The position numbers and the translations under genes are program-made. From contig JAIYAP010000022.1 of NCBI GenBank assembly GCA_027488935.1, positions 1 through 64,000 on the forward strand: a stretch of 64,000 nt of DNA. Direction: 5' to 3'. Below, in pieces: positions 1 through 64,000 of this stretch (the first letter of the stretch is position 1; each line of letters opens with the position of its first letter). The DNA comes from Saprospiraceae bacterium (GTDB lineage Bacteria > Bacteroidota > Bacteroidia > Chitinophagales > Saprospiraceae). Under the pieces are notes generated by a model. It did no database searches, was not told where the DNA came from, and worked only from the letters and a program-made list of their open reading frames with translations.

Positions 1-88
1 CACTCATCACTCATCACTCATCACTCATCACTCATCACTCATCACTCATCACTCATCACTCATCACTCATCACTCATCACTCATCACT
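1..88. repeat. Heptanucleotide tandem repeat (CACTCAT)n
   Basis: About twelve uninterrupted copies of the 7-bp unit CACTCAT run from the window edge to the TAG stop codon of the minus-strand gene that follows; the array probably continues to the left of the window. The copies are identical, so the array is young or actively homogenised. No protein is supported through it. Confidence 0.97.
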
Positions 89-806
89 ATTTCCGATTCG
101 CGTCCTGCTTCGCAAACACCTTTCTCAACAATTCGGTGGTGCGGGAGCCTTTGTTGCGGCGAATGTTTTTTTCTTCTTCCGCAATTTTGGCAAAAAGTCC
201 TTTGAGGGCTTCTTTGGTGACGTAATCGCTCAGGTTGTTGTTGATTTTGGTAATGAGGGGAATTTTATTGTAGGCATCGGCGGCTTTTTTCCAGAGGTTG
301 TTGGCGCCAATTTTATCGAGCGAGGAAACTATTTTGGGGTTAAATTTGGTATATAATTCCTGATTGGTGGTTCGGTTCAGAAATTCGGTTGCGGCATTGT
401 CAGAACCCATCAGGATGTTTGAAACGTCCTGGAAGGTTAATTGCTGGATCGCACCCAAAAAAATGGGACCCGCTTCTTTGGCGGCATCTTCAGCGCCACG
501 GTTCATTTTTTCCAACAATTCATTTTCGATATTGGTAAATCCTGGAATGTTTTTCAGGCGGTCGGTGACTTTGCGTACGTCATCGGGCAGCAGGATTTTG
601 TAGATACTTTTGTAGTAGCCATCCTGCTTCGACAGCGCATCGACGCCTTTGGAGATACCATTGGAGAGGGCTTGTTTCAAACCAGATCCGATTTCAGAGA
701 GGCTTGGTTCGGTCATAGCGGTATTTACCACTTGTTGCAGGGTATCGCAGGCGGTAAAAGAAAAGGAAAGTCCTAAGAACAAAAAAAGAAGGCCGTACTT
801 GCGCAT
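87..806 (-). CDS. DUF4197 family lipoprotein
   Basis: A 239-residue exported protein with a signal peptide ending in a lipobox (F17-T-A-C20), so it is probably lipid-anchored in the cell envelope. The body (residues ~30-230) matches the DUF4197 family, seen in the opening LSEIGSGLKQAL, the segment IKILLP-type turn followed by DVRKV, and the GAEDAAKEA stretch. It is alpha-helical and of normal length for the family; the biochemical role of the family is unknown. It stands alone, divergent from the TolC gene. The stop codon is directly joined to a heptanucleotide repeat array, so its 3' flank lacks an ordinary terminator. Confidence 0.9.
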   Translation of the reverse strand: MRKYGLLFLFLGLSFSFTACDTLQQVVNTAMTEPSLSEIGSGLKQALSNGISKGVDALSKQDGYYKSIYKILLPDDVRKVTDRLKNIPGFTNIENELLEKMNRGAEDAAKEAGPIFLGAIQQLTFQDVSNILMGSDNAATEFLNRTTNQELYTKFNPKIVSSLDKIGANNLWKKAADAYNKIPLITKINNNLSDYVTKEALKGLFAKIAEEEKNIRRNKGSRTTELLRKVFAKQDANRK

Positions 807-991
807 GTTTGGTATAAAAGTGTTGTGTGAAAAGAAAAAACGTATAAAACAACCTGCATTGCAGGAATTGTATTTTATTAGAGGCCTTAAAACAAACCTT
901 TCGACGGTTAATTTGTCAAAAAGCCACGTTTGGATTGATATTAAAAACCAAAGCGCCTAAAATCATCTCAATCAAGGATTACCTTTGCGCG

Positions 992-2338
992 ATGCAACGA
1001 ATTCTACTTTTAATTTGCTATACCCTGGGCAGTTTTTGCTTTGCCTTTGTTCGGGTGCATGCACAAGGTGTTAGTTTGCAGGAGAGCCTCAAACTGGCCC
1101 TCGAAAACAGCACGCAATTAAAAAAAGCGCAGCTCGATCGCGATGTATTGGAACAACGCCTGCGGGAAGGTCGAAGCGCTGCCTATCCGACCATCAATGC
1201 CTCACTCAGCTTTGACTATTACCCGTTGTTGCCCACACAGCTGTTACCAGGCGAATTGTTTGGTCAGGCCGATGGCACCTATATTCCGGCGCAATTTGGG
1301 CAGCCCTGGCAACTCACCAGTGCCATCACCATAGAGCAGCCTTTATACAATGAATCCTTGCGGCGCAGCATTCCGTCGGTCAATGTAACGCGTGCCATTT
1401 ATGACTTGCTGCTCGAACGCAGTGAAACAGACGTGTTGTTCAATACAGCGCAGTTGTTTTATCAAACCTTGCAAACAGAACAATTGTTGCGCGCTTTGTA
1501 CGCCAATCTTGAGAAAATAGCGGCCTTACAGCGTATGGCCGAGTTGCAACTCAAAAATGGCTATGCAATTCCGATTGATGTAAAACGCATCAAAGTGGCC
1601 CATACGAACCTGAGTACCCAGCGCCAAAACCTGCTGGCAGGCATCAAGGCTTTGCAACAAACCATGAAATTTATTTGCGGAAAAGATTTCGATGCCGATT
1701 TTTCGCCGGAAGAGGCGTTGACCGATCCGACCGCTGATTCGTCGCGTTGGCAGGCCATTCAATTGGAACCAGAAGCAGCCACCGAACACCGCTTGTTGTT
1801 GCGCAACCTCGAACTCAATCGTTTGCAGGTGCGCAGTTTGTATGGGGAAGCCTATCCGAGTCTGCGTGCGTACGCCAGCGGTTATTATCAGGGCCTGCGG
1901 AAAGATGCGAATGTATTTGATGCCAGTACGCGCTGGTATGGCATGGCGGCCATCGGCTTTAAATTGAATGTTCCCGTATTTGATGGCTTCCGGCGGCAGC
2001 GGAAAGCGGCTATTTTGCGTATTGAAGGGCAAAAACTGGAGGCCGACCGCGACCAATTGTTGCGTGCGAAGGAACTGGAATTCCGCCAGGCACGTATTCA
2101 ACTCCAAAACGCGCTGGAATCTGTACGCGCACAGCAGGAAAATGTAGGCCTGGCGCGCGAAATTGTGGAAAAACTTACCCTCCAATATAAAGAAGGCGTT
2201 GCATCGCTTACCGACTTGCTCAATGCACAAACGGCCTTGTCGGAAGCAGAAACCAATTACTGGCAGCAAGTATTCAGCTATAAATTAGCCGTACTCAAAC
2301 TACTAAAAGCCGCCGGTAAAATTGACATTTTAAAATAA
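992..2338 (+). CDS. TolC family outer membrane efflux protein
   Basis: Outer-membrane channel of the TolC/OEP family (448 residues). The ATG at 992 is chosen because it gives a clean signal peptide (QRILLLICYTLGSFCFAF, cleavage after HAQ ~24); a start further upstream in frame would bury it. Two OEP repeats are visible: SLQESLKLALENSTQLKKAQLD near the N-terminus, and the second half with long coiled-coil helices ending in YKEGVASLTDLLNAQTALSEAE (~410-430), the typical signature of the trimeric alpha-helical barrel. A TACCTTTG -10-like box lies at 980-987, only five bases before the start. The next gene, a membrane-fusion protein, begins 12 bp after the stop, so the two are co-transcribed. Confidence 0.95.
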   Translation: MQRILLLICYTLGSFCFAFVRVHAQGVSLQESLKLALENSTQLKKAQLDRDVLEQRLREGRSAAYPTINASLSFDYYPLLPTQLLPGELFGQADGTYIPAQFGQPWQLTSAITIEQPLYNESLRRSIPSVNVTRAIYDLLLERSETDVLFNTAQLFYQTLQTEQLLRALYANLEKIAALQRMAELQLKNGYAIPIDVKRIKVAHTNLSTQRQNLLAGIKALQQTMKFICGKDFDADFSPEEALTDPTADSSRWQAIQLEPEAATEHRLLLRNLELNRLQVRSLYGEAYPSLRAYASGYYQGLRKDANVFDASTRWYGMAAIGFKLNVPVFDGFRRQRKAAILRIEGQKLEADRDQLLRAKELEFRQARIQLQNALESVRAQQENVGLAREIVEKLTLQYKEGVASLTDLLNAQTALSEAETNYWQQVFSYKLAVLKLLKAAGKIDILK

Positions 2339-2350
2339 CGGCATTACACT

Positions 2351-3418
2351 TTGAACAAACGAATTTTTCTCTGGCTATTTCTGATTGGGTTTGCGGCGGT
2401 GATCGCAACGAAGTTATATTATAACAAAAAAGCACTCCAGGCCGAAACGGAACTGTCGAAAACGGTGCGAAAGTACGTGCCCGTGGAAGTCACATCCCCC
2501 CAAATGGAAGTGCTGGGCACAACCCTGGAGGCCGATGGTATTTTTTTGCCGATTAAAGAAATGTTTGTCATTTCGGAAACCCAAGGCCGCGTGTTAGAAG
2601 TGTATAAAAATAAAGGAGAATGGGTGCAGGAAGGCGATCTAATTGCCAAAGTAGACGATGAATTGCTGCGCATTGAACTGGAAGCCACCCAAGCCAACCT
2701 GGCCAAAATGCGCAAAGACCAGGAACGACTCAGTAATCTGATTGAAGGCGAAGCGGTGGCTAAAAATAAAATGGAAGATATTGTGCTGGGCTTGATGGCC
2801 GCTGAAGCCAAGGAAAAAGCACTGAAAAAACAAATTGCCAATACCAGCATTAAAGCACCCATGACCGGCACACTGGGCTTGCGTTTTATTGAGCGGGGCA
2901 GCGTAATTGGACCAGGCATCCAAGTTGCACAGGTAACCAACCTGGAAAAACTTTACTTGATGGTAAAAGTGACCGAACGCGACGTGTTGGGCATAAAAAA
3001 AGGCCAAATTGTAGAAGTAAAGCCCGATGTGTACCCCAACGCACGCATCAGCGGTAAAGTAACCAACATTGGCTTGCGCGCCGATAACACCTTTAGTTAT
3101 GACGTGGAAATAGAAGCGCCCAATCCGGACAAAACACCCTTGCGCGCGGGTATGCATGCGAAGGCCGTATTTTCTTTTGGCGTCAACCGAAAAGGCCTTA
3201 CCGTGCCTAGAAAAGCCATTGCGGGCAGTTTGCAGGACTCAAAAGTATATGTAGTGCTTGATTCCACCGCACAATTGCGCACCGTAGCACTGGGTGGCGT
3301 TCATGGCGATAAAGTAGAAGTCGTATCTGGCTTGCTCGAAACGGACAAGGTGGTGCTGACCGGCCAATTGAATTTGAGTAACGGTGCGAAGGTAGAGATC
3401 ATCAAGGCTGGGCAATAA
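2351..3418 (+). CDS. Efflux RND transporter periplasmic adaptor (HlyD/MFP family)
   Basis: Membrane-fusion protein of 355 residues that would connect an inner-membrane pump with the TolC channel encoded just upstream. It has one N-terminal membrane anchor (~5-23), a split lipoyl domain (GRVLEVYKNKGEWVQEGD ~80-98 and IKAPMTGTLGLRFIERGS ~165-185), a coiled-coil hairpin between them, and a beta-barrel with the C-terminal GLLETDKVVLTGQLNLSNG segment. The start is TTG at 2351; no in-frame ATG exists near the N-terminus. No RND, ABC or MFS pump follows; the next gene is convergent. The partner pump must be elsewhere or was lost. Confidence 0.92.
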   Translation: MNKRIFLWLFLIGFAAVIATKLYYNKKALQAETELSKTVRKYVPVEVTSPQMEVLGTTLEADGIFLPIKEMFVISETQGRVLEVYKNKGEWVQEGDLIAKVDDELLRIELEATQANLAKMRKDQERLSNLIEGEAVAKNKMEDIVLGLMAAEAKEKALKKQIANTSIKAPMTGTLGLRFIERGSVIGPGIQVAQVTNLEKLYLMVKVTERDVLGIKKGQIVEVKPDVYPNARISGKVTNIGLRADNTFSYDVEIEAPNPDKTPLRAGMHAKAVFSFGVNRKGLTVPRKAIAGSLQDSKVYVVLDSTAQLRTVALGGVHGDKVEVVSGLLETDKVVLTGQLNLSNGAKVEIIKAGQ

Positions 3419-3440
3419 GCGATTGGACTGGTTGTACCGC

Positions 3441-4271
3441 CTACCGAAGCAGCCCCTCCAATACTTCATCCAATTCCGCTTTTACCTGAAAAGGCGCATC
3501 TGTGAACAATTCGGTCATCCGAAATGCGATATCATCACTAATTGCTTCTCGTTTGGCAGCAACTATTTCTTGAATTTTTTGGGTGTAGTCGGCATTAAAC
3601 ACGTGTTTTTCGCGGTCTACAAAGCCTTTTTGAATCATTACGCCTGTTTTTTTATAACACCGGCAGCTGTTTTTAGGATCCACCAATCCACAACGGCCAG
3701 CGGTGTAGTTCAGGAGATCTGCGCGGGCGCGGTGCAGGCGTACGCGGTAATTGGCCGCGCTCATGTCAAATAATTCGGCACCCAACTGATGGTCGGCGCC
3801 AAAAATTTCACCGATAATATAGATCAAACGCTGATCGCGGTTCAGGCACATCAACATGGCCATCGAACAAGCCAGGCGTACTTCTTCCAGCAGGGACTCG
3901 TCGTAGGTTTCGCTGGCGGTATCGGCAATTTCCAGCAGCGGGCTCTCCGGAGTGCGATGGTCGAAGAACAGTTCCACTTTTTTACGGGGGGTATTCAAAA
4001 AATGGTTGACCACAATACGGTAAAGCCAGGTTTTGAATTGACTTTTTCCGTTGAAGGTTTTCAAATGCGTCACAATTTTGATCAGCACCTCCTGGGTAGC
4101 ATCGAGGGCATCGTCGGGATGCGCAAATAAACGCAGGGATATATTAAAAATATAATCCTGATAGCGCTTTAACAGGTTTTCCAGGGCCAGTTTGCTGCCT
4201 GCCAGTGCATCGGCAAGCAGCATTTCGTCGGATCGCGTATCGGGGGTACGGGTTTTCATCGTGTGTTGCAT
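3441..4271 (-). CDS. ECF-type RNA polymerase sigma factor with C-terminal extension
   Basis: Sigma-70 family factor of 276 residues. Region 2 is seen in LENLLKRYQDYIFNISLRLF and DALDATQEVLIKIVTHLKTF (~30-75), with FKTWLYRIVVNHFLN following; region 4 is around LGAELFDMSAANYRVRLHRARADLL (~160-185). After region 4 comes an ~85-residue tail with a cysteine-rich start (CGLVDPKNSCRCYKKT), which could bind a metal or sense redox state (inference). Starts at 4271 or at the second ATG, 4259. It lies 11 bp downstream of a secreted YdhR-like gene on the same strand, with no anti-sigma gene adjacent. Confidence 0.88.
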   Translation of the reverse strand: MQHTMKTRTPDTRSDEMLLADALAGSKLALENLLKRYQDYIFNISLRLFAHPDDALDATQEVLIKIVTHLKTFNGKSQFKTWLYRIVVNHFLNTPRKKVELFFDHRTPESPLLEIADTASETYDESLLEEVRLACSMAMLMCLNRDQRLIYIIGEIFGADHQLGAELFDMSAANYRVRLHRARADLLNYTAGRCGLVDPKNSCRCYKKTGVMIQKGFVDREKHVFNADYTQKIQEIVAAKREAISDDIAFRMTELFTDAPFQVKAELDEVLEGLLR

Positions 4272-4282
4272 ACGCCAGTTTT

Positions 4283-4936
4283 TTATTGCGCGCTTTTAGT
4301 TTCCCATAAAAGTACAGGGGTATCGAAGTATTCGGGTTGTACCTGGGCGGTTTTAAAATAGGTTTTAGCCGCTTTTTCGGTAGCCCACAGGCAAATATAG
4401 CCCGATTCACCTGCCTCGTTTTCTATTTGATAAATGCGCAACAAGCCTTGGGTGTTATTTGACATAGTGTGATTTCCGATGCTGACACTGGTGTAGTAGT
4501 TGCCTTGGGTTTTATTGAGCGTTTGTAAAGTTTGCACGCCATTTACCTTATAGTATAATACAATACCCGGTTTTTTATAGGTTTTCATAACCCGGGTAAA
4601 CCAGTCAGGATTAAACCAGTTTTGCGCCCTGACTTTGTCTTCCCACAAATAAACGCCCCCAAAATAAGGCGCATGGGCGGTGAAGGCATAGGCTTTAAAC
4701 AAAAGTCCGGGAATGGCTGCGTATTCCGGCATGCTTTGGATGAATTTCTTTATCACCGCCCCGCGGAAAGCATACCAGGGTCTTTTCACTTTGGTGATCG
4801 TAACCCATTTTTCACCCGTTTGGTCTAAGGCGGGTAAGAGCGGTTTGGGTGTTTGGGTGTTTTGCGCGCTGAGGGTAGTCATGGAGAGCAGGCCGCTAAT
4901 CAGGACCAAGGCTGGGTAAATGGAAATCATGTTCAT
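4283..4936 (-). CDS. Secreted YdhR/ABM-like protein
   Basis: 217 residues with a signal peptide (~1-24, ending LSAQ). The mature part resembles YdhR-type members of the dimeric alpha/beta-barrel (antibiotic biosynthesis monooxygenase-like) superfamily: MPEYAAIPGLLFKAYAFT followed by YFGGVYLWEDKVRAQNWF (~70-115) is the usual strand-helix-strand order, and a second weaker half follows (QGLLRIYQIEN, GYICLWATEKAAKTYF). The YdhR assignment is by pattern only, and most relatives are cytoplasmic, so a signal peptide is unusual. It is the first gene of a probable two-gene operon with the sigma factor downstream. Substrate unknown. Confidence 0.6.
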   Translation of the reverse strand: MNMISIYPALVLISGLLSMTTLSAQNTQTPKPLLPALDQTGEKWVTITKVKRPWYAFRGAVIKKFIQSMPEYAAIPGLLFKAYAFTAHAPYFGGVYLWEDKVRAQNWFNPDWFTRVMKTYKKPGIVLYYKVNGVQTLQTLNKTQGNYYTSVSIGNHTMSNNTQGLLRIYQIENEAGESGYICLWATEKAAKTYFKTAQVQPEYFDTPVLLWETKSAQ

Positions 4937-5135
4937 GTTGAAAAAGTTCTTTTATCATTAGACCAGTAGGTATTCCAGGTGTTACAAAACATTTCTACGT
5001 GCTTAAATACTGGTAAAATGGCGCCCAAGTTCCCCAATGCATCTACACAATTGCCCAACTTGTCCACTTCTCCGCCCTTGCATGTCAGGGAAACATAGAT
5101 TTGTACCGTTTTTACAACCTTTTATTTTCCTGACA

Positions 5136-7634
5136 ATGAAATACTTACTGCTGTTTTCGTTTTGCCTGAGCGCGCTGTTTCTTTTTGGCCAAAAGCCACA
5201 AGGCGGTGCTTTAGGTTCGGCCCGCATCGGACGGGTTTATGGAAAAATTGTGGACGATGCCGCCAAACAAGCGGTGCCTTATGCCTCCGTAACCGTGTTG
5301 CGGGTGCTGCCCAACGGAGGAGGTGACACCTTGGTGGGCGGAGCATTGAGCCTCGATAATGGCGATTTTAGTGTCGGACAATTGCCGATGGGCATGCTGA
5401 AAGTGCGGGTGCGCTATGTGGGCTATAAAGAATGGACGAAAATGGTAAAAATCAGCGCCCCCAACGACCTCGAACAGGATTTGGGCGATCTGGTACTTCA
5501 GGCCGATGCACAATTGCTGGATGCCGTAGAAGTACGGGCCGAAAAGGCCTCCACGCAATTGAGCCTGGAAAAACGCGTATTTAACGTTGAAAAAAACATC
5601 ACCACAGTGGGCGGTACCGCCGAAGACGTGCTAAAAAACGTACCTTCTGTAACGGTTGATATGGACGGCAACGCCAAACTACGCGAAAAAGCCACCACCA
5701 TTTATGTAGATGGCAAACCGACCCTGATGTCGTTGACCCAAATTCCCGCCGATCAAATTGAATCCGTGGAGGTTATTTCCAACCCTTCGGCCAAATACGA
5801 GGCGTCTACCACCGGCGGCATCCTGAATATTGTCCTGAAAAAAAATACCAAACCGGGTTACAATGGGGTGGTGGTACTGGGCATTGGCACCCAAAACCGT
5901 TACAACGGCATGCTCAACCTGAATGTACACCAGGGGAAATGGTCGGTTTCGGGATTTTATAATATGAACACTGCCAAGGTGCCTACCAATGGTTATACCC
6001 ACCGCACCAATTTTAACAGCGACGGCACGGTTCTCAACTATTTTGACCAGGATACCAAGGTGAATTTTGAAAATGTATTCCAAATCGGCCGCGTCAATGT
6101 GGATTATGCCGTGAACAACCGGAATACCTTGTCGCTTGCAGGAACCATCACCAGCGGTAAATTCAATATTTTCCCATCCCAAAACTATACTTACCGCAAC
6201 GCCGAAAATGCCCTGCTGAGTTACGGGGTGCGCCAAACCAATCCGCAAAACAATTTCCAGAACAACAACATCGAAGGGCAATGGAAAAAAACGTTTGCCA
6301 AAAAAGAGAAATCGCTGGTTATACTCGGCAATTACGCCTGGGGAGATGGATCTAATACTGCCAACTGGAACACAACCGGCTTTGATCCTTCGGGTCAGGC
6401 CCTGCCAAATTACCCCGAACTGGTACAGATTGGTGGCGGAAATACCAACCAACAAGGCGTTTTTCAGGTCGATTTTGTGAATCCCATCAACGACTCTGCT
6501 AAAATTGAAATGGGGGTGCGCAGTTTTTGGAGCGAACGGGATCAGGAATATTTGTTCAACCCTTTCGTGTACGAATCGAACGAATACGTGCAAGACAACC
6601 AGTTTTCGCAGGATAACCTGATTACCGAAAGCATCAATGCGGCGTATATTACCTACTCAGGCCAATGGAAGCACCAAATCAGATACCAGGCAGGTTTCCG
6701 TTTTGAGCAATCTTTTTTACACGGCACCTCTTATTTGGACGGCGGCAGCGAACGTTTTGGCTACGATTATCCGAAAGGAACGGGCGATGACCTGATGCGC
6801 TCCTTGTTTCCGGCCTTGTTTATTGCTAAAAAGATAGACGCAAGTTCGGAGATCGGGCTCAATTTTACCCGCAAAATACAGCGGCCCAACTTCCGGCAGA
6901 TCATGCCCGGTATTCAGGCTGCCGACAAACAAAACTATCAGGTAGGTAACCCCAATTTGCAGCCGGAATTTGTGAACACGGCAGAATTGAACTACAATAA
7001 AATATTTGGTGCGCACAACTGGTTATCAACGATTTATGCCAGCAATGAGACCAATACCCTCAAACCGTTTATTACCCCTTTGGAAACAGACCCGACCGTG
7101 TTGGTAACCACTTTTGTGAATGGTAGAAACGAATTTACCTATGGGGTGGACAATACCCTGCGCCTGGCTTTTGGCAAAAACCTGGATGTAATGTTGAATG
7201 CCAATGTGTTCAACTTTAAAGTAACGGTAGATACGTTTACCAACAACGGCTGGGCCATGAACGGAAAAGCCAATGTTACGTATCGCTTGCCAGCCGATTT
7301 TTCTGTGCAGCTCAATGGCGCCTACGAAGGCAACCGCCCTATGCCGCAAGGCAACCGAAAAGGCATTGCTTACATGGATTTTGCCGTAAAAAAATCGTTT
7401 TTTAACAACGCCGCGAACATTACCTTTACAATCAGCGATGTGTTTAATTCGCGGAAGGACATTGTAAATATCGTTCAACCAACTTATAATCAGGAGATTA
7501 TGCGTCGTCGGGATGCACGGTATTACAAATTATCGGTACAAATTCCGTTTGGCAAAGCCGATGCATCCATGTTCAAACGCATGCAAAACGCAAAAAAGCA
7601 AAACCAAGAAATGCCCGATTTTAGCGGCGGTTAA
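5136..7634 (+). CDS. TonB-dependent receptor-like outer membrane beta-barrel protein
   Basis: 832-residue outer-membrane protein. The ATG at 5136 gives a signal peptide (KYLLLFSFCLSALFLFGQ). Next comes a carboxypeptidase-regulatory-like beta-sandwich (GRVYGKIVDDAAKQAVPYAS ~25-110), then a plug domain (VGGTAEDVLKNVPSVTVD ~170-190; DQIESVEVISNPSAKYEAS ~215-235) and a large barrel to the C-terminus of the 'outer membrane beta-barrel family' type. Such receptors often take up peptides, metals or other small ligands; the substrate is not visible. A LytS-like kinase and LytTR regulator start 5 bp downstream, so the three genes form one operon and the receptor may be linked to that signalling pair. 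Confidence 0.93.
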   Translation: MKYLLLFSFCLSALFLFGQKPQGGALGSARIGRVYGKIVDDAAKQAVPYASVTVLRVLPNGGGDTLVGGALSLDNGDFSVGQLPMGMLKVRVRYVGYKEWTKMVKISAPNDLEQDLGDLVLQADAQLLDAVEVRAEKASTQLSLEKRVFNVEKNITTVGGTAEDVLKNVPSVTVDMDGNAKLREKATTIYVDGKPTLMSLTQIPADQIESVEVISNPSAKYEASTTGGILNIVLKKNTKPGYNGVVVLGIGTQNRYNGMLNLNVHQGKWSVSGFYNMNTAKVPTNGYTHRTNFNSDGTVLNYFDQDTKVNFENVFQIGRVNVDYAVNNRNTLSLAGTITSGKFNIFPSQNYTYRNAENALLSYGVRQTNPQNNFQNNNIEGQWKKTFAKKEKSLVILGNYAWGDGSNTANWNTTGFDPSGQALPNYPELVQIGGGNTNQQGVFQVDFVNPINDSAKIEMGVRSFWSERDQEYLFNPFVYESNEYVQDNQFSQDNLITESINAAYITYSGQWKHQIRYQAGFRFEQSFLHGTSYLDGGSERFGYDYPKGTGDDLMRSLFPALFIAKKIDASSEIGLNFTRKIQRPNFRQIMPGIQAADKQNYQVGNPNLQPEFVNTAELNYNKIFGAHNWLSTIYASNETNTLKPFITPLETDPTVLVTTFVNGRNEFTYGVDNTLRLAFGKNLDVMLNANVFNFKVTVDTFTNNGWAMNGKANVTYRLPADFSVQLNGAYEGNRPMPQGNRKGIAYMDFAVKKSFFNNAANITFTISDVFNSRKDIVNIVQPTYNQEIMRRRDARYYKLSVQIPFGKADASMFKRMQNAKKQNQEMPDFSGG

Positions 7635-7639
7635 GTCTA

Positions 7640-8680
7640 ATGTACATTTCGATGAAAAACTTTTTGATCCAGCAGTACAAAATCATCCTGTTTCACCTCT
7701 GTTTGTGGAGCACCTGGTTGTATTTGCCCCTTTCAATGGCGCAGGAGGAAGAGTTGTATCCACGGGCAGTATTAGTGCTTACGCTCATTTTTCTGACGCA
7801 TATTCCCTTGTTTTTATTCAATACCGAGTATTTAATTCCGCGTGTATTAAAACCAAAGGGGGTGACGGTGTATGTGTGGTCGCTGTTGTTTTCTATGGCG
7901 ATTTTTGTGGTGTTTCACAATTTTGTACGCGAAACTGTCAATGTATATATCGTGCAAATAGGGCCACCGCGCTCGAGTTTTGTAAAAGGAATGGTGGCCA
8001 TCATTTTGGTAGGCGCCATCAGTACGGGCTTTGGGTTGCTCAATTACGTGGCCGCTCAGGAAAAAATACAGGAAGAGAAACTTAAAGAGCGCCTCCAATC
8101 GGAGTTGTCGTTTTTGCGGACACAAATTAGTCCCCATTTTATCTTTAACATCCTCAATAGCATCGTGTACCTCATCCGCTCCAAGTCTGAACTGGCCGAG
8201 CCGATTACCATTAAATTGTCGGAAATCATCCGCTACATGCTCTATATTTCGGAGCGGGTGGAAGTGCCCCTGGAAAAGGAATTGATTTATCTGGAAAGTT
8301 ACATTGAACTCCAAAAAGTGCGTTTTGGAAACGATGTGCGGATCCAATTTCAGGAAAATGGTACTGCTGCGGGCCAAATGATCGAGCCCATGATCCTGAT
8401 CCCCTTTGTCGAAAACGCCTTCAAACACGGCATCGGCATGGTGACCGACCCCATCATTGAGATGGACTTGCGGATTGAAGGCAACAAACTGTCCTTTTCC
8501 GTTAAAAATAAAATCACGCCGGAACCTGCTACCGACAAATCGGAAGGGTCGGGTATTGGCTTGCGAAATGTGCAGCGGCGGCTCGAATTGTTGTACCCCG
8601 ATGCGCATCAGTTGGATATCCGCGACGAAAATGGGTGGTTTTGGATACAGTTAACCCTTACTTTACCAGAAGCGGCATGA
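7640..8680 (+). CDS. LytS/YehU-type sensor histidine kinase
   Basis: Membrane histidine kinase of 346 residues. Four predicted membrane helices fill ~10-140 (for example YPRAVLVLTLIFLTHIPLFLF and VWSLLFSMAIFVVFHNF). The cytoplasmic part has the His_kinase (PF06580) phospho-acceptor motif QISPHFIFNILNSI with His166, then the ATPase lobe with the N box PFVENAFKHG and the G box GSGIGLRNVQRRLELLY. Starts at 7640 (ATG); a second ATG lies at 7652. No separate ligand-binding domain is present, so sensing is through the membrane segments. Stop TGA overlaps the ATG of the response regulator by four bases (translational coupling). Confidence 0.95.
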   Translation: MYISMKNFLIQQYKIILFHLCLWSTWLYLPLSMAQEEELYPRAVLVLTLIFLTHIPLFLFNTEYLIPRVLKPKGVTVYVWSLLFSMAIFVVFHNFVRETVNVYIVQIGPPRSSFVKGMVAIILVGAISTGFGLLNYVAAQEKIQEEKLKERLQSELSFLRTQISPHFIFNILNSIVYLIRSKSELAEPITIKLSEIIRYMLYISERVEVPLEKELIYLESYIELQKVRFGNDVRIQFQENGTAAGQMIEPMILIPFVENAFKHGIGMVTDPIIEMDLRIEGNKLSFSVKNKITPEPATDKSEGSGIGLRNVQRRLELLYPDAHQLDIRDENGWFWIQLTLTLPEAA

Positions 8681-9423
8681 GCAACCAGCCAAAATTGAAA
8701 TGCCTCCTTGTGGATGATGAGGAAATGGCGCGTAAACTACTGGCGGAAAACATCCGGCACCTGCCTTTTTTGGAAGTGGTGGGGATGTGTAAAAACCCGT
8801 TTGAAGCCATGCAAAGTTTGCAGGAAAAATCTGTGGACCTCCTGTTTTTGGATATTCAAATGCCGGGCATGCTTGGCACCAAGTTTTTGCAAAGCTTGCG
8901 CGAGAAACCCATGGTCATTTTCGTCACGGCTTACGACCAATATGCCATAGAAAGTTACGATCTCGAGGTGGTGGATTACCTGATGAAACCGGTGAGCATG
9001 GAGCGTTTCACGGCGGCGGCATACAAAGCCTTGGACGAGTACCAAAAACGCCAGGCGCTGGCGCAGGCACTTTATCCGCCCCCCAAACTGCCAGACGAAC
9101 CAGATGCGGCCGATTATTTTTTTGTAAACGTATCGTATGCCCTGGTCAAAGTGCGGATTCCCGACATCACCCACGTGGAGGGCATGAAAGATTATGTAAA
9201 AATATACCTGAGCACTGCTGACAAGCCTATTTTAACTAAAAGCACCCTAAAAGCCATCGAGGAAAAATTGCCGACGCAGCGTTTTTTGCGCGTACACAAG
9301 TCGTTTATTGTAAATATCGATAAAATGGAGGCATTTCGGAGCCAAAAAATATTTGTTGGTGCTCATGCAATTCCGGTCAGCGAAACCTACTTAGAGGCTT
9401 TAATGCAGGTATTGAACGCTTGA
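8677..9423 (+). CDS. LytTR family response regulator
   Basis: 248-residue regulator that would be phosphorylated by the upstream kinase. Receiver domain ~8-125 with the acidic pair D13-D14, phospho-acceptor Asp59 (LLFLDIQMPG), VTAYD and the conserved lysine in VVDYLMKPVS. LytTR DNA-binding domain ~145-245 with the usual VEGMKDYVKIYLS and FLRVHKSFIVNIDKME segments. The start at 8677 overlaps the kinase stop (ATGA), which decides between it and a start 42 bases further upstream in frame. This is the last gene of the receptor-kinase-regulator operon. Confidence 0.96.
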   Translation: MSNQPKLKCLLVDDEEMARKLLAENIRHLPFLEVVGMCKNPFEAMQSLQEKSVDLLFLDIQMPGMLGTKFLQSLREKPMVIFVTAYDQYAIESYDLEVVDYLMKPVSMERFTAAAYKALDEYQKRQALAQALYPPPKLPDEPDAADYFFVNVSYALVKVRIPDITHVEGMKDYVKIYLSTADKPILTKSTLKAIEEKLPTQRFLRVHKSFIVNIDKMEAFRSQKIFVGAHAIPVSETYLEALMQVLNA

Positions 9424-9772
9424 TGATATCTTGGGAAATTTGTGTGCGTTTGTAAAATTGCACATATTGAACGCCCAAAAGATCCAATATTGAGCGTTTT
9501 TATTGCTCGAAACTTTTACTTAAAAAATAATGTATTTTTTTTAAAAATCTGATACGTTTCTGATTAATTTTGTCGTTAGTATTTAAAATTTATTTAATCT
9601 GTATCTTTTTATTCCCGAATTGCATTTACCTGCTTCTAAGCGCCTTCACCAACACAGAACTACCCATTGCCTCGCACCAGTGCAGCACCGTTTTATGCCT
9701 ATTGGAATACAACAGTGCTAATTAAATGGTGCCCTCCATTTGAATTTTCACTATTCTTAAACCACCAATATC
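9424..9772. other. Intergenic region without a supported gene
   Basis: 349 bases, clearly A+T-rich. A short 5-bp inverted repeat (AACGC at 9470-9474, GCGTT at 9494-9498, followed by TTTT) could end the receptor-kinase-regulator transcript but is weak. Only short, non-family reading frames occur. No convincing promoter with both boxes was found. Confidence 0.5.
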
Positions 9773-10414
9773 ATGAAAAACATCATTCAAGCCCTTGCCT
9801 TTATGTTGATTGGCGCGGCGCTTTATTATTTCATTGCGCCACAATTTGAAAAACCCAGACCACGGGAACAATATTTACTCGCGCCACAGGTCTTTTTGAA
9901 TGCGCTGGAAGCCCAAACGAATGCAAATTTAGACAGTTTGCAAAAGAGCGTGGAAAGTATTGCGCTCAAACTGTCGCAGCCCAAGGCCAATTATGCATTA
10001 CTCGCGAAGGAACTGAACACACAATCAACTAAAACTAGAGACGCGATAGCACAGAATTCTAGAGTGCGAGAAACTAATCAAACTGCTTTGGATATTTTAA
10101 GAGGCCCTGGCCCCGGCGGGGTTCCAACACCACCTCCACCGCCGCCGCCTTGTTTAGGTTGTGGGGAGTTTAGAATTAATTGGCGCAATCCATTGGTTAT
10201 TTATAGCCGAACGCCGATCAAAGTTTCCGTTCTTGACAAAGATGGAAAGGAAATAGCAAGTAGCCTGCCTGGCTCAGCAAGCCAGCAAGCGATTGGCTCG
10301 AATATTAAAATATCCTTCAATCTCCCTGAGTCGGCTATCGGAAATGCAACGCTACAATTGGAAGATGAAAATTTGAAAAATGTCGCTAAACTGGGAATGA
10401 GCATCCAGCAATGA
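9773..10414 (+). CDS. Membrane-anchored protein of unknown function with proline linker
   Basis: 213 residues, not recognised. One N-terminal membrane helix (IIQALAFMLIGAALYYFIA) is followed by a helical stalk (~35-110), a proline-rich hinge (PGPGGVPTP followed by eight prolines), a CLGCG motif (two cysteines two residues apart) and a C-terminal beta-rich domain (~130-213) that looks like a small Ig-like fold. Most of it would face the periplasm. It ends 36 bp before a strong hairpin terminator and 110 bp before the CHAT gene, so it may be expressed separately. Its position next to a CHAT-sigma-anti-sigma set is the only functional hint. Confidence 0.75.
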   Translation: MKNIIQALAFMLIGAALYYFIAPQFEKPRPREQYLLAPQVFLNALEAQTNANLDSLQKSVESIALKLSQPKANYALLAKELNTQSTKTRDAIAQNSRVRETNQTALDILRGPGPGGVPTPPPPPPPCLGCGEFRINWRNPLVIYSRTPIKVSVLDKDGKEIASSLPGSASQQAIGSNIKISFNLPESAIGNATLQLEDENLKNVAKLGMSIQQ

Positions 10415-10449
10415 TGTGCCCGTGACACAAAAATAGCCTAAGCATTATT

Positions 10450-10505
10450 AGCCGCTCATTTCTTTTGATAACCACCTTGGTCAAAGGAAGAAATGAGCGG
10501 CTTTT
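10450..10505 (+). terminator. Perfect 15-bp hairpin with T-run
   Basis: AGCCGCTCATTTCTT (10450-10464) pairs perfectly with AAGAAATGAGCGGCT (10488-10502) around a 23-base loop, followed by TTTT. It ends only ~20 bases before the CHAT gene's ATG at 10525, so besides ending the upstream transcript it could act as an attenuator in the CHAT leader. Confidence 0.85.
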
Positions 10506-10524
10506 CGCATCTAAAAACCTATTT

Positions 10525-13497
10525 ATGAATACTTCCTTTTTACCTAAAACTGTACGTTACATCATTTTGGGCTTAATTTTGAGCACGCAACTTCAATTTG
10601 GCCCATTGGAGGATGAAGCTTTCGTGAACTCCGTTTTTGAGGATATTATTCCAAAATTGGTCGAAGAACGTGATTTGGATGGGATAAACACCCATTTAGA
10701 TCAATGTTTCACCATAAAAAGCCGCCAAAAACAGTGGCTGGAAGCTTACAATATTCTGGTTTGGAAAGTGACTTATGCGGGCCAATTTGACTTTTACAAT
10801 GAATACTGTGAAAGTTTAACAGCCGTAGATTCATTTTTAGCAACCCATCAAAATGATCTGGAACTTTCGGCTTGGGAAGCGTTTCGTCGCGAAAATAAAT
10901 TAAGAAAAGGCATTTATTACTATGAATCTGGCAACTGGCTCGCTGCAAAAGAGACCTGTTTATCGCTTTTGGTGGAAATGCCCGGACAACCACAACACGA
11001 CGACCGCTATTGGCGCAATTTGGCAACTTTGAATCAATATTTAGGCGCTATTGCACGCAGTGAAGGCAATTATGAGGAAGCAGAAACTTACTATTTAAAA
11101 GGTCTTGAATGTCAACAACAATTTCAGGACTTGAACGAGCAATTTCGCCGGAAGGCTTTGTCCAATAAATACCTGGGCGATCTCTTTTTGCAAAAACGCG
11201 ATTTTAAACGTGCGCTTACCCATTACGAAACAGCCGTATCGCTTTACAGTCAATTAGTAAAAAAAGGAGATGCGGATCAGATGCTTACTGGGCGCAATTT
11301 GAAAGGGCTTACCACCTCGCTGCTGGGCTTTTCAAAATTAAACCAGCAAATGGGGGATTTCAAATCGGCCCTCCAAACGCTCCAGCAAGCCGAACAAACG
11401 GGCGTTTTACAAGAAGACCTCTACCAACGTTTCGGGGAAGTGTACTTAGCCCAAAAGGACACGAATCAAGCCAGCATCGCCTTCCAGAAAGCACTCGAAA
11501 CACGCCAACGTATTTTTGGAACAAAACACTACAAAACCGCCGAAACCTACGCTTCCATAGGCGACTTATGCCTTCAAAAAGGCCAAGTACAACAAGCGCT
11601 CGTGCAATATCAGCAAGCCATTATTGCACAATGCGACCCCTTTGAAGCAACTGATATCGCCCAAAACCCCGAACATTTTAGCCGCACTTTTATCAGCCAG
11701 GCTTTGCCCGCGCTTTTTTCAAAAAAAATGGACGCGCTGCTCCTGTTGAGTGCTCAGAAAGGAACAGATCAAGCCTACCTGCACATGGCCTGGAATGCTG
11801 CGAAGGCCGCCGTGTCGGTGATCGACTCCCTGAAATCGAGCCCCACCAAATCAGATGATGACAAACATCGATTGCTGGCTGAAAGCTATTCTGTGTTTGA
11901 AAAAGCCTTGCATATCGCCGCGCTTATTGGCCCAACGGCGGGCCCGGATGCATTTGCGATCATGGAAAAAAGCAAATCTATTGTGTTGTTACAGGCCTTC
12001 CACAATGCCAATGCAACCCACATTGCCGGTATTCCGGATGCTATGCTCGACAAAGAATTGAGTTTAAAATACGAATTGAATACGCTGGAAGATAAGCTCG
12101 AATTGAATAGAGATAACGACTCAATTACGAGCGAACTTCGCACACGCTGGAATAAAGTTAAAAGTGATTATCAAAACTTAATTGCCGACTTTCGAAAAAA
12201 CAACCCCAATTATTACCAATTGAAGTACGCACCCGCGACCATTTCCGTGGAAACCGTACGGTCCGAATTGCTGAACGATGGGCAAGCGATTTTGGAATAT
12301 TTTGTGGGTGATAGCAGTGTGTTTGCCCTAGTGCTTTCAAAGACGGATCTGCAATTCAAAGAAATAAAAAAGACATTTCCTTTGGCGCAAATGGTAAGCG
12401 ACCTCGCGGAAAGCATACAAGGAGGCAACCCTTCCAGACCAGATTATACGGCCCATTTTACTGAAAAAAGCCAACAATACACGGCATTGGCTTCGTCAGT
12501 GTATCAGGCTGTTTTTGAACCTGTTGCATCCAATTTGCCGAAAAAAATAATCCTTGTACCGGATGGTGTGTTGGCTTATGTCCCTTTTGATGCGCTTTTA
12601 ACCCAGCCCGTACATACTGGTTTTGGCGACTTTAAAACGCATCCATACTTGATGAAGGAACGCGCAATCAGTTATGCCTATTCCATTTCGATGTTACTGG
12701 AAATCAAGAAAAAACAAATTACGACTGAGGGCATGTTGGCCATAGCGCCTGTTTTTAAAGATTATCAGGGCAGTTCGAATACCCTGGGGCAAGGCGTTCA
12801 GTTAGATTCGCTCATTTATAACCAGTCGGAGGCCCAGACCGTACGCGACGCCATTGGCACAGGTCAGGTGCTGGTTGGTGCAGCGGCAAGCAAGCAACAA
12901 TTTATGGCTTTGGCGCCCAATTTCAAGTATGTGCACGTTGCTACCCATGGTATTGTGGATCAGGCATCGGCGTATCATTCTTTTCTTGCGTTTAGCCAAA
13001 ACCAACAAAATCCCGATTCCAATCGGCTTTATTTGCGCGATTTGTACCGTTTGCGTTTACATGCCGCCATGGTGGTTTTGAGTGCCTGCAAAACGGGCGT
13101 TGGCGAAATGAAAAAAGGCGAAGGTATCATCAGCATGGCCTACGGCATGTTTTACAGTGGCGCTCAAAGCGTGGTGATGACCTTATGGGCGGTGGACCAA
13201 AGTTCGACGACAGAAATCCTGCGCAATTTTTACCAACAGCTGACTGAAGGCAATTTGAATAAGGACGCGGCGCTTCACGCAGCAAAGTCACAATACCTTG
13301 ATCATCAAAAAGATGGCATGCGCGCCCACCCCTATTTTTGGGCCGCCTATACGCCGGTTGGCGACATGCGCAAAATCGGAACCACGCAGCCTTGGGTTTT
13401 GTGGATGGTGTCGATCAGTGGGGGCTTATTGCTAACATGGTTTATCTGGCGAACCCGAAGATCCCGGCAAATGCCTTTACAGGAAAATGCTGCGTAA
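10525..13497 (+). CDS. TPR repeat - CHAT domain protease-like protein
   Basis: 990-residue protein. The ATG at 10525 gives a signal-like hydrophobic N-terminus (TVRYIILGLILSTQL). Tetratricopeptide repeats cover ~50-430 (for instance AIARSEGNYEEAETYYLKGL and QALVQYQQAI), then a helical linker, and a CHAT (caspase HetF-associated with TPR) domain ~650-960 with the expected catalytic dyad: His808 in VHVATHG and Cys855 in VLSACKTG. A C-terminal membrane helix (VLWMVSISGGLLLTWFIW) is followed by basic residues. The N- and C-terminal hydrophobic segments suggest a periplasmic TPR-CHAT body fixed in the inner membrane (inference). The last 21 bases overlap the 3' end of the anti-sigma-like gene on the other strand. 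TPR-CHAT proteins are caspase-like peptidases in some defence and signalling systems; the substrate here is unknown. Confidence 0.92.
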   Translation: MNTSFLPKTVRYIILGLILSTQLQFGPLEDEAFVNSVFEDIIPKLVEERDLDGINTHLDQCFTIKSRQKQWLEAYNILVWKVTYAGQFDFYNEYCESLTAVDSFLATHQNDLELSAWEAFRRENKLRKGIYYYESGNWLAAKETCLSLLVEMPGQPQHDDRYWRNLATLNQYLGAIARSEGNYEEAETYYLKGLECQQQFQDLNEQFRRKALSNKYLGDLFLQKRDFKRALTHYETAVSLYSQLVKKGDADQMLTGRNLKGLTTSLLGFSKLNQQMGDFKSALQTLQQAEQTGVLQEDLYQRFGEVYLAQKDTNQASIAFQKALETRQRIFGTKHYKTAETYASIGDLCLQKGQVQQALVQYQQAIIAQCDPFEATDIAQNPEHFSRTFISQALPALFSKKMDALLLLSAQKGTDQAYLHMAWNAAKAAVSVIDSLKSSPTKSDDDKHRLLAESYSVFEKALHIAALIGPTAGPDAFAIMEKSKSIVLLQAFHNANATHIAGIPDAMLDKELSLKYELNTLEDKLELNRDNDSITSELRTRWNKVKSDYQNLIADFRKNNPNYYQLKYAPATISVETVRSELLNDGQAILEYFVGDSSVFALVLSKTDLQFKEIKKTFPLAQMVSDLAESIQGGNPSRPDYTAHFTEKSQQYTALASSVYQAVFEPVASNLPKKIILVPDGVLAYVPFDALLTQPVHTGFGDFKTHPYLMKERAISYAYSISMLLEIKKKQITTEGMLAIAPVFKDYQGSSNTLGQGVQLDSLIYNQSEAQTVRDAIGTGQVLVGAAASKQQFMALAPNFKYVHVATHGIVDQASAYHSFLAFSQNQQNPDSNRLYLRDLYRLRLHAAMVVLSACKTGVGEMKKGEGIISMAYGMFYSGAQSVVMTLWAVDQSSTTEILRNFYQQLTEGNLNKDAALHAAKSQYLDHQKDGMRAHPYFWAAYTPVGDMRKIGTTQPWVLWMVSISGGLLLTWFIWRTRRSRQMPLQENAA

Positions 13498-14310
13498 CCA
13501 ATGATGGAGCTGGTGCTGAAGCGCTTGTGCATCTTTTGCGTAACCGTTGTTCGGGTTATTGGCAATTTGCTGCAAACGCTTTTTAAATGCAGCATCCTGC
13601 GTTTTTCCGGCGCCTAGCATGGCCAAAACCTGGTTCCAGGCGGCATTTTGTGCAAAAGGCGAATCGGGTACAGCAATGATCCGTTCAAAAGCGGCGATCG
13701 CAGCCTCATAATTTCCAGTTGCCAGGTAAGCGTGTCCCAGGTAAAATCCGGTTGCCGGGTATTTCAGGTCGGTTGCCGGTATTGTCTCAAAAATTGGGAT
13801 TGCTGCAGCGTAGTCCTTTTTATTAAAGGCTTTGAAACCGGCATCAAAACTGGTCGGCTCCCCCCCCAGCGTACCAACCGCATTTTGCGGCACATAAACG
13901 GCTTGCAACAAGGCGCTGTCTGAAAGATAAGATTGGGTATAGCGCGCCAACCCAAACCAGGCAATCAAGCAAAAAGTTGCCATTGCTAGTCCAGATAATA
14001 CATAACGTGGCTGCTCAGAAGCGGGAAAAAGGCTAAAAGTGCGCAGTTTTTTCCATAAAATTTGCAGCCAAGTTTCCGGCGCAGTACGCTGTTGGGAGAC
14101 TTTTACCGAAGATAGCTGCGTGTCCCAATAGATTTCGGCCATTTTTTCACGTAAAAGCAAATCCAGTGCGGTTCTTACTTCCAGGTGATTGTCCAGCGCG
14201 TCTCGAAGGTCTGGGTTTTGGTTAAGTTGCGCCTCGAACGAATGTTGTTCTGGCGGCGACATTTCACCGTCGAGGTAACGTTCGATTTGCTCGGCTGTCC
14301 AATTTTCCAT
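13477..14310 (-). CDS. Anti-sigma factor-like membrane protein with periplasmic TPR
   Basis: 277 residues. The N-terminal ~70 residues (EQIERYLDGEMSPPEQHSFE) resemble the zinc-less anti-sigma/zf-HC2-like domain common in Bacteroidota. One membrane helix (~105-125, YVLSGLAMATFCLIAWFGLA) separates this cytoplasmic part from a periplasmic part with two to three TPR units (FKAFNKKDYAAAIPIFETI; FYLGHAYLATGNYEAAIAAFERI). It starts 7 bp after the sigma-factor gene, so the two are an operon. It would hold the sigma factor at the membrane and release it on a periplasmic signal (inference from family layout). Its stop lies inside the end of the CHAT gene. Confidence 0.85.
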   Translation of the reverse strand: MENWTAEQIERYLDGEMSPPEQHSFEAQLNQNPDLRDALDNHLEVRTALDLLLREKMAEIYWDTQLSSVKVSQQRTAPETWLQILWKKLRTFSLFPASEQPRYVLSGLAMATFCLIAWFGLARYTQSYLSDSALLQAVYVPQNAVGTLGGEPTSFDAGFKAFNKKDYAAAIPIFETIPATDLKYPATGFYLGHAYLATGNYEAAIAAFERIIAVPDSPFAQNAAWNQVLAMLGAGKTQDAAFKKRLQQIANNPNNGYAKDAQALQHQLHHWLRSIFL

Positions 14311-14317
14311 GATTAGT

Positions 14318-14953
14318 TTATTTTAAAAATTCGGTAATGGAAGGTTTGCGTTCTAGGTGCGTCAACAAGGATTGATAGCACCGGTGTTTTTGAGATTTGG
14401 CCCCATCCGCCGATTTAAATCCCATGTTTTTGGCGATTTCTTCATATTTAAAACCGCCATAAAACATCAACAAAATTTCTTTGCAGCCTTTGCCCAATTG
14501 ATCGAGCAGGCCATGTAACACGGTATATCTTTCAGCATTCAGCAATCCGGTTTCGAAATATTCTGCCATGTCATCCGGAATGGATTCCGAGGTTTCCTGT
14601 TTGCTGCGTTTACGCAATTCGCCGATGCATAAAAACACCGCGGTTTGGACGATAAAACCGGCCATTTCGGGATAGGTTTCGCCGCGAAACTGCTTTTCTG
14701 AGCGAACATCGCGCAGTTTTTTGTCCAGTTTAAAAACCGCCTCCAGCATAAAAAAGTCAGCGGCATTGTCTACCCGACGGCCACCAAAGATGCGATCAGA
14801 TGGCGGGATGTACTGATCGATCCTTTTTTTGTATTTTTTGAGCCGATTCCGGATGTTTTCCTGAATGGCTTCATCAACAAATAAGGTAGCCAAGGCTTCC
14901 TCCCGCAAAGCGCCCCCAGCCTTAAGCGCTTGTAAAATTTCGCTATTTTTCAT
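14318..14953 (-). CDS. Sigma-70 family RNA polymerase sigma factor (divergent)
   Basis: 211-residue divergent ECF-like sigma factor. Region 4 is clear at the C-terminal side (KEILLMFYGGFKYEEIAKNMGF and the recognition helix SADGAKSQKHRCYQSLLTHL, ~155-200). Region 2 is weaker: FIVQTAVFLCIGELRKRSKQ may hold the -10-binding helix. Paired with an anti-sigma-like gene 7 bp downstream and transcribed towards the CHAT gene. Presumed targets are local genes, but no shared promoter motif upstream of the CHAT gene and the 15.3-kb gene could be shown by eye. Confidence 0.85.
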   Translation of the reverse strand: MKNSEILQALKAGGALREEALATLFVDEAIQENIRNRLKKYKKRIDQYIPPSDRIFGGRRVDNAADFFMLEAVFKLDKKLRDVRSEKQFRGETYPEMAGFIVQTAVFLCIGELRKRSKQETSESIPDDMAEYFETGLLNAERYTVLHGLLDQLGKGCKEILLMFYGGFKYEEIAKNMGFKSADGAKSQKHRCYQSLLTHLERKPSITEFLK

Positions 14954-15297
14954 ATTCCTGACATGTTCTATTTATATGTGTTTTGCCCCTCATAAATGTA
15001 AACACAGAAACTGTATTTTTTTATTTTTAAAAAAAATGCAATTGCCTGTTTACTTTTTTTGGAGGCAAAGCACTTTCTAATCAACAACAATGATTCATCC
15101 CTGACACGTTCCATTGCCTCATTCTTACCCAACAAAATCAAACACTAAACCCCTAAAAATCTCCCGCCGTTTTTACCCCATGACCACCTTTTAATACACC
15201 AAATGAAACAATCCTTGCACACTGCCAGCGAAAGCGCTGGCAGTTTTGGAGGGCTCCTGCCATGTATCCCTTAACCTTTCCATAAATCTCCCCCCCA
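14954..15297. other. Intergenic region between sigma operon and the duplicated-domain gene
   Basis: 344 bases that must hold divergent promoters for the sigma-factor gene (minus) and the 692-aa gene (plus). Very A/T-rich runs at 15017-15060. Apart from the hairpin at 15221-15247, described separately, nothing was recognised and no reading frame is convincing. Confidence 0.55.
15221..15247 (+). terminator. Hairpin followed by TTT in a 5' leader
   Basis: ACTGCCAGCG (15221-15230), loop AAAG, CGCTGGCAGT (15235-15244), then TTT. The perfect 10-bp G+C-rich stem lies 50 bases before the ATG at 15298 with no gene just upstream on this strand, so it is a candidate attenuator or leader structure rather than a normal gene-end terminator. 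Confidence 0.65.
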
Positions 15298-17376
15298 ATG
15301 AAAAAAGACGCTTCCAAAAAAGCCCTTTCGTCGGAAACGCATCAGTTTCGACAAAATTTCGACCGGCACTTGCTCGAAAACCCTAATTTTTTTGGCACCC
15401 TTGCCGAAGGAAAAGGCATTGATCTTCCGTTGCCCGTTTTCCCGTTAAAAGCGGACACCAGCTATGAAGAACTTACCTGCGTAGGGTACCATCCCCACAA
15501 TCAAACCCTCCATGCGACCATCCGCGTGAAACAAAATAGCGGCTACAGTGGCAGCTATTGCAACGGCGGCTCCGTGGAGTACGTGCGCTTTTTTGTGGAT
15601 TGGGACAATACGGGCGTATGGACCGATGAAGGCCTCGCATCGGTCGTAGTACATGATCCGGCATTCGATGAAGACTTATGTTACAGTGTGGAAGTAGGCC
15701 TTCAGCCAAAACGGCGCAGCTGCTGTGATAAAACCCCGGTGCTGCCCAAAGTGCGCGCCATCCTGAGCTGGAACCGCTTGCCAACTGCAGGCGATGAAAA
15801 TTTTGTTCCGGTATGGGGTAATTGGCGTGAAACGCACATTCAAATCGCGCCACGTACCGGCTGGATTTGCTGGCTTGATGATTTCTTGTTGAAAAAAGAA
15901 GTGAAATTGAGTCTGGACGATATAAAACTGCTGGAGCCTATTGCGCCATCCATCGCCTTGAAGCCATTGGCACAAACCAGTTTTTTTGATCTGAAAAAGC
16001 AGTACGCCGAATTGGTGGAAGAAAACCGCTTTGGTTATCCGACGGTTTCGAAATTGTTATCGACGAAATACGATTTTGTCAAAGGACAACAGGAAATTAG
16101 CGCCTTGAACCTCAACCTGGGTGCAATTCTGGGCTTTATTGAATCAGAAAAATTCAACACTGGTTACGAGGAACTTACTTGCGTTGGCCTTGATATCGAT
16201 CGCAGCCGCTTGCATGGTACCATTCGCATTAAACGCGAAAATGGCTACAGCGGTGACCTCTGTTCGACAGGAAGCAAAGAATATGTGGCCTTTTACATGG
16301 ATTTTGGTGCAGGATGGCAACATGTGGGCACTACCGATATTGATGTACACGACATCAACGGCGCCCGGGTTGGCCTTACCTACGACGTGTCGGTTCCGGT
16401 AAACCTCGATCCCTATCGCCAGCCTTGGTGTACGATGGGAAAAGCAAAAGTGCGGGCTATCCTTTCCTGGAACACGCCACCACCGATTGATCCGAACTAC
16501 GTGGCGCCTTGGGGCGATTGGGAAGAGTGCTCCGTTGAAATCAAGCCATTGCCAAAAGGATATGTATCCGGCAAAACCCAGCCCTTCCTCGGAACCGTTG
16601 GCGGCATGGACATCAACGACATTAACCAGTTGACAGGACTTGCCACCACCACCAGTGCGGCATCGCTTTCCGGCGCTTTCGAATGCGCTTTTGATGGAAC
16701 GATCCGTATTTCGGGCAAAATTATCAATCCTGTAACCTCAGCCCTCCAATACCGCCTTGTTATTACAGAGCCCTTTAGCGCGCCGCGGATCATGCTGGAT
16801 ACCCAAACGGTACGACGCTACGGCAGCCTGGTCGACCTGGACCTTATCCCGGACGTAAATGGATGGATGCCTTATCACGATGACGTTATTGACGATTTGT
16901 TGGGGAATTTTTATCCAGGTCAGCATGGCTTGCATACCATCCGTCTCGAAATTACCGACGGAAGCACCACTATTTTCCCGGCAGCAGCCTCCGTTTTCCG
17001 GGTAGATAAAGTTGGAGCAGATGTGGATATTGTGATCACCAATGGTACCGGTGACTGCGGCGATTTCTTTGTAGGCGGTGTAATTGAAGGCACCTATCGA
17101 TTTACAGACGAGCATGTTGGCGGACTTTCCATTTACCTGACGCCCGGCACGAGCTACGATGTTGAAATAGATGGCAACCCGGTAGACAGACTCAGTTACC
17201 AATTGGGAACATTACCGGCCAATGGTAAAAGCGGCACCTGGCGCATCATCACCACCGTCGGATTGACACGCCCTTGCGGGTACAATGTTTGGATCGCCGG
17301 AACCGAGCGGGTCATTGTAAGCAGTGTGCAAGTAGGACGCGGTTATTATGTTCCTAAAGGTTTTTGTTTAAAATAA
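15298..17376 (+). CDS. Unrecognised protein with a duplicated ~130-residue beta domain
   Basis: 692 residues without a signal peptide or membrane segment. An internal duplication is obvious: residues ~56-186 and ~289-418 share YEELTCVG, LH-x-TIR-x-K, GYSG-x-x-C-x-x-GS-x-EYV-x-F, VHD, then KVRAILSWN and WG-x-W in the same order and spacing. Conserved cysteines in each copy suggest a disulfide or metal site. The third part (~440-570) and the C-terminal ~110 residues (with CGDFFVGGVIEGTYRF and a final GYYVPKGFCLK) look like further beta-sandwich domains. No family was recognised. It lies next to the sigma/anti-sigma/CHAT genes and begins behind a leader hairpin; the 3' end runs into a degenerate repeat and a terminator. 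Function unknown; a structural, binding or effector-type protein is possible. Confidence 0.85.
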   Translation: MKKDASKKALSSETHQFRQNFDRHLLENPNFFGTLAEGKGIDLPLPVFPLKADTSYEELTCVGYHPHNQTLHATIRVKQNSGYSGSYCNGGSVEYVRFFVDWDNTGVWTDEGLASVVVHDPAFDEDLCYSVEVGLQPKRRSCCDKTPVLPKVRAILSWNRLPTAGDENFVPVWGNWRETHIQIAPRTGWICWLDDFLLKKEVKLSLDDIKLLEPIAPSIALKPLAQTSFFDLKKQYAELVEENRFGYPTVSKLLSTKYDFVKGQQEISALNLNLGAILGFIESEKFNTGYEELTCVGLDIDRSRLHGTIRIKRENGYSGDLCSTGSKEYVAFYMDFGAGWQHVGTTDIDVHDINGARVGLTYDVSVPVNLDPYRQPWCTMGKAKVRAILSWNTPPPIDPNYVAPWGDWEECSVEIKPLPKGYVSGKTQPFLGTVGGMDINDINQLTGLATTTSAASLSGAFECAFDGTIRISGKIINPVTSALQYRLVITEPFSAPRIMLDTQTVRRYGSLVDLDLIPDVNGWMPYHDDVIDDLLGNFYPGQHGLHTIRLEITDGSTTIFPAAASVFRVDKVGADVDIVITNGTGDCGDFFVGGVIEGTYRFTDEHVGGLSIYLTPGTSYDVEIDGNPVDRLSYQLGTLPANGKSGTWRIITTVGLTRPCGYNVWIAGTERVIVSSVQVGRGYYVPKGFCLK

Positions 17377-17500
17377 TCCCCTGAACCAACCCCTTGAAAC
17401 TACCCCAATTGAACCAAACCCAATTGAACCAGCCCCTTTGAACCAAACCCCAGGACCAACCCCTGAACCAACCCCTGAACCACCCCCTTGAAACTACCCA
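17377..17500. repeat. Degenerate C/A-rich direct repeats after the stop codon
   Basis: Right after the TAA stop come about nine imperfect copies built on CCCCTGAACCAA or CCCCTTGAAACTA units of 12-17 bp. The unit length varies, unlike the strict 7-bp arrays elsewhere in the window. They end at the terminator hairpin. Confidence 0.8.
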
Positions 17501-17541
17501 AGTAACCCGCTTGCCGATTGGCAGGTTGGGTTACTTTTTTT
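17501..17541 (+). terminator. Bidirectional rho-independent terminator
   Basis: AGTAACCC (17501-17508) pairs with GGGTTACT (17528-17535), and inside it TGCC with GGCA around GATT; a run of T follows on the plus strand. It separates the convergent 692-aa gene and the AAA ATPase gene. Confidence 0.85.
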
Positions 17542-17548
17542 GTAAATA

Positions 17549-18688
17549 TTAAATAGGCTCCAAGCCCACAAAGGACTCAAAATTCGATTGGTCAATAACT
17601 GTTGTCACGCTATTCGGGTAAGCATCCAGAAACACAGCAGGAAATTTAACCGTTTTTTTTGCCTGCCACTTGAATTCAAAGGCATGTAACATGCCATTTG
17701 ACTCTTCGATATAATCAATTTCTTGCTGGGTGGTGGTGCGCCAGAAATAGGCGTTGCAAAAATACTCGGAGTACACATTGCGCTTGAAACGCTCAGCGAG
17801 CAGGAAATTTTCCCATAATGCGCCTGTATCGGTGCGTAAAGAAAGTGGCGCGAAGTTTTTCAGGATCGCATTTCGGATGCCGTTGTCGTAAAAGTATATT
17901 TTTCTGCCTTTTTTAATCTCGTTGCGCGCATTTCTGCTCAAAGCGGGCAATTTGAAAAGCACGAATGATTGTTCCAATAAATCAATGTACTTTTCAACGG
18001 TTGTAGGGTCGGCACCGATAAGTTGCGCGACTTCGGTGTAACTTACCTCGCTTCCTAATTGTAAGGCCAGGGCTTGTAGTAATTTGACTAAAAGTGCTGG
18101 TTTTTTAATTTGATCTAGGCTTAGCAGGTCTTTGTACATCAACCCATCGCTCAATTCATTCAGGATCCTTTGCGCGCGCGTGTCCGAGTTCTGCACAACA
18201 TCCGGATAATATCCAAACAACATCCGCTGTTCCAGCAAGCCCAGTTCGGTCGCGTACCCGTGGTATCGGCACATTTCTACAAAAGAAATCGGGAATAAGG
18301 GGTATTCAAGTTTCCGCCCGGTAAGGTTTTCTTTGGTTTGGGCTGCAATATCGAGGGAAGAAGAGCCTGTTACAAAAAGTTGAACCTGCGGAAAATGGTC
18401 TGTTATCAATTTTAGCATGAGGCCCGCATTTACAATTCTTTGGGCTTCATCGATTACGACAACTTCTTGTTCGTGGATTAACAATTGAAGTCGGGCCAGG
18501 GAGATATTGCTCAAAAGATTGCGCGTTTCCGGGTCATCACCGGTGAGCCATAGCGTGGATTTAGGTGCATTTTGAGTGATTTGCCGCACCAGCGTAGTTT
18601 TACCTACCTGCCGTGGACCAATCACAATGACCGCTTTTTTATCAGATAACCAGCGTCGGATATTGTTAGTCTGGATACGCTCAATCAT
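17549..18688 (-). CDS. AAA/DUF4143 family ATP-binding protein
   Basis: 379-residue P-loop ATPase of the AAA_14 plus DUF4143 type. Walker A is GPRQVGKTT (24-32), Walker B VVVIDEA (76-82), followed by the sensor-like FVTGSSS. The DUF4143 part contains the winged-helix-like YTEVAQLIGADPTTVEKYIDLLEQSFVLFKLP and the nuclease-like ALWENFLLAERFKR and EIDYIEE segments at the C-terminus. Such proteins are widespread, often singletons in variable regions; their role is unsettled. A -10-like box (TATCTTTG on the minus strand) at 18702-18709 and a long inverted repeat just upstream suggest tight control. Neighbouring genes give no pathway clue. Confidence 0.9.
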   Translation of the reverse strand: MIERIQTNNIRRWLSDKKAVIVIGPRQVGKTTLVRQITQNAPKSTLWLTGDDPETRNLLSNISLARLQLLIHEQEVVVIDEAQRIVNAGLMLKLITDHFPQVQLFVTGSSSLDIAAQTKENLTGRKLEYPLFPISFVEMCRYHGYATELGLLEQRMLFGYYPDVVQNSDTRAQRILNELSDGLMYKDLLSLDQIKKPALLVKLLQALALQLGSEVSYTEVAQLIGADPTTVEKYIDLLEQSFVLFKLPALSRNARNEIKKGRKIYFYDNGIRNAILKNFAPLSLRTDTGALWENFLLAERFKRNVYSEYFCNAYFWRTTTQQEIDYIEESNGMLHAFEFKWQAKKTVKFPAVFLDAYPNSVTTVIDQSNFESFVGLEPI

Positions 18689-19034
18689 GCTCTTTTTTAG
18701 GCAAAGATAAGCACAGTTAAAATGCTAATCTTGTAAATTATACCATTTTACAAGATTACAATCCTATAAAATGGTATAATTTACAAGATTTGACTTCTAT
18801 AAACTGCCCATTTTATACCGCAAAAGTTTTTTCTTTTTTAAATAACAAAGAAAACGCATCTTTGAGCACCTATTAACGCATACCGCTAAGATGCAAAAGT
18901 CATGCTCGATACCCACCCGATCGCATTTAAACTCAGTAAAAATAAACTTATCGGCTTAGTGACGGCCATTGTGCCCACCGTGATCGGTATCAAGAGCAAA
19001 AATCAAATAACAAGTCTTAAAACAGCGAAACACC
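18689..19034. other. Intergenic region with ATPase promoter and inverted repeat
   Basis: 346 bases. It holds the ATPase -10 box (minus strand, 18702-18709), the inverted repeat at 18727-18790 and A/T-rich DNA up to the small membrane-protein gene. A reading frame opening at 18902 overlaps the membrane-protein gene in another frame and shows no family pattern, so it is not called. Confidence 0.6.
18727..18790. promoter_or_regulatory. 24-bp perfect inverted repeat upstream of the ATPase gene
   Basis: The arm 18727-18750 (begins AATCTTGTAAATTATACC) is the exact reverse complement of 18767-18790; the 16-base spacer contains a further CAAGATT. It begins 17 bases upstream of the ATPase gene's -10 box, covering the -33 region, which fits an operator. 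A small non-coding mobile repeat is the alternative. Confidence 0.75.
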
Positions 19035-19385
19035 ATGACAAAAAATTGCAAAAATTCATTGTATGCACAACTATTCTATATGGTTGGTGTAGGGGCAGGC
19101 TTCTTATTCATGCCCCAAGTAGTAAGTTCCATTTTATTGCTAGGCCCCACAGAGGAAGTTTGGATACGGGTGCTTGGGGCTTTAGCCTTGGTATTTGGCT
19201 CTTATTATTATGCCGCGATTCAGCAGGAAGCACTGTGGTTTGCGAAAGCGAGTATTGGTGGCCGTTATGCATTTGTAGTCGCGCTCTGGGTGCTGGCTTA
19301 CCTTTTTGATCTTCCGATGTTGGGCGCAGTTGGTGCTTTGGAAGGTGCATTAGCGGTTTGGACACAATTGGCTTTAAAGCGCTAA
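19035..19385 (+). CDS. Small integral membrane protein, four helices
   Basis: 116 residues, almost wholly hydrophobic, with four likely membrane helices (LFYMVGVGAGFLFMPQVV; VLGALALVFGSYYYAAI; YAFVVALWVLAYLFDL; LGAVGALEGALAVWTQLAL). The family was not recognised by name, though the layout resembles DoxX/DUF4345-like small membrane proteins. It begins at ATG 19035 and stands alone between an inverted repeat region and a convergent T9SS gene. Confidence 0.75.
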   Translation: MTKNCKNSLYAQLFYMVGVGAGFLFMPQVVSSILLLGPTEEVWIRVLGALALVFGSYYYAAIQQEALWFAKASIGGRYAFVVALWVLAYLFDLPMLGAVGALEGALAVWTQLALKR

Positions 19386-19507
19386 ATAAAATAGTAAGTG
19401 TTTTTTCTAAAACAAAAACATGAGTCATCCCGAATTTTTAGGAGGAAATCAGGGGTGTACGAAGGATTTTCGAATATCGCTTTTCGGATCATCGCACCAT
19501 TGTCAGG

Positions 19508-19567
19508 ATACCCAACCGAACGCTTGTCTGCACTATGTTGCGACATGACAAGCGTTGGGTTGGGTAT
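19508..19567. repeat. 21-bp inverted repeat (one mismatch) between convergent genes
   Basis: 19508-19528 (ATACCCAACCGAACGCTTGT...) pairs with 19547-19567 with one mismatch around an 18-base loop. No T-run follows on either strand, so a classic terminator is unlikely; a REP-like palindrome or a factor-dependent terminator fits better. Confidence 0.75.
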
Positions 19568-19626
19568 TGCAATTAGTAATGGACATATTGGGTAAAAATA
19601 ACGCCTACATATCCTTCAGGTCTCTC

Positions 19627-22560
19627 CTACTGCACAATCAATTTTTTCACCACCGTTTGATCATCCGTCTGTACCCAGCGTACTAGATAAATGCCCTTGG
19701 GTAAATCCTGAATATCCATTGAAATACGGGTTTCACCGGCGGCTGATTGTACCGTGCGTACTAATTGGCCGGCAGCGGATAGCAGGCTCAAATTACCTTC
19801 CATGTCTTCCGGAACATCCACCTGAACAAAATTGGTCGCCGGATTCGGGTACACTTTAATTTGTGGTGCAACCGATACGGGAACTACATCGGCATCCTCT
19901 ATTTCGCTGTTGCGGTCATCGCTTTCGCCGCCATCCAGGGCCGATGCGTTGGTCAGCATCCAAGGCTCCTGGCCCGATGTAAGGTTGTTGGCCGACAGGA
20001 ACAGGTCTTGACCCGACAGGCGTATTTCAAGAATATTGGCATTGCCTACGCCTGCCCGGATATCGCTAACCATCGCCGTGCCGATTGTGGTGCCGTCAGA
20101 TTTCCAAAGTTCGCGACCTGCTGTGGCGGTTGAAGCGGTGAAAAACAGTTTCGTTCCCGCGGCGGTCAGGTTTAAGGGCATGTTTTCGATAGAAAAAGTT
20201 GCGAGCGCCGGAGACGTGAAGCCGTTTTCAAGTTTGTGCAGTGTTGCGCCAAGTTGCGTGGCTTGTGTGAAGTACAATTTTGTACCGGCAGCGGTCAGGT
20301 TTGCAGCCGCCGATTGTAACCCGCCGGTAGTTTCTACGCCGGTCAGGGCCGCATTGGTTTTGTAGATTCGCGCACCGGTAGCAACGCCGGGATTAGAAGC
20401 CGTAAAGTGCAGCACACCATTGAAATTCGTCAGGTTGCTGATGTTAGAACCACTTGCGCCGGCAATGATATCCGAAATGGGTGTAACAAGGGTTGCGGCA
20501 GCATTGGTTACCCACAACTCGCGCCCCCTTTGCGCGTCGGCGGCCGTGAAAAACAAGCGGGTACCTACGACGGTAAGGTTTTGAGGAATGGGATATTCGC
20601 CGCCTGGGATCAGGGCAAATGTTTTGATCGTGGTGGTGGCGCCTGCTACGATTTTGCAAAGTAGGGGTCCGCCGATTTGTGGTGCTTGGGTAAAAAACAA
20701 GGTGCTACCTATGGCCCGCAGATCGTTGGCAAATACCATCGCGCCGCCGGTTGTTTCTACGCCGCTGCGGGCGGCATTTACCCGACAAATTCGGTTCCCC
20801 AAATTCGGTATGCCGGTAGTGGCCGTGAAATGCAGGGTTCCGTTCACGTTTGTCATATTGCCGATGCCTGCGTTTCCGGGGCCTGCAATAATGTCTGAAA
20901 TACAGATTGGAGCGGCGTTCAAAGTGTTTTCCAATTTGAACAACTCACGGCCTTTTGCGGCGTCTTTGGCTTCAAAAAACAAGGTTTGCGCTCCATTGGC
21001 AGCCGTTACAACAATAAGGTTTATCGGGTTTGAGCCTTCTGATCCGGGAAGAATATCGGCTACGCGCTGGGTATTGGCCGTTGTGCCGTCTGTTTTCCAC
21101 AGTTCGCGGCCGGTAGTACCGTCATCTGCCGTAAAGAAGGTAAAGGCGCCCATTTTTACAAACTCTTTGGGGAAAGAACCTGCGCGGCCGATGTTGCGTA
21201 TGGTGCTGATCGTGCTAGTGGTAGCCCGGCGCAGTTCATTTCCGCCTGAGCCTTCACTGGCAAACATCACGTCGCTACCGAACGCACACATATCCGTAAT
21301 ATTCGCATCCGTACTACCTACCACAAAATCCTGGATCATATTGGTGCCCGCTGCGTTGAATTTCCATAGTTCCCGACCATTTGTCCCATTTGAAGCGACA
21401 AAAAAGAGCGTCGTGCCAGCTACTGTCAGGTTACTTGGGATGCCGTCTGCGGGGAAGGTTTTCAAGGTTGTTGTAAACACACTATTGAGGGGTAAACGCG
21501 TCAGGAATGCACCTAATTGAGATATTTGCGTGTACACCAATGCGTTGTCTACCGAAGTCAAATTGCCGGCTGAAGCAGCGCTGATTTGGGTGAGGTTATT
21601 GGTACCGTTGATCCTGAAAATCTGGTTGCCGGTTGAAAGCACAATCGGGTTATTTTGAAAACCTGCAAAGAAAACAGTGCCGTTTACATGGGTTATTTCG
21701 CTGACAATGAAGCCATTTGCGGTGTTGCTCATCGGTACCGTGCCGGCGTTCGTTCCGTTTGATTTCCAGATTTGACGCCCGCCCGCTGCGCTGTTTTTAG
21801 CGGAAAAAAACAGGGTACCGTTTACGTTGACAAAATGTTGGGGTTTGTCTGAAGTTGTTTCGTTGGCGAATTGAAAATCCTTCACAATAAAAACAGTGGT
21901 TCCGTCTGTTTTCAGCAACTGGTTACCGGTTGCGTTGGTTGGACTGATGCCTGAAAGGAACAGCGTCGTGCCAACTGCCGTCAGGTTTTGCGGCATCGAA
22001 AGGGTTGTGCCCAACACATTGGTACCATTGGTTGTGCCATCCGAAACAAACAGTTTCAGTTCTACGACCGGCGGGCCTACGGGTGGCGTGGTGGGTTGGT
22101 AGCCGCGGAAAAACAGTTTGCCGTTGCAAGCGGTCAATTGCACAAATGAACTGCTCGCATTGCCCAAAAGAATATTTGTCACGAATTGTGTACCGGCTGC
22201 GGTGCCGTCCGTTTTCCAAAGTTGGGTAGACTGCTGGCTGTCGTTGGCGGTAAAAAAAACGATGCCGTTTACATTGCAAAAGTTGGCCGGATTGGCATCA
22301 CCGTTCGGATTGATGTCCTTTACCAGTACGGTAGATGCTTCGGCGCCGGTGGTTTTCCACAGTTCGCGGCCATGTACGCCATCGCTTGCACTGAAAAACA
22401 CGGTGTTGCCCACAGTGGTCATGCCGAGCGGGTTGCCACTGACCAATACATTATTGATATCCTTCAGCAAAAAGGGCGCTTGGGCATTGGCTAGAGCAGC
22501 CAGAAAAACGAGTGAAAAAGAAAAAAAGCATGCCAGGGATTTTTGAATTAAGGTTTGCAT
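19627..22560 (-). CDS. ELWxxDGT-repeat protein with T9SS sorting domain
   Basis: 977-residue secreted protein. A signal peptide (~1-27, ending NAQA) is followed by many repeats of ~45-50 residues with the GRELWKTDGT core (for example ~60, ~110, ~410, ~490, ~840), the ELWxxDGT family, which probably folds as a beta-propeller. The C-terminal ~80 residues are a type A T9SS sorting domain (KVYPNPATNFVQVDV, then LSAAGQLV, DLPKGIYLVRW, KKLIVQ). It would be exported through the type IX system and cell-surface anchored or released. The role of these repeats is unknown; adhesion or extracellular binding is a guess. Confidence 0.95.
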   Translation of the reverse strand: MQTLIQKSLACFFSFSLVFLAALANAQAPFLLKDINNVLVSGNPLGMTTVGNTVFFSASDGVHGRELWKTTGAEASTVLVKDINPNGDANPANFCNVNGIVFFTANDSQQSTQLWKTDGTAAGTQFVTNILLGNASSSFVQLTACNGKLFFRGYQPTTPPVGPPVVELKLFVSDGTTNGTNVLGTTLSMPQNLTAVGTTLFLSGISPTNATGNQLLKTDGTTVFIVKDFQFANETTSDKPQHFVNVNGTLFFSAKNSAAGGRQIWKSNGTNAGTVPMSNTANGFIVSEITHVNGTVFFAGFQNNPIVLSTGNQIFRINGTNNLTQISAASAGNLTSVDNALVYTQISQLGAFLTRLPLNSVFTTTLKTFPADGIPSNLTVAGTTLFFVASNGTNGRELWKFNAAGTNMIQDFVVGSTDANITDMCAFGSDVMFASEGSGGNELRRATTSTISTIRNIGRAGSFPKEFVKMGAFTFFTADDGTTGRELWKTDGTTANTQRVADILPGSEGSNPINLIVVTAANGAQTLFFEAKDAAKGRELFKLENTLNAAPICISDIIAGPGNAGIGNMTNVNGTLHFTATTGIPNLGNRICRVNAARSGVETTGGAMVFANDLRAIGSTLFFTQAPQIGGPLLCKIVAGATTTIKTFALIPGGEYPIPQNLTVVGTRLFFTAADAQRGRELWVTNAAATLVTPISDIIAGASGSNISNLTNFNGVLHFTASNPGVATGARIYKTNAALTGVETTGGLQSAAANLTAAGTKLYFTQATQLGATLHKLENGFTSPALATFSIENMPLNLTAAGTKLFFTASTATAGRELWKSDGTTIGTAMVSDIRAGVGNANILEIRLSGQDLFLSANNLTSGQEPWMLTNASALDGGESDDRNSEIEDADVVPVSVAPQIKVYPNPATNFVQVDVPEDMEGNLSLLSAAGQLVRTVQSAAGETRISMDIQDLPKGIYLVRWVQTDDQTVVKKLIVQ

Positions 22561-22905
22561 ACGGTTTGAAATTTAGAAAAGTGAAGATTGAATGGCTTGG
22601 AAATCAGCAGCATCATCAAGCGTTTAACAGTCTTTAATTGCAGGAATGGCAATTGCGTTAACAGCGCTCAGATAAAATCTTACTGATGGAACAAAGATGG
22701 GTGGGGAACTGACTCGGGCGCCATTTCAATTTTCGCAGGCTTTTATAAGAGACTTGGGTCAAAAATGCGGTATAAAACACCGCTACCCGGATCGATCTTG
22801 AAAATCAATCCGGGTAGCGGGCAAAAACTCATTTCACTTTTTGGAAAAAATTATGAGGACACAGCAAATTTTTCTTCGTCTGTTCGTCCTCCTAAACAGT
22901 TATAC
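22561..22905. other. Intergenic region with a terminator hairpin
   Basis: 345 bases between two minus-strand genes. It holds the hairpin at 22780-22820 and the leader of the ELWxxDGT gene (a CATCTTTG -10-like box on the minus strand near 22692-22699). No reading frame is convincing. Confidence 0.55.
22780..22820 (-). terminator. 13-bp hairpin terminator of the lipoprotein gene
   Basis: CCGCTACCCGGAT (22780-22792) and ATCCGGGTAGCGG (22808-22820) are perfect complements; on the minus strand the stem is followed by TGTTTTAT. It sits 86 bases beyond the lipoprotein stop codon. Confidence 0.7.
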
Positions 22906-23427
22906 CTAAATAGGCGGATTTATACGTACCGTCAGCGCTTTATTCGTGTTGTAATTTTCAACATTAAACCGCGTGCTCCCCACAGGTCTCACCCGAAATT
23001 TGAACACCGTTTGGTCCAGGAAATTCTCGCCCGGCGCGATCCAGGGGAAGTTGACCCACGGCACCGTACAGCCAAAGCCCTTCATACACTGAATTTCGGA
23101 AGGCCTGCCGGTTAGGGGGCGCAAGGTCATCGTGAATTTGGCCACGGAACCCGTATCGCTCAGAATTTCCAGCCGGATGATTTTAAGGGTATCGTTCGGC
23201 AGGGATTTTGCCTCGCTCCAGTTTACGGTTTGGGTGTTCGCGGCCGGGAGGTCAAATGAACGATTCGTTGGGAAGGCTGCACAGGCGGTAGACTCCAGTC
23301 CTTCTGCCACACGGTTCAGCATCAACACATCGTCGGTAACAATGATCACGTCATTGTTCTCCGGCTTGCAATGGCAGAGGCCTAAAACGAGCAGTGCCGC
23401 GGCAAATACAGGAAATTTGTTCATCAT
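22906..23427 (-). CDS. Putative lipoprotein of unknown function
   Basis: 173 residues with a lipoprotein signal (FAAALLVLGLCHC, lipobox Cys20). The mature part is beta-rich, with cysteines in CMKGFGC and in TACAAF, and no family was recognised. A good Bacteroidota promoter lies 30 bases upstream on the minus strand, and a hairpin terminator follows, so it is a single-gene transcript. Confidence 0.75.
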   Translation of the reverse strand: MMNKFPVFAAALLVLGLCHCKPENNDVIIVTDDVLMLNRVAEGLESTACAAFPTNRSFDLPAANTQTVNWSEAKSLPNDTLKIIRLEILSDTGSVAKFTMTLRPLTGRPSEIQCMKGFGCTVPWVNFPWIAPGENFLDQTVFKFRVRPVGSTRFNVENYNTNKALTVRINPPI

Positions 23428-23456
23428 AAATGGTTTGGAATGGTGGAAGTATTGAG

Positions 23457-23489
23457 CAAAGATAAAAATTGTGCCTTTGTTTGTACAAA
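23457..23489 (-). promoter_or_regulatory. Bacteroidota-type promoter of the lipoprotein gene
   Basis: On the minus strand TTTG (23489-23486), 21-base spacer, TATCTTTG (23464-23457). The -10 box ends 30 bases before the start codon at 23427. Confidence 0.65.
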
Positions 23490-23518
23490 CATTTCTTTAA
23501 CGCTCCTAACTTCACCCA

Positions 23519-24961
23519 ATGGTAGATTCATCGCTCATAGAAACACTTTCGAAGTTTCAGCCGGCCGAATTGGAACGTTTTCACAAATTTGTGCAATCGC
23601 CCTATTTTAATGACGGCTCCTATGCCCGCGATGTAACCGCTTTGTGGGATTACCTGCGCCCCTTTGCGCCTGCATTTTCCACGCCTGGCCCCCAGGTGGA
23701 AGGCGCTTATGTTTTTATTTATCCTGCCAAAAACTTTGTAAAGGGGAAGGTTGAGGTGCTCATGAGCAAACTCCACCAGCTGGCCAAACAGTTTGCAGCG
23801 CAGCACACAGACATCGGTTTTACAATGCCTGAACCCCTGCGGCTTGCGGCATTTTTTATTGATCGAAACCTGCCGAATCGCGCAGAACCACTGCTGGAAA
23901 AACTCCGAACAGAACAATCAAAACGGTCTGTTCACGATGCTGCCTACTGGGTGGAATATGCCTGTACCGAATGGCAAACCCATCAACTTGATACGCTGCG
24001 CCACAACAACCACGCACACGAAAGCCTGAACGAAACCATCCGGGCGCTACACCATGGCTATTTATTAATGGCGCTAGATCTGCTCAATAACCTCTTTTTT
24101 TCGTCCCGAAAATCCAATATCGACGATTCATTTGCCGAATTGGTCGCCGAGGGTATTCCGGCAGCAATTGCCATTACTGACCTAGGTGAAGAGCCTGTTT
24201 TAAGGCTGCTGACCAAAGGTTTCGAATTTGTACGCAGGCCAGAACAACACGGCCAGGCCTCCATTGAACAAGTGCTCGATGATCTGGAGCGCCACGCCGA
24301 CCAATTGCCGCGCGATGTATCGCGCACTTTGTTCACCTACCTGCGCAACCACTGCACCTGGCGCTACAACCACGGCGAAACGGCCTATGCGCCGATCCTG
24401 ATGACACTGTTTAAATCGGGGCTGGAAAGCGGTCTGCTGTTCGAAGACGGCAAACAAATACAGGCATCAACCTTGTTAAATTTGGTACAAACCGGGTTGG
24501 TTTGCCGCGAATTTGACTGGGTAAAACAAGCCCTTGAACGCTGTCGCGACCAAATTGTCGGCGTGCCGAATCCCGTAGAGTTTTTTCATTACAACCTGGC
24601 CAACTACCATTACCACCTGGGCGCATACGATACCGCACTCGACCTGCTGCGCGACAGTTCCGACAACCTGTTCAGCGGACTAATGGCCCGGAAATTAGAA
24701 TTAAAAATTTACTACGAAACCGATTCGCCCTTGTTAGACAGCAAGATGGATAATTTTAAACTGTTTATTTTCAGGCAAGGGAAAAAGAACCTTACGGAAA
24801 ATGTATTCCAAATGAACAACACTTTCATTGATTTGCTGCGCCGCATGACCGCTTCCGATATGGTGGCCAACCGCAGCAAAGCCGAAAAACTTCGGAAACA
24901 ACTGGAGGAAATGCCTTTGGTGGCGGAGCGGAAGTGGTTGTTGGAGATGTTGGGGAGGTAA
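23519..24961 (+). CDS. Helical cytoplasmic protein of unknown function
   Basis: 480 residues, no signal peptide or membrane helix, and predominantly alpha-helical throughout. The N-terminus (LIETLSKFQPAELERFHKFVQSPYFN) has the pattern of a lineage-specific family often seen in Saprospiraceae genomes (recalled, not verified); the middle and C-terminal parts look like irregular helical repeats (TPR-like, for example YNLANYHYHLGAYDTALDLL). It may be a scaffold, but no function can be given. The stop codon is followed after one base by a 7-bp repeat block. Confidence 0.85.
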   Translation: MVDSSLIETLSKFQPAELERFHKFVQSPYFNDGSYARDVTALWDYLRPFAPAFSTPGPQVEGAYVFIYPAKNFVKGKVEVLMSKLHQLAKQFAAQHTDIGFTMPEPLRLAAFFIDRNLPNRAEPLLEKLRTEQSKRSVHDAAYWVEYACTEWQTHQLDTLRHNNHAHESLNETIRALHHGYLLMALDLLNNLFFSSRKSNIDDSFAELVAEGIPAAIAITDLGEEPVLRLLTKGFEFVRRPEQHGQASIEQVLDDLERHADQLPRDVSRTLFTYLRNHCTWRYNHGETAYAPILMTLFKSGLESGLLFEDGKQIQASTLLNLVQTGLVCREFDWVKQALERCRDQIVGVPNPVEFFHYNLANYHYHLGAYDTALDLLRDSSDNLFSGLMARKLELKIYYETDSPLLDSKMDNFKLFIFRQGKKNLTENVFQMNNTFIDLLRRMTASDMVANRSKAEKLRKQLEEMPLVAERKWLLEMLGR

Positions 24962-24962
24962 T

Positions 24963-24990
24963 GGTAGGGGGTAGAAGGTAGAGGGTATGG
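24963..24990. repeat. Heptanucleotide tandem repeat, unit GGTAGRR
   Basis: Four degenerate 7-bp units: GGTAGGG, GGTAGAA, GGTAGAG, GGTATGG. The block fills the gap between the stop codon of the plus-strand gene (24961) and the breakpoint of a truncated minus-strand gene (24991). Confidence 0.85.
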
Positions 24991-25159
24991 AGAAGTCCTT
25001 TACCAGGTTTTGATCCCCCAGAATTTTAGCAATCGTTTTTTTGAGTAATTTACCGCGTTGGGCGGTGGATCCAGCAATAATTTCCATCACGATGGTTGCA
25101 ATCAGGCTAAGCAACAAATAGACGAAAACAATACCGATTGAAATTTCAATGGCTTTCAT
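24991..25159 (-). pseudogene. Truncated gene, N-terminal fragment of a membrane protein
   Basis: Starting at the ATG read from 25159, about 56 residues look genuine: a membrane helix (AIEISIGIVFVYLLLSLIAT) then STAQRGKLLKKTIAKILGD. This resembles the N-terminus of a family of several-hundred-residue membrane proteins in which a first helix is followed by an RGK(N/L)L segment (recalled, not verified). The reading frame then runs through the 7-bp repeat and into the antisense of the neighbouring gene, which is not a real protein. The gene therefore seems to have lost everything after residue ~56, with the repeat at the break. Confidence 0.55.
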
Positions 25160-25395
25160 TGTTAAATAGGTTTAGGTTAAAATATGTGTTTTAGAACAGA
25201 AGCTTGCTAAAGGAGCTGGAACATTAATAAAGGCCAATTCCGATTAGGGGAGAAGTTAAAATTTAACAATAAAACGGAATAGCAATATGATTATCATTTT
25301 TAATCTAAAAAAGTTTTATAATACGTAATTTAAATAGAGATTCCGTATAAATACAAAAAAAGGCCACCAAAACTGGTGACCTTTTTAATTTTTTG

Positions 25396-25470
25396 TGGGA
25401 GTTGACGGATTCGAACCGCCGACCCGCTGCTTGTAAGGCAGCTGCTCTGAACCAACTGAGCTAAACTCCC
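25396..25470 (-). tRNA. tRNA-Val (anticodon TAC)
   Basis: On the minus strand GGGAGTT at the 5' end pairs with AACTCCC before discriminator A; D arm AGCTCAGTTGGTTCAGAGC; anticodon stem GCTGC/GCAGC with loop CTTACAA (anticodon TAC); T arm with GGTTCGAATCC. CCA is not encoded. All stems form. Confidence 0.96.
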
Positions 25471-25577
25471 AAAATGAGGCGCAAATTTCGTAACTATTAA
25501 AAAAGCAACACGATGGTCTCTACGAGGAATAGATTACTGAATCGCGATCAATAGACGCCCTTTGCGTTTAGCGGGTG

Positions 25578-25610
25578 CAAAGATAAGCGGCAAAAAACGA
25601 ATTGACCAAA
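25578..25610 (-). promoter_or_regulatory. Possible promoter of tRNA-Val
   Basis: Minus strand: TTTG (25610-25607), 21 bases, TATCTTTG (25585-25578). It lies about 100 bases upstream of the tRNA with no gene between. Confidence 0.55.
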
Positions 25611-25664
25611 TGTTTTTAAAATTTTTTTAAAAAAAGATTTGCGCAGCACTTTTTTTAGCCCTTT

Positions 25665-26552
25665 TTACACCGAAATACTCAAAACAGCCAATTGCGCGCC
25701 CAATTCCAAGTGGTTTTCGTCGAGCATTTCTTTGGCATATACGGCCAGTTCACGGGGAGCTTCGGCTGTTGCAAGTGCCGCCTGTACCCGTGGGTCGGTA
25801 GCTGCCAGCGTCATCGCAACCGATGCGTCGGGCAACGCCGCCATGCCCGCCAATTGTCCGAGGTTGTTGCCTGTAAACACCTTGCTGTGGCGCAAGGCGG
25901 TCGGTAAACCATCAAAGCCAATGCCCATCACATTTACTTCCTGTACAATTTCCTCCACGGCAGCCCCACTCGCCCGCACGTAATACATACGCCCCATGCG
26001 CCCCATCAAATCAATTTTATGCGGATCAATGCGGCCCTTTTCATTCAGCACTGCTTCGGCAATGTGCATCAGTACGATGTTGCAAATAATCAGGTTGCCT
26101 GCGCCGCCCTGATCGCCTAAAGGAAGGATCTGATCTACCCGACATTCCATGTGCACCGGGCTTTCGGCTACCCGAAAAGGGCGAATCATTTCGGAGGCCA
26201 AAGGCGTAAACCCCGCTTTATCAAATTCGCTCACATCCGCGGCATATTCGATGCTGGCAACGGCCATTTGCCGAACAATTGCATGAGATACTACGTTTAT
26301 TACAACCTCACCGGTATCTTGTATGTTTTTTAGGGTGTCTTTGGTCGTATTATTGGCTACACGGCGGTTTGAGGAGAAAATGACGATGGGCGGATTGCTG
26401 CTAAACGCATTGAAAAAACTGTACGGCGCCAGGTTCGGAACGCCATCGGTGCTGATGGTACTTGCAAAGGCAATCGGACGCGGTGCTACCGCCGAAAGCA
26501 TATACTGGTGCAAATCCTTGGTTGCAATTTGGGTTGGATCAATTCTAAGCAT
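25665..26552 (-). CDS. Flavin reductase family protein (FMN-binding split barrel)
   Basis: 295 residues. The FMN-binding split barrel occupies ~10-200, seen in MLSAVAPRPIAFASTISTDG, then NLAPYSFFNAFSSNPPIVIFS and GEVVINVV, the usual pattern of flavin-reductase-like domains; the C-terminal ~90 residues are a helical extension common in the longer members. It would bind FMN and act as an oxidoreductase or flavin carrier; substrate unknown. No operon partner: the tRNA-Val lies downstream and a divergent TlpA gene upstream. Confidence 0.9.
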   Translation of the reverse strand: MLRIDPTQIATKDLHQYMLSAVAPRPIAFASTISTDGVPNLAPYSFFNAFSSNPPIVIFSSNRRVANNTTKDTLKNIQDTGEVVINVVSHAIVRQMAVASIEYAADVSEFDKAGFTPLASEMIRPFRVAESPVHMECRVDQILPLGDQGGAGNLIICNIVLMHIAEAVLNEKGRIDPHKIDLMGRMGRMYYVRASGAAVEEIVQEVNVMGIGFDGLPTALRHSKVFTGNNLGQLAGMAALPDASVAMTLAATDPRVQAALATAEAPRELAVYAKEMLDENHLELGAQLAVLSISV

Positions 26553-26772
26553 CTGGAAGCAGCCGTTTGGCCAATTTTAAAGCATGAAAAGCGTTGTTGC
26601 AGCGGGAGCCAAGCGCAAAATTAAACACAATATACTGTTCGCTGCCCATTTATGCGATTTGGATGCACCAATTTTTACATTTAAACAATCATTGCAATCA
26701 AATCAGGCATCGCATCAAATTCATCGTTTAATACAGATCTTTGCAGGGACAAAACTGCCTAAAAATAAAAGT

Positions 26773-27276
26773 ATGAATAAGCGCACCTTGCTTTATATCG
26801 CTGCCGCCTGTGTGTTGGCATTTACCTGGTACCGTTACCGCATGCCGCGCTTTGTAGCGGGTGAAAAAGCACCCGACATTGCCCTTTCTACCTTAGATGG
26901 CACCAAGTCTAAACTTTCGGACCTCCAGGGAAAATTTGTATTGCTCCAGTTTTGGGGCAGTTGGTGCGGACCATGCCGGGCGGAAAACCCGCATTTGGTA
27001 GACTTGTACAAAAAATACCACGATAAGGGCTTCGAAATCGTAAGCCTGGGCATCGAAAGCAATGCCGCGAACTGGCAACGCGCGATCCAACAAGACCAGA
27101 TGACCTGGCCTTACCACAGCAGCGAACTGAACATGTTTGATGGTGCCATTCCTAAATCATTCAATATCAAATCCATCCCTACCACTTTTCTCCTCAACCG
27201 GGAAGGCGTGATCATGGGGGTAAGCCTCGAACCCGATCAAATAGAGAAGCGGCTCGCTGCTGCGCTGACAAATTGA
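26773..27276 (+). CDS. TlpA-like thioredoxin-fold disulfide reductase
   Basis: 167 residues. The ATG at 26773 opens with a single hydrophobic anchor (LLYIAAACVLAFTWY), whereas starts further upstream in frame give a random-looking N-terminus. The AhpC/TSA-thioredoxin fold follows, with GEKAPDIALSTLDG and the redox motif WCGPC (Cys65, Cys68) and the cis-proline in SIPTTFLLNREG. It would act as a periplasmic, membrane-tethered thiol reductase, for example for cytochrome c maturation or general disulfide reduction. Confidence 0.92.
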   Translation: MNKRTLLYIAAACVLAFTWYRYRMPRFVAGEKAPDIALSTLDGTKSKLSDLQGKFVLLQFWGSWCGPCRAENPHLVDLYKKYHDKGFEIVSLGIESNAANWQRAIQQDQMTWPYHSSELNMFDGAIPKSFNIKSIPTTFLLNREGVIMGVSLEPDQIEKRLAAALTN

Positions 27277-27396
27277 CACGTACAGCACGCAGGGCATAAA
27301 AATTGTGGAACAGCATCCACGGATGCTTTTACCGGCAAACAGTTCGCATAATTGCCTGTGCCTGACAAACTAAATGGCATATCCTGCCAATACCAC

Positions 27397-27960
27397 ATGA
27401 AAAACCCGTTCAAAAAAATATTTAATATGGAAGATAAAGATCTGCAAGTACCGGAACAGGAAGACCTAAACGAAGGCACCGAACAAGCGGTAGGCGGCGA
27501 AACAACGGCCGAAACCAACCCGGAATCCGAAAAACTGCAACAATTGCAAAAACAATTGGACGAATCGAAAAGTAAATACCTGTATCTGTTTTCTGACTTC
27601 GAAAATTACAAACGCAATACCGCCCGTGAACGCATCGACTTGATGCAGACCGCAGGACGTGACATCGTGACAGCCTTGCTGCCAATTTTGGACGATTTTG
27701 ACAGGGCTGCAAAAAATGGTGGTTTGCCTGAAGGAATTCAACTGATTCATAATAAAATTCAGCATACCCTGGAACAGAAGGGCCTGAAAGTGTTAAGTCT
27801 CAAACCGGGCGACGACTTCAATGCCGACACACAGGAGGCGGTTGCTGAAATTCCAGCGGCTTCCGAGGCATTGAAAGGTAAAATTGTGGATATTCTTGAA
27901 CAAGGTTACACCATGGGCGAACGAATTATTCGATTCGCAAAAGTGGTTGTTGGAAAATAA
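27397..27960 (+). CDS. grpE: Nucleotide exchange factor GrpE
   Basis: 187 residues with the GrpE layout: an acidic disordered N-terminus, a long coiled coil (LQQLQKQLDESKSKYLYLFSDFENYKRN), the four-helix part with LLPILDDFDRA, and the C-terminal beta domain (DDFNADTQEAV, ILEQGYTMGERIIRFAKVVVGK). It exchanges ADP for ATP on DnaK. Start 27397 includes a basic MKNPFKKIFN lead; 27427 (MEDKDL) is an equally acceptable start. dnaJ follows 60 bp downstream, as is common; dnaK is not in this window. Confidence 0.97.
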   Translation: MKNPFKKIFNMEDKDLQVPEQEDLNEGTEQAVGGETTAETNPESEKLQQLQKQLDESKSKYLYLFSDFENYKRNTARERIDLMQTAGRDIVTALLPILDDFDRAAKNGGLPEGIQLIHNKIQHTLEQKGLKVLSLKPGDDFNADTQEAVAEIPAASEALKGKIVDILEQGYTMGERIIRFAKVVVGK

Positions 27961-28019
27961 GCACTTTGTGCCCCGTTTCCCCTCACTAAAATTTGGCGAC
28001 AACGAATCGCCCCTTTAAA

Positions 28020-29177
28020 ATGGCTAAACGCGACTATTATGAGGTGTTAGGCGTTCCTAAAAACGCAGATGCCGACACCCTCAAGAAACAATACCGAAAA
28101 AAAGCACTCGAATTGCACCCCGATCGCAATCCTGGTGACAAAGCGGCTGAAGAAAAATTCAAAGAAGCGGCTGAAGCATATGACGTGCTCAGTGATGCCG
28201 ACAAGCGTGCGAAATACGACCGTTTCGGGCATGCTGGTCTGGAAGGTGCGGGCGGCGGCGGCGGTTTTCAGGGCATGGACATGGATGATATCCTGCGCCG
28301 TTTTGGATTTGACTCTGATGACATTTTTGGCGAGTTCTTCGGCGGTGGCCGGCGCGGCGGATTTGGCGGCAACCGGCCACGCGGCGAACGCGGCTCTAAC
28401 CTCCGCATCCGCGTAAAACTTACCCTCGAGGAAATTGCGACGGGCGTCAATAAAAAAATTAAAGTCCGCAAACAAGTGCCCTGCAGCACCTGTAGCGGCA
28501 GCGGCGCAAGGGATAAAGCCTCCGTGGATACCTGTGGCACCTGCCGCGGATCCGGGATGGTCAACCGCGTTACCCAAACGCCTTTTGGGGTCATGCAAAC
28601 GGCTGTACAATGCCCCACCTGCCACGGCGCAGGCACAACGGTGAAAAACCCTTGCAACGTATGCAGAGGCGACGGCCGGGTGTTTGGCGAAGAAACCATT
28701 GATGTGGATATCCCTGCAGGCGTACATGAAGGCATTCAACTCTCTATGTCAAGCAAAGGCAACGCTGGTGCAAAAGGCGGCCAGGCCGGTGACCTCCTGA
28801 TTACCATTGAAGAGGTGCCGCATGACGAATTTACCCGCGAAGGCAATAATGTGGTGCACGAACTGTTCCTCAATATCGCAGATGCCGCCCTGGGAACCAA
28901 AATTGAAGTGCCTACCCTCGACGGAAAAGCACGCATTACCGTTCCTGCAGGCACCCAGTCGGGCAAAATATTCCGACTCAAAGACAAAGGCCTGCCCAGT
29001 GTGCAAAGCTACGAACGCGGCGACCAACTCATCCACGTGAATGTATGGACGCCGAAGAAATTAAATGACGAAGAAAAACGCCTGCTCGATCGCCTGAAGG
29101 AAATGCCCAACTTCAAACCCAACCCGGGCAAAGAAGACCGGAGCTTTTTTGATCGCGTAAAAGACGTATTCGGCTAA
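28020..29177 (+). CDS. dnaJ: Chaperone DnaJ
   Basis: 385-residue type I Hsp40. J domain 1-70 with the HPD motif (LHPDRNPGDK), a glycine-rich linker (~75-125), the zinc-binding region with four CxxCxGxG-type repeats (CSTCSGSG, CGTCRGSG, CPTCHGAG, CNVCRGDG), and two C-terminal substrate domains ending near FFDRVKDVFG. The start MAKRDYYEVLGV at 28020 is the conserved one. It delivers substrates to DnaK and stimulates its ATPase. Forms an operon with grpE. Confidence 0.98.
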   Translation: MAKRDYYEVLGVPKNADADTLKKQYRKKALELHPDRNPGDKAAEEKFKEAAEAYDVLSDADKRAKYDRFGHAGLEGAGGGGGFQGMDMDDILRRFGFDSDDIFGEFFGGGRRGGFGGNRPRGERGSNLRIRVKLTLEEIATGVNKKIKVRKQVPCSTCSGSGARDKASVDTCGTCRGSGMVNRVTQTPFGVMQTAVQCPTCHGAGTTVKNPCNVCRGDGRVFGEETIDVDIPAGVHEGIQLSMSSKGNAGAKGGQAGDLLITIEEVPHDEFTREGNNVVHELFLNIADAALGTKIEVPTLDGKARITVPAGTQSGKIFRLKDKGLPSVQSYERGDQLIHVNVWTPKKLNDEEKRLLDRLKEMPNFKPNPGKEDRSFFDRVKDVFG

Positions 29178-29199
29178 TAGATTTGAACCAAAGATTCTT

Positions 29200-29230
29200 T
29201 TTGCAATTTATATAGATTGTCTTATCTTTG
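29200..29230 (+). promoter_or_regulatory. Perfect Bacteroidota promoter of tRNA-Leu
   Basis: TTTG (29200-29203), exactly 19 bases, TATCTTTG (29223-29230), a full match to the known Bacteroidota housekeeping promoter (TTTG, TAnnTTTG). Transcription would begin ~6-7 bases further on, about 30 bases ahead of the tRNA. Confidence 0.85.
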
Positions 29231-29267
29231 CACCCGCTTTTGAAAAAAGCACCTTCAGTGTCTATTT

Positions 29268-29351
29268 GGCCGCGTGGCGGAATTGGTAGACGTGCTACTT
29301 TGAGGGGGTAGTGTTCTTACGGACGTGCTGGTTCGACTCCAGTCGCGGTCA
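29268..29351 (+). tRNA. tRNA-Leu (anticodon GAG)
   Basis: Acceptor stem GGCCGCG pairs with CGCGGTC, discriminator A; D arm TGGCGGAATTGGTAGAC; anticodon stem CTACT/GGTAG with loop TTGAGGG (anticodon GAG); a long class II variable arm; T arm CTGGTTCGACTCCAG. CCA is not encoded. It has its own promoter and terminator, so it is a monocistronic tRNA. Confidence 0.96.
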
Positions 29352-29360
29352 CTGAAAAAT

Positions 29361-29396
29361 AAAAGCCGTTTCGTTCGCGAAACGGCTTTTTTATTT
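29361..29396 (+). terminator. Strong rho-independent terminator of tRNA-Leu
   Basis: AAAAGCCGTTTCG (29361-29373), TTCG tetraloop, CGAAACGGCTTTT (29378-29390), followed by more T. A perfect 13-bp stem. Confidence 0.96.
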
Positions 29397-29400
29397 TCTA

Positions 29401-29488
29401 GTTGTTAGTTCGTAGTTGTTAGTTGTTAGTTAGTTTGGACAACGCTCCATCAAAACTAACTAACAACTTACAACTAACAACTATCAAC
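29401..29488. repeat. Inverted pair of heptanucleotide arrays (GTTGTTA / TAACAAC)
   Basis: Five 7-bp units (GTTGTTA, GTTCGTA, GTTGTTA, GTTGTTA, GTTAGTT) at 29401-29435, an 18-base spacer, then five complementary units (AACTAAC, TAACAAC, TTACAAC, TAACAAC, TATCAAC) at 29454-29488. The two arrays can fold into one long imperfect hairpin. Confidence 0.9.
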
Positions 29489-29489
29489 T

Positions 29490-29532
29490 AAAAAAAAGAG
29501 CCCGGCTTCGACTTTTCAAAACCGGGGTTCTC
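29490..29532 (-). terminator. Minus-strand terminator
   Basis: On the minus strand GAG-AAC-CCCGG pairs with CCGGG-CTC (plus strand 29522-29532 and 29498-29505), followed by eight T. The stem has a 3-base bulge. It terminates transcripts that come from the 29.8-kb region, or read-through from the siderophore-receptor gene. Confidence 0.6.
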
Positions 29533-30006
29533 GCCTATGAAGCATAAGACATCTGAACCTTCGTTATCTGCACACGCCGATGAAAGGCAGCATGCAGCAC
29601 CTAAATAGAGCATCCAAACGAACCCGGTCGGGTCGATTCAGTATTGCCAATTATCTTGTCGTGGACGTACGTTGCGTTTTACTTTTACCGGCCTGTGGGA
29701 GCGTACCGGTAAAGTGCCAAAACCATTCGAGATGGTGTAAAAAACGCGAAAAAGGAAGTGCCAACGGTGGGACGAAGGCACGCGATACGGGCATGTAAAC
29801 CAGTTCATGGGCAGATAGTGTTTGCTTGAAATCGATCGGATTAAAGATAGATTTGATGCGGTGGGAGCGCCCAAATCCAACTTACAACATGCAAATATAC
29901 CGAAAGCCCTACATGTCTATATAGTACAAATGTCCTATTCACCCGCATGTGTCGGATGAACGGCTTTTTTAACATAACCTGAAAATCAAGGTAATACGTT
30001 GAATGC

Positions 30007-32388
30007 CTACCGTTGAAACTTATACGAAAGGGTTAATACAAAACGACGCAAGGGCTGTACCTCGAACAGGTTGAATACCCACGGATTCAGATAATTTACC
30101 TGGTTGGTGATGTTGGTAACGTTCAATTGTGCGCCAAAGCGCTTGAACTGATAACCCGCCGCCAAATCGATTGTAAAACTGTTGGGTACCTCCAGGTTCG
30201 GATCGTTGTTGATGCTGGAGAAAAACCGGTTTTTGTAAAAATAGCCCGCGCCTAAGGTCAGGCCTTTCAAGTGCTGTACCGGCTCAAAATTCAACCAAAT
30301 ATTGCCGGTATAACGTGGCGCATTGGGCAAACGGTTGCCGCTTGGGTATCCCGGATCTTCCAATACTTCGGTGTCCGTGTAAGCTGCACCCGCTGTTATG
30401 GAAAGCCAGGGCGTAATTTTACCGTCCACATCCAACTCAATGCCGCGGCTGCGATGGTGGCCATCGTAGTACACATTGTATTCATCGTAATTCGGATTGG
30501 CGGGGTCTAGGTACACAAATCCGTACGGGTCTTTTTTGTCGATTTGAAACAGGGTAAGACTCAATCCCAGGCGGTTTTGCAAAATGCTTGCTTTAGTACC
30601 CAACTCTACCTGCGCACTGCGGGTTGCAGGCGGATTGGAAAATTCCAGGTAATTTAAAGCAAAAATATCGGGCGAATTGACTTCATAACCTTGCGCATAG
30701 GAAGCATACACAGAAGCCCATTCTTTGGGTTTGTACACCAATCCAATACGCGGCGTAAGCACATTTACCGTCACCAAATTATCTTCATACCCCTCATAAT
30801 CGGTGCCCGGCAATTCATTGGCTTTATATTGGTTGCCCTGGGTGGTCAGGCCCGCGCGTACGCCCACGAGCAGGTGCAGTTTTTCGTGCAAAAACATCAT
30901 CTGATCCTGCATATAAATACCGGCACGATCAATCACGGATACAAAAGGTAAATACGGGGTTTCCGCAGGCGCTACATCTGGCACCTGGTTGTACACGATA
31001 TTATAGAGGTTGTTTTGGTCTAAAGAATCAAGGTACCCCTCGTTGGTGTAGCGAAAACGAGAGCGCTGGTATTCCAAACCGACCAAAAGGTTGTGTTTGA
31101 TGCGGCCGGTGTAAAAGCTGCCATACGCATCCAGGGTGGTCGACAGGTTTTTCAGGCCCTGGTTGTAGCCGTATTCATTGCGTTGCAGGTTGCCATCTTC
31201 GTCCGGTGCATCGGGCCAAATACCCCAGGGGCGGTTTTTGGTATTGCCGTAAAAAAACACGCTGCGCAAACGCCAGGTATCCCCCAAGCGATAGGTCAGG
31301 GTAGAAAAATAACTTTGGTCTTTGTATTTGTACTTCCGAGTAGGCTCGCTCAAGTACAATTTTGGGTCAAGCCGATCGAGGCCCGCAACGGTACCATCGG
31401 GTGATACAAGGCCTGGATCATCGGAGGCGGTGGAGTTTCGCAACACAGCTTCCACATTCCATGAAAGGCGCGGCGTGATGTCCCAGGCAAGGGTAGGCGC
31501 TACAAAAAAGCGCTCCGATGCTACATTATTACGGAAACTCTCCTCTTTTTGGTAAGAAGTATTGACGCGGTAGCGCAGGGTTTTGCTTTTATTGAGCGGA
31601 CCGGAAATATCAAAAGCCGGACGAATCAGGTTCCATTGGCCTATTTTCAAATCGACGGCCGTATAAAAATCGGCCAACGGTTTTTTAGTCGAAAAATTCA
31701 AAACACCACCTGGCGCGACGTCGCCAAACAAAATAGAAGTCGGGCCTTTCAAAAACTCCACTTGTTCGATGTTGTCGGCGTAATTGTTGCCCAGGTTCCA
31801 GATCATCATGCCGTTCCAGCGGAAATTTTGGGAATTGACCAGATCAAAGCCGCGTGCATTAAAAAACTGGTAAGAGCCTGCGCCGCTGTAATTGCCCGTA
31901 AAATTGAGTCCGCTGATGTTGCGCGTAAGGGTGGTTAAGTCAAATGCGGCCTGTTGTTTGATCGTTTTTTGTCCAATCACCACAATGGCTTGCGGAATAT
32001 CTTTTACTTCTAGCAGGGTGCGGGTAGCGGAGGCTGTTTTGGCGCGTACGCCTGATACTTCAATTACTTTAAGGGCCGTATTTTCCTCGGTTAATTTTAC
32101 CGTTAGTTTGGTTTCGGCATTGGCTGCAACCACAACTGGCTGTTTTACAGGGGCATAACCGATATATGTTACCACCAGGTTGTAATTACCGGCATCAACT
32201 TTCAACAAAAACACCCCTTGCTCGTCGCTGATGGTGCCTTGTACACTGCCTTCTAATTGCAGGGTGGCATAAGCAAGCGGCAGGCCGTTTTTATCAAAAA
32301 CTTGTCCGGTGAGTACGCCTTGATTTTGGGCAAATGCAGCAATTGCGCCGAATAACATAGCGCACAGGAGGAGGAAATTAGCTTTCAT
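30007..32388 (-). CDS. TonB-dependent siderophore receptor
   Basis: 793-residue outer-membrane receptor. The start at 32388 gives a signal peptide (KANFLLLCAMLFGAIAAFAQ). Then a carboxypeptidase-regulatory-like domain (GVLTGQVFDKNGLPLAYATLQ), a plug (TRTLLEVKDIPQAIVVIGQKTI; ENIEQVEFLKGPTSILFGDVAPGG-type motif) and a 22-strand barrel ending with FVLTLSYKFQR, whose last residue is R rather than the usual aromatic. Plug and barrel patterns match the FhuA/FhuE-like siderophore-receptor group. It imports Fe(III)-siderophores with TonB energy (family knowledge). A TACCTTTG box lies at 32431-32438 on the minus strand. Probably iron-regulated, but no Fur box was seen. Confidence 0.92.
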   Translation of the reverse strand: MKANFLLLCAMLFGAIAAFAQNQGVLTGQVFDKNGLPLAYATLQLEGSVQGTISDEQGVFLLKVDAGNYNLVVTYIGYAPVKQPVVVAANAETKLTVKLTEENTALKVIEVSGVRAKTASATRTLLEVKDIPQAIVVIGQKTIKQQAAFDLTTLTRNISGLNFTGNYSGAGSYQFFNARGFDLVNSQNFRWNGMMIWNLGNNYADNIEQVEFLKGPTSILFGDVAPGGVLNFSTKKPLADFYTAVDLKIGQWNLIRPAFDISGPLNKSKTLRYRVNTSYQKEESFRNNVASERFFVAPTLAWDITPRLSWNVEAVLRNSTASDDPGLVSPDGTVAGLDRLDPKLYLSEPTRKYKYKDQSYFSTLTYRLGDTWRLRSVFFYGNTKNRPWGIWPDAPDEDGNLQRNEYGYNQGLKNLSTTLDAYGSFYTGRIKHNLLVGLEYQRSRFRYTNEGYLDSLDQNNLYNIVYNQVPDVAPAETPYLPFVSVIDRAGIYMQDQMMFLHEKLHLLVGVRAGLTTQGNQYKANELPGTDYEGYEDNLVTVNVLTPRIGLVYKPKEWASVYASYAQGYEVNSPDIFALNYLEFSNPPATRSAQVELGTKASILQNRLGLSLTLFQIDKKDPYGFVYLDPANPNYDEYNVYYDGHHRSRGIELDVDGKITPWLSITAGAAYTDTEVLEDPGYPSGNRLPNAPRYTGNIWLNFEPVQHLKGLTLGAGYFYKNRFFSSINNDPNLEVPNSFTIDLAAGYQFKRFGAQLNVTNITNQVNYLNPWVFNLFEVQPLRRFVLTLSYKFQR

Positions 32389-32527
32389 GGTAAAAGGATA
32401 CATTGGTTGGCCCCAAAAAAGGATTGGAGTCAAAGGTATCCTATGCTACAAAAGGCTTAGGTAAACTTTGTGTTAAGTTCACGCCTTGTTGTGTTGCTTT
32501 CAACCATTTATAGCAACTGTAACTATC

Positions 32528-33010
32528 CTAAAAGTCGGTAAATTTCGTCCATTGATTTCCAAACTGTTCCCAAAATGCCAACACTGCGCTGCGGCTCGGA
32601 AACTCCGAATAAATAACGCCTTCCCGAATACATTTCAACACATGCAGGGTGGGTTTGGATACTTCATCGGGTAGTTTTTCAATCGGAAACCAGGCAACAT
32701 CCTGAAACTTTTTGGGTTCCAATGATTCGGGCTCGCCATGGAATTTGGATGCTTTAAAATACAATACGAGCAAGGTCTCGTCTTTTTTGAGTTTATGACG
32801 GTGTAAAACATGCACCAGACTCAAATCCAGTGGATCCACATGGATACTGGCCTCTTCCTTGGCCTCCCGAGCCAGGGCTTCTCTTGCAAATTCATGCGTT
32901 TCTACATTGCCCCCAACGAGCGAATAACGACCACCGTTGCGTTTGGTTTGGCGTAGAAACAGCATTTTGCCTTTATCCTCCAGGATCAACCGGACGGCAA
33001 AAATGAGCAT
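32528..33010 (-). CDS. Nudix hydrolase
   Basis: 160 residues. The Nudix box lies at 34-56 (G-x5-E-x7-REAKEEASI), with a serine in place of the usual final glycine. It hydrolyses a nucleoside diphosphate linked to some other group, with Mg2+; the substrate cannot be read from the sequence. The gene is followed on the same strand by the siderophore receptor, ~140 bases on, each probably with its own promoter. Confidence 0.9.
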   Translation of the reverse strand: MLIFAVRLILEDKGKMLFLRQTKRNGGRYSLVGGNVETHEFAREALAREAKEEASIHVDPLDLSLVHVLHRHKLKKDETLLVLYFKASKFHGEPESLEPKKFQDVAWFPIEKLPDEVSKPTLHVLKCIREGVIYSEFPSRSAVLAFWEQFGNQWTKFTDF

Positions 33011-33083
33011 AGTGCGCGCGCTTTATCTAAGTAACAAAATTGAGGAAATTCAAAGGGGATTACTGACAACAGGGTAGCCCGCA

Positions 33084-33521
33084 TTATTCGGCATAAATTT
33101 CAAGCAACGCGGCATCAATTTCTTCTTTTGAAGATTTTTTTACCATTAATTCTTTGCGTTTGTCTGCTTGCAAAAGCCGCACCTTGCCCTGGGTATCTTT
33201 ATACAAGTCCACTTGAGCCTTGGTATTAAGGACGCCTCTTACACTGCGCAATGTGCCTTGTTGCACACCTTGCAGTTTGCTGCGGAACTTGGCTGGATTG
33301 CTGGTTTTGAGGCCTTCAATCTGGGCAAGATTCCGTTGTTTACGCACCTGAATGGTATACATTTGTTTTGCCTGGTCGGCATTCAATGTATATTTTTTTA
33401 CCAAAACATCGGTTGCCGTACGGGCCACCGCATCCGTCGCAGTTTGAGTTGGCGCATTTTGTGCCTGCGCACCACCCGCCAGTAACAGCATCAAAATCGG
33501 TAAAACGAAGTAGTATTTCAT
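33084..33521 (-). CDS. Small secreted helical protein of unknown function
   Basis: 145 residues beginning at ATG 33521, with a signal peptide (KYYFVLPILMLLLAGGAQAQ). The mature part is charged and helical, with TLNADQAKQMYTIQVRKQRNL, resembling the periplasmic Spy/DUF4890-like helical proteins of Bacteroidota (pattern only). No cysteines, no operon partner; divergent from mtnB. Confidence 0.75.
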   Translation of the reverse strand: MKYYFVLPILMLLLAGGAQAQNAPTQTATDAVARTATDVLVKKYTLNADQAKQMYTIQVRKQRNLAQIEGLKTSNPAKFRSKLQGVQQGTLRSVRGVLNTKAQVDLYKDTQGKVRLLQADKRKELMVKKSSKEEIDAALLEIYAE

Positions 33522-33671
33522 AGCGTCAACATTGATTGAAACCCCAAAAGTAGGGAAAGTTTTCATTTGTGCACCCGCAGAACATAAATGTGTCATTTGC
33601 TAGCTAAACGGTTGCTTCATTTCGCGGGTTCTTGTTTTCTTTGCAATTTAAACACAACCATTACCCGAATC

Positions 33672-34295
33672 ATGGAAGACAAACAGGCGCTGCAACGCGA
33701 TTTATTGAACGTGATACACTGGTTTCACGCACGCGGTTGGGCAGCAGCGACCAGTACCAATTATTCAGTGCGCAACCCCGACCAGCATACGTACACGATT
33801 TCACGTTCGGGGGTAGACAAAGGCGCTTTCCAATTGAGCGATTTTATGGAAATTGATGCCCAGGGCAAAGCACTCGAACCCTGGAAACATTTGAAACCTT
33901 CTGCTGAAACAGGAATCCATACCATGTTGTATCAAAATCCTGACATTCAAGCGATTTTGCATACACACAGTATTCCATGTACGGTTTATTCTTATTTGCA
34001 CCGCGATAAAAAATCGGTCCTTTTGAGCGGTTTTGAGTTACTGAAAGGACTGGAAGGCGTGCACACCCACGAAACCGAAATTGAATTACCGCTGTTTCAA
34101 AATGCACAAGACATTGCCCAACTCAGCCTCGAAATTGGCGATGCCCTGCCCAATTACCCGCGTACACCCGGTTTTTTGCTCGCCGGACATGGCCTGTATG
34201 CCTGGGGGCCAAGCATTGCCGTCGCCAAGCGCCACATTGAGGTGTTTGAGTTTTTAATTGAGTGCCTGTTGCGCTTCGAAAGTGTGCAACGTTAA
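33672..34295 (+). CDS. mtnB: Methylthioribulose-1-phosphate dehydratase
   Basis: 207-residue class II aldolase-fold enzyme that dehydrates 5-methylthioribulose 1-phosphate in methionine salvage. The start ATG is 33672. Visible are NWHARGWAAATSTNYSVR-like N-terminal features (WFHARGWAAATSTNYSVR), the catalytic/metal region KPSAETGIHTMLYQNP, the zinc-binding HTHS motif and a second histidine in LLAGHGLYAWG. First gene of the mtnB-mtnD-mtnC-mtnA run, with which it shares strand and close spacing. Confidence 0.95.
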   Translation: MEDKQALQRDLLNVIHWFHARGWAAATSTNYSVRNPDQHTYTISRSGVDKGAFQLSDFMEIDAQGKALEPWKHLKPSAETGIHTMLYQNPDIQAILHTHSIPCTVYSYLHRDKKSVLLSGFELLKGLEGVHTHETEIELPLFQNAQDIAQLSLEIGDALPNYPRTPGFLLAGHGLYAWGPSIAVAKRHIEVFEFLIECLLRFESVQR

Positions 34296-34378
34296 AATAT
34301 TTAATGCAGACTTAACATAACTGAATCCGTCCTCCGTTGTTTATTTTTGCAAAATTTGTAAGCTAAATCAATTTCAAT

Positions 34379-34912
34379 ATGGCAGTTTTAAACATTCCGG
34401 ATCAAAACATAAGCATTTCCAATCCCGCCGAAATTCGCAGCTTCCTAGAAGCGCGGGGCGTATGGTTCGATCAGTGGGAAGCCAAGGAAGTATTGGCCGA
34501 AGAAGCCGATCAAGACACGGTATTGAAAGCATATGCCCACGTGTTGGAGCCCTATATGCAACAAAATGGCTACCACACGGCCGATGTGATCAATATCAAC
34601 AGCCACACGCCCAATTACGAGGCAGTGCGCAACAAGTTTTTGAGCGAACACCAGCATACGGAAGATGAAGTCCGGTTTTTTGTAGATGGCCAGGGTTATT
34701 TCTGGTTCAACCTCGAAAATGGTACGGATCCGATTTTCAATGTGTTGTGCCAGGCGGGCGACCTCATTTCGGTGCCAGCCAATACCAAACACTGGTTTGA
34801 TGCAGGCAAAGAAAATCCGTCGGTGAAAGCCATCCGGATTTTTATTGACCAAACAGGCTGGGTACCGCATTACACCGAATCGGGGGTTGATAAAAAATAC
34901 AATCCTGCCTAA
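34379..34912 (+). CDS. mtnD: Acireductone dioxygenase
   Basis: 177-residue cupin enzyme that oxidises acireductone with O2, in the Fe form yielding the methionine precursor 2-keto-4-methylthiobutyrate. Metal ligands are His91, His93, Glu97 (SEHQHTEDEVRFF) and His138 (VPANTKHWFDAG). A TATTTTTG box at 34342-34349 could be an extra promoter. It begins 83 bases after mtnB. Confidence 0.96.
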   Translation: MAVLNIPDQNISISNPAEIRSFLEARGVWFDQWEAKEVLAEEADQDTVLKAYAHVLEPYMQQNGYHTADVININSHTPNYEAVRNKFLSEHQHTEDEVRFFVDGQGYFWFNLENGTDPIFNVLCQAGDLISVPANTKHWFDAGKENPSVKAIRIFIDQTGWVPHYTESGVDKKYNPA

Positions 34913-34923
34913 GCAGCCCATCC

Positions 34924-35619
34924 ATGCAATACATTTTAACGGATATTGAAGGCACAAGCACTTCGGTTGCTTTTGTGTACGAGGTACTTTTTCCCTATTT
35001 TAAGGAAAATGTTGCTGATTATTTTCAAAAAAACTACCCCCATCCTGATTTGGAAGCGCCGGTAGCGGCAGTGCGCGCAACGGTGTTGGAGGAACGCGGG
35101 GAAACCATAGACATAGGTGGTGTTGTTGACCAATTGATTGCCTGGACGGTAGCCGACCGCAAGCATACCGCTTTAAAATCGGTGCAGGGCTTGGTTTGGG
35201 CAGCGGCTTACCAGCAGGGCGCCATCAAAGGGCATGTTTTCGCCGATGTGCCGCCCGCGCTCGAAGCCTGGAAAAAGGCAGGGTATCAAATGGGGGTGTA
35301 CTCTTCCGGTTCGGTGGCGGCGCAACAACTTTTGTTCGGCTTTTCGGACTTTGGCGACCTTAAACCCTATTTTTCCCATTATTTTGACACACTTGTTGGA
35401 CTAAAAAGGGAGGCCGCATCCTATCGGAATATTTTGGCAGCACTGAATTTGCCCGCATCGGCAGTGCTGTTTTTATCCGACATAGAAGCCGAATTAGATG
35501 CCGCCGAGGAAGCCGGTATGCACACCATTCAATTGGTGCGGCCGGGCACTACCCCGGGTGCCAAACATACCCTTGCTGCCGATTTTACTGAAATTGACCT
35601 GAAAAAACACACCATATGA
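34924..35619 (+). CDS. mtnC: Acireductone synthase (enolase-phosphatase E1)
   Basis: 231-residue HAD-family enzyme that enolises and dephosphorylates 2,3-diketo-5-methylthiopentyl 1-phosphate. The nucleophile motif is DIEGT (Asp7, Glu9), with SSGSVAAQQLLFG (motif II) and FLSDIEAELDAAEEAGM (motif IV). Begins 11 bases after mtnD and overlaps mtnA by four bases. Confidence 0.96.
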   Translation: MQYILTDIEGTSTSVAFVYEVLFPYFKENVADYFQKNYPHPDLEAPVAAVRATVLEERGETIDIGGVVDQLIAWTVADRKHTALKSVQGLVWAAAYQQGAIKGHVFADVPPALEAWKKAGYQMGVYSSGSVAAQQLLFGFSDFGDLKPYFSHYFDTLVGLKREAASYRNILAALNLPASAVLFLSDIEAELDAAEEAGMHTIQLVRPGTTPGAKHTLAADFTEIDLKKHTI

Positions 35620-36719
35620 GCAGTATTTCTACCAAACGTACCATCTGGCCGCATCCCGATGGCAGCGCCTGCGTACAGGTACTGGATCAGCGCTGTTTGC
35701 CGCATGAAGTGGTGGTGCAAGACCTACGCACCGTGCCCGAAGTGGTGTACGCCATCAAAGAAATGGTGGTACGCGGGGCACCTTTGATTGGGGCAACTGC
35801 TGCCTATGGCGTTTATTTTGCCTGTTTAGAGGCCGCCCAAGCAGCCGATCCCCATACTTATTTGACAAATGCAATCGAGCAATTGCGGGAATCGCGCCCT
35901 ACTGCGATCAATTTGTTTTGGGCCTTGGAGCGGCAGGAAAAGGCCATTGCAGCATCTGCTGATTTTGCTGAAAAAGCCGCACTTGCGTTGGCCACGGCCC
36001 ATCAAATTGTGGAAGAAGACATTGAATTATGCCGCATGATTGGCGTACATGGTTTGCCCATCATCGAACAACTGAGCGCCGCCAAACAAGGCGAAACCGT
36101 GCATATCCTCACCCATTGCAATGCAGGCCGGTTGGGATGTATTGAATGGGGCACCATCGCATCGCCGATTTATCAGGCGCATCAAAAAGGCATTAAAGTG
36201 CATGTTTGGGTGGATGAAACCCGGCCGCGCAACCAGGGCTCCAATTTAACGGCCTGGGAGCTTGGTCATGCAGGCGTACCACACACCGTCATTGTTGACA
36301 ACACCGGCGGTCACCTGATGCAACACGGCATGGTGGATATGGTGATTGTGGGTACCGACCGCACCACCCGCACCGGCGATGTGGCGAATAAAATAGGCAC
36401 TTACCTGAAAGCCTTGGCTGCGAAAGACAACAACATTCCATTTTATGTGGCCTTGCCTTCTACGACCATCGACTGGACCCTGCGCGATGGTCTGCGCGAA
36501 ATTCCGATTGAAGAACGCAGTCCCGATGAAGTGCGTTATATCAGCGGCTGGGATGGCGAAAAAATACAAAAAGTGCTGCTTACCCCGGCCGATAGTCCGG
36601 CAGCCAACTATGGTTTTGATGTAACCCCGGCCCGTTTGGTTACCGCCTTGATTACCGAACGCGGTATTTGTCCGGCAACCGAAACCGGGATGTTGTCTTT
36701 GTTTCCAGAATTTAAATAA
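35616..36719 (+). CDS. mtnA: Methylthioribose-1-phosphate isomerase
   Basis: 367-residue aldose-ketose isomerase, similar to the eIF2B family, converting 5-methylthioribose 1-phosphate to methylthioribulose 1-phosphate. The conserved RGAP loop (53-56), catalytic Cys168 (THCNAGRLG) and Asp248 (IVGTDRTTRTGD) are present, as are NKIGTYLKALAAK and PFYVALP. ATGA overlap with mtnC shows translational coupling. A 5'-methylthioadenosine phosphorylase, needed to produce the substrate, is not in the window. Confidence 0.97.
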   Translation: MSSISTKRTIWPHPDGSACVQVLDQRCLPHEVVVQDLRTVPEVVYAIKEMVVRGAPLIGATAAYGVYFACLEAAQAADPHTYLTNAIEQLRESRPTAINLFWALERQEKAIAASADFAEKAALALATAHQIVEEDIELCRMIGVHGLPIIEQLSAAKQGETVHILTHCNAGRLGCIEWGTIASPIYQAHQKGIKVHVWVDETRPRNQGSNLTAWELGHAGVPHTVIVDNTGGHLMQHGMVDMVIVGTDRTTRTGDVANKIGTYLKALAAKDNNIPFYVALPSTTIDWTLRDGLREIPIEERSPDEVRYISGWDGEKIQKVLLTPADSPAANYGFDVTPARLVTALITERGICPATETGMLSLFPEFK

Positions 36720-36735
36720 ACCCTTGATTTTCAAT

Positions 36736-37545
36736 ATGTTTGATGCTCGGTTAGAACAACTCACCCACGATGCCAATGCGGCAGTGCGCACAACGGCCCG
36801 TTTTATTGCACAGGAATTTGGCAAAGTAGATGCTGGCCAGATTGAAGAGAAATTTCTCAACGGCCTGGTAAGTTATGTAGACCGTACCGCAGAGGAAATG
36901 CTGGTGGAAAGTTTGCATAAGCTACTCCCGGAAGCGGCATTTATCACCGAAGAAGATACGGTTGCGCAGGAAGCCGCCGATTTGAAATGGATCATTGACC
37001 CACTGGACGGCACCACCAATTTTTTATACGGCGTTCCTCATTTTTCAATCAGTGTGGGCCTGCAGCAGGGCGATGAGCAAGTGCTGGGCATTGTGTACCA
37101 CGTTCCGAACGATGAACATTTTTACGCCTGGAAAAACGGCGGTGCCTGGTGCGATGGCAAGGCAATACAAGTGAGTCAACGTGCCAATATGCGCCAAGCC
37201 TTAGTGGGCACTGGCTTCCCGTACCACAATTTTGCGCATGCCGATGCTTGGTTTCAGGCTTTGCGCGCCTTTATGGAGCAGGGCAGGGGTTTGCGGCGCA
37301 TGGGTTCAGCAGCCCTCGACTTGGCCAATGTGGCCTGCGGACGCCTGGATATCTTTTTCGAATACGGCCTCAGTTCCTGGGACGTGGCTGGTGGCGCGGT
37401 GCTCGTAAAAGAAGCCGGCGGAAAAGTGTGTGACTTCTCCGCCGGGCTCGACTTTATTGATAAAAAAGAATTGTTGGCTTGTAGTGCTGCCGTGTACGAT
37501 GCAGCCTGGCGTATCATCGACGACGCTTTTAACGCACCACACTAA
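36736..37545 (+). CDS. Inositol monophosphatase family protein
   Basis: 269 residues from ATG 36736. Mg2+-dependent phosphatase motifs: EE at 72-73 (TEEDT), DPLDGTTN (88-95) and SWDVAGG with Asp216. The length is normal. It could dephosphorylate myo-inositol 1-phosphate, or 3'-phosphoadenosine phosphate or another sugar phosphate; the family often acts on several. Its position 16 bases after mtnA suggests co-transcription with methionine salvage. The last 17 bases overlap the convergent DUF1501 gene. Confidence 0.93.
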   Translation: MFDARLEQLTHDANAAVRTTARFIAQEFGKVDAGQIEEKFLNGLVSYVDRTAEEMLVESLHKLLPEAAFITEEDTVAQEAADLKWIIDPLDGTTNFLYGVPHFSISVGLQQGDEQVLGIVYHVPNDEHFYAWKNGGAWCDGKAIQVSQRANMRQALVGTGFPYHNFAHADAWFQALRAFMEQGRGLRRMGSAALDLANVACGRLDIFFEYGLSSWDVAGGAVLVKEAGGKVCDFSAGLDFIDKKELLACSAAVYDAAWRIIDDAFNAPH

Positions 37546-39175
37546 GTTTGGCTACTTCTGCTTTGCCAGTAGATTGGTCTTCCAGCCGAACAAAATACAT
37601 ACCTGCGGGCACGGCATTTAAGTCGTAGTAAAAAATATTGGTGCCTTTAAACACTGTTTCGGGATTGGATACCACCATATTGCCGCCCATGCTATGGATA
37701 CTCAGGCGCGCGTTGAAGGGGTAATCGCTTTCGTAGGTAACTTCCACATGGTGCCCGGTCGGATTGGGAGAAAGCGCCATTTTTGCAGCCGGTCTAAACT
37801 GATCATGGATAATAGGTCGGCCGCCGATATAACAATCCGGGCTTACGGTAAATGCTTTTTCTACCATAAACATTTTTGTAAAATCGGTGATTAGCGCTTC
37901 TTCCATGACAAACGGATTGGCGCCCAACCAATCTTGCAGCAGCGTACCGAATACCTGACGGTAGTCGAACTGCATGTTTTTCACCTGATTATCGTTGGTG
38001 AGGTTGTTCAAATCAACATTATCGCCGTGCACACGTGGGCGCACACCTTTGCCAAACACGAGCATAGGCGACAAGGTACCGTGGTCGGTGCCAACCGTGC
38101 CATTTTCGGCAGCGCAACGGCCAAACTCAGAGAAGGTACAAGCCATGGCACGCTCGCTGAGGCCCATCGCATCCATATCATCAAAAAAGGCCTTAAGGGC
38201 ATCAGACAATGTTTTCAGTAAATTCGCGTGGTTTCCCGCTGCGGTATCCACGGTGTCCGTTTGCGCGGTGTGCAGGTCGAACCCACCTAATTGGCAAAGG
38301 AAAATTTTGGTTTTACAACCACCGCGAATCATGCGGGCAACCGTTTTGAGTTGGTTGGCAAAAGAATTGTTTGGGTATGATTTGGCGTTGGTTCCGGCGT
38401 TAAAAACCTGGGTAATGCGTTCAGAATACAGGTTGATCCCTTGTTCAACCCCCATGATATATGCCAATTCGTGGCCATGGTCGGTATCCGGTACATTGGT
38501 AACAGGCGCGCCACCAATGGTTTGCACCAGTGAATAAAAGCCTGCAGGATCCTGTCCGCTCAAGTTGATGGCATTTTGGTGCTGCGTTTCGGTATGGAAA
38601 CCCAGTGAAGTATTGGGGTCACCGATTTGAATACCCAGCGGATCGGGCATTTCGGCAGTGGGTGCGCCATATACATCGGGGTAAAAAGCCTGTAACGCGC
38701 GGCCCATCCAGCCAGAGGTAAGGCTGTTTTTGGCCAACGTACTGTCGCCCGCCGACAACCACAGATCGGTGCCTTTAAAGTGCGATTGGTTCATGCTGGA
38801 ATAGCCAACCGCTTGTACCACTGCGGCATAACCCCGGTCGTATAAGTCTTTTACGCCCGTCATAACCGGATGTAAGCCGACTTGTTTATTGCCAGGCAAT
38901 GTAGAATCCAGTTGAATCAATGCATTTTCGGCAATGCGGATGGTTGGGCGAATTTGTGCATACTTATCGTATTGCGGCACAGGAATGAGCATGTTCATGC
39001 CATCATTGCCCCCTTTTAGTTGGATGAGGATCAGGCTGCGGTCGGTAACGCCCTCACAGGATGCGAGGACACTGGCCATGCGGCTGTTGGCAAAAGGCCG
39101 CAAGGAAAATCCATTGACGGCGAAAGGAGTAACGCCCAGCGGCGGTAATATTTTGAGAAAATTGCGACGTTTCAT
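37529..39175 (-). CDS. DUF1501 protein with T9SS sorting tail
   Basis: 548 residues. Starts with a Tat-like, twin-arginine sequence (KRRNFLKILPPLGVTPF), then the DUF1501 alkaline-phosphatase-superfamily fold (LILIQLKGGNDGMNMLIPVP, LYDRGYAAVVQAVGYSSMNQSHF-type motifs, FSEFGRCAAENGTVGTDHG). The last ~85 residues are a T9SS sorting domain (MALSPNPTGHHVEV, AGMYFVRLEDQ, AKLSVVR). The family role is unknown, though sulfatase-like hydrolysis has been proposed. Downstream partner of the DUF1800 gene (82-base gap). Confidence 0.93.
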   Translation of the reverse strand: MKRRNFLKILPPLGVTPFAVNGFSLRPFANSRMASVLASCEGVTDRSLILIQLKGGNDGMNMLIPVPQYDKYAQIRPTIRIAENALIQLDSTLPGNKQVGLHPVMTGVKDLYDRGYAAVVQAVGYSSMNQSHFKGTDLWLSAGDSTLAKNSLTSGWMGRALQAFYPDVYGAPTAEMPDPLGIQIGDPNTSLGFHTETQHQNAINLSGQDPAGFYSLVQTIGGAPVTNVPDTDHGHELAYIMGVEQGINLYSERITQVFNAGTNAKSYPNNSFANQLKTVARMIRGGCKTKIFLCQLGGFDLHTAQTDTVDTAAGNHANLLKTLSDALKAFFDDMDAMGLSERAMACTFSEFGRCAAENGTVGTDHGTLSPMLVFGKGVRPRVHGDNVDLNNLTNDNQVKNMQFDYRQVFGTLLQDWLGANPFVMEEALITDFTKMFMVEKAFTVSPDCYIGGRPIIHDQFRPAAKMALSPNPTGHHVEVTYESDYPFNARLSIHSMGGNMVVSNPETVFKGTNIFYYDLNAVPAGMYFVRLEDQSTGKAEVAKLSVVR

Positions 39176-39257
39176 GTTGCGTTTGTAAGTTTGTTAACTG
39201 GAAACTTTTTGGATGTTCAATGCCGGCATTTTTTATTGAGCCGGTTGTTTCCACTTC

Positions 39258-40910
39258 TTAAAACGTTTGATATTCAGGTGAATACATAATATGGTAAATC
39301 AGGCGTTCGAGCGCAATTTTTACCTCCACATCATTGTTGGTACTCAAATAGTTTTGCCATTCGTAGGTCCAATCGGCAGGGGGCAAATCGTCGAGAAATA
39401 TTTTAAAATAGAAATAATCAAAACGATCGGTATCAATTTGTTCGGGCAAGAGGTAGGAAATTAATTCGTGCACCAATACAAATGGATCGGAAGGGTCGCT
39501 GATAACGCCGCTATCTTTGATCCAAGGAGCGATATTCAATTTGATACCAATGGAAGAACTGGGCGAAGATCCGAGCACCCTTTTGCCCGTCAACAACATT
39601 TGTGGCAATTTGTAGCGCGCAATAATAGAACTGGAGTTGAACCACTGCCGGTTATAGTCCGGTTGTTGATGGTAAGCGGAATAACCGGCTACATCTTGCG
39701 GATAAAACAAAATCATATTCGCATAGCCCAGCATACGCTCACTCACGCCGCTGGTCCAGAAGGTAATATAATGCGCATTGTTCTGTGTAACCGGATTGGG
39801 GATGGTTATGTTAAAAAAGGACAGGGACTGCAACACGAGCTCCAGTGGCGACTTGATAATGCCCCCAATGATTTCATTGGCATTATCGGAGTCATCGGCA
39901 TCGTAAAAATGCTGGCTTGCGAGTATTTTTTTCAACACAGGCATTACTTCATACCCGCCGCTTTTGAGTTGATTGGCCAAGGGGCCAATGATATCATTCT
40001 CAATTTCGGGCGTAATATTGGGATGTACAAAATATCGGTAAATGCGGCGGCACCAGTTGCGCGCGGTTTCGTCCTGGTTGAACACCATGTCTACAAAAGC
40101 GTTGATTTCGGTCCAGAAAGCAGCCGAAGTTGTTGCGCCGGTGATGACTTTATTCTGAAAACGGGGGCTAAATGTTTTGTTGCTCGTATCGTGGCGGGAA
40201 AATGTAACGGTACCGCGCGGGATGCTGGTTTCGGGGTCCACCTGATCGCGCTGGGTACGGGTTTGAAAACCGGTGAGCACTTTTGCGGCCTGAATTATAT
40301 CATCTTCCGTGTAGTTTGTATAGTCACCAGGACCTACTTGCGGACCTTTTCCGATGGTAAACAGTTCAAAAAACTCGCGGGCGAAATTTTCGTTCGGGTT
40401 GGTTTTGGAGTTCAAGTTATTGCTTAGATACCGCAACATGGTGTTGTCGATCATCATTTTAGTGGCCAATTTTTTGAAATTGCCCAAAGCGCCCCACCGC
40501 AGCAAACTTAGGTAATCAAAAAACTTTACGTTGTCGATGGTGAGATTCGTTACCGCCAGGTATTGGTGGTAAAAAAAGATCATTTTGTACCCAATGCCTG
40601 GTTCATGCAGGGCCTCATTGAGCCACCAGGCCGTTACGCGCTGCTGCAATCGAAATTCCTGATCGGGCAATGGCAGTCCGGGCGGGTTGATCCAGGTGGT
40701 GGATTCTACCGTTGGTGTGGACGTATTGTCATAAATTGGCTGGTTTAGTTGCGGGGCTGAAAACGAGAATAGGCTGGCTACTGCATCCGTTGCACTCATG
40801 GTGGCGAGTTGATCAACTTTTGATTTTGTGTAGCGGAAGCTGGTACGTCGCAACAGGTGTGCAGCGCGGCGCTGTCCTAGATTGCCTTGTAGTGGATTCA
40901 GTGATGCCAT
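39258..40910 (-). CDS. DUF1800 family protein
   Basis: 550 residues of the DUF1800 family, which nearly always travels with DUF1501. Characteristic segments are RAAHLLRRTSFRYTKSKVDQL at the N-terminus, WWLNEALHEPGIGYKMIFFYHQY, NENFAREFFELFTIG and EDDIIQAAKVLTGF. It lacks a clear signal peptide. A role in surface-complex maturation with the DUF1501 partner is possible; no activity is known. Confidence 0.93.
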   Translation of the reverse strand: MASLNPLQGNLGQRRAAHLLRRTSFRYTKSKVDQLATMSATDAVASLFSFSAPQLNQPIYDNTSTPTVESTTWINPPGLPLPDQEFRLQQRVTAWWLNEALHEPGIGYKMIFFYHQYLAVTNLTIDNVKFFDYLSLLRWGALGNFKKLATKMMIDNTMLRYLSNNLNSKTNPNENFAREFFELFTIGKGPQVGPGDYTNYTEDDIIQAAKVLTGFQTRTQRDQVDPETSIPRGTVTFSRHDTSNKTFSPRFQNKVITGATTSAAFWTEINAFVDMVFNQDETARNWCRRIYRYFVHPNITPEIENDIIGPLANQLKSGGYEVMPVLKKILASQHFYDADDSDNANEIIGGIIKSPLELVLQSLSFFNITIPNPVTQNNAHYITFWTSGVSERMLGYANMILFYPQDVAGYSAYHQQPDYNRQWFNSSSIIARYKLPQMLLTGKRVLGSSPSSSIGIKLNIAPWIKDSGVISDPSDPFVLVHELISYLLPEQIDTDRFDYFYFKIFLDDLPPADWTYEWQNYLSTNNDVEVKIALERLIYHIMYSPEYQTF

Positions 40911-41097
40911 GACGAGAGGTGCTTGTGATATAAAAGCATTGTTGACTTCAAATTGCCCAATTACAGGCTATTTGTGCCAGCAACATAAAATATGTGCGAA
41001 TATATCAATAACCCAACCATTATTTCAAAGAATGTCTATTAAAATACTGAATTAGTACAAATTGGCTACTCGTATATAATATTAATTCGTTTGTTTT

Positions 41098-42003
41098 TTA
41101 CCCAAGCCCTTGTCGGTATTCGGAGGGCGTTCGATGGGTGGCACGTTTGAACACCTTATTAAAGTATGAAATATTATTAAACCCACTTTCATAACACACG
41201 TCATGAATGGTTTTAGTTGGATTACGCAGCAGCGCTTTGGCCAATTTGATGCGCTCGTCGTTGATAAAATCGATGGGAGAGATCCCCAGTTCATTCTTGA
41301 AACATCGGAAAAAGTGCGTTTGACTCATGCACGCTTTTTTACTCAATTGCTCGATGGTCAGTGGATCCAGCAAATTTTCCCGAATAAATTGAATCACAAA
41401 TGCCAAGCGGGACTGATGCAGGTGTTTTTCAGACTGATCGATCAATAAATGCCGCGCCTCTGTTTGCATCAATCGAATGATAAGTTCCTTGAGCATAAAA
41501 TCGGCAAATAAATCTTTCGAGGGGTGGTTTTCGGTAAACAAAAAAATCATCCGCGCGATGATTTGGTTCACGGCCAAATCGTTGGTAAAGTGGAAGTTGT
41601 AATCGGTAAATGCCCATTCCCGATTTTCCTCCAGCCGTGGGTATTGATCGTTGAGGTAATCTACCACGTGGTCTATTTTCTCGTTGGCCAAAGTTAGGGC
41701 CAGGCATTGGGTCGGATTATCGAGGCTCGCTTCCGGAAAATCAATACGCATCAATTCGCCTGGCGGCAACACCACCGATTCGCCCGGGAAAAAATCAAAA
41801 CTGTTGTTGCGCAAATGCATCACTTTTTTGCCACGCAACATACTTGCAAGGACGGGATTACCAAAGGCCAACTCGACTTGCTCGGCGTACAAATGCGTTT
41901 CATACACGTTCAATTCAGCATTTTGAAGCGTATAAACCGTCCGATTCTCCACATGCGTCTCTAAACGACGGCGATCATAGTGGGCTTGTGTTAGCATGTT
42001 CAA
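41098..42003 (-). CDS. AraC family transcriptional regulator
   Basis: 301 residues. An N-terminal AraC-type sensing half (~1-190) and a C-terminal double helix-turn-helix (~200-300) with LTIEQLSKKACMSQTHFFRCFKNELGISPIDFI and DVCYESGFNNISYFNKVFKRATHRTPSEYR. It is divergent from the aldehyde dehydrogenase gene, with a 248-base gap, so it probably controls that gene and itself. It resembles regulators that sit next to ald-DUF779 pairs. Confidence 0.92.
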   Translation of the reverse strand: MNMLTQAHYDRRRLETHVENRTVYTLQNAELNVYETHLYAEQVELAFGNPVLASMLRGKKVMHLRNNSFDFFPGESVVLPPGELMRIDFPEASLDNPTQCLALTLANEKIDHVVDYLNDQYPRLEENREWAFTDYNFHFTNDLAVNQIIARMIFLFTENHPSKDLFADFMLKELIIRLMQTEARHLLIDQSEKHLHQSRLAFVIQFIRENLLDPLTIEQLSKKACMSQTHFFRCFKNELGISPIDFINDERIKLAKALLRNPTKTIHDVCYESGFNNISYFNKVFKRATHRTPSEYRQGLG

Positions 42004-42251
42004 ATCAAAATAATATTCTGATTAAGCAATAGTGCGACAATCATCGCCTTGTGTGTCGACAAAGATACCGTATAGAATGTATAAATATGTAGATAGGGCC
42101 GCATTTTGACAGGATCGTGTTATTAAATGGAAGGATTGGACTATACCACCTGGATATCCATCAATAATTTTGCTCTATCAAGCATCCGCACTTTTTTATT
42201 ACAGCTCGGAGGCCAATAAAAAACAATAATTTCATTTTAAAACTATTAACA

Positions 42252-43775
42252 ATGGCTGAAGTACTCAATTCTGACAGCGCCATCTTGCAGGTGCCGCGCT
42301 TCAAAGACCAATACGATAACTTCATTGGCGGCAAATGGGTCGCGCCGGTTCGGGGCGAATATTTTGAAAATGTATCGCCGGTGGATGGACAGGTATTTAC
42401 CAAAGTTGCACGCTCTACGGCGGAAGACATTGAACTCGCGCTCGATGCTGCCCACGCCGCTGCGCCACATTGGAACCACACCTCTGCCACCGAACGTAGC
42501 AACCTTTTGCTCAAAATTGCGGATGTGATGGAGCAAAACCTGGAAGTTTTGGCCCGTGCTGAAACCTGGGATAATGGCAAACCGCTGCGCGAAACCCGTG
42601 CTGCCGACTTGCCGCTTGCCATCGACCATTTCCGGTATTTTGCCGGCGTAATTCGTGCGGAAGAAGGTTCGGCTGCCGAACTGGATGCCACCACGGTTTG
42701 TGTGAATATTCCTGAACCATTGGGCGTTGTTGGTCAAATTATTCCATGGAATTTCCCCTTGCTAATGGCTTCCTGGAAAGTAGCGCCCGCTTTGGCTGCT
42801 GGTAACTGTGTGGTGCTGAAACCTGCCGAGCAAACACCTGTAGGTATTATGGTGTTTATGGAGTTGATTGAGCATATTTTGCCCGCCGGTGTACTCAATG
42901 TAGTAAATGGTTTTGGTATTGAAGCGGGCAAACCGCTTGCCTCCAGCCCACGTATTGCGAAAATTGCCTTTACCGGCGAAACCACCACTGGCCGCCTCAT
43001 CATGCAGTACGCATCGCAAAACATTATTCCGGTTACCCTCGAATTGGGTGGTAAATCACCGAATATATTTTTCAAAAGCATCATGGATGCCGATGATGAC
43101 TTTTTCGATAAGTGTCTCGAAGGCGCGGTCATGTTTGCCCTCAACCAGGGAGAAGTGTGCACCTGTCCATCGCGCCTGTTGGTAGACGAAAGCATTTATG
43201 ATGCCTTTATTGCCCGCGTGATTGAACGCACCAAAAAGGTAAAACTGGGCCACCCGCTCGATCCAAACACCATGATGGGCGCGCAAGCATCCAATGACCA
43301 GTATGAGAAAATCCTCAACTACATCCAAATTGGCATCGAAGAAGGCGCCGAAGTGCTGTGTGGCGGTAAAGCCGCCTACAACGAAGGCCTCGAAGGCGGC
43401 TACTACATTGAGCCAACCATTTTGAAAGGCAACAACAAAATGCGCGTATTCCAGGAAGAAATTTTCGGCCCTGTGGTATGTGTGACCACCTTCAAGGATG
43501 AAGCAGAAGCCCTTGCCATTGCCAACGATACTTTATATGGTCTTGGCGCGGGCGTTTGGACCCGTGATATGCACCAGGCATACCAGATGGCGCGCGCCAT
43601 TCAGGCAGGCCGCGTGTGGGTCAATTGCTACCACAACTATCCTGCTCATGCGCCATTTGGCGGGTACAAAAAATCGGGCATTGGTCGCGAAAACCACAAA
43701 ATGATGCTTGGCCACTACCGCCAAACCAAAAATATGCTGATTTCTTACAGCAAAAGTCCATTGGGCTTCTTCTAG
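42252..43775 (+). CDS. Aldehyde dehydrogenase (NAD+), ExaC type
   Basis: 507 residues. NAD(P)+-dependent oxidation of aldehydes to acids. Proposed catalytic Cys303 ([11 protein letters not shown]; a second cysteine is Cys305), general base Glu in LELGGKSP (~269), Rossmann motif [15 protein letters not shown]. The sequence [16 protein letters not shown] and the pairing with DUF779 match ExaC-like acetaldehyde dehydrogenases. Divergent from the AraC regulator. Confidence 0.95.
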
Positions 43776-43794
43776 AGCCTACTATAATTTAAAA

Positions 43795-43819
43795 GCTGCC
43801 GGCGACCCGACCCGGCAGC
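43795..43819. repeat. Short hairpin between the dehydrogenase and DUF779 genes
   Basis: GCTGCCGG (43795-43802) and CCGGCAGC (43812-43819) pair perfectly around nine bases. No T-run follows, so it may moderate rather than stop transcription into the DUF779 gene. Confidence 0.55.
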
Positions 43820-43885
43820 ACATTTCTCCTTAGGGGCAGGTATATCAAGGTTCCAGATTGCCTGCCCATTTTAAATACGACCCGC

Positions 43886-44266
43886 ATGCTCGAACGTGTT
43901 ACGGCTACCGATGCCGCCAAAGCGGTCATTGACCAATTGCGCACCCAACATGGTCCACTCATGTTTCATCAAAGTGGCGGATGTTGCGATGGTTCGGCGC
44001 CCATGTGTTTTACTGCCGGAGAATTTATGATCGGCGACCAGGATGTGTTGCTGGGCGTGATGCACGACTGCCCTTTTTATATGTCGGCCGACCAATTTGA
44101 GGTATGGAAACACACCCAATTATTAATTGATGTTACGAAAGGGCGGGGCGCTAGTTTTTCCCTGGAAATTCCGTTGGGTCTGCGATTTGTCGTAAAATCA
44201 CGCTGCTTCACGACCGGAGAAATCACGCAATTGACGCCCGTGGTTTGTGGTTTGCCCCCGCAATAG
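43886..44266 (+). CDS. DUF779 family protein
   Basis: 126 residues. Family DUF779 is typically a neighbour of ExaC-type aldehyde dehydrogenases, as here (110 bases downstream). Conserved cysteine-rich segment QSGGCCDGSAPMCF (~30-43) and GASFSLEIPLGLRF near the C-terminus. Function unknown; a metal-binding accessory protein for the dehydrogenase is plausible. Confidence 0.93.
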   Translation: MLERVTATDAAKAVIDQLRTQHGPLMFHQSGGCCDGSAPMCFTAGEFMIGDQDVLLGVMHDCPFYMSADQFEVWKHTQLLIDVTKGRGASFSLEIPLGLRFVVKSRCFTTGEITQLTPVVCGLPPQ

Positions 44267-44353
44267 GGTGGTTTTGATATTAATATAGTACGGCTTTAGA
44301 ACTGATTGCCTGTACCGTTGTTTCAAATGCATTGATAAAACGTATTTGAAATT

Positions 44354-45073
44354 ATGCCGATTACTTGGTACGAGGGTGTGGTGCAAAAAATTGCGGAAGA
44401 AGCGCCCAATGTGCGCCGATTCTGGGTAGAAATCCCGGAAAAACTCGATTTTCAGGCAGGGCAGTTTGTTACGATGGACTTACCCATTGGCGACAAACGG
44501 TTGCAGCGTTGGCGCAGTTATTCTATTGCCAATGCGCCCGACGGCTCAAAGGTGTTGGAGTTTTGTATTGTGCTCAATCCGCAAGGCGCAGCAACCCAAT
44601 ATTTGTTTGAGGAAGTAAAACCTGGCAGTACGCTGCGGTTTAAAGGCCCGGATGGCGCTTTTATATTGCCGGATAACCTTGAAAAAGACCTTGTTTTTAT
44701 TTGTACCGGCACGGGCGTTGCCCCATTCAGAAGTATGCTGCTTGATTTGCAGCAATCTGGTAAATCCTACCGCAATATCCACCTGATTTTTGGTACCCGG
44801 GAAGCATCGGGTATCCTGTACCGCTCGGAATTTGAAGCCTTGGCAAAATCGATGCCCCGTTTTCGATATGACGTAGCCTTGTCCCGGCAGCCCGATTGGT
44901 CTGGATACCAGGGCTATGTACACCAAATTTACCTGGAACAATACGCGGAAACCCGCCCGGATGTCGATTTTTATATTTGTGGCTGGGCGCGCATGATTGA
45001 TGAAACCGTGCAAAACTTGCTGGTTAACCTGCAATATGATCGCAGCCAGGTACATTTTGAACTTTATGGATAA
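44354..45073 (+). CDS. FNR-like FAD-binding oxidoreductase
   Basis: 239 residues in the ferredoxin-NADP+ reductase fold: FAD-binding barrel (FQAGQFVTMDLP; RSYSIAN, the RxYS motif) and NAD(P)-binding half (FICTGTGVAPFRSMLLDLQ; IHLIFGTRE; YICGWARMID). It has no iron-sulfur domain, so it must pass electrons to a separate partner such as a ferredoxin or cytochrome. The partner is not adjacent. A tetR-type gene follows 43 bases downstream. Confidence 0.92.
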   Translation: MPITWYEGVVQKIAEEAPNVRRFWVEIPEKLDFQAGQFVTMDLPIGDKRLQRWRSYSIANAPDGSKVLEFCIVLNPQGAATQYLFEEVKPGSTLRFKGPDGAFILPDNLEKDLVFICTGTGVAPFRSMLLDLQQSGKSYRNIHLIFGTREASGILYRSEFEALAKSMPRFRYDVALSRQPDWSGYQGYVHQIYLEQYAETRPDVDFYICGWARMIDETVQNLLVNLQYDRSQVHFELYG

Positions 45074-45078
45074 ATAAA

Positions 45079-45109
45079 TTTGCAACATACCAAAGAGTAT
45101 GTATCTTTG
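45079..45109 (+). promoter_or_regulatory. Promoter of the TetR gene
   Basis: TTTG (45079-45082), 19-base spacer, TATCTTTG (45102-45109), an exact Bacteroidota promoter. The start codon is at 45117, so the messenger has almost no leader. The palindrome CATAC-N6-GTATG lies inside the spacer. Confidence 0.8.
45086..45101. promoter_or_regulatory. TetR operator, copy 1 (CATAC-N6-GTATG)
   Basis: CATAC (45086-45090), six bases, GTATG (45097-45101). The match with copy 2 at 45719-45734 is longer than the palindrome: CATACC, four variable bases, AGTATGTAT in both. Its position between the two promoter boxes fits autorepression by the TetR protein. Confidence 0.75.
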
Positions 45110-45116
45110 TGCCATC

Positions 45117-45701
45117 ATGGAAGATACCCGCGCACGCATATTGCAGGAAAACTACAAAGCGGTACACCGTTTTGGTTTTCAAGGCACCCGCACCGATAAG
45201 GTTGTGGCAGAGCTGGGTATAACCAAAGGCGCCTTTTATCATTATTTTCCGACCAAAAATGATTTGGGATACGCCATTGTAGATGAGATCATTCTGCCCA
45301 ATTACACTAGTATTTGGAAGGCATTTGAGCATGCAACGGAGCATTTTGAGGTGGTTTTAACCGAAACGCTTCAAAAATACTTCCATTTCATGGATCATGA
45401 AAATGTGAAGTATGGTTGCACCCTTAATAATCTGATGCAGGAAATGTCACCCATTGATGAAGGCTTTGGCATGCGTATTCGGCGCATTACCAGCACAATG
45501 CAACAATCCATTGAAACCGGATTGAAAAACGGGCAAATGGCGGGCGTTTTTCGCCGTGACCTAAATCCCACTCAAACCGCCTTTTTTATCCTGGCTGCAA
45601 TTCAAGGCGCTTTTAGCATCGGGAAAGCCATGCAAAGCCATGTAGCGTTCGAAATGTCGATCCAACAATTGATTGAATATACCCAAACCCTCAAAAACTG
45701 A
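45117..45701 (+). CDS. TetR/AcrR family transcriptional regulator
   Basis: 194 residues from ATG 45117. N-terminal helix-turn-helix (RILQENYKAVHRFGFQGTRTDKVVAELGITKGAFYHYFPTKNDL, ~7-50) and a helical ligand domain of the AcrR C-terminal type (CTLNNLMQEMSP; FFILAAIQGAFSIGKAM). The TetR family usually represses its own and neighbouring genes. Two identical operators, one in its own promoter and one before the NmrA-like gene, strongly suggest that both genes are targets. Confidence 0.95.
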   Translation: MEDTRARILQENYKAVHRFGFQGTRTDKVVAELGITKGAFYHYFPTKNDLGYAIVDEIILPNYTSIWKAFEHATEHFEVVLTETLQKYFHFMDHENVKYGCTLNNLMQEMSPIDEGFGMRIRRITSTMQQSIETGLKNGQMAGVFRRDLNPTQTAFFILAAIQGAFSIGKAMQSHVAFEMSIQQLIEYTQTLKN

Positions 45702-45718
45702 TTTTTTTTGCCCCAAAG

Positions 45719-45734
45719 CATACCTACTAGTATG
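45719..45734. promoter_or_regulatory. TetR operator, copy 2 (CATAC-N6-GTATG)
   Basis: CATAC (45719-45723), CTACTA, GTATG (45730-45734), 38 bases before the NmrA-like start codon. A TTTG at 45707-45710 lies 20 bases ahead of TATGTATC (45731-45738), a weak promoter that the operator would overlap. Confidence 0.7.
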
Positions 45735-45771
45735 TATCAACTCAAATTATTCACTCAAACATTTTTACAAC

Positions 45772-46662
45772 ATGATTGCAATTATTGGCGCTTCCGGGAA
45801 CATCGGCAGCAAAACAACCGAGGCCCTGCTTGCTGCTGGCCAACAAATACGCGCGATTGCCCGTCACGCAGACAAACTCCAACCCCTGGTAGAAAAAGGC
45901 GCTGAAGCGTGGATCGGTGATGCCGCTGATTCGGAATTCCTTACCCGCGCTTTTGAAGGCGCGGAGGCCGTATTTCTGATTATTTCGGCACAAATGGATT
46001 CATCTGATATTGCGGCCTACCAAGATGTTATTGGAACGTCACAAGTAGCCGCCATTAAAGCAGCTGGCGTTAAAAATGTGCTGTTTATCAGTTCACAGGG
46101 TGGGCACACCGAAGAAAAAACGGGCATTGTGGCCGGTGTAGCACGTCAGGAAAAACGCCTCAATGCACTCGAAGGCGTGAACGTATTGACGCTGCGCCCA
46201 ACCTATTTTATGGAAAATACCTTCAATTCCATCGGTTTGATCAAAAATGCGGGCATCAATGGTTCGGCTATTAAACCCGACGTTTCGATGCCGATGATCG
46301 CAACCCAAGATATTGCGAAGGTAGCCGCTGAAAAATTGCTACAACTGCCTTTTACAGGCAAATCCCACCTCGATTTGTTGGGCGATCGTAATTATACACA
46401 AGTAGAAGTGACCCAAATCATCGGCGCTGCCATCGGAAAACCCGAATTGCCCTATGTTGAATTCAGTTATGCCGATCAAAAGGCTGGTTTGATGCAATAT
46501 GGTATTTCTGAAAGTGTTGCCGATGCTTATGTTGGCTTGTATGAAGGCATTAACATTGGACAGTTGTCGCATGGCGTGCGCAATGCCGAAACAACCACGC
46601 CGACTTCCTTCGAGTGGTTTGTTGAAAATGTGTTTAAACACGCGTACGCAGCAAACGCGTAG
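45772..46662 (+). CDS. NmrA-like NAD(P)-binding oxidoreductase
   Basis: 296 residues from ATG 45772. Rossmann fold with GASGNIGSKTTEALL at the N-terminus, then AEAVFLIISAQ, VLFISSQGGHTEE, LRPTYFMENTF, typical of NmrA/atypical SDR proteins such as quinone reductases or regulators that sense NAD(P). No catalytic Tyr-Lys pair is evident. A likely target of the TetR protein. The last two bases of its stop codon begin a 30-bp palindrome. Confidence 0.9.
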   Translation: MIAIIGASGNIGSKTTEALLAAGQQIRAIARHADKLQPLVEKGAEAWIGDAADSEFLTRAFEGAEAVFLIISAQMDSSDIAAYQDVIGTSQVAAIKAAGVKNVLFISSQGGHTEEKTGIVAGVARQEKRLNALEGVNVLTLRPTYFMENTFNSIGLIKNAGINGSAIKPDVSMPMIATQDIAKVAAEKLLQLPFTGKSHLDLLGDRNYTQVEVTQIIGAAIGKPELPYVEFSYADQKAGLMQYGISESVADAYVGLYEGINIGQLSHGVRNAETTTPTSFEWFVENVFKHAYAANA

Positions 46663-46690
46663 TAGTGACAAGTCGCGACTTGTCACTACT
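46661..46690. repeat. Perfect 30-bp palindrome at a stop codon
   Basis: AGTAGTGACAAGTCG (46661-46675) followed by its exact complement, without spacer. The stop TAG of the NmrA-like gene uses the first two bases. Core GACAAGTCGCGACTTGTC. Confidence 0.95.
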
Positions 46691-46724
46691 ACATGTCGAT
46701 ATGGGCGTATCACGTTGTTATATA

Positions 46725-46780
46725 TGGCGACAAGCAGTGACAAGTCGCGACTTGTCACTACTTGTCACTACTTGTCGCCA
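46725..46780. repeat. Second copy of the palindrome inside a larger hairpin
   Basis: Outer arms TGGCGACAAG (46725-46734) and CTTGTCGCCA (46771-46780) enclose a 24-bp perfect palindrome of the same core (46736-46759) and an extra half unit CTTGTCACTA (46761-46770). It lies at the 3' end of the minus-strand receptor gene. Confidence 0.9.
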
Positions 46781-46789
46781 AATATAACC

Positions 46790-48643
46790 TCAAAATATAT
46801 GCACCTGCGCCCCCACCCGGAACCAGCGCCCCGGCATATATAATGTTTGCGTTTCAGCATACCGAATTTCGCCATATTGAGCGTTGAAAAGGTTGGTGGC
46901 CTCGGCAAACAGGGTCAAACGTTTTCCCGTGTAAAAAATCTTATTGTCCACCACCGAATAGAATTCTTTGGCATCGCTGATTTGGTAGCGCTCACACAAG
47001 CGCATGCGCACACTGTGATGCAGGCGGCGGGTGAGTCGGTGCTCCAACCCCGCCGTAATTTGATGGCGCAAGTGATTGGGTGTATATTTTGAAAATGCCA
47101 CTTTTACATTCAAATCGGCATCTAAACCAGTATAACCCAAGGTGATGCGCGTCAACCAGGGATTGCCTGCGTAGAAAGCCGGGAAGTATATTTCTGACGA
47201 TACATCCACGCCACGTACGGTGATGCGGTTAAAATTCTGGGTTACCCATTTATCCGTTTCTATTGCTTTGGTCCAGTCGATGCTGTTGGTACTTGCTCTT
47301 TGAAACACCGCAGCCGTTAATTGCAAGCCCGATTGCAGGTATTTTATGCCTATTTCACTTGAAAACGCGCGTTCGGGTTTCAAATTGGGATTTCCTTTAT
47401 TGCCCGCATCTTCATAGTACAAATCGGTATACGTGGGCACCCGCCAGGTCTCTCCGGCATTCGCATATACCTTCCAGCGTTGCGACAATTTAAATCCGGC
47501 ATCAATGCCTGGGTAGGCAAATGCACCAAAATCCGAAAAATAACTGAATGCAATACCAGGGGTAATATCCAGTCGTCCACGGAACGCCGAAAAACGGTGC
47601 TCCACAAAGGCATTTTGCGTAGTGCGTGTGCGTTGCCCCAAGCGGTTGCTGTACAAGGCCGTATAATCCAAATTAATACCGATACCCGTAACACCCCACG
47701 CATTATTCCACTGGGTATTTAACTCGGCGCTCAAAACCTGACTGAGGTGAAAATTTTGAAAAGCGGCTGGGTTACTGCGTACAAAAACATAATGATCATG
47801 GTTGCGCCGCCAAAATATACGGGGTTTGATCACCCAGTTTTTGGCGATACGTCGGTATCCAACGCTTATTAAATTGGTCTGTATTTCCTCATATTGGTCT
47901 TTAAATTCCAATCGGCCATAAAACCCGTTGGCACCAAATTGCCGCTGGTTGTAATCGGCGACCACATCCCAATCGCCCCCCAGGGCCTTCCACTGTGCCT
48001 GGTAAAATGCATTGGTGGTTTTAAAGTCGGTATTGTAACGATAGCCATCCGATTTGGCAGCCGATAAAGCCAAGTGCTGGCGCATGTTTTTTATGGGAAT
48101 TGCCGCATACAATTGGGCGTTTTGGTAACTGAAATCACCACCTGTAAATCCTACACTTAATTTGCGGACAGCAGGTGCAGCCGTGACGATGTTCACTGCA
48201 CCAGCAAATGCATTTTGACCAAAAATCCTCGCACCTGGACCTTTTAATATTTCAATTTGCTCGACCGCTTGCCAGTCTATTGGTAGATTGAGCAAATGAT
48301 GGCCCGTTTGGGGGTCGTTTAGCCGAACCCCGTTCAGCAACACCAGTGCCTGATCAAATCCGCCACCACGTATGTGTAAATCGGCCTGCATACCGTAGGG
48401 CCCGCGTTGTCGTACATCCAGCCCGGATACACTTTGCAGTGCTTCGGTAATCGTTTGCACCGGCATGGCCTTCAACTGGGTGCGGGTAAGCAACGAAATC
48501 GTGCGACTTTGGGCATTAAATGGAAGTTCAATCCGGTTTTCCCGGATGAGGGTTTCGGGCAGTCGACGGTCTGTAGTGTCGGATTGCGCATGCATAACCC
48601 CATATAACCCTGTTAACAAGGCAATTACAAAATAATATTTCAT
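46790..48643 (-). CDS. TonB-dependent receptor, BtuB-like
   Basis: 617 residues beginning at ATG 48643, which gives a signal peptide (KYYFVIALLTGLYGVMHAQ). No carboxypeptidase-regulatory domain. Plug (TITEALQSVSGLDVRQRGPYGMQADL; QALVLLNGVRLND; VEQIEILKGPGARIFG) and a 22-strand barrel; the size and plug fit vitamin B12/iron-complex receptors of BtuB type. Divergent neighbour is a CbiA/BioD-like ATPase. No cobalamin riboswitch was seen in the 204-base gap, so B12 specificity is only a guess. Related palindromes flank the gene on both sides. Confidence 0.9.
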   Translation of the reverse strand: MKYYFVIALLTGLYGVMHAQSDTTDRRLPETLIRENRIELPFNAQSRTISLLTRTQLKAMPVQTITEALQSVSGLDVRQRGPYGMQADLHIRGGGFDQALVLLNGVRLNDPQTGHHLLNLPIDWQAVEQIEILKGPGARIFGQNAFAGAVNIVTAAPAVRKLSVGFTGGDFSYQNAQLYAAIPIKNMRQHLALSAAKSDGYRYNTDFKTTNAFYQAQWKALGGDWDVVADYNQRQFGANGFYGRLEFKDQYEEIQTNLISVGYRRIAKNWVIKPRIFWRRNHDHYVFVRSNPAAFQNFHLSQVLSAELNTQWNNAWGVTGIGINLDYTALYSNRLGQRTRTTQNAFVEHRFSAFRGRLDITPGIAFSYFSDFGAFAYPGIDAGFKLSQRWKVYANAGETWRVPTYTDLYYEDAGNKGNPNLKPERAFSSEIGIKYLQSGLQLTAAVFQRASTNSIDWTKAIETDKWVTQNFNRITVRGVDVSSEIYFPAFYAGNPWLTRITLGYTGLDADLNVKVAFSKYTPNHLRHQITAGLEHRLTRRLHHSVRMRLCERYQISDAKEFYSVVDNKIFYTGKRLTLFAEATNLFNAQYGEIRYAETQTLYMPGRWFRVGAQVHIF

Positions 48644-48668
48644 AGTTGTGTTTGTTTCTGGGCCGCAA

Positions 48669-48698
48669 GGTAGGGACAAGTCGAGACTTGTCCCTACC
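48669..48698. repeat. Palindrome copy 3, in the leader of the receptor gene
   Basis: GGTAGGGACAAGTC (48669-48682), two bases GA, GACTTGTCCCTACC (48685-48698). It shares GACAAGTC-x-x-GACTTGTC with the palindromes at 46661 and 46736, but its ends differ (GGTAGGG instead of AGTAGT). Further half-units (ACTTGTCC) follow at ~48703. Confidence 0.9.
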
Positions 48699-48847
48699 AC
48701 AGTACTTGTCCTTGTATCATAAGTATGTAAAAATAACCAATACTAATCAGTCGTTTCCCAGGATATACATCCAATCAATTTTCTATCTACCTTTCGCAGC
48801 TGTCCATCACGCATTCATTATCCGAACAAAATTTATAGAATCCATCG

Positions 48848-49978
48848 ATGCAGCACAAAATATACATCGCCGCCACCAACCAACATGTCGGAAAAACGAC
48901 CGTTACCCTCGGCATTTGTGCTGCGCTGCGCAATCAGGGTTACCGTGTGGGCTATTGCAAGCCCGTTGGGCAAGAATTTGTGAACCTCGAAAATAATTTA
49001 GTGGCCGATAAAGACGCGCTGCTATTTGCCAAAACACTCGGTTTTAACCTCGAACCCCATATCCATAGCCCGGTCATTTTAGGCGATGGTGCTACCCAGG
49101 CCTATTGGGATAGTCCGGCTGAATACCCGTTCCGGCGCCAAATTCAGGAAGCAGTACAACATTTTACCCCCGAATTATTTGACTGGGTCGTATTAGAAGG
49201 CACCGGACATCCGGGTGTGGGCAGTATTGTGGGTTTGTCGAATGCGGCCGTTGCGCGTATGATAGGCGCGCGGGTGATCCTCATTGTACGCGGCGGCATT
49301 GGCAAAACCATCGACGAAATGGCCATGAGCCTCGCCTTGTTTCACCAGGAGGGCGTGCGGGTCGAAGGGGTGATAGTAAACAAAGTTTTACCCGATAAAA
49401 TAGAAAAAATACGGCATTATCTGGGCAAAGTACTCAACGCCTGGGGCATTCCACTGCTCGGTGTGATTCCTTATGATGCGTCCATGATGTTTCCCTTGTT
49501 TGAATTAATCCGTACTTCCGTGCGCGGCAAGGTATTATTCAACCCCGAATACATGGAAAATCGGATCGCAGGCATCGTTACCGGCTCGCTGGTAGAAACC
49601 TACGACCTGCGCAACCAAAGCAATATCCTGCTGGTTTGCAATGCCATTCGATTGCCGGAAGTGCTCAAAAAAGTGATCAAAGTAGCGGAAGAACAAGGAC
49701 TTACGCACCCAGACATTGCAGGCATTTTAGTCACTAATTCCGAAGATGGACATCCGTTGGTGGCATCCGATGCGTATTGCATGGATTTTATAGAACGCTA
49801 CCAGGTGCCCGTCATCGAATCGAAATTGGATACTTACGGGGCCGCCCTGCGCATCAATGCCATTGAGGTAAAAATCAATACCCGCACCCCCTGGAAAGCC
49901 GCGCGCGCTACAGAATTGGTGCAGGAATACGTAGCACTGGACGACCTGATTACCATTTTTGAAACGCGTCCGGCTTAA
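48848..49978 (+). CDS. CbiA/BioD-like P-loop protein with DRTGG domain
   Basis: 376 residues. The N-terminal ~220 residues are a dethiobiotin-synthetase/cobyrinic-acid-synthase-like P-loop domain (Walker A ATNQHVGKTT, 9-18; VVLEGTGHPGVGSIVGLSNAAVA). The C-terminal part is a DRTGG domain (~235-340), the arrangement found at the N-terminus of the long phosphotransacetylase but here without the transferase half. ATP-binding is likely; the reaction is not known, and it may serve as a regulatory or signalling protein. It stands divergent from the receptor gene. Confidence 0.85.
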   Translation: MQHKIYIAATNQHVGKTTVTLGICAALRNQGYRVGYCKPVGQEFVNLENNLVADKDALLFAKTLGFNLEPHIHSPVILGDGATQAYWDSPAEYPFRRQIQEAVQHFTPELFDWVVLEGTGHPGVGSIVGLSNAAVARMIGARVILIVRGGIGKTIDEMAMSLALFHQEGVRVEGVIVNKVLPDKIEKIRHYLGKVLNAWGIPLLGVIPYDASMMFPLFELIRTSVRGKVLFNPEYMENRIAGIVTGSLVETYDLRNQSNILLVCNAIRLPEVLKKVIKVAEEQGLTHPDIAGILVTNSEDGHPLVASDAYCMDFIERYQVPVIESKLDTYGAALRINAIEVKINTRTPWKAARATELVQEYVALDDLITIFETRPA

Positions 49979-50095
49979 AAATAGCCTTGTAAAAGACAGA
50001 ATCGGTAAATAGTACCACCACCTGTTTGAAAAGCACCACAATTTTCGAACAGGCTACTACTACCTTTGTCTTACCATTTTAAATAAAACCCGCTT

Positions 50096-50899
50096 ATGTT
50101 GATTATTGGTTACCTCGCTTCGGCATTGATTGGAATTTCCTTAGGTTTGATCGGAGGCGGTGGTTCTATCCTGACCGTGCCGGTATTGGTGTATTTGTTT
50201 GGGGTAGACCCGGTTTTGGCGACGGCATACTCTCTGTTTATTGTAGGTACAACCAGTTTGGTGGGCACCTATCCCAAGTACCGCGACAACATGGTCAACT
50301 TGCACACGGCCTTCATTTTTGGCATTCCGTCTATTGCGGCGGTCTATGCCACCCGGGCCTGGCTGGTGCCAATCATTCCTAATCCGGTAGGTACGGTGGG
50401 CAATTTGGTGGTGACCAAAGCGGTTTTGTTGATGACTTTGTTTGCCGTTTTGATGGTATTTGCCTCCGTTTCCATGATTCGGAGCAAAAAAGAGGAAAAC
50501 AAGGCGTCGCAGCCGGAGATACCACAAAAATTTAATTACCCGATGATTCTGTTGGAAGGTTTAGTGGTGGGGACATTAACCGGTTTGGTGGGCGCAGGTG
50601 GCGGTTTTTTGATCATTCCGGCGTTAGTTTTGTTTAGTGGTTTGCCCATGAAACAAGCGATTGGCACCTCGCTGCTGATTATTGCAGCAAAATCCTTGTT
50701 TGGCTTTTTGGGTGATTTGGGGCATCAGGAAATGGATTGGCCGTTGTTGGGCAGTGTGACAGGTTTGGCGATTGTGGGCATTTTGATTGGGAACCGACTC
50801 AGCCGAAACATAGACGGCGAAAAACTTAAAAAAGCATTTGGATGGTTTGTGCTCGCCATGGGCATATACATCCTGGCAAGAGAACTTTATTTCAAATAA
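50096..50899 (+). CDS. Sulfite exporter TauE/SafE family permease
   Basis: 267 residues, seven to eight membrane helices in two related halves: GLIGGGGSILTVPVLVYLFGVDP (~18-40) and GLVGAGGGFLIIPALVLFSGLP (~155-180), the duplicated motif of the family. Members move sulfite, thiosulfate-type anions or sulfonates across the inner membrane; direction unknown. A TACCTTTG box is at 50061-50068. A thioredoxin gene starts 13 bases after the stop, then the CstB-like gene, so this opens the sulfur operon. Confidence 0.92.
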   Translation: MLIIGYLASALIGISLGLIGGGGSILTVPVLVYLFGVDPVLATAYSLFIVGTTSLVGTYPKYRDNMVNLHTAFIFGIPSIAAVYATRAWLVPIIPNPVGTVGNLVVTKAVLLMTLFAVLMVFASVSMIRSKKEENKASQPEIPQKFNYPMILLEGLVVGTLTGLVGAGGGFLIIPALVLFSGLPMKQAIGTSLLIIAAKSLFGFLGDLGHQEMDWPLLGSVTGLAIVGILIGNRLSRNIDGEKLKKAFGWFVLAMGIYILARELYFK

Positions 50900-50912
50900 A
50901 AAGAAGAAAATA

Positions 50913-51209
50913 ATGACATTCGCAGAATTGATTGATTCCGATAAACCCGTGTTGGTGGATTTTTACGCCGACTGGTGTGCGCCTTGTAAGGCCATGAAGC
51001 CTATTTTGGAAGATTTAAAGGCCCAAATGGGGGACGAAGTGACCATTTTTAAAATTGATGTGGAAAAAAACCAACTTATTTCCGAGCGCTACCAGATCCG
51101 TTCCATCCCAACTTTTGTTTTGTTTAAAAACGGCGAACCCGTTTGGCGCAAATCAGGGATGGCCTCTTCTACCGAATTGCAACGCGTAGTGCAAGAAGCC
51201 TCAAATTAA
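50913..51209 (+). CDS. trxA: Thioredoxin
   Basis: 98-residue thioredoxin fold from ATG 50913. Active site WCAPC (Cys22, Cys25; canonical is WCGPC, so the second residue of the dipeptide pair differs), IRSIPTFVLFKNGE with the cis-proline. Located between the permease and CstB-like genes, it could supply reducing power to the persulfide or rhodanese chemistry (inference). Cytoplasmic. Confidence 0.94.
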   Translation: MTFAELIDSDKPVLVDFYADWCAPCKAMKPILEDLKAQMGDEVTIFKIDVEKNQLISERYQIRSIPTFVLFKNGEPVWRKSGMASSTELQRVVQEASN

Positions 51210-51241
51210 GCCATCTAAACGTTGATTTAAAAAAAACATTT

Positions 51242-52651
51242 ATGACCATCGAACAAATTTATACGGGTTGTCTCGCACAGGGCGCCTATTTTATCGAATC
51301 GGAAGGCGAAGCGGTTGTAATTGATCCGCTGCGCGAAACAACGCCTTATTTGGACCGCGCCGCGAAAAGTGGCACCACCATTAAATATGTGCTGGAAACG
51401 CATTTTCACGCTGATTTCGTAAGTGGACACCTCGATTTGAGCAAAAAAACGGGCGCGCCCATCGTGTACGGCCCCACCGCTGCACCTGATTTTGACGCGA
51501 TTATTGCCCACGATGGTCAGGAATTTAAAATTGGCAAAGTTACCCTGCGTGTGCTGCATACGCCTGGGCATACCATGGAAAGCACGTGTTACCTGTTGTT
51601 AGACGAAAATGGACGCGAAAAAGCGCTTTTTTCGGGTGATACACTCTTTATTGGCGATGTAGGCCGTCCCGATCTGGCGCAAAAAGCGGCAGACATGACC
51701 CAGGAGCAACTCGCTGAAACCCTGTTCGATTCGCTGCGCAACAAAATTATGCCTTTGTCGGACGATATCATCGTGTATCCGGCGCATGGCGCTGGTTCGG
51801 CCTGCGGGAAAAGTATGTCGAAAGAGACGTTTGATCGTTTGGGCCACCAAAAACAAGTGAATTATGCGCTGCGGGCCGATATGACCAAAGCCGAATTTGT
51901 GCAGGAAGTAACCACGGGTCTGTTGCCGCCCCCTGCTTATTTTCCACTTAATGTGGCCATGAATAAAAACGGATACGACCCCATTGATGAGGTAATGGAA
52001 CGCGGTTCGCGGGCCCTTTCCCCCCGCGCTTTCGAAGCAGCCGCCAATGAAACCAGTGCATTGGTGCTGGATACCCGCAATGCCGAAGATTTTGCCAAAA
52101 ATTTCATTCCCAATAGCATTAATATCGGGATTGATGGCGGATTTGCCCCCTGGGTAGGCGCCTTGATTCCCGATGTACGCCAGGAAATACTGCTGGTCAC
52201 CGATGCCGGCCGTGAAACGGAAGTCGTACAACGCCTCGCACGCGTGGGCTACGACTACTGCATCGGTTTTCTGGAAGGTGGCATACAGGCCTGGATGGAT
52301 GCAGGCATGGAAACCGACCAAATTCAACGCGTAAATGCCGATGAACTGGCTGGTGTGGAACATGCACTCATTTTTGATGTACGCAAGCCCGGCGAATACG
52401 AAACCGAACACATAGAAGGGGTAAAAAATACTCCGCTCGATTTCATCAACGATGCCATGTCTGAAATCCCCAAAGATCGTCCAGCATTCGTGCATTGTGC
52501 GGGCGGTTACCGGTCCATGATTTTCTCGTCCATTTTACGGGCGCGTGGTTACGACCAAATTGTGGAAGTACGCGGTGGCTTTAAGGCTTTGAAAGACAGC
52601 GGGAAGTTTGAAACCGTTACCGAAGTTTCGGAACATGCCAAACATGAATAG
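51242..52651 (+). CDS. CstB-like MBL-rhodanese fusion, persulfide dioxygenase (copy 1)
   Basis: 469 residues from ATG 51242. The metallo-beta-lactamase domain (~1-245) has the persulfide dioxygenase (ETHE1/CstB) iron ligands: His54 in ETHFHADF, His110 in HTPGHTMEST, Asp133 in SGDTLFIGDVGRPDL. The first rhodanese domain (~265-350) has no cysteine in its active-site loop (VTDAGRE), so it is inactive. The second (~370-460) has the loop with Cys419 (HCAGGYRS). MBL, pseudo-rhodanese, rhodanese is the layout of staphylococcal CstB, which oxidises low-molecular-weight persulfides and forms thiosulfate. It would detoxify sulfide-derived persulfides. A paralog is at 57355. Confidence 0.92.
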   Translation: MTIEQIYTGCLAQGAYFIESEGEAVVIDPLRETTPYLDRAAKSGTTIKYVLETHFHADFVSGHLDLSKKTGAPIVYGPTAAPDFDAIIAHDGQEFKIGKVTLRVLHTPGHTMESTCYLLLDENGREKALFSGDTLFIGDVGRPDLAQKAADMTQEQLAETLFDSLRNKIMPLSDDIIVYPAHGAGSACGKSMSKETFDRLGHQKQVNYALRADMTKAEFVQEVTTGLLPPPAYFPLNVAMNKNGYDPIDEVMERGSRALSPRAFEAAANETSALVLDTRNAEDFAKNFIPNSINIGIDGGFAPWVGALIPDVRQEILLVTDAGRETEVVQRLARVGYDYCIGFLEGGIQAWMDAGMETDQIQRVNADELAGVEHALIFDVRKPGEYETEHIEGVKNTPLDFINDAMSEIPKDRPAFVHCAGGYRSMIFSSILRARGYDQIVEVRGGFKALKDSGKFETVTEVSEHAKHE

Positions 52652-52810
52652 GGTGTAACCGCAATTTGCCCTTAGGACATTGCTCCTGTCAATGTAAAAT
52701 TTCTTGATTTGACCTCAAAAAGGTCGTGATACGCGCAGGTGCTACCTGTGCCCTGACTTCTATTCCCTTTTTAACCACATTTTTCATAACCACTTTGTTT
52801 TGACGATATC

Positions 52811-53197
52811 ATGCAACTACTCAATTTTATTAAAAACCTCTTTGGCGGAACCGCAGGTGATCCGCTGCCAGAAAACGATACCAAACATCCGGCCCCAAAG
52901 TTTGAAAACCAGGCTGGGAAAACCTTTAAATCCGCTTTAAAATCGGATAAAAACGCCGTATTGCTTGATGTGCGCACGGCAGGCGAGGTGCAAGGCGGCG
53001 CATTACCCGGGGCGGTCAACATCGATTATATGTCGATGTCGTTTCGCAAAAAAATAGCCGAGCTGGATAAGGCCAAAACCTATTTTGTGTATTGCCGCAG
53101 TGGCGCACGTTCCATGCAGGCTTGCACCATCATGCACCAACAAGGCTTTGACGTGCGCAACCTGGATGGCGGCATTGGGGCATTTCCTTCAAAGTAG
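52811..53197 (+). CDS. Single-domain rhodanese
   Basis: 128 residues. No clear signal peptide, although the N-terminus (QLLNFIKNLFGG) is hydrophobic and may associate with the membrane. Rhodanese fold ~45-125 with the active-site loop CRSGARS (Cys95) and the LLDVRTAGEVQGG motif. It would carry sulfane sulfur as a cysteine persulfide, probably in the same chemistry as the CstB-like enzyme 160 bases upstream. Confidence 0.93.
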   Translation: MQLLNFIKNLFGGTAGDPLPENDTKHPAPKFENQAGKTFKSALKSDKNAVLLDVRTAGEVQGGALPGAVNIDYMSMSFRKKIAELDKAKTYFVYCRSGARSMQACTIMHQQGFDVRNLDGGIGAFPSK

Positions 53198-53287
53198 GAA
53201 TGCATTTGAATTAAAAAAACAATGGTTTTTAATTTAATAATAATCATTGTTTTACATTCCATATCAAACACCTAACCAAGTTAAATC

Positions 53288-53743
53288 ATGACAGCCGAAC
53301 ACAGTTACAACGTTTCGCTTCAGTGGGAACAAGACCGTAAAGGCATCCTGCGCTCACCCGAATTACCACAATCTATTGAAGTCGCCACACCACCCGACTT
53401 TCCCAAAGGCATGCCCGGTATTTGGTCGCCCGAGCACCTGTTTATTGCAGCTGCCGCCAGTTGTTTGATGACCACTTTTTTGGCCATTGCAGAAAATTCG
53501 AAATTGGAATACAGTGCATTTGCCTGTACCGCCCAAGGTATTGTAGATAAAGTAGAAGGCAAATTTCAGGTAACCGAAATTGTGTTGCAACCCACGGTAA
53601 CCGTTGCCAATGAGGCCCTGATTGAAAAAGCGCTACGTGTGTTGGACATGAGCGAGCGCAATTGCCTGATCACCCATTCTATGAAAACGGCCGTTAAAAT
53701 GGAGCCGACCGTATTGGTACACAGCCTGGAGGAAGCAGTTTAG
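53288..53743 (+). CDS. OsmC family peroxiredoxin-like protein
   Basis: 151 residues of the OsmC/Ohr family: WSPEHLFIAAAASCLMTTFLAIAEN (~48-73) and RNCLITHSMKT (~120) with the two conserved cysteines. It has the length and cysteine positions of OsmC; organic hydroperoxide or, in this context, persulfide reduction are possible. Gene context (rhodanese before, DUF2892 after) resembles other sulfur-stress loci. Confidence 0.93.
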   Translation: MTAEHSYNVSLQWEQDRKGILRSPELPQSIEVATPPDFPKGMPGIWSPEHLFIAAAASCLMTTFLAIAENSKLEYSAFACTAQGIVDKVEGKFQVTEIVLQPTVTVANEALIEKALRVLDMSERNCLITHSMKTAVKMEPTVLVHSLEEAV

Positions 53744-53776
53744 ATAGCCTATTCACACCTAAAACATACCATTGTT

Positions 53777-53986
53777 ATGCAAAAAAACATGAGTAACCTC
53801 GATCGCATCATCCGCCTGTTGGTGGCGGCTGTAGCTGTTTACGCCTATTACGCGGGTTTGGTAACCGGCACGGTGGGTATTGTTGCAATTGCTGTTGCGG
53901 GCATTTTTTTATTGACCAGTTTGGTTAGTTTTTGTCCGCTGTACCGGATTTTTGGGATTTCTACCTGTCCGATACCGGGGAAATAG
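53777..53986 (+). CDS. DUF2892 small membrane protein
   Basis: 69 residues. Typical DUF2892 opening NMSNLDRIIRLLVAAVAV, two membrane helices, ending FCPLYRIFGISTCPIPGK with the conserved C-P-L-Y and CP. In many genomes it is fused or adjacent to rhodanese (YgaP), where it forms the membrane anchor. Here it lies 33 bases after the OsmC gene, in a probable operon. Confidence 0.9.
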   Translation: MQKNMSNLDRIIRLLVAAVAVYAYYAGLVTGTVGIVAIAVAGIFLLTSLVSFCPLYRIFGISTCPIPGK

Positions 53987-54343
53987 GGGCTGGGCGGCTT
54001 TATTGGGTTCGCGGCAGATTGCCGACTTTTTTGTTTCGCGGTAGATGGTACACAGATTTGTTTCACAGATGCTTCACAGATTTTTCTGCGTAACATCTGT
54101 GAAACAAATCTGTGTACCATCTGCGCGAAAAATATTGCGGTCGGTTGTTTTACTGCAGATTGCATAGATTAGCACAGTTTTTTAAAGTTCGTTTTTTTTA
54201 AATCTAAGTCAATCTGGGCAACCTGCGGTGGTTTATTCGTATCATATAAATGTCTTAACGATGCATGGCTTGGGTAGTTATGCGATATGTGCAGATGGAA
54301 AGCCTATATAAATACTTAAATTTTCAACCCAAATATATTGATT
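53987..54343. other. Intergenic region with long inverted repeat
   Basis: 357 bases. The main feature is the 29-bp inverted repeat at 54043-54122; the rest is A/T-rich leader for the following gene. No reading frame is convincing. Confidence 0.6.
54043..54122. repeat. 29-bp perfect inverted repeat
   Basis: 54043-54071 (begins AGATGGTACACAGATTTG) is the exact reverse complement of 54094-54122 with a 22-base loop. Bases ACAGAT recur four to five times within. A REP- or MITE-like element is likely; it has no T-run on either side. Confidence 0.9.
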
Positions 54344-54976
54344 ATGAAAAATCGAGTTTTGCTTATTATCTCTTGGACATTTTTTGCATTTGTTTCCGCC
54401 CATGCCCAAATAGGAATTAGTATTGCGTCGGGCATGAACATATCAAATTGTAAGTTCTCAACGGTTGATGGATTATCACCAAACCCTAGAATGGATTTTT
54501 TTTTGAGCCTCGCACCAAGTTATCAACTCGATGATAAACTGAGGATTTTAGTTGATTTTCAGTATAGTCGAAAAGGGTACGTGCGTGATTATATTTACAG
54601 TTCTATTGATACAGAACTTCGGTATTCGTATCTTGATGTTATTCCAGAAATTGAATTTAAAGTGTATCCGTTTTTATCTATTGGATTTGGATTAAACTAT
54701 GCTGTTGTGGTAAATGAAGATCAAAAAACGGAACCCGGAAATTGGATAAGCACAAAGAAGTTAGAAACCATAAAGCAGTCAGATTATGGAATTAATGGAA
54801 AGATCAAAGGGGAATACAATAATGTTTTTTGTTTTATTCGATGTAATTATGGGTTAAAAAACATCACAAATATTGAATACACCGATGATGTCGGTCGGAC
54901 GATTAATGTTTCACAATACAACCTAAATCTTCAAATTGGACTTGGATATACTTTTAATTTCAAGCAAAATAAATAG
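54344..54976 (+). CDS. Outer membrane beta-barrel protein, PorT-like
   Basis: 210 residues from ATG 54344, with a signal peptide (KNRVLLIISWTFFAFVSAHAQ). The rest is an eight-stranded beta-barrel pattern (GISIASGMNISN, FQYSRKGYVRD, ...IGLGYTFNFKQ) typical of the PorT/OMP_b-brl_2 group. The codon use is visibly more A+T-rich than in the neighbouring sulfur genes, which suggests later arrival. It interrupts the sulfur cluster and has no functional link to it. Confidence 0.8.
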   Translation: MKNRVLLIISWTFFAFVSAHAQIGISIASGMNISNCKFSTVDGLSPNPRMDFFLSLAPSYQLDDKLRILVDFQYSRKGYVRDYIYSSIDTELRYSYLDVIPEIEFKVYPFLSIGFGLNYAVVVNEDQKTEPGNWISTKKLETIKQSDYGINGKIKGEYNNVFCFIRCNYGLKNITNIEYTDDVGRTINVSQYNLNLQIGLGYTFNFKQNK

Positions 54977-55034
54977 ATTTGTACAGTTATTGTTCAATCT
55001 TTGTGGACTTGTTCCTTAGGAATAAACCAACACC

Positions 55035-55397
55035 ATGCAACACAAAGCAACCTCCATCCGAGCCTTCCTAGGCGCAAAAAACTTCGCAGTATCCCGGCGG
55101 TTTTACCAAGACCTCGGGTTTGAAGAAAGTGTCATTTCCCACAATTTATCCTATTTCAAAACGGGTGAACTGGGCTTCTATTTACAGGACGCTTATGTGC
55201 AGGATTGGGTGGATAACACCATGATCTTTTTGGAAGTAGATGATGTAGATCGGTATTGGCAGGAAATATTGGCGTTAGACCTGCCTTCAAAATATGAACA
55301 TGTGCGGCTGGTGCCGATTCGCGTACAGGATTGGGGAAAGGAGTTTTTTTTACATGATCCGTCGGGTATTCTTTGGCATTTTGGGGCTTTCGTTTAA
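55035..55397 (+). CDS. VOC (glyoxalase/bleomycin resistance) family protein
   Basis: 120 residues with the VOC beta-alpha-beta-beta-beta repeats: RAFLGAKNFAVSRRFYQDLGFEE (~8-30), LGFYLQDAYVQDWVDNTMIFLEVDDVDRYWQE, GKEFFLHDPSGILWHF at the end. Metal ligands could include the histidine in FFLHDPSG and E/H at other positions. Function not predictable. A GNAT gene follows after 13 bases. Confidence 0.9.
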   Translation: MQHKATSIRAFLGAKNFAVSRRFYQDLGFEESVISHNLSYFKTGELGFYLQDAYVQDWVDNTMIFLEVDDVDRYWQEILALDLPSKYEHVRLVPIRVQDWGKEFFLHDPSGILWHFGAFV

Positions 55398-55410
55398 AAA
55401 TAAAAACGCC

Positions 55411-55953
55411 ATGAAAATACATATAGAAACAGAACGCTTCCTGCTCCGCGACCTCCTCGAAGCCGATGCACAAGACATGTTCGAATTGGACTCCGATCCG
55501 GAAGTGCATAAGTACTTAGGCAACAAGCCGGTACAAAGCATTGAAACCATTCTGGAAGTCATACAACATGTGCGGCGGCAATACGAAACCAATGGCATCG
55601 GGCGCTGGGCGGTGATTGATAAAGCGACCAATGCCTGGGTCGGCTGGTCGGGCTTGAAATACGAGCAACGCATTACGGATGGTTCCCGATATTACGATGT
55701 AGGCTATCGGTTGAAACGCGCGTTTTGGGGCAAAGGCATTGCAACAGAAACGGCCCGGGCTTGCATTCAATACGGATTTGAGCAATTAAACCTGGAGGTA
55801 CTAAATGCTGCAGCGCATGTAGACAATGCTGCCTCCAACCGGGTGCTGCAAAAAGTGGGGTTTCAATTTGTAGAGACATTCGATTACGATACGGAGTTGT
55901 GCAATTGGTATCGGTTGGAAAAATCTGGGTTTAAATCCGAGCACCCAGGGTAA
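55411..55953 (+). CDS. GNAT family N-acetyltransferase
   Basis: 180 residues from ATG 55411 (MKIHIETERFLLRDLL). RimJ/RimL-like acetyltransferase: TERFLLRDLLEADAQDMFEL at the start, WVGWSGLKYE, RLKRAFWGKGIATETARACIQYGF (acetyl-CoA binding, ~110-135), LNAAAHVDNAASNRVLQKVGF. It transfers acetyl groups to an amine, often the N-terminus of a protein. Together with the VOC gene this is a small unlinked insert in the sulfur region. The 3' end overlaps the convergent DUF2490 gene by 23 bases. Confidence 0.92.
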   Translation: MKIHIETERFLLRDLLEADAQDMFELDSDPEVHKYLGNKPVQSIETILEVIQHVRRQYETNGIGRWAVIDKATNAWVGWSGLKYEQRITDGSRYYDVGYRLKRAFWGKGIATETARACIQYGFEQLNLEVLNAAAHVDNAASNRVLQKVGFQFVETFDYDTELCNWYRLEKSGFKSEHPG

Positions 55954-56638
55954 CCCGCAATAAATCCCGGTTGTATACCACGCTGCCAGTTTGACGTAAT
56001 TGCCACCACCAGGTATAGGATGCTTCCATGTTTAAATGGTCGTTCAATCGGTATTCAAGGCCCAACATTACCCGGTTTTGATCAAAGCCGTGTTCGATAT
56101 TACGGCCGGTTTGCAAGAGCAGTTCTTCACTACAAAACCCGGTCCAATGGGGTGTGAGCAAACGCCGCGCTTGCACCATATACCTGCCACGCAGGGCAGT
56201 GCGTCTTTTGGCACTTTGTTCGGAAGCACCTGGTTGAAAAAACAACCGTTCCTCCACCCGTAAGCGTTGCGAAAAGGTCCATTTTCCCCATTTCCCCAAC
56301 GACTGCGTATAGGATTGCCAGGGCCGAATTTCATATAATTCAGCACTGGATTTGTTGGCATCGGGTATTTGAGTATTTAAATCGCCATAAGTAATGCCTA
56401 CACTTGCCTTCGATTGATAGGTAGCATATAAATGGGATACAAACAACTGTTGATCTTCGGAGGGCGCCATAAAACGCCGGTTTTCGGCCTCCGCTTGTAG
56501 ACTCCAGGCGGTATTCATTTGCCAGCGAACGGTAATGCGTGCGCAATACAACGCCTGTTGTAAAACCACGTTTTGGCTTTGTAGGCCAAGCGGTAAAAAG
56601 GCTAAAATAATAGCCAGGAATTTAATGTGCTGGCCCAT
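55931..56638 (-). CDS. DUF2490 family outer membrane protein
   Basis: 235 residues starting at ATG 56638, signal peptide (GQHIKFLAIILAFLPLGLQSQ). DUF2490 pattern: ITVRWQMNTAWSLQAEAENRRF and QRLRVEERLFFQ, ending in beta strands of a barrel (DHLNMEASYTWWWQLRQTGSVVYNRDLLRVTLGARI, residues ~200-235). Members are outer-membrane beta-barrels of unknown role. Overlaps the upstream DUF983 gene by 17 bases. Confidence 0.85.
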   Translation of the reverse strand: MGQHIKFLAIILAFLPLGLQSQNVVLQQALYCARITVRWQMNTAWSLQAEAENRRFMAPSEDQQLFVSHLYATYQSKASVGITYGDLNTQIPDANKSSAELYEIRPWQSYTQSLGKWGKWTFSQRLRVEERLFFQPGASEQSAKRRTALRGRYMVQARRLLTPHWTGFCSEELLLQTGRNIEHGFDQNRVMLGLEYRLNDHLNMEASYTWWWQLRQTGSVVYNRDLLRVTLGARI

Positions 56639-57023
56639 ATTTTTGAATGGCGTTCGGATCGAAACGCACATTGATATTGATCCACATCAGGCGGGAAATC
56701 CGGAAGATGTACACAAAATTGACCACCATAAAAGTGATCAACATCGCCCAGGCGGTATTTTGCGGAAAGCCAAGTCCCCAAAAAAAGATACCCATAAACA
56801 ACAGGCAAAACCAGGCCGTCCAAATATAGGAAATAAACATAGCACCGTAATAATAACCAGGCTCGGGGTTGTAGTTCAAATTGCATTTGGAGCAACGATC
56901 GCGCATATCGAACGATTTTTTAAACGACCAGCTGCCCGTTTCAAACATTGATTCTTCCTGACAGCGTGGGCATTGCAGGTAAAAAATACTATAGGATTTG
57001 CTCCCCTTCTTTAAGAACGACAT
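56622..57023 (-). CDS. DUF983 family membrane protein
   Basis: 133 residues from ATG 57023. A zinc-ribbon-like N-terminus with Cys18-x-x-Cys21 (CPRC) and Cys44-x-x-Cys47 (CSKC), then two membrane helices (ISYIWTAWFCLLFMGIFFWGL; MLITFMVVNFVYIFRISRLMW). Matches the DUF983 family, often near cytochrome oxidase genes, though not here. Co-transcribed with the DUF2490 gene. Confidence 0.9.
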   Translation of the reverse strand: MSFLKKGSKSYSIFYLQCPRCQEESMFETGSWSFKKSFDMRDRCSKCNLNYNPEPGYYYGAMFISYIWTAWFCLLFMGIFFWGLGFPQNTAWAMLITFMVVNFVYIFRISRLMWININVRFDPNAIQKYGPAH

Positions 57024-57354
57024 GACTTTTATCTTTTTATACAATGGTAACATTCATAGCGCAAAACCGTTGCAAACGATCTCTTGTTGCACGCCAAAAA
57101 TCGCAACAAAGGTTGGGGGTTTAAGCCTTTTCGCAGTTGCACTTTTTACGGATACTATGGTGTTTTTTACAGATAATGAATATTTTTTTAAGGCTGCAGC
57201 GGTATTATTTACCGATACTTAATTTTAATCTGCAAATTTATAAAAACTTTTGTCAATGAGCCGATTGACTTTCATCAAGTAAATTAGGGGGTGGGCTGCT
57301 GCAATTTTGCAACATTCTTTTGCAACCCATTTTTACAACATCAACATCAGTCCT
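57024..57354. other. Intergenic region, no gene seen
   Basis: 331 bases between the divergent DUF983 and CstB-like genes. A/T-rich, with loosely repeated segments (TTTTTACGGATACTATGG, TTTTTTACAGATAATG, TATTTACCGATACTT at 57145-57221), but no clear promoter boxes or reading frame worth calling. Confidence 0.5.
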
Positions 57355-58770
57355 ATGAAAGTTGAACAATTGTACACCGGCTGTTTGTCGGAGGCGGCCT
57401 ATTATATTGAAAGCAATGGCCAGGCGTGTATTATCGACCCCCTGCGCGAATCCCAACCCTATTTAGAACTGGCTGCGAAAAACGGGGCCACGATTAAATA
57501 TGTACTCGAAACGCATTTTCATGCCGATTTTGTGAGTGGTCACCTCGACCTGGCTAAAAAAACCGGGGCTACGATTGTTTACGGACCGACAGCGGTGCCT
57601 AATTTTGAAGCGCATGTTGCCGAAGATGGCGAAATCCTGCGATTGGGCGATGTGCAAATTAAAGTGTTGCATACGCCGGGTCATACCTTGGAAAGCTCAA
57701 GTTTCCTGTTGATCGATGAAGATGGCAATGATTACGCGGTATTTACCGGTGATACCTTATTTATTGGCGATGTGGGTCGCCCCGACCTTGCGGTGAAATC
57801 GGATCTTTCGCGCGATGACCTTGCGGGGATGTTGTTTGATTCATTGCGCCACAAGATTATGCCACTTGCCGATGACGTAATTGTATATCCTGGCCATGGA
57901 GCGGGCAGTGCCTGCGGCAAAAAAATGTCAAACGCAACTGAAAGCACCATTGGTCAGCAAAAGGAGTTGAATTACGCCTTGCGGGCCAACATGACCCGTA
58001 AAGAGTTTGTAGCAGAAGTGACCATGGGTTTGGTAGATCCGCCGCAGTATTTCCCGAAAAATGCCGTGATGAATAAAATGGGTTACCAAAGCATCGATGA
58101 TGTTTTGGCGCGCGGGGCCCAACTGCTTGAAATAAATCACTTTATGCAATTATTGGATCACCACAAGGCACTCATTATAGACACACGTACCGCGGCGGAA
58201 TTTGTTCAAGCCCATATTCCGGATTCGATCAATGTTGGATTGGACGGCCAGTTTGCATCCTGGGTAGGTACCCTGGTGCCCGATTTGCAACAACCGATTT
58301 TGCTGCTCACCGATGCCGGCCATGAAGAAGAAGCGGTGGTCCGTTTGGCGCGGGTAGGCTATGATCACACGCTGGGTGTGTTGAAAGGCGGTTTAGCGTC
58401 ATACGTGGCGGCTTTCAAGCCCACCGAACGTGTTGAGTCTATTTCGGCCTATGAATTTGCAAAACGTTATCCCGAAATGGACCATAAATACATCTTGGAT
58501 GTGCGACGCATCAGCGAATACGAAACCGAGCATGTAGATGGCGCCCGACAATTTCCGCTCGATTTTCTGGACCGCAACCTGCATCAGCTCAATCCAGCGC
58601 GTGTTTATTACGTGTATTGCGCGGGTGGTTATCGTTCCGTAATTGCGATTTCCATCTTAATGCGCCATGGTTTCAGCCGATTGATCAACGTGGAGGGAGG
58701 GTATAATGCCCTGAAACAAAGGGGTGTTGTGCCGGTTACGGATTTTATCGAGCAAATGTCCGACCTGTAG
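57355..58770 (+). CDS. CstB-like MBL-rhodanese fusion, persulfide dioxygenase (copy 2)
   Basis: 471 residues, a close paralog of the protein at 51242 along its full length. Same iron ligands (His54 in ETHFHADF, HTPGHTLESS, TGDTLFIGDVGRPDL), a first rhodanese without cysteine (LTDAGHE loop) and a second rhodanese with the active Cys422 (YCAGGYRS). It opens the second sulfur run, 6 kb from the first copy. Two copies could have different substrates or be made under different conditions. Confidence 0.92.
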   Translation: MKVEQLYTGCLSEAAYYIESNGQACIIDPLRESQPYLELAAKNGATIKYVLETHFHADFVSGHLDLAKKTGATIVYGPTAVPNFEAHVAEDGEILRLGDVQIKVLHTPGHTLESSSFLLIDEDGNDYAVFTGDTLFIGDVGRPDLAVKSDLSRDDLAGMLFDSLRHKIMPLADDVIVYPGHGAGSACGKKMSNATESTIGQQKELNYALRANMTRKEFVAEVTMGLVDPPQYFPKNAVMNKMGYQSIDDVLARGAQLLEINHFMQLLDHHKALIIDTRTAAEFVQAHIPDSINVGLDGQFASWVGTLVPDLQQPILLLTDAGHEEEAVVRLARVGYDHTLGVLKGGLASYVAAFKPTERVESISAYEFAKRYPEMDHKYILDVRRISEYETEHVDGARQFPLDFLDRNLHQLNPARVYYVYCAGGYRSVIAISILMRHGFSRLINVEGGYNALKQRGVVPVTDFIEQMSDL

Positions 58771-58822
58771 GGGCACCGTTTACCGGTGCCCGCCCCCGTC
58801 CGTCCGCCAGGACGGACGGGGG
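58771..58822. repeat. G+C-rich hairpins abutting a stop codon
   Basis: GGGCACCG (58771-58778) with CGGTGCCC (58784-58791), then a perfect 13-bp stem CCCCCGTCCGTCC (58793-58805), loop GCCA, GGACGGACGGGGG (58810-58822). The first starts on the base after the TAG stop. The surrounding 58771-58920 stretch is far richer in G+C than anything nearby and contains further partial repeats (GGGGCC, CCGCCCC). Confidence 0.9.
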
Positions 58823-58999
58823 CCAGGACGAACGGGGGCCAGTAAACGCCCGGCGGTAAATGGGCCGCGGCAAGCGCCGCCCCAACGTGCGCCGCCCCAA
58901 CGGTACCCCGAATCATTGAAAAGTCCCATCATTCCCCCGAATCTTCCAAGGGAATAGCCCCACCATCCCCCCACCTTTGCAATATCATTTATTCAAACA

Positions 59000-59230
59000 A
59001 TGAAAATGCTAAAAAATTGGGATTTTATGCGCGTGATGCGGGCTGGCATGGCTTTGTGGGCTTTTTATATGGCCTTTAGTACAGCAGATTGGATACTCTT
59101 GCCTTTTGGTATTTTTTTTGGATATCAAGCCTGGTTTAACATTGGGTGTTGTGGGACAGCGTGTACGCCCCGTGCCATGCAGCAAACGGAATCGCCAGAA
59201 CAACCCGTGCATTTTGAAGAAATTAAGTAG
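59000..59230 (+). CDS. Small two-helix membrane protein, YgaP/DUF2892-like
   Basis: 76 residues. Two membrane helices (VMRAGMALWAFYMAFSTADWIL; LPFGIFFGYQAWFNIGC), followed by CCGTACTPR with three cysteines and a charged tail. Such peptides are common near rhodaneses and YeeE/YedE genes. The start could be Met1 (59000) or Met3 (59006). It probably serves as a membrane component of the sulfur system. Confidence 0.8.
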   Translation: MKMLKNWDFMRVMRAGMALWAFYMAFSTADWILLPFGIFFGYQAWFNIGCCGTACTPRAMQQTESPEQPVHFEEIK

Positions 59231-59399
59231 ATACAGTTGTCTGAAAAAATACCATATTTGCGTCATCCGGCTTAAGGAACCGTTTACGTTTGCTTTGGCA
59301 TTTGAACATGTCAAAACTGGTATTCTTTGACATTAACGCAAAACGCAGATTGTGTTTTATCCCAAAAGCACAACCTGTGCATTTTAAATTCGCTCTGTC

Positions 59400-59966
59400 A
59401 TGTTACAATTTCTATCTCAACCCTGGCATTGGTCGGTAGCTGGTGTGCTCATCGGCCTCACCGTGCCCACGCTTTTGCTTTTAGGCAATCGTGTATTTGG
59501 TATTTCCTCCAACCTGCGCCACATTTGTGCGGCCTGTATTCCTGCCAACATTCCTTTTTTTAAGTACGATTGGAAAAAAGAGGCCTGGAACCTGTTTTTT
59601 ATCGGCGGTGCCATCCTTGGGGCGGTCCTTGCTGCCAACTTTTTAAAAGATCCGGCGCCGTTTCAAGTGGCGGCTGCTACCCAACGTGACTTACAGGCCT
59701 TAGGGGTACAGGATTTTTCGGCCATGATGCCTGCTGATCTTTTTGGTGTAGATCAGATATTTACCATAAAAGGGTTGATTTTTATGGTGTTTGGCGGTTT
59801 TTTGATCGGATTTGGAACCCGTTACGGCGGCGGTTGCACCAGCGGACATGCCATCAGTGGTTTGTCGAACCTGCAATTGCCTTCCCTCATTGCCACCATT
59901 TCATTTATGGCAGGCGGGTTTTTAATGACGCATTTTGGCTTACCCTTGCTGTTTAAATTGTTTTAA
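59400..59966 (+). CDS. YeeE/YedE family transporter, half 1
   Basis: 188 residues. Membrane protein of the YeeE/YedE (sulfur transport) family, with the hallmark GTRYGGGCTSGHAISG (Cys in GCTSG) and an extra TM region at the N-terminus (WHWSVAGVLIGLTVPTLLLLG). Family members include TsuA, which imports thiosulfate through cysteine relay sites. Here the transporter is divided between two genes, this half carrying the first cysteine motif. Confidence 0.92.
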   Translation: MLQFLSQPWHWSVAGVLIGLTVPTLLLLGNRVFGISSNLRHICAACIPANIPFFKYDWKKEAWNLFFIGGAILGAVLAANFLKDPAPFQVAAATQRDLQALGVQDFSAMMPADLFGVDQIFTIKGLIFMVFGGFLIGFGTRYGGGCTSGHAISGLSNLQLPSLIATISFMAGGFLMTHFGLPLLFKLF

Positions 59967-60008
59967 ATCGGGCATCCAAAACATCCATCACCATTAAAGC
60001 AAACAACC

Positions 60009-60527
60009 ATGTCTCAAATAGTAGATACACCATCCACCATAGAAACCAACACCGATTTTGAAGTGCGCTCGCTGGATGCGATGTGCGTCAATGATTCGCA
60101 CTTAGTCGAACCTTGGTATCACAATATTAAATATGCCCTGATCGGTATTTTATTTGGCATCACCTTCATTAAAGCCGAAATTGTCTCCTGGTTCCGCATT
60201 CAGGAAATGTTCCGTTTTCAGTCATTTCACATGTATGGCGTGATTGGCGTTGCGGTGGTAGTGGGCGCAATTTCCATCCAAATCATCAAGCGTTTTAAAC
60301 TCAAAACCATTTACGGCGAGCCGATCGAACTGCATAATAAGTCGTTTAACAAAGGCCAGATTTATGGTGGTTTGCTGTTTGGTTTTGGTTGGGCCATTAC
60401 CGGCGCTTGCCCTGGACCACTTTTTGCCCAAATCGGCGCTGGATTTTTAGCTGTGAGTGTTACCTTGTTATCGGCGATCGCGGGTACCTGGGTGTACGGG
60501 TATGTGCGCGAGCGACTACCGCATTAG
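60009..60527 (+). CDS. YeeE/YedE family transporter, half 2 (DUF6691)
   Basis: 172 residues, begins 42 bases after half 1. Four membrane helices with the second cysteine motif GWAITGACPGPLFAQIGAG (Cys near 138). Together with half 1 it should form a complete thiosulfate-type channel with two cysteine gates; split versions are known in Bacteroidota and Proteobacteria. The N-terminal ~40 residues are cytoplasmic or periplasmic lead. Confidence 0.92.
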   Translation: MSQIVDTPSTIETNTDFEVRSLDAMCVNDSHLVEPWYHNIKYALIGILFGITFIKAEIVSWFRIQEMFRFQSFHMYGVIGVAVVVGAISIQIIKRFKLKTIYGEPIELHNKSFNKGQIYGGLLFGFGWAITGACPGPLFAQIGAGFLAVSVTLLSAIAGTWVYGYVRERLPH

Positions 60528-60593
60528 TACCCATTGGCCAACTTTTTTTCATTGCCCTTTACCACATACCATTTTTTTAAAATTTCAATTTTT

Positions 60594-60980
60594 ATGCGCT
60601 TTTTTTTGATTTTTACTACCCTTTTATTGGGATTTGCTTGCACCCAAAGCACCCAGGCACAAAGTAAACTCAACGCCGATCAAACAGAAAACATGTTGAA
60701 AACCGATAAAACGGTGCAACTGTTGGATGTGCGTACACCCGGCGAAGTTCAAAATACCGGCAAAATAGAGGGCGCTGTAAACATGAATTTCAACAGTCCC
60801 GATTTTCAGGCACAACTTGCTACCCTCGACAGAGAAAAACCCGTAATCGTGTATTGTGCCGCCGGTGGCCGCAGTCCGCGCGCCGCTGCGCAAATGACCA
60901 AATTAGGCTTCAAAACCGTGTACGATTACACTGGCGGTATGAACGACTGGTTGGCAAAAGGAAAAAAGACAGTGCGCTAA
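60594..60980 (+). CDS. Exported lipoprotein rhodanese
   Basis: 128 residues from ATG 60594. Signal peptide with lipobox LGFAC16, so the protein is periplasm-facing and lipid-anchored. Rhodanese domain with LLDVRTPGEV and the active loop CAAGGRS (Cys88). It would accept or deliver sulfane sulfur outside the cytoplasm, between the transporter genes upstream and the cytochrome c gene 4 bases downstream. Confidence 0.93.
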   Translation: MRFFLIFTTLLLGFACTQSTQAQSKLNADQTENMLKTDKTVQLLDVRTPGEVQNTGKIEGAVNMNFNSPDFQAQLATLDREKPVIVYCAAGGRSPRAAAQMTKLGFKTVYDYTGGMNDWLAKGKKTVR

Positions 60981-60984
60981 TCGT

Positions 60985-62145
60985 ATGGGCAATTCCCTTA
61001 ATTTCATGGTACTTGCCTTGGTAATACTGGCCTTGGTAACCGGTATTTGTGTTGTGCTGGCCACCGTACAATTCCTGCGACGCAACATCCTGGCCCAACC
61101 AGAGCTGCAAGCGCAATACAAACGCGAACTGCTTGGCCTGCAACGCATGCACGCGTTGTTGCTGTGTTGTATTTTGTTGCTTTGCCTAGGCGGCGTAGGT
61201 GCTTGGTTTGCCACACAATCGGCTCAAAAACAGCAAATTACAGCCCTGCGCGCACATTTAATGCCCACTTTTGATAAAAATAAAATGTGGGAAGCGCCCG
61301 ACCACCGGCTGGCTGAAACAGACGCACAGGCCACGTTGATTGCCTACGGGGCCGATTTGATTCGCAACACCCAGGATTATTTTGGGGCCAATGGGCTGGT
61401 ACGTCCAGCAAGCATCAATGGCTTGAATTGCCAAAACTGCCACTTGGAAGCCGGTAGCAAACCATTTGGCAACAATTATTTTGCCGTCGCGAGCACGTAC
61501 CCGCAACTACGCGCACGCTCGGGCGCGCTCGAAACCATCCCCAAACGTGTCAACGACTGTTTTATGCGCAGCCTGAATGGAACGCCCATAGATACCAACA
61601 GTTATGAAATGCGGGCGATTTTGGCCTACATGCAATGGCTCGGGACTGGCGTTCCTAAAGGCGAGAAACCCAAAGGCACGGGTTTGGTGGAAGTGCCCAT
61701 GCTCGACCGCGCGGCTGAACCTGAAAAAGGACGGTTGGTGTACGCGACAAAATGCGCTTCCTGCCACGGTCCCGACGGACAAGGCCTGCCCATGCCGGAG
61801 GGCGCACGCAATTATCCGCCTTTATGGGGTCCGCGCAGTTATAATGCCGGCGCAGGGTTGTTTCGGATGTCGCGGCTGGCGGGTTATGTGAAAGCCAACA
61901 TGCCTTTTGGTGCCAATTATCAGAACCCACAACTCAGCGATGCAGAAGCCTGGGATGTGGCGGCCTTTATTAATGCCCAGGAACGACCAGCACACCCATT
62001 TTTGAGCACCGACTGGCCCAATATTGCCAAAAAGCCCTTCGATCATCCGTTTGGGCCTTACAAAGATACTTTTTCTGAAATACAGCATAAATTCGGTCCG
62101 TTTGGGCCCATTGTTGCCTATTACAAGACCTTAAATTCGAAATAA
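60985..62145 (+). CDS. Membrane-anchored dihaem cytochrome c, TsdA-like
   Basis: 386 residues. Two N-terminal membrane helices (NFMVLALVILALVTGICVVLATV; ALLLCCILLLCLGGVGAWF), then two cytochrome c domains: CQNCH (149-153) and CASCH (257-261). Between them RVNDCFMRSLNG with Cys192 matches the TsdA/SoxA-type segment that supplies a cysteine axial haem ligand. TsdA oxidises two thiosulfates to tetrathionate (or the reverse); SoxAX joins thiosulfate to a carrier. This protein would transfer electrons from sulfur compounds to the respiratory chain. Unlike soluble TsdA it carries a double-TM anchor. Confidence 0.88.
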   Translation: MGNSLNFMVLALVILALVTGICVVLATVQFLRRNILAQPELQAQYKRELLGLQRMHALLLCCILLLCLGGVGAWFATQSAQKQQITALRAHLMPTFDKNKMWEAPDHRLAETDAQATLIAYGADLIRNTQDYFGANGLVRPASINGLNCQNCHLEAGSKPFGNNYFAVASTYPQLRARSGALETIPKRVNDCFMRSLNGTPIDTNSYEMRAILAYMQWLGTGVPKGEKPKGTGLVEVPMLDRAAEPEKGRLVYATKCASCHGPDGQGLPMPEGARNYPPLWGPRSYNAGAGLFRMSRLAGYVKANMPFGANYQNPQLSDAEAWDVAAFINAQERPAHPFLSTDWPNIAKKPFDHPFGPYKDTFSEIQHKFGPFGPIVAYYKTLNSK

Positions 62146-62149
62146 AGCC

Positions 62150-63925
62150 ATGCCCACCACGTCCAATCCGCACGACCATAACCTGAAAAGAAGAAGTTTT
62201 CTCCGCAATACCTTGTTGGCTGGTTTCGGCGCGGGTTTGGGGCCGTTTACTTTCACGTCGGAAGCGTCCCCCCCCACATCGGAAGCGTCCCCCATTGTGG
62301 ACACGTCGGAAGCGTCCCCTCAAATTGTGGATAAATCAGCATCTCAAAGGGACGCTTCCGACGTGTCCACAATGGGGGACGTGTTATCCATCCTACAAAC
62401 CACCGACGTACACTGCCAGATCCATCCCCACGACGAATTGTTTTGGGAAAACGATCAAATGGTGTTTCGCAAAACCGCCGGTTACGCCCAGCTCGCCACC
62501 CTCTTTGAAAAAACCCGTAAAAGCAATCCCAATACCTTTATTGTGGACACGGGCGATATGTTTCAGGGCAGCGAACTGTCGGTAAAAACCACGGGCAAGG
62601 CCATGCAACCCATTTTGAACGGCCTGGGGTATGATTTGTATTTGCCCGGAAACTGGGAAGTGGTGTATTACAAGCAAAACATGCAAACCCTGCTGGGTGG
62701 ACTGGATGCACCCAAAATATGCGCCAACATGTACCACGACCTGGGCGAGGGCAAAAAAGGCGAGCTCATTTTCCCGCCCTATTTTACCTGGTCACGACTG
62801 GAGGTGAAAATCGGTTTTTTGGGTTACACCGATCCGCTGGTGCCTTTACGCCAATCGCCCGCCTATTCCAAAGGCATCATTTACACCAAACCAGAAGAAA
62901 ACCTGGCCTATTACGTGCAGGTGTTGCGCGAACAGGAGCAATGCGATTTTATCATTATGCTATCGCATTTGGGGCTTTCCCAACAAATTGCGCTCTCGAA
63001 TATGCCCGAATGTGCGGGGGTAAATTACATTTTTGGCGGCGATACCCATGAGCGCGTGCGTGTACCGATTGAAGGTAAATACGCCAAAGTCGTGGAGCCC
63101 GGCGCTTTTGGCTCTTTCGTAGGCCGGCTGGATCTGAAAATCAAAGATGGTAAAATTGTAGGAGAGCAGTATGAACTGATGGAGGTGTCACCTCAAAAAT
63201 ACAAGGCGCAAAAACAAATGACGCAATTGATTCAGGAAATGGAAGCGCCCTTTACCGCCGAAATTGAAAAAGTAGTTGGATACAGCAAAGTGCCGTTGTA
63301 CCGCTATTTTGTGATCGAAAACACCATTGATACCCTCATTTTGGACGCCCTTTCGTGGAAAGTCTCCGCGGATATCGTGCTTTCCAACGGATTTCGCTTT
63401 TGTCCACCCCGCAGTACACCCAATGCCGATGGCCTGATTCCGATCACTGAAGGTTATATTTTTGATATGTTGCCGGTAGATGCGCGGGTGCGTACCGGCA
63501 AGGTAAGTGGTGCTGAATTGCGGGTGTGGTTAGAAAAAGAACTCAACAATGTATTTTCAAAAGATGCTTCCAAGCGTTTTGGCGGTTGGGTGGTGAAAAT
63601 GCGGGGTATGGAAATCACCTTTAATGCCTTTGGGGAACAAGGGAAGCGCGTTCAATCGGTACAGGTGGGCGGGCAGCCGTTACAGCCCGAACGGATCTAC
63701 AGTGTGGTTGCTTGTGAACGGGAAGGTGATCCGGCCACCATGTTGTGCCGCATCCCCAATGTACAGGATGGCAAAAACTTCGATTTTACCTTGCATCCGG
63801 TCTTGAAAGAATACCTGGCAATACATTCTCCAGTTTCGCCTTTACCCAAAGGCGCAGCGCGGGCCCTGGATGCCTCCCCGCAATTGTTGTCTCAGGTGAG
63901 CGGCGTGCCTTACCAGTTTAAATAG
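62150..63925 (+). CDS. SoxB-like Tat-exported metallophosphoesterase
   Basis: 591 residues in the 5'-nucleotidase/SoxB superfamily. Tat signal (KRRSFLRNTLLAGFGAGLG, RR at 14-15), metallophosphoesterase domain ~80-340 (TTDVHCQ with Asp86 and His88, DTGDMFQGSE, GGDTHERV) and the C-terminal 5'-nucleotidase domain (~370-570). The histidine of the usual GNHE is replaced: GNWE at 167-170, a tryptophan seen in SoxB rather than nucleotidases. SoxB hydrolyses sulfate from a cysteine-S-sulfonate on SoxYZ. A repetitive in-frame segment at ~36-77 (TSEASP units) is described separately. SoxYZ is not in the window and may lie beyond its end. Confidence 0.82.
   Translation: MPTTSNPHDHNLKRRSFLRNTLLAGFGAGLGPFTFTSEASPPTSEASPIVDTSEASPQIVDKSASQRDASDVSTMGDVLSILQTTDVHCQIHPHDELFWENDQMVFRKTAGYAQLATLFEKTRKSNPNTFIVDTGDMFQGSELSVKTTGKAMQPILNGLGYDLYLPGNWEVVYYKQNMQTLLGGLDAPKICANMYHDLGEGKKGELIFPPYFTWSRLEVKIGFLGYTDPLVPLRQSPAYSKGIIYTKPEENLAYYVQVLREQEQCDFIIMLSHLGLSQQIALSNMPECAGVNYIFGGDTHERVRVPIEGKYAKVVEPGAFGSFVGRLDLKIKDGKIVGEQYELMEVSPQKYKAQKQMTQLIQEMEAPFTAEIEKVVGYSKVPLYRYFVIENTIDTLILDALSWKVSADIVLSNGFRFCPPRSTPNADGLIPITEGYIFDMLPVDARVRTGKVSGAELRVWLEKELNNVFSKDASKRFGGWVVKMRGMEITFNAFGEQGKRVQSVQVGGQPLQPERIYSVVACEREGDPATMLCRIPNVQDGKNFDFTLHPVLKEYLAIHSPVSPLPKGAARALDASPQLLSQVSGVPYQFK
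62258..62381. repeat. In-frame palindromic repeat element inside the soxB-like gene
   Basis: 33-bp perfect inverted repeat: arm 62286-62318 (begins CGTCCCCCATTGTGG) and its exact complement 62349-62381. In addition TCGGAAGCGTCCC recurs directly at 62258, 62279 and 62306 and inverted at 62349. All of it is translated in frame as residues ~36-77, a serine/aspartate-rich linker (TSEASP repeats) between the Tat signal and the enzyme domain. Confidence 0.95.
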
Positions 63926-64000
63926 GCGCGAAGCAGTAAAAAGTACCATCAGAAACCCAAATTTTACCAACGTACACGCGCCTGGATGTCGGACCTTTGT
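63926..64000. other. Window end, no gene seen
   Basis: 75 bases after the SoxB-like stop with no start codon of a recognisable gene. Whether the sulfur cluster continues (for example with SoxYZ) cannot be seen here. Confidence 0.6.

Follow-up and report, generated by a model that had tools for sequence, protein, structure and literature searches.

The SoxB-like gene at positions 62150–63925 of the window, the 64,000-nucleotide stretch of Saprospiraceae DNA analysed here, contains a genuine insertion (62254–62381) that belongs to a dispersed family of REP-like palindromes. The family is of a known kind (REP/RAYT) and is new in its combination of features: it is linked to a RAYT gene, lacks a constant GTAG foot, and has paired CGTC ends, a core of 11 codons and arms that change as mirror images. 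The reading that we favour, and consider probable, is that this is a mobile REP-like palindrome, mobilised by a divergent RAYT encoded in the same genome and tolerated within genes, whose arms are remodelled.

The host gene encodes a 591-residue protein in which Pfam identifies Metallophos (residues 80–301) and 5_nucleotid_C (residues 376–520). Its match to the SoxB model TIGR04486 (E 3.4e-68) reaches 230 bits, far under the curated cut-off of 550; judged by this score the gene is not SoxB proper and is labelled SoxB-like here. The N-terminal segment contains KRRSFLR, which we take to be a Tat-like motif, and the insert lies after this motif and before the catalytic domain. In the protein, the stretch encoded by the insert lies downstream of the Tat hydrophobic core and may hold the cleavage site. 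The features of the gene are as follows.

62150–63925, + strand: SoxB-like metallophosphoesterase/5'-nucleotidase gene with Tat-like motif, 591 aa (ORF; Pfam; NCBIfam SoxB below cut-off)
62189–62206, + strand: twin-arginine motif RRSFLR, ahead of the insert (translation)
62254–62381, + strand: palindromic insert, coding for residues 36–77 (linker exceeds that of 27 other orthologues)
62254–62271, + strand: direct unit 1, CACGTCGGAAGCGTCCCC, reading TSEASP (repeat search)
62275–62292, + strand: direct unit 2, with one mismatch (CACATCGG...) (repeat search)
62286–62318, + strand: left arm of a perfect 33-bp inverted repeat (repeat search; RNA fold)
62302–62319, + strand: direct unit 3, the inner unit of the left arm (repeat search)
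62319–62348, + strand: 30-nt loop between the arms, reading approximately QIVDKSASQ (sequence; RNA fold)
62349–62381, − strand: right arm with inverted unit, reading RDASDVSTMGD on the + strand (repeat search)
62349–62365, − strand: inverted copy of unit CACGTCGGAAGCGTCCCC in the right arm (repeat search)

The preliminary description had reported a perfect 33-bp inverted repeat with direct copies, read in frame within this gene, and our analysis bears this out: the arms are 33 nt long, 100% complementary and spaced by 30 nt, and the ORF continues stop-free through the insert as TSEASPPTSEASPIVDTSEASPQIVDKSASQRDASDVSTMGDV (residues 36–78). The palindrome and units are real as described, but the first unit starts at 62254–62255 and not at 62258. 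Of the four copies of the unit in the insert, three are direct and one is inverted; one copy has a mismatch. Folded as RNA, it reaches −82.5 kcal/mol (z = −11.0), and 0 of 200 shuffled sequences were equally stable.

Comparison with orthologues identifies the region as an insertion. We searched 41 genomes of the same genus for the SoxB-like gene and found a match in 38, one of which (G040) is a weak match to a different protein. The linker, taken as the distance from RRxFL to TDVHC, was measured in 29 of the 30 loci taken (L112, which begins within the gene, was omitted); seven more full or partial orthologues, including those of G007 and G008, lie outside the 29. It spans 71 residues in the genome of the window (G000, 6.28 Mb), 74 in a relative with a 96%-identical SoxB-like protein (G034), and 51–59 in the remaining 27. 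An ancient linker common to all orthologues is thus not what is found, as 27 of the 29 lack the insert. The linker sequence is variable across the aligned orthologues, in keeping with the earlier placement of the element in an in-frame linker: a dispersed repeat occupies a variable one. The insert codes for ∼42 residues and the net gain is just 12–23 (12–20 for the gene of the window), so some of the original linker sequence has also disappeared or been replaced. The G000 and G034 inserts have the inner arms in common; in G034 the left side is one unit shorter and the right side two units longer, and the size differences, 21 and 30 nt, are both divisible by three. This pattern suggests that the insert predates the split of the two genomes and has since been remodelled with the reading frame retained.

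The repeat unit is dispersed through the genome, as the preliminary description had proposed to check. Exact matches to TCGGAAGCGTCCC number 22 in G000 (0 for the reversed pattern), and ACGTCGGAAGSGT units number 73 (1 for the reversed-pattern control), with 43 in G007 and 42 in G034. The G000 units are laid out as 24 sites with both unit orientations, 23 of which score as palindromes (the exception is L072), plus six lone units that were excluded as elements (L056, L058, L062, L063, L068 and L071), four of these within ORFs. Each arm holds one to three units, with spacers specific to the element. In G007 the repeat has also undergone tandem expansion, with five units spaced 16 nt apart (L076). 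Some sites adjoin convergent stop codons, with gaps of 4 and 1 nt at L054, 6 and 5 nt at L055, and a gap of 10 and an overlap of 2 at L059 e1; these distances come from a crude gene finder that left many flanks unresolved.

In the relatives the core reads AACGTCGG[A/C]AGGGTT, followed, after a few bases, by its mirror image. It is exactly 33 nt long in 62 of the 79 cores compared (10/20 in G000, 13/13 in G007 and 18/19 in G038). By reading, most cores form one tight hairpin, its centre 3 nt long, in which CGTC at one end pairs with GACG at the other. A constant GT[AG]G tetranucleotide is absent from the hairpin foot: cores of the relatives mostly start AACGTC, and G000 units are mostly preceded by C, with GTAG preceding at some sites only (e.g. 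L059 e1/e2). A scan of contigs from 84,980 species, confined to the GGAAG form of the hairpin (as opposed to the GGCAG variant described below) and possibly short of genomes close to that of the window, returned 16 stretches, all from Saprospiraceae, Saprospirales, Chitinophagales or Bacteroidetes/Bacteroidota MAGs; the same hairpin gave 0 matches in viral contigs. Among the open-licence PMC articles listed by literature searches, no title or abstract opening dealt with such a family in Saprospiraceae, or with CGTC together with a RAYT.

A candidate transposase for the family is encoded in the same genome. A 239-aa G000 gene (L057:1620-2336) holds a palindrome in frame, and its C-terminal half matches NCBIfam REP_Tyr_transpos (E 1e-12; 48 bits, cut-off 80). 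The same model matches 6/6 aligned proteins at E 0.01 (one a half gene and one a more distant G000 RAYT), and the sole match in a PDB profile search at E 1 is the TnpArep structure 4er8 (E 4e-4). Pfam Y1_Tnp matches 1/6 of the aligned proteins, and Pfam finds nothing for the G000 query. On these profile matches the gene is classified as a divergent RAYT (TnpAREP). The palindrome inside it sits between the HuH (NHFH) and Y (YIHxNP) motifs.

Palindromes lie in or beside most of the six close RAYT genes (G007, G000, G038, G037, G034 and G004). The G007 gene has them upstream, inside and downstream; the G000 gene has them inside and downstream, and none was seen upstream. In G037 there is an imperfect palindrome inside only, the G034 contig ends within a palindrome, and the G004 locus has no palindrome. 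G038 retains the C-terminal half of a RAYT only (L310, G038:C239:3800-7400), whose start lies within a palindrome that follows another gene and whose end precedes a second palindrome. The palindromes on either side of this half gene are of a GGCAG variant, and the repeat type follows the RAYT: ACGTCGGCAGSGT occurs 61 times in G038, 19 times in G045 and 0–5 times in the other 39 of the 41 genomes, with 0 in G000, G034 and G007, the genomes whose RAYTs go with GGAAG units, and ACGTCGGAAGSGT occurs once in G038.

Unit number and RAYT presence also vary together. With both variants pooled over the 41 genomes, and a close RAYT defined by ≥54% identity over ≥100 residues, at least 40 units were found in four of the six genomes that have a close RAYT and in none of the 35 that lack one. 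Fisher's test, calculated by hand, gives 15/101270 (∼1.5e-4), or ∼1e-3 when G000 and G034 are counted once, with kinship otherwise uncorrected and with the threshold of 40 units picked after the counts were seen. There are exceptions in both directions. G004 and G037 have a close RAYT with 0 units and 1 unit, respectively, and G008, G031, G039, G045, G018 and G030 have 5–19 units and no close RAYT (five variant matches each in G018 and G030), which requires either that the RAYT was lost or that there was transfer.

Y1_Tnp (PF01797) genes, tried as a lead to the linked transposase, occur in 10/10 genomes, and none of ten loci scanned shows the palindrome; L167 and L168 each have a single isolated 9-base match to the core of the unit. 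Taken by themselves these loci would speak against a RAYT link; the linked RAYT, which is absent from the PF01797 matches, was identified through its ORF spanning a palindrome. As a separate observation, three of seven other Y1_Tnp loci of G000 and G034 (L167, L168 and L175) have palindromes of their own headed by CTACAAATG.

Copies are present in frame in several further genes. We counted as coding insertions those with coding sequence on both sides and with family or orthologue support. A histidine kinase of G007 carries TSEGLETLPTL inside its HATPase_c domain, and a 49%-identical protein of G030 carries TSAGLQTLPTL at the same place. The isobutyryl-CoA mutase IcmF of G007 contains an in-frame NVGRVSNPSDV, and the 83%-identical G038 protein has a longer GGCAG-variant insert there. 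In-frame copies are likewise found in the carbamoyl-phosphate synthase CarB of G007 (TSEGFETLPTLETLPTL), in a hybrid kinase/AraC regulator of G044, in the SoxB-like gene of G000 and G034, and in the RAYT of G000, G007 and G037. A twelfth case, close to the C-terminal end of a long ORF of G033, is supported by its reading frame only. Palindrome-spanning ORFs that lack family support (L080, the N-terminal part of L150, L158, L076, L055 and others) were rejected as coding insertions, and L060 was omitted because it lies ≤12 residues from an ORF start.

Close insert-free orthologues were obtained for the SoxB-like gene only; for two other carriers, solved structures give a reference. The region spans 30 residues in G007 CarB versus 5 in a solved E. 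coli-type CarB chain, and 73 residues in IcmF versus 10 in the solved fused isobutyryl-CoA mutase 4xc6, so that some of the IcmF excess is not repeat. The basic RRKG/PFRR frame is used, by reading, in 0 of the 12 two-sided coding insertions, a weak indication given at most 7–8 independent events. Copies in recognised genes are a minority (4/13 cores in G007 and 2/23 palindromes in G000). The occupation of one IcmF site by different variants (L300 in G038, L077 in G007) could reflect in-place rewriting or a repeated hit.

The hairpin at an orthologous intergenic site may differ between G000 and G034, and each version is again symmetric. The C tract of L059 e1 measures 7 and 8 nt on its two arms in G000, and 5 nt on both in G034; at L059 e2 an entirely different hairpin occupies the same place in G034; and at L069 a TTTGACA/TGTCAAA pair in G000 corresponds to TTTAACA/TGTTAAA in G034. 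Several G034 sites are partial, their contigs ending inside the repeat, and for some G000 sites no G034 counterpart was found. Among 19 of the 23 G000 palindromes (short arms at L060, L073, one L069 copy and the first L057 copy were omitted), the identity of an arm to its own partner is 0.991, versus 0.358 to the partners of other elements (0 of 10,000 permutations); without the copies on contigs C53 and C67 (12 elements) the values are 0.997 and 0.316. Because element limits come from the palindrome search, the high own-partner identity is partly built in, and the informative part is that arms differ among elements. Hairpin selection and arm-to-arm conversion would each produce such mirrored turnover, and these data do not separate the two.

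RAYTs are HUH single-strand nucleases (PMC6006769). We infer that hairpins with CGTC ends are recognised by the linked RAYT, which moves or copies them via single-stranded DNA. IS200-type transposition creates no target duplication, and a 33-nt core entering in this way would therefore add exactly 11 codons. An example core is closed by a stop in one of its six frames, and no frame of the G000 unit is closed. Most copies would settle away from recognised genes, in several cases right beside stop codons; an intragenic copy would be tolerable where its 11 codons, open in most frames, fall in a loop or linker, and gene-breaking copies would be lost. Later growth by units within a gene would have to stay a multiple of three, as in the G000/G034 pair. 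Resident copies would gain and lose units while their arms stay, or return to, mirror images, probably by fold-back template switching or arm conversion. Against this model, transposition was not observed and no precise empty/filled pair for a 33-nt insertion was obtained.

Several other explanations were weighed. The palindromes could be selected hairpins, serving as bidirectional terminators or stabilisers of mRNA 3' ends, that were spread by ordinary recombination and decorated the RAYT by chance. The copies that adjoin convergent stops (L054, L055 and L059 e1) would fit this explanation, as would the intergenic sites that are still occupied in G034 with changed unit content and arms mirrored again; we nevertheless regard it as distinctly unlikely, since it leaves unexplained the copies inside the CarB, IcmF, kinase and SoxB-like genes, the palindromes in and beside the RAYTs of several genomes, and the variant that accompanies the G038 RAYT. 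Host slippage, fold-back replication and unequal exchange might instead make and disperse the repeat with no transposase, and the tandem expansion in G007 (L076) and mirrored arm changes are typical of such processes. They account for growth and symmetry at an existing site, not for spread to many unrelated sites and genes, and we hold this explanation to be very improbable. A native low-complexity linker merely resembling the repeat would suit the variability of the linker among orthologues, yet is already contradicted, and in our judgement virtually eliminated, by a multi-copy unit with controls of 0–1, a linker at least 12 residues longer than any of the 27 others, and the 33-bp perfect palindrome. 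Repeats do disturb assembly, and seven G034 contigs start ≤21 bases from a unit, but the G034 orthologue holds the insert within one contig, with frame intact and different unit content, which makes an assembly artefact or chimera at the palindrome exceedingly improbable.

For the favoured reading, a mobile RAYT-linked palindrome, published systems offer partial parallels, contrary to the earlier statement that no counterpart in Bacteroidota had been described. TnpAREP subclass 2.4 of Cyanobacteria and Bacteroidetes includes in-frame REP insertions inside the transposase gene, between the HuH and Y motifs, and REP insertions in unrelated genes are noted in the same study (PMC6006769). As in our family, the transposase gene stands beside its own palindromes, with copies elsewhere in the genome. 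Compared with subclass 2.4 as described there, our family differs in its CGTC/GACG ends without a constant GT[AG]G foot and in its multi-unit arms, and the Y-motif region reads YIH[AKR]NP in the linked RAYTs versus YIxNNP in the subclass 2.4 table (PMC6006769). Subclass 2.6 is similar in occurring in Bacteroidetes with repeats that lack GTAG, but its structures are described as weaker and atypical, whereas the Saprospiraceae palindromes are strong (PMC6006769).

Intragenic REPs have been catalogued in several species, RPE-4/-6 among them, and CGTC-tagged REPs, which include the R. conorii RPE-4/-6, occur in five phyla including Bacteroidetes, with no transposase reported for them (PMC3733652). 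They resemble our family in having CGTC adjoining a half-stem, copies within and between genes, and Bacteroidetes hosts. The published tags are reported to be unpaired, with AT at the first stem positions, loops of 4–5 nt and no transposase gene flanked (PMC3733652). In contrast, the Saprospiraceae family pairs CGTC with GACG, has a 3-nt centre in its 33-nt core and is RAYT-linked, and so shows neither the unpaired tag with a 4–5-nt loop nor the absence of transposase association. The earlier comparison with Rickettsia palindromic elements holds in part. Like these elements, the palindromes lie in frame inside unrelated protein genes (SoxB-like, IcmF, CarB, kinases and RAYT), a likeness of habit; unlike them, most copies lie outside recognised genes, which makes the family REP-like rather than RPE-like, and they are linked to a RAYT. 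REPINs and BIMEs are inverted REP pairs that form hairpins with mixed units, as two hairpins with a spacer between. Our family shares the inverted pairs, hairpins and unit mixtures, and differs in that most cores fold compactly into a single hairpin whose centre is 3 nt long. Mitochondrial genes of Nematomorpha likewise contain long perfect inverted repeats (PMC6649704).

A bolder version of the favoured reading, offered tentatively since we think it unlikely to hold as a whole, would describe a RAYT-driven palindrome family with a CGTC and not a GTAG foot, a transposase-linked relative of the CGTC/RPE repeats, whose 33-nt core is nearly frame-neutral when inserted without target duplication, which has proteins such as CarB and the transposase itself as regular homes, and whose resident copies are rewritten to the current variant. 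We know of no accepted mechanism for the in-frame entry of palindromes such as RPEs into genes. CGTC-ended palindromes in frame in several enzymes and in the company of a RAYT provide a testable one, and the way in which arms turn over as mirror images in sister genomes provides a natural record of long-palindrome evolution. Should the RAYT link fail, the family would still stand as a mapped repeat that interrupts assemblies and misleads the annotation of proteins.

Some additional observations concern the surroundings of the repeats. The copies at L069 (G000:C67:29500-38000) and on C53 lie in a cassette-like array, with small ORFs between palindrome-bearing repeated blocks in one orientation. 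On C67 four palindrome copies lie 1.1–2.4 kb apart within repeated blocks of about 100–185 bp, and ∼5 kb holding three of the four has no match in the G034 locus. Integron attC sites were considered for these copies and set aside, as by eye the ends do not match the attC core. Within the window, another palindrome family, AGTAGTGACAAGTCGCGACTTGTCACTACT, has several copies (46661–46690, 46733–46772 and 48669–48698), and further long imperfect palindromes lie at 54043–54122, 18718–18799 and 29394–29495, at least two of which seem to be made of short iterated words. A short tandem repeat of CACTCAT occupies positions 1–98. Upstream of the SoxB-like gene, positions 59400–62145 have by eye the look of a sulfur cluster, with two YeeE/YedE-like membrane proteins and a rhodanese-like protein, followed by a cytochrome c with a SoxA/TsdA domain.
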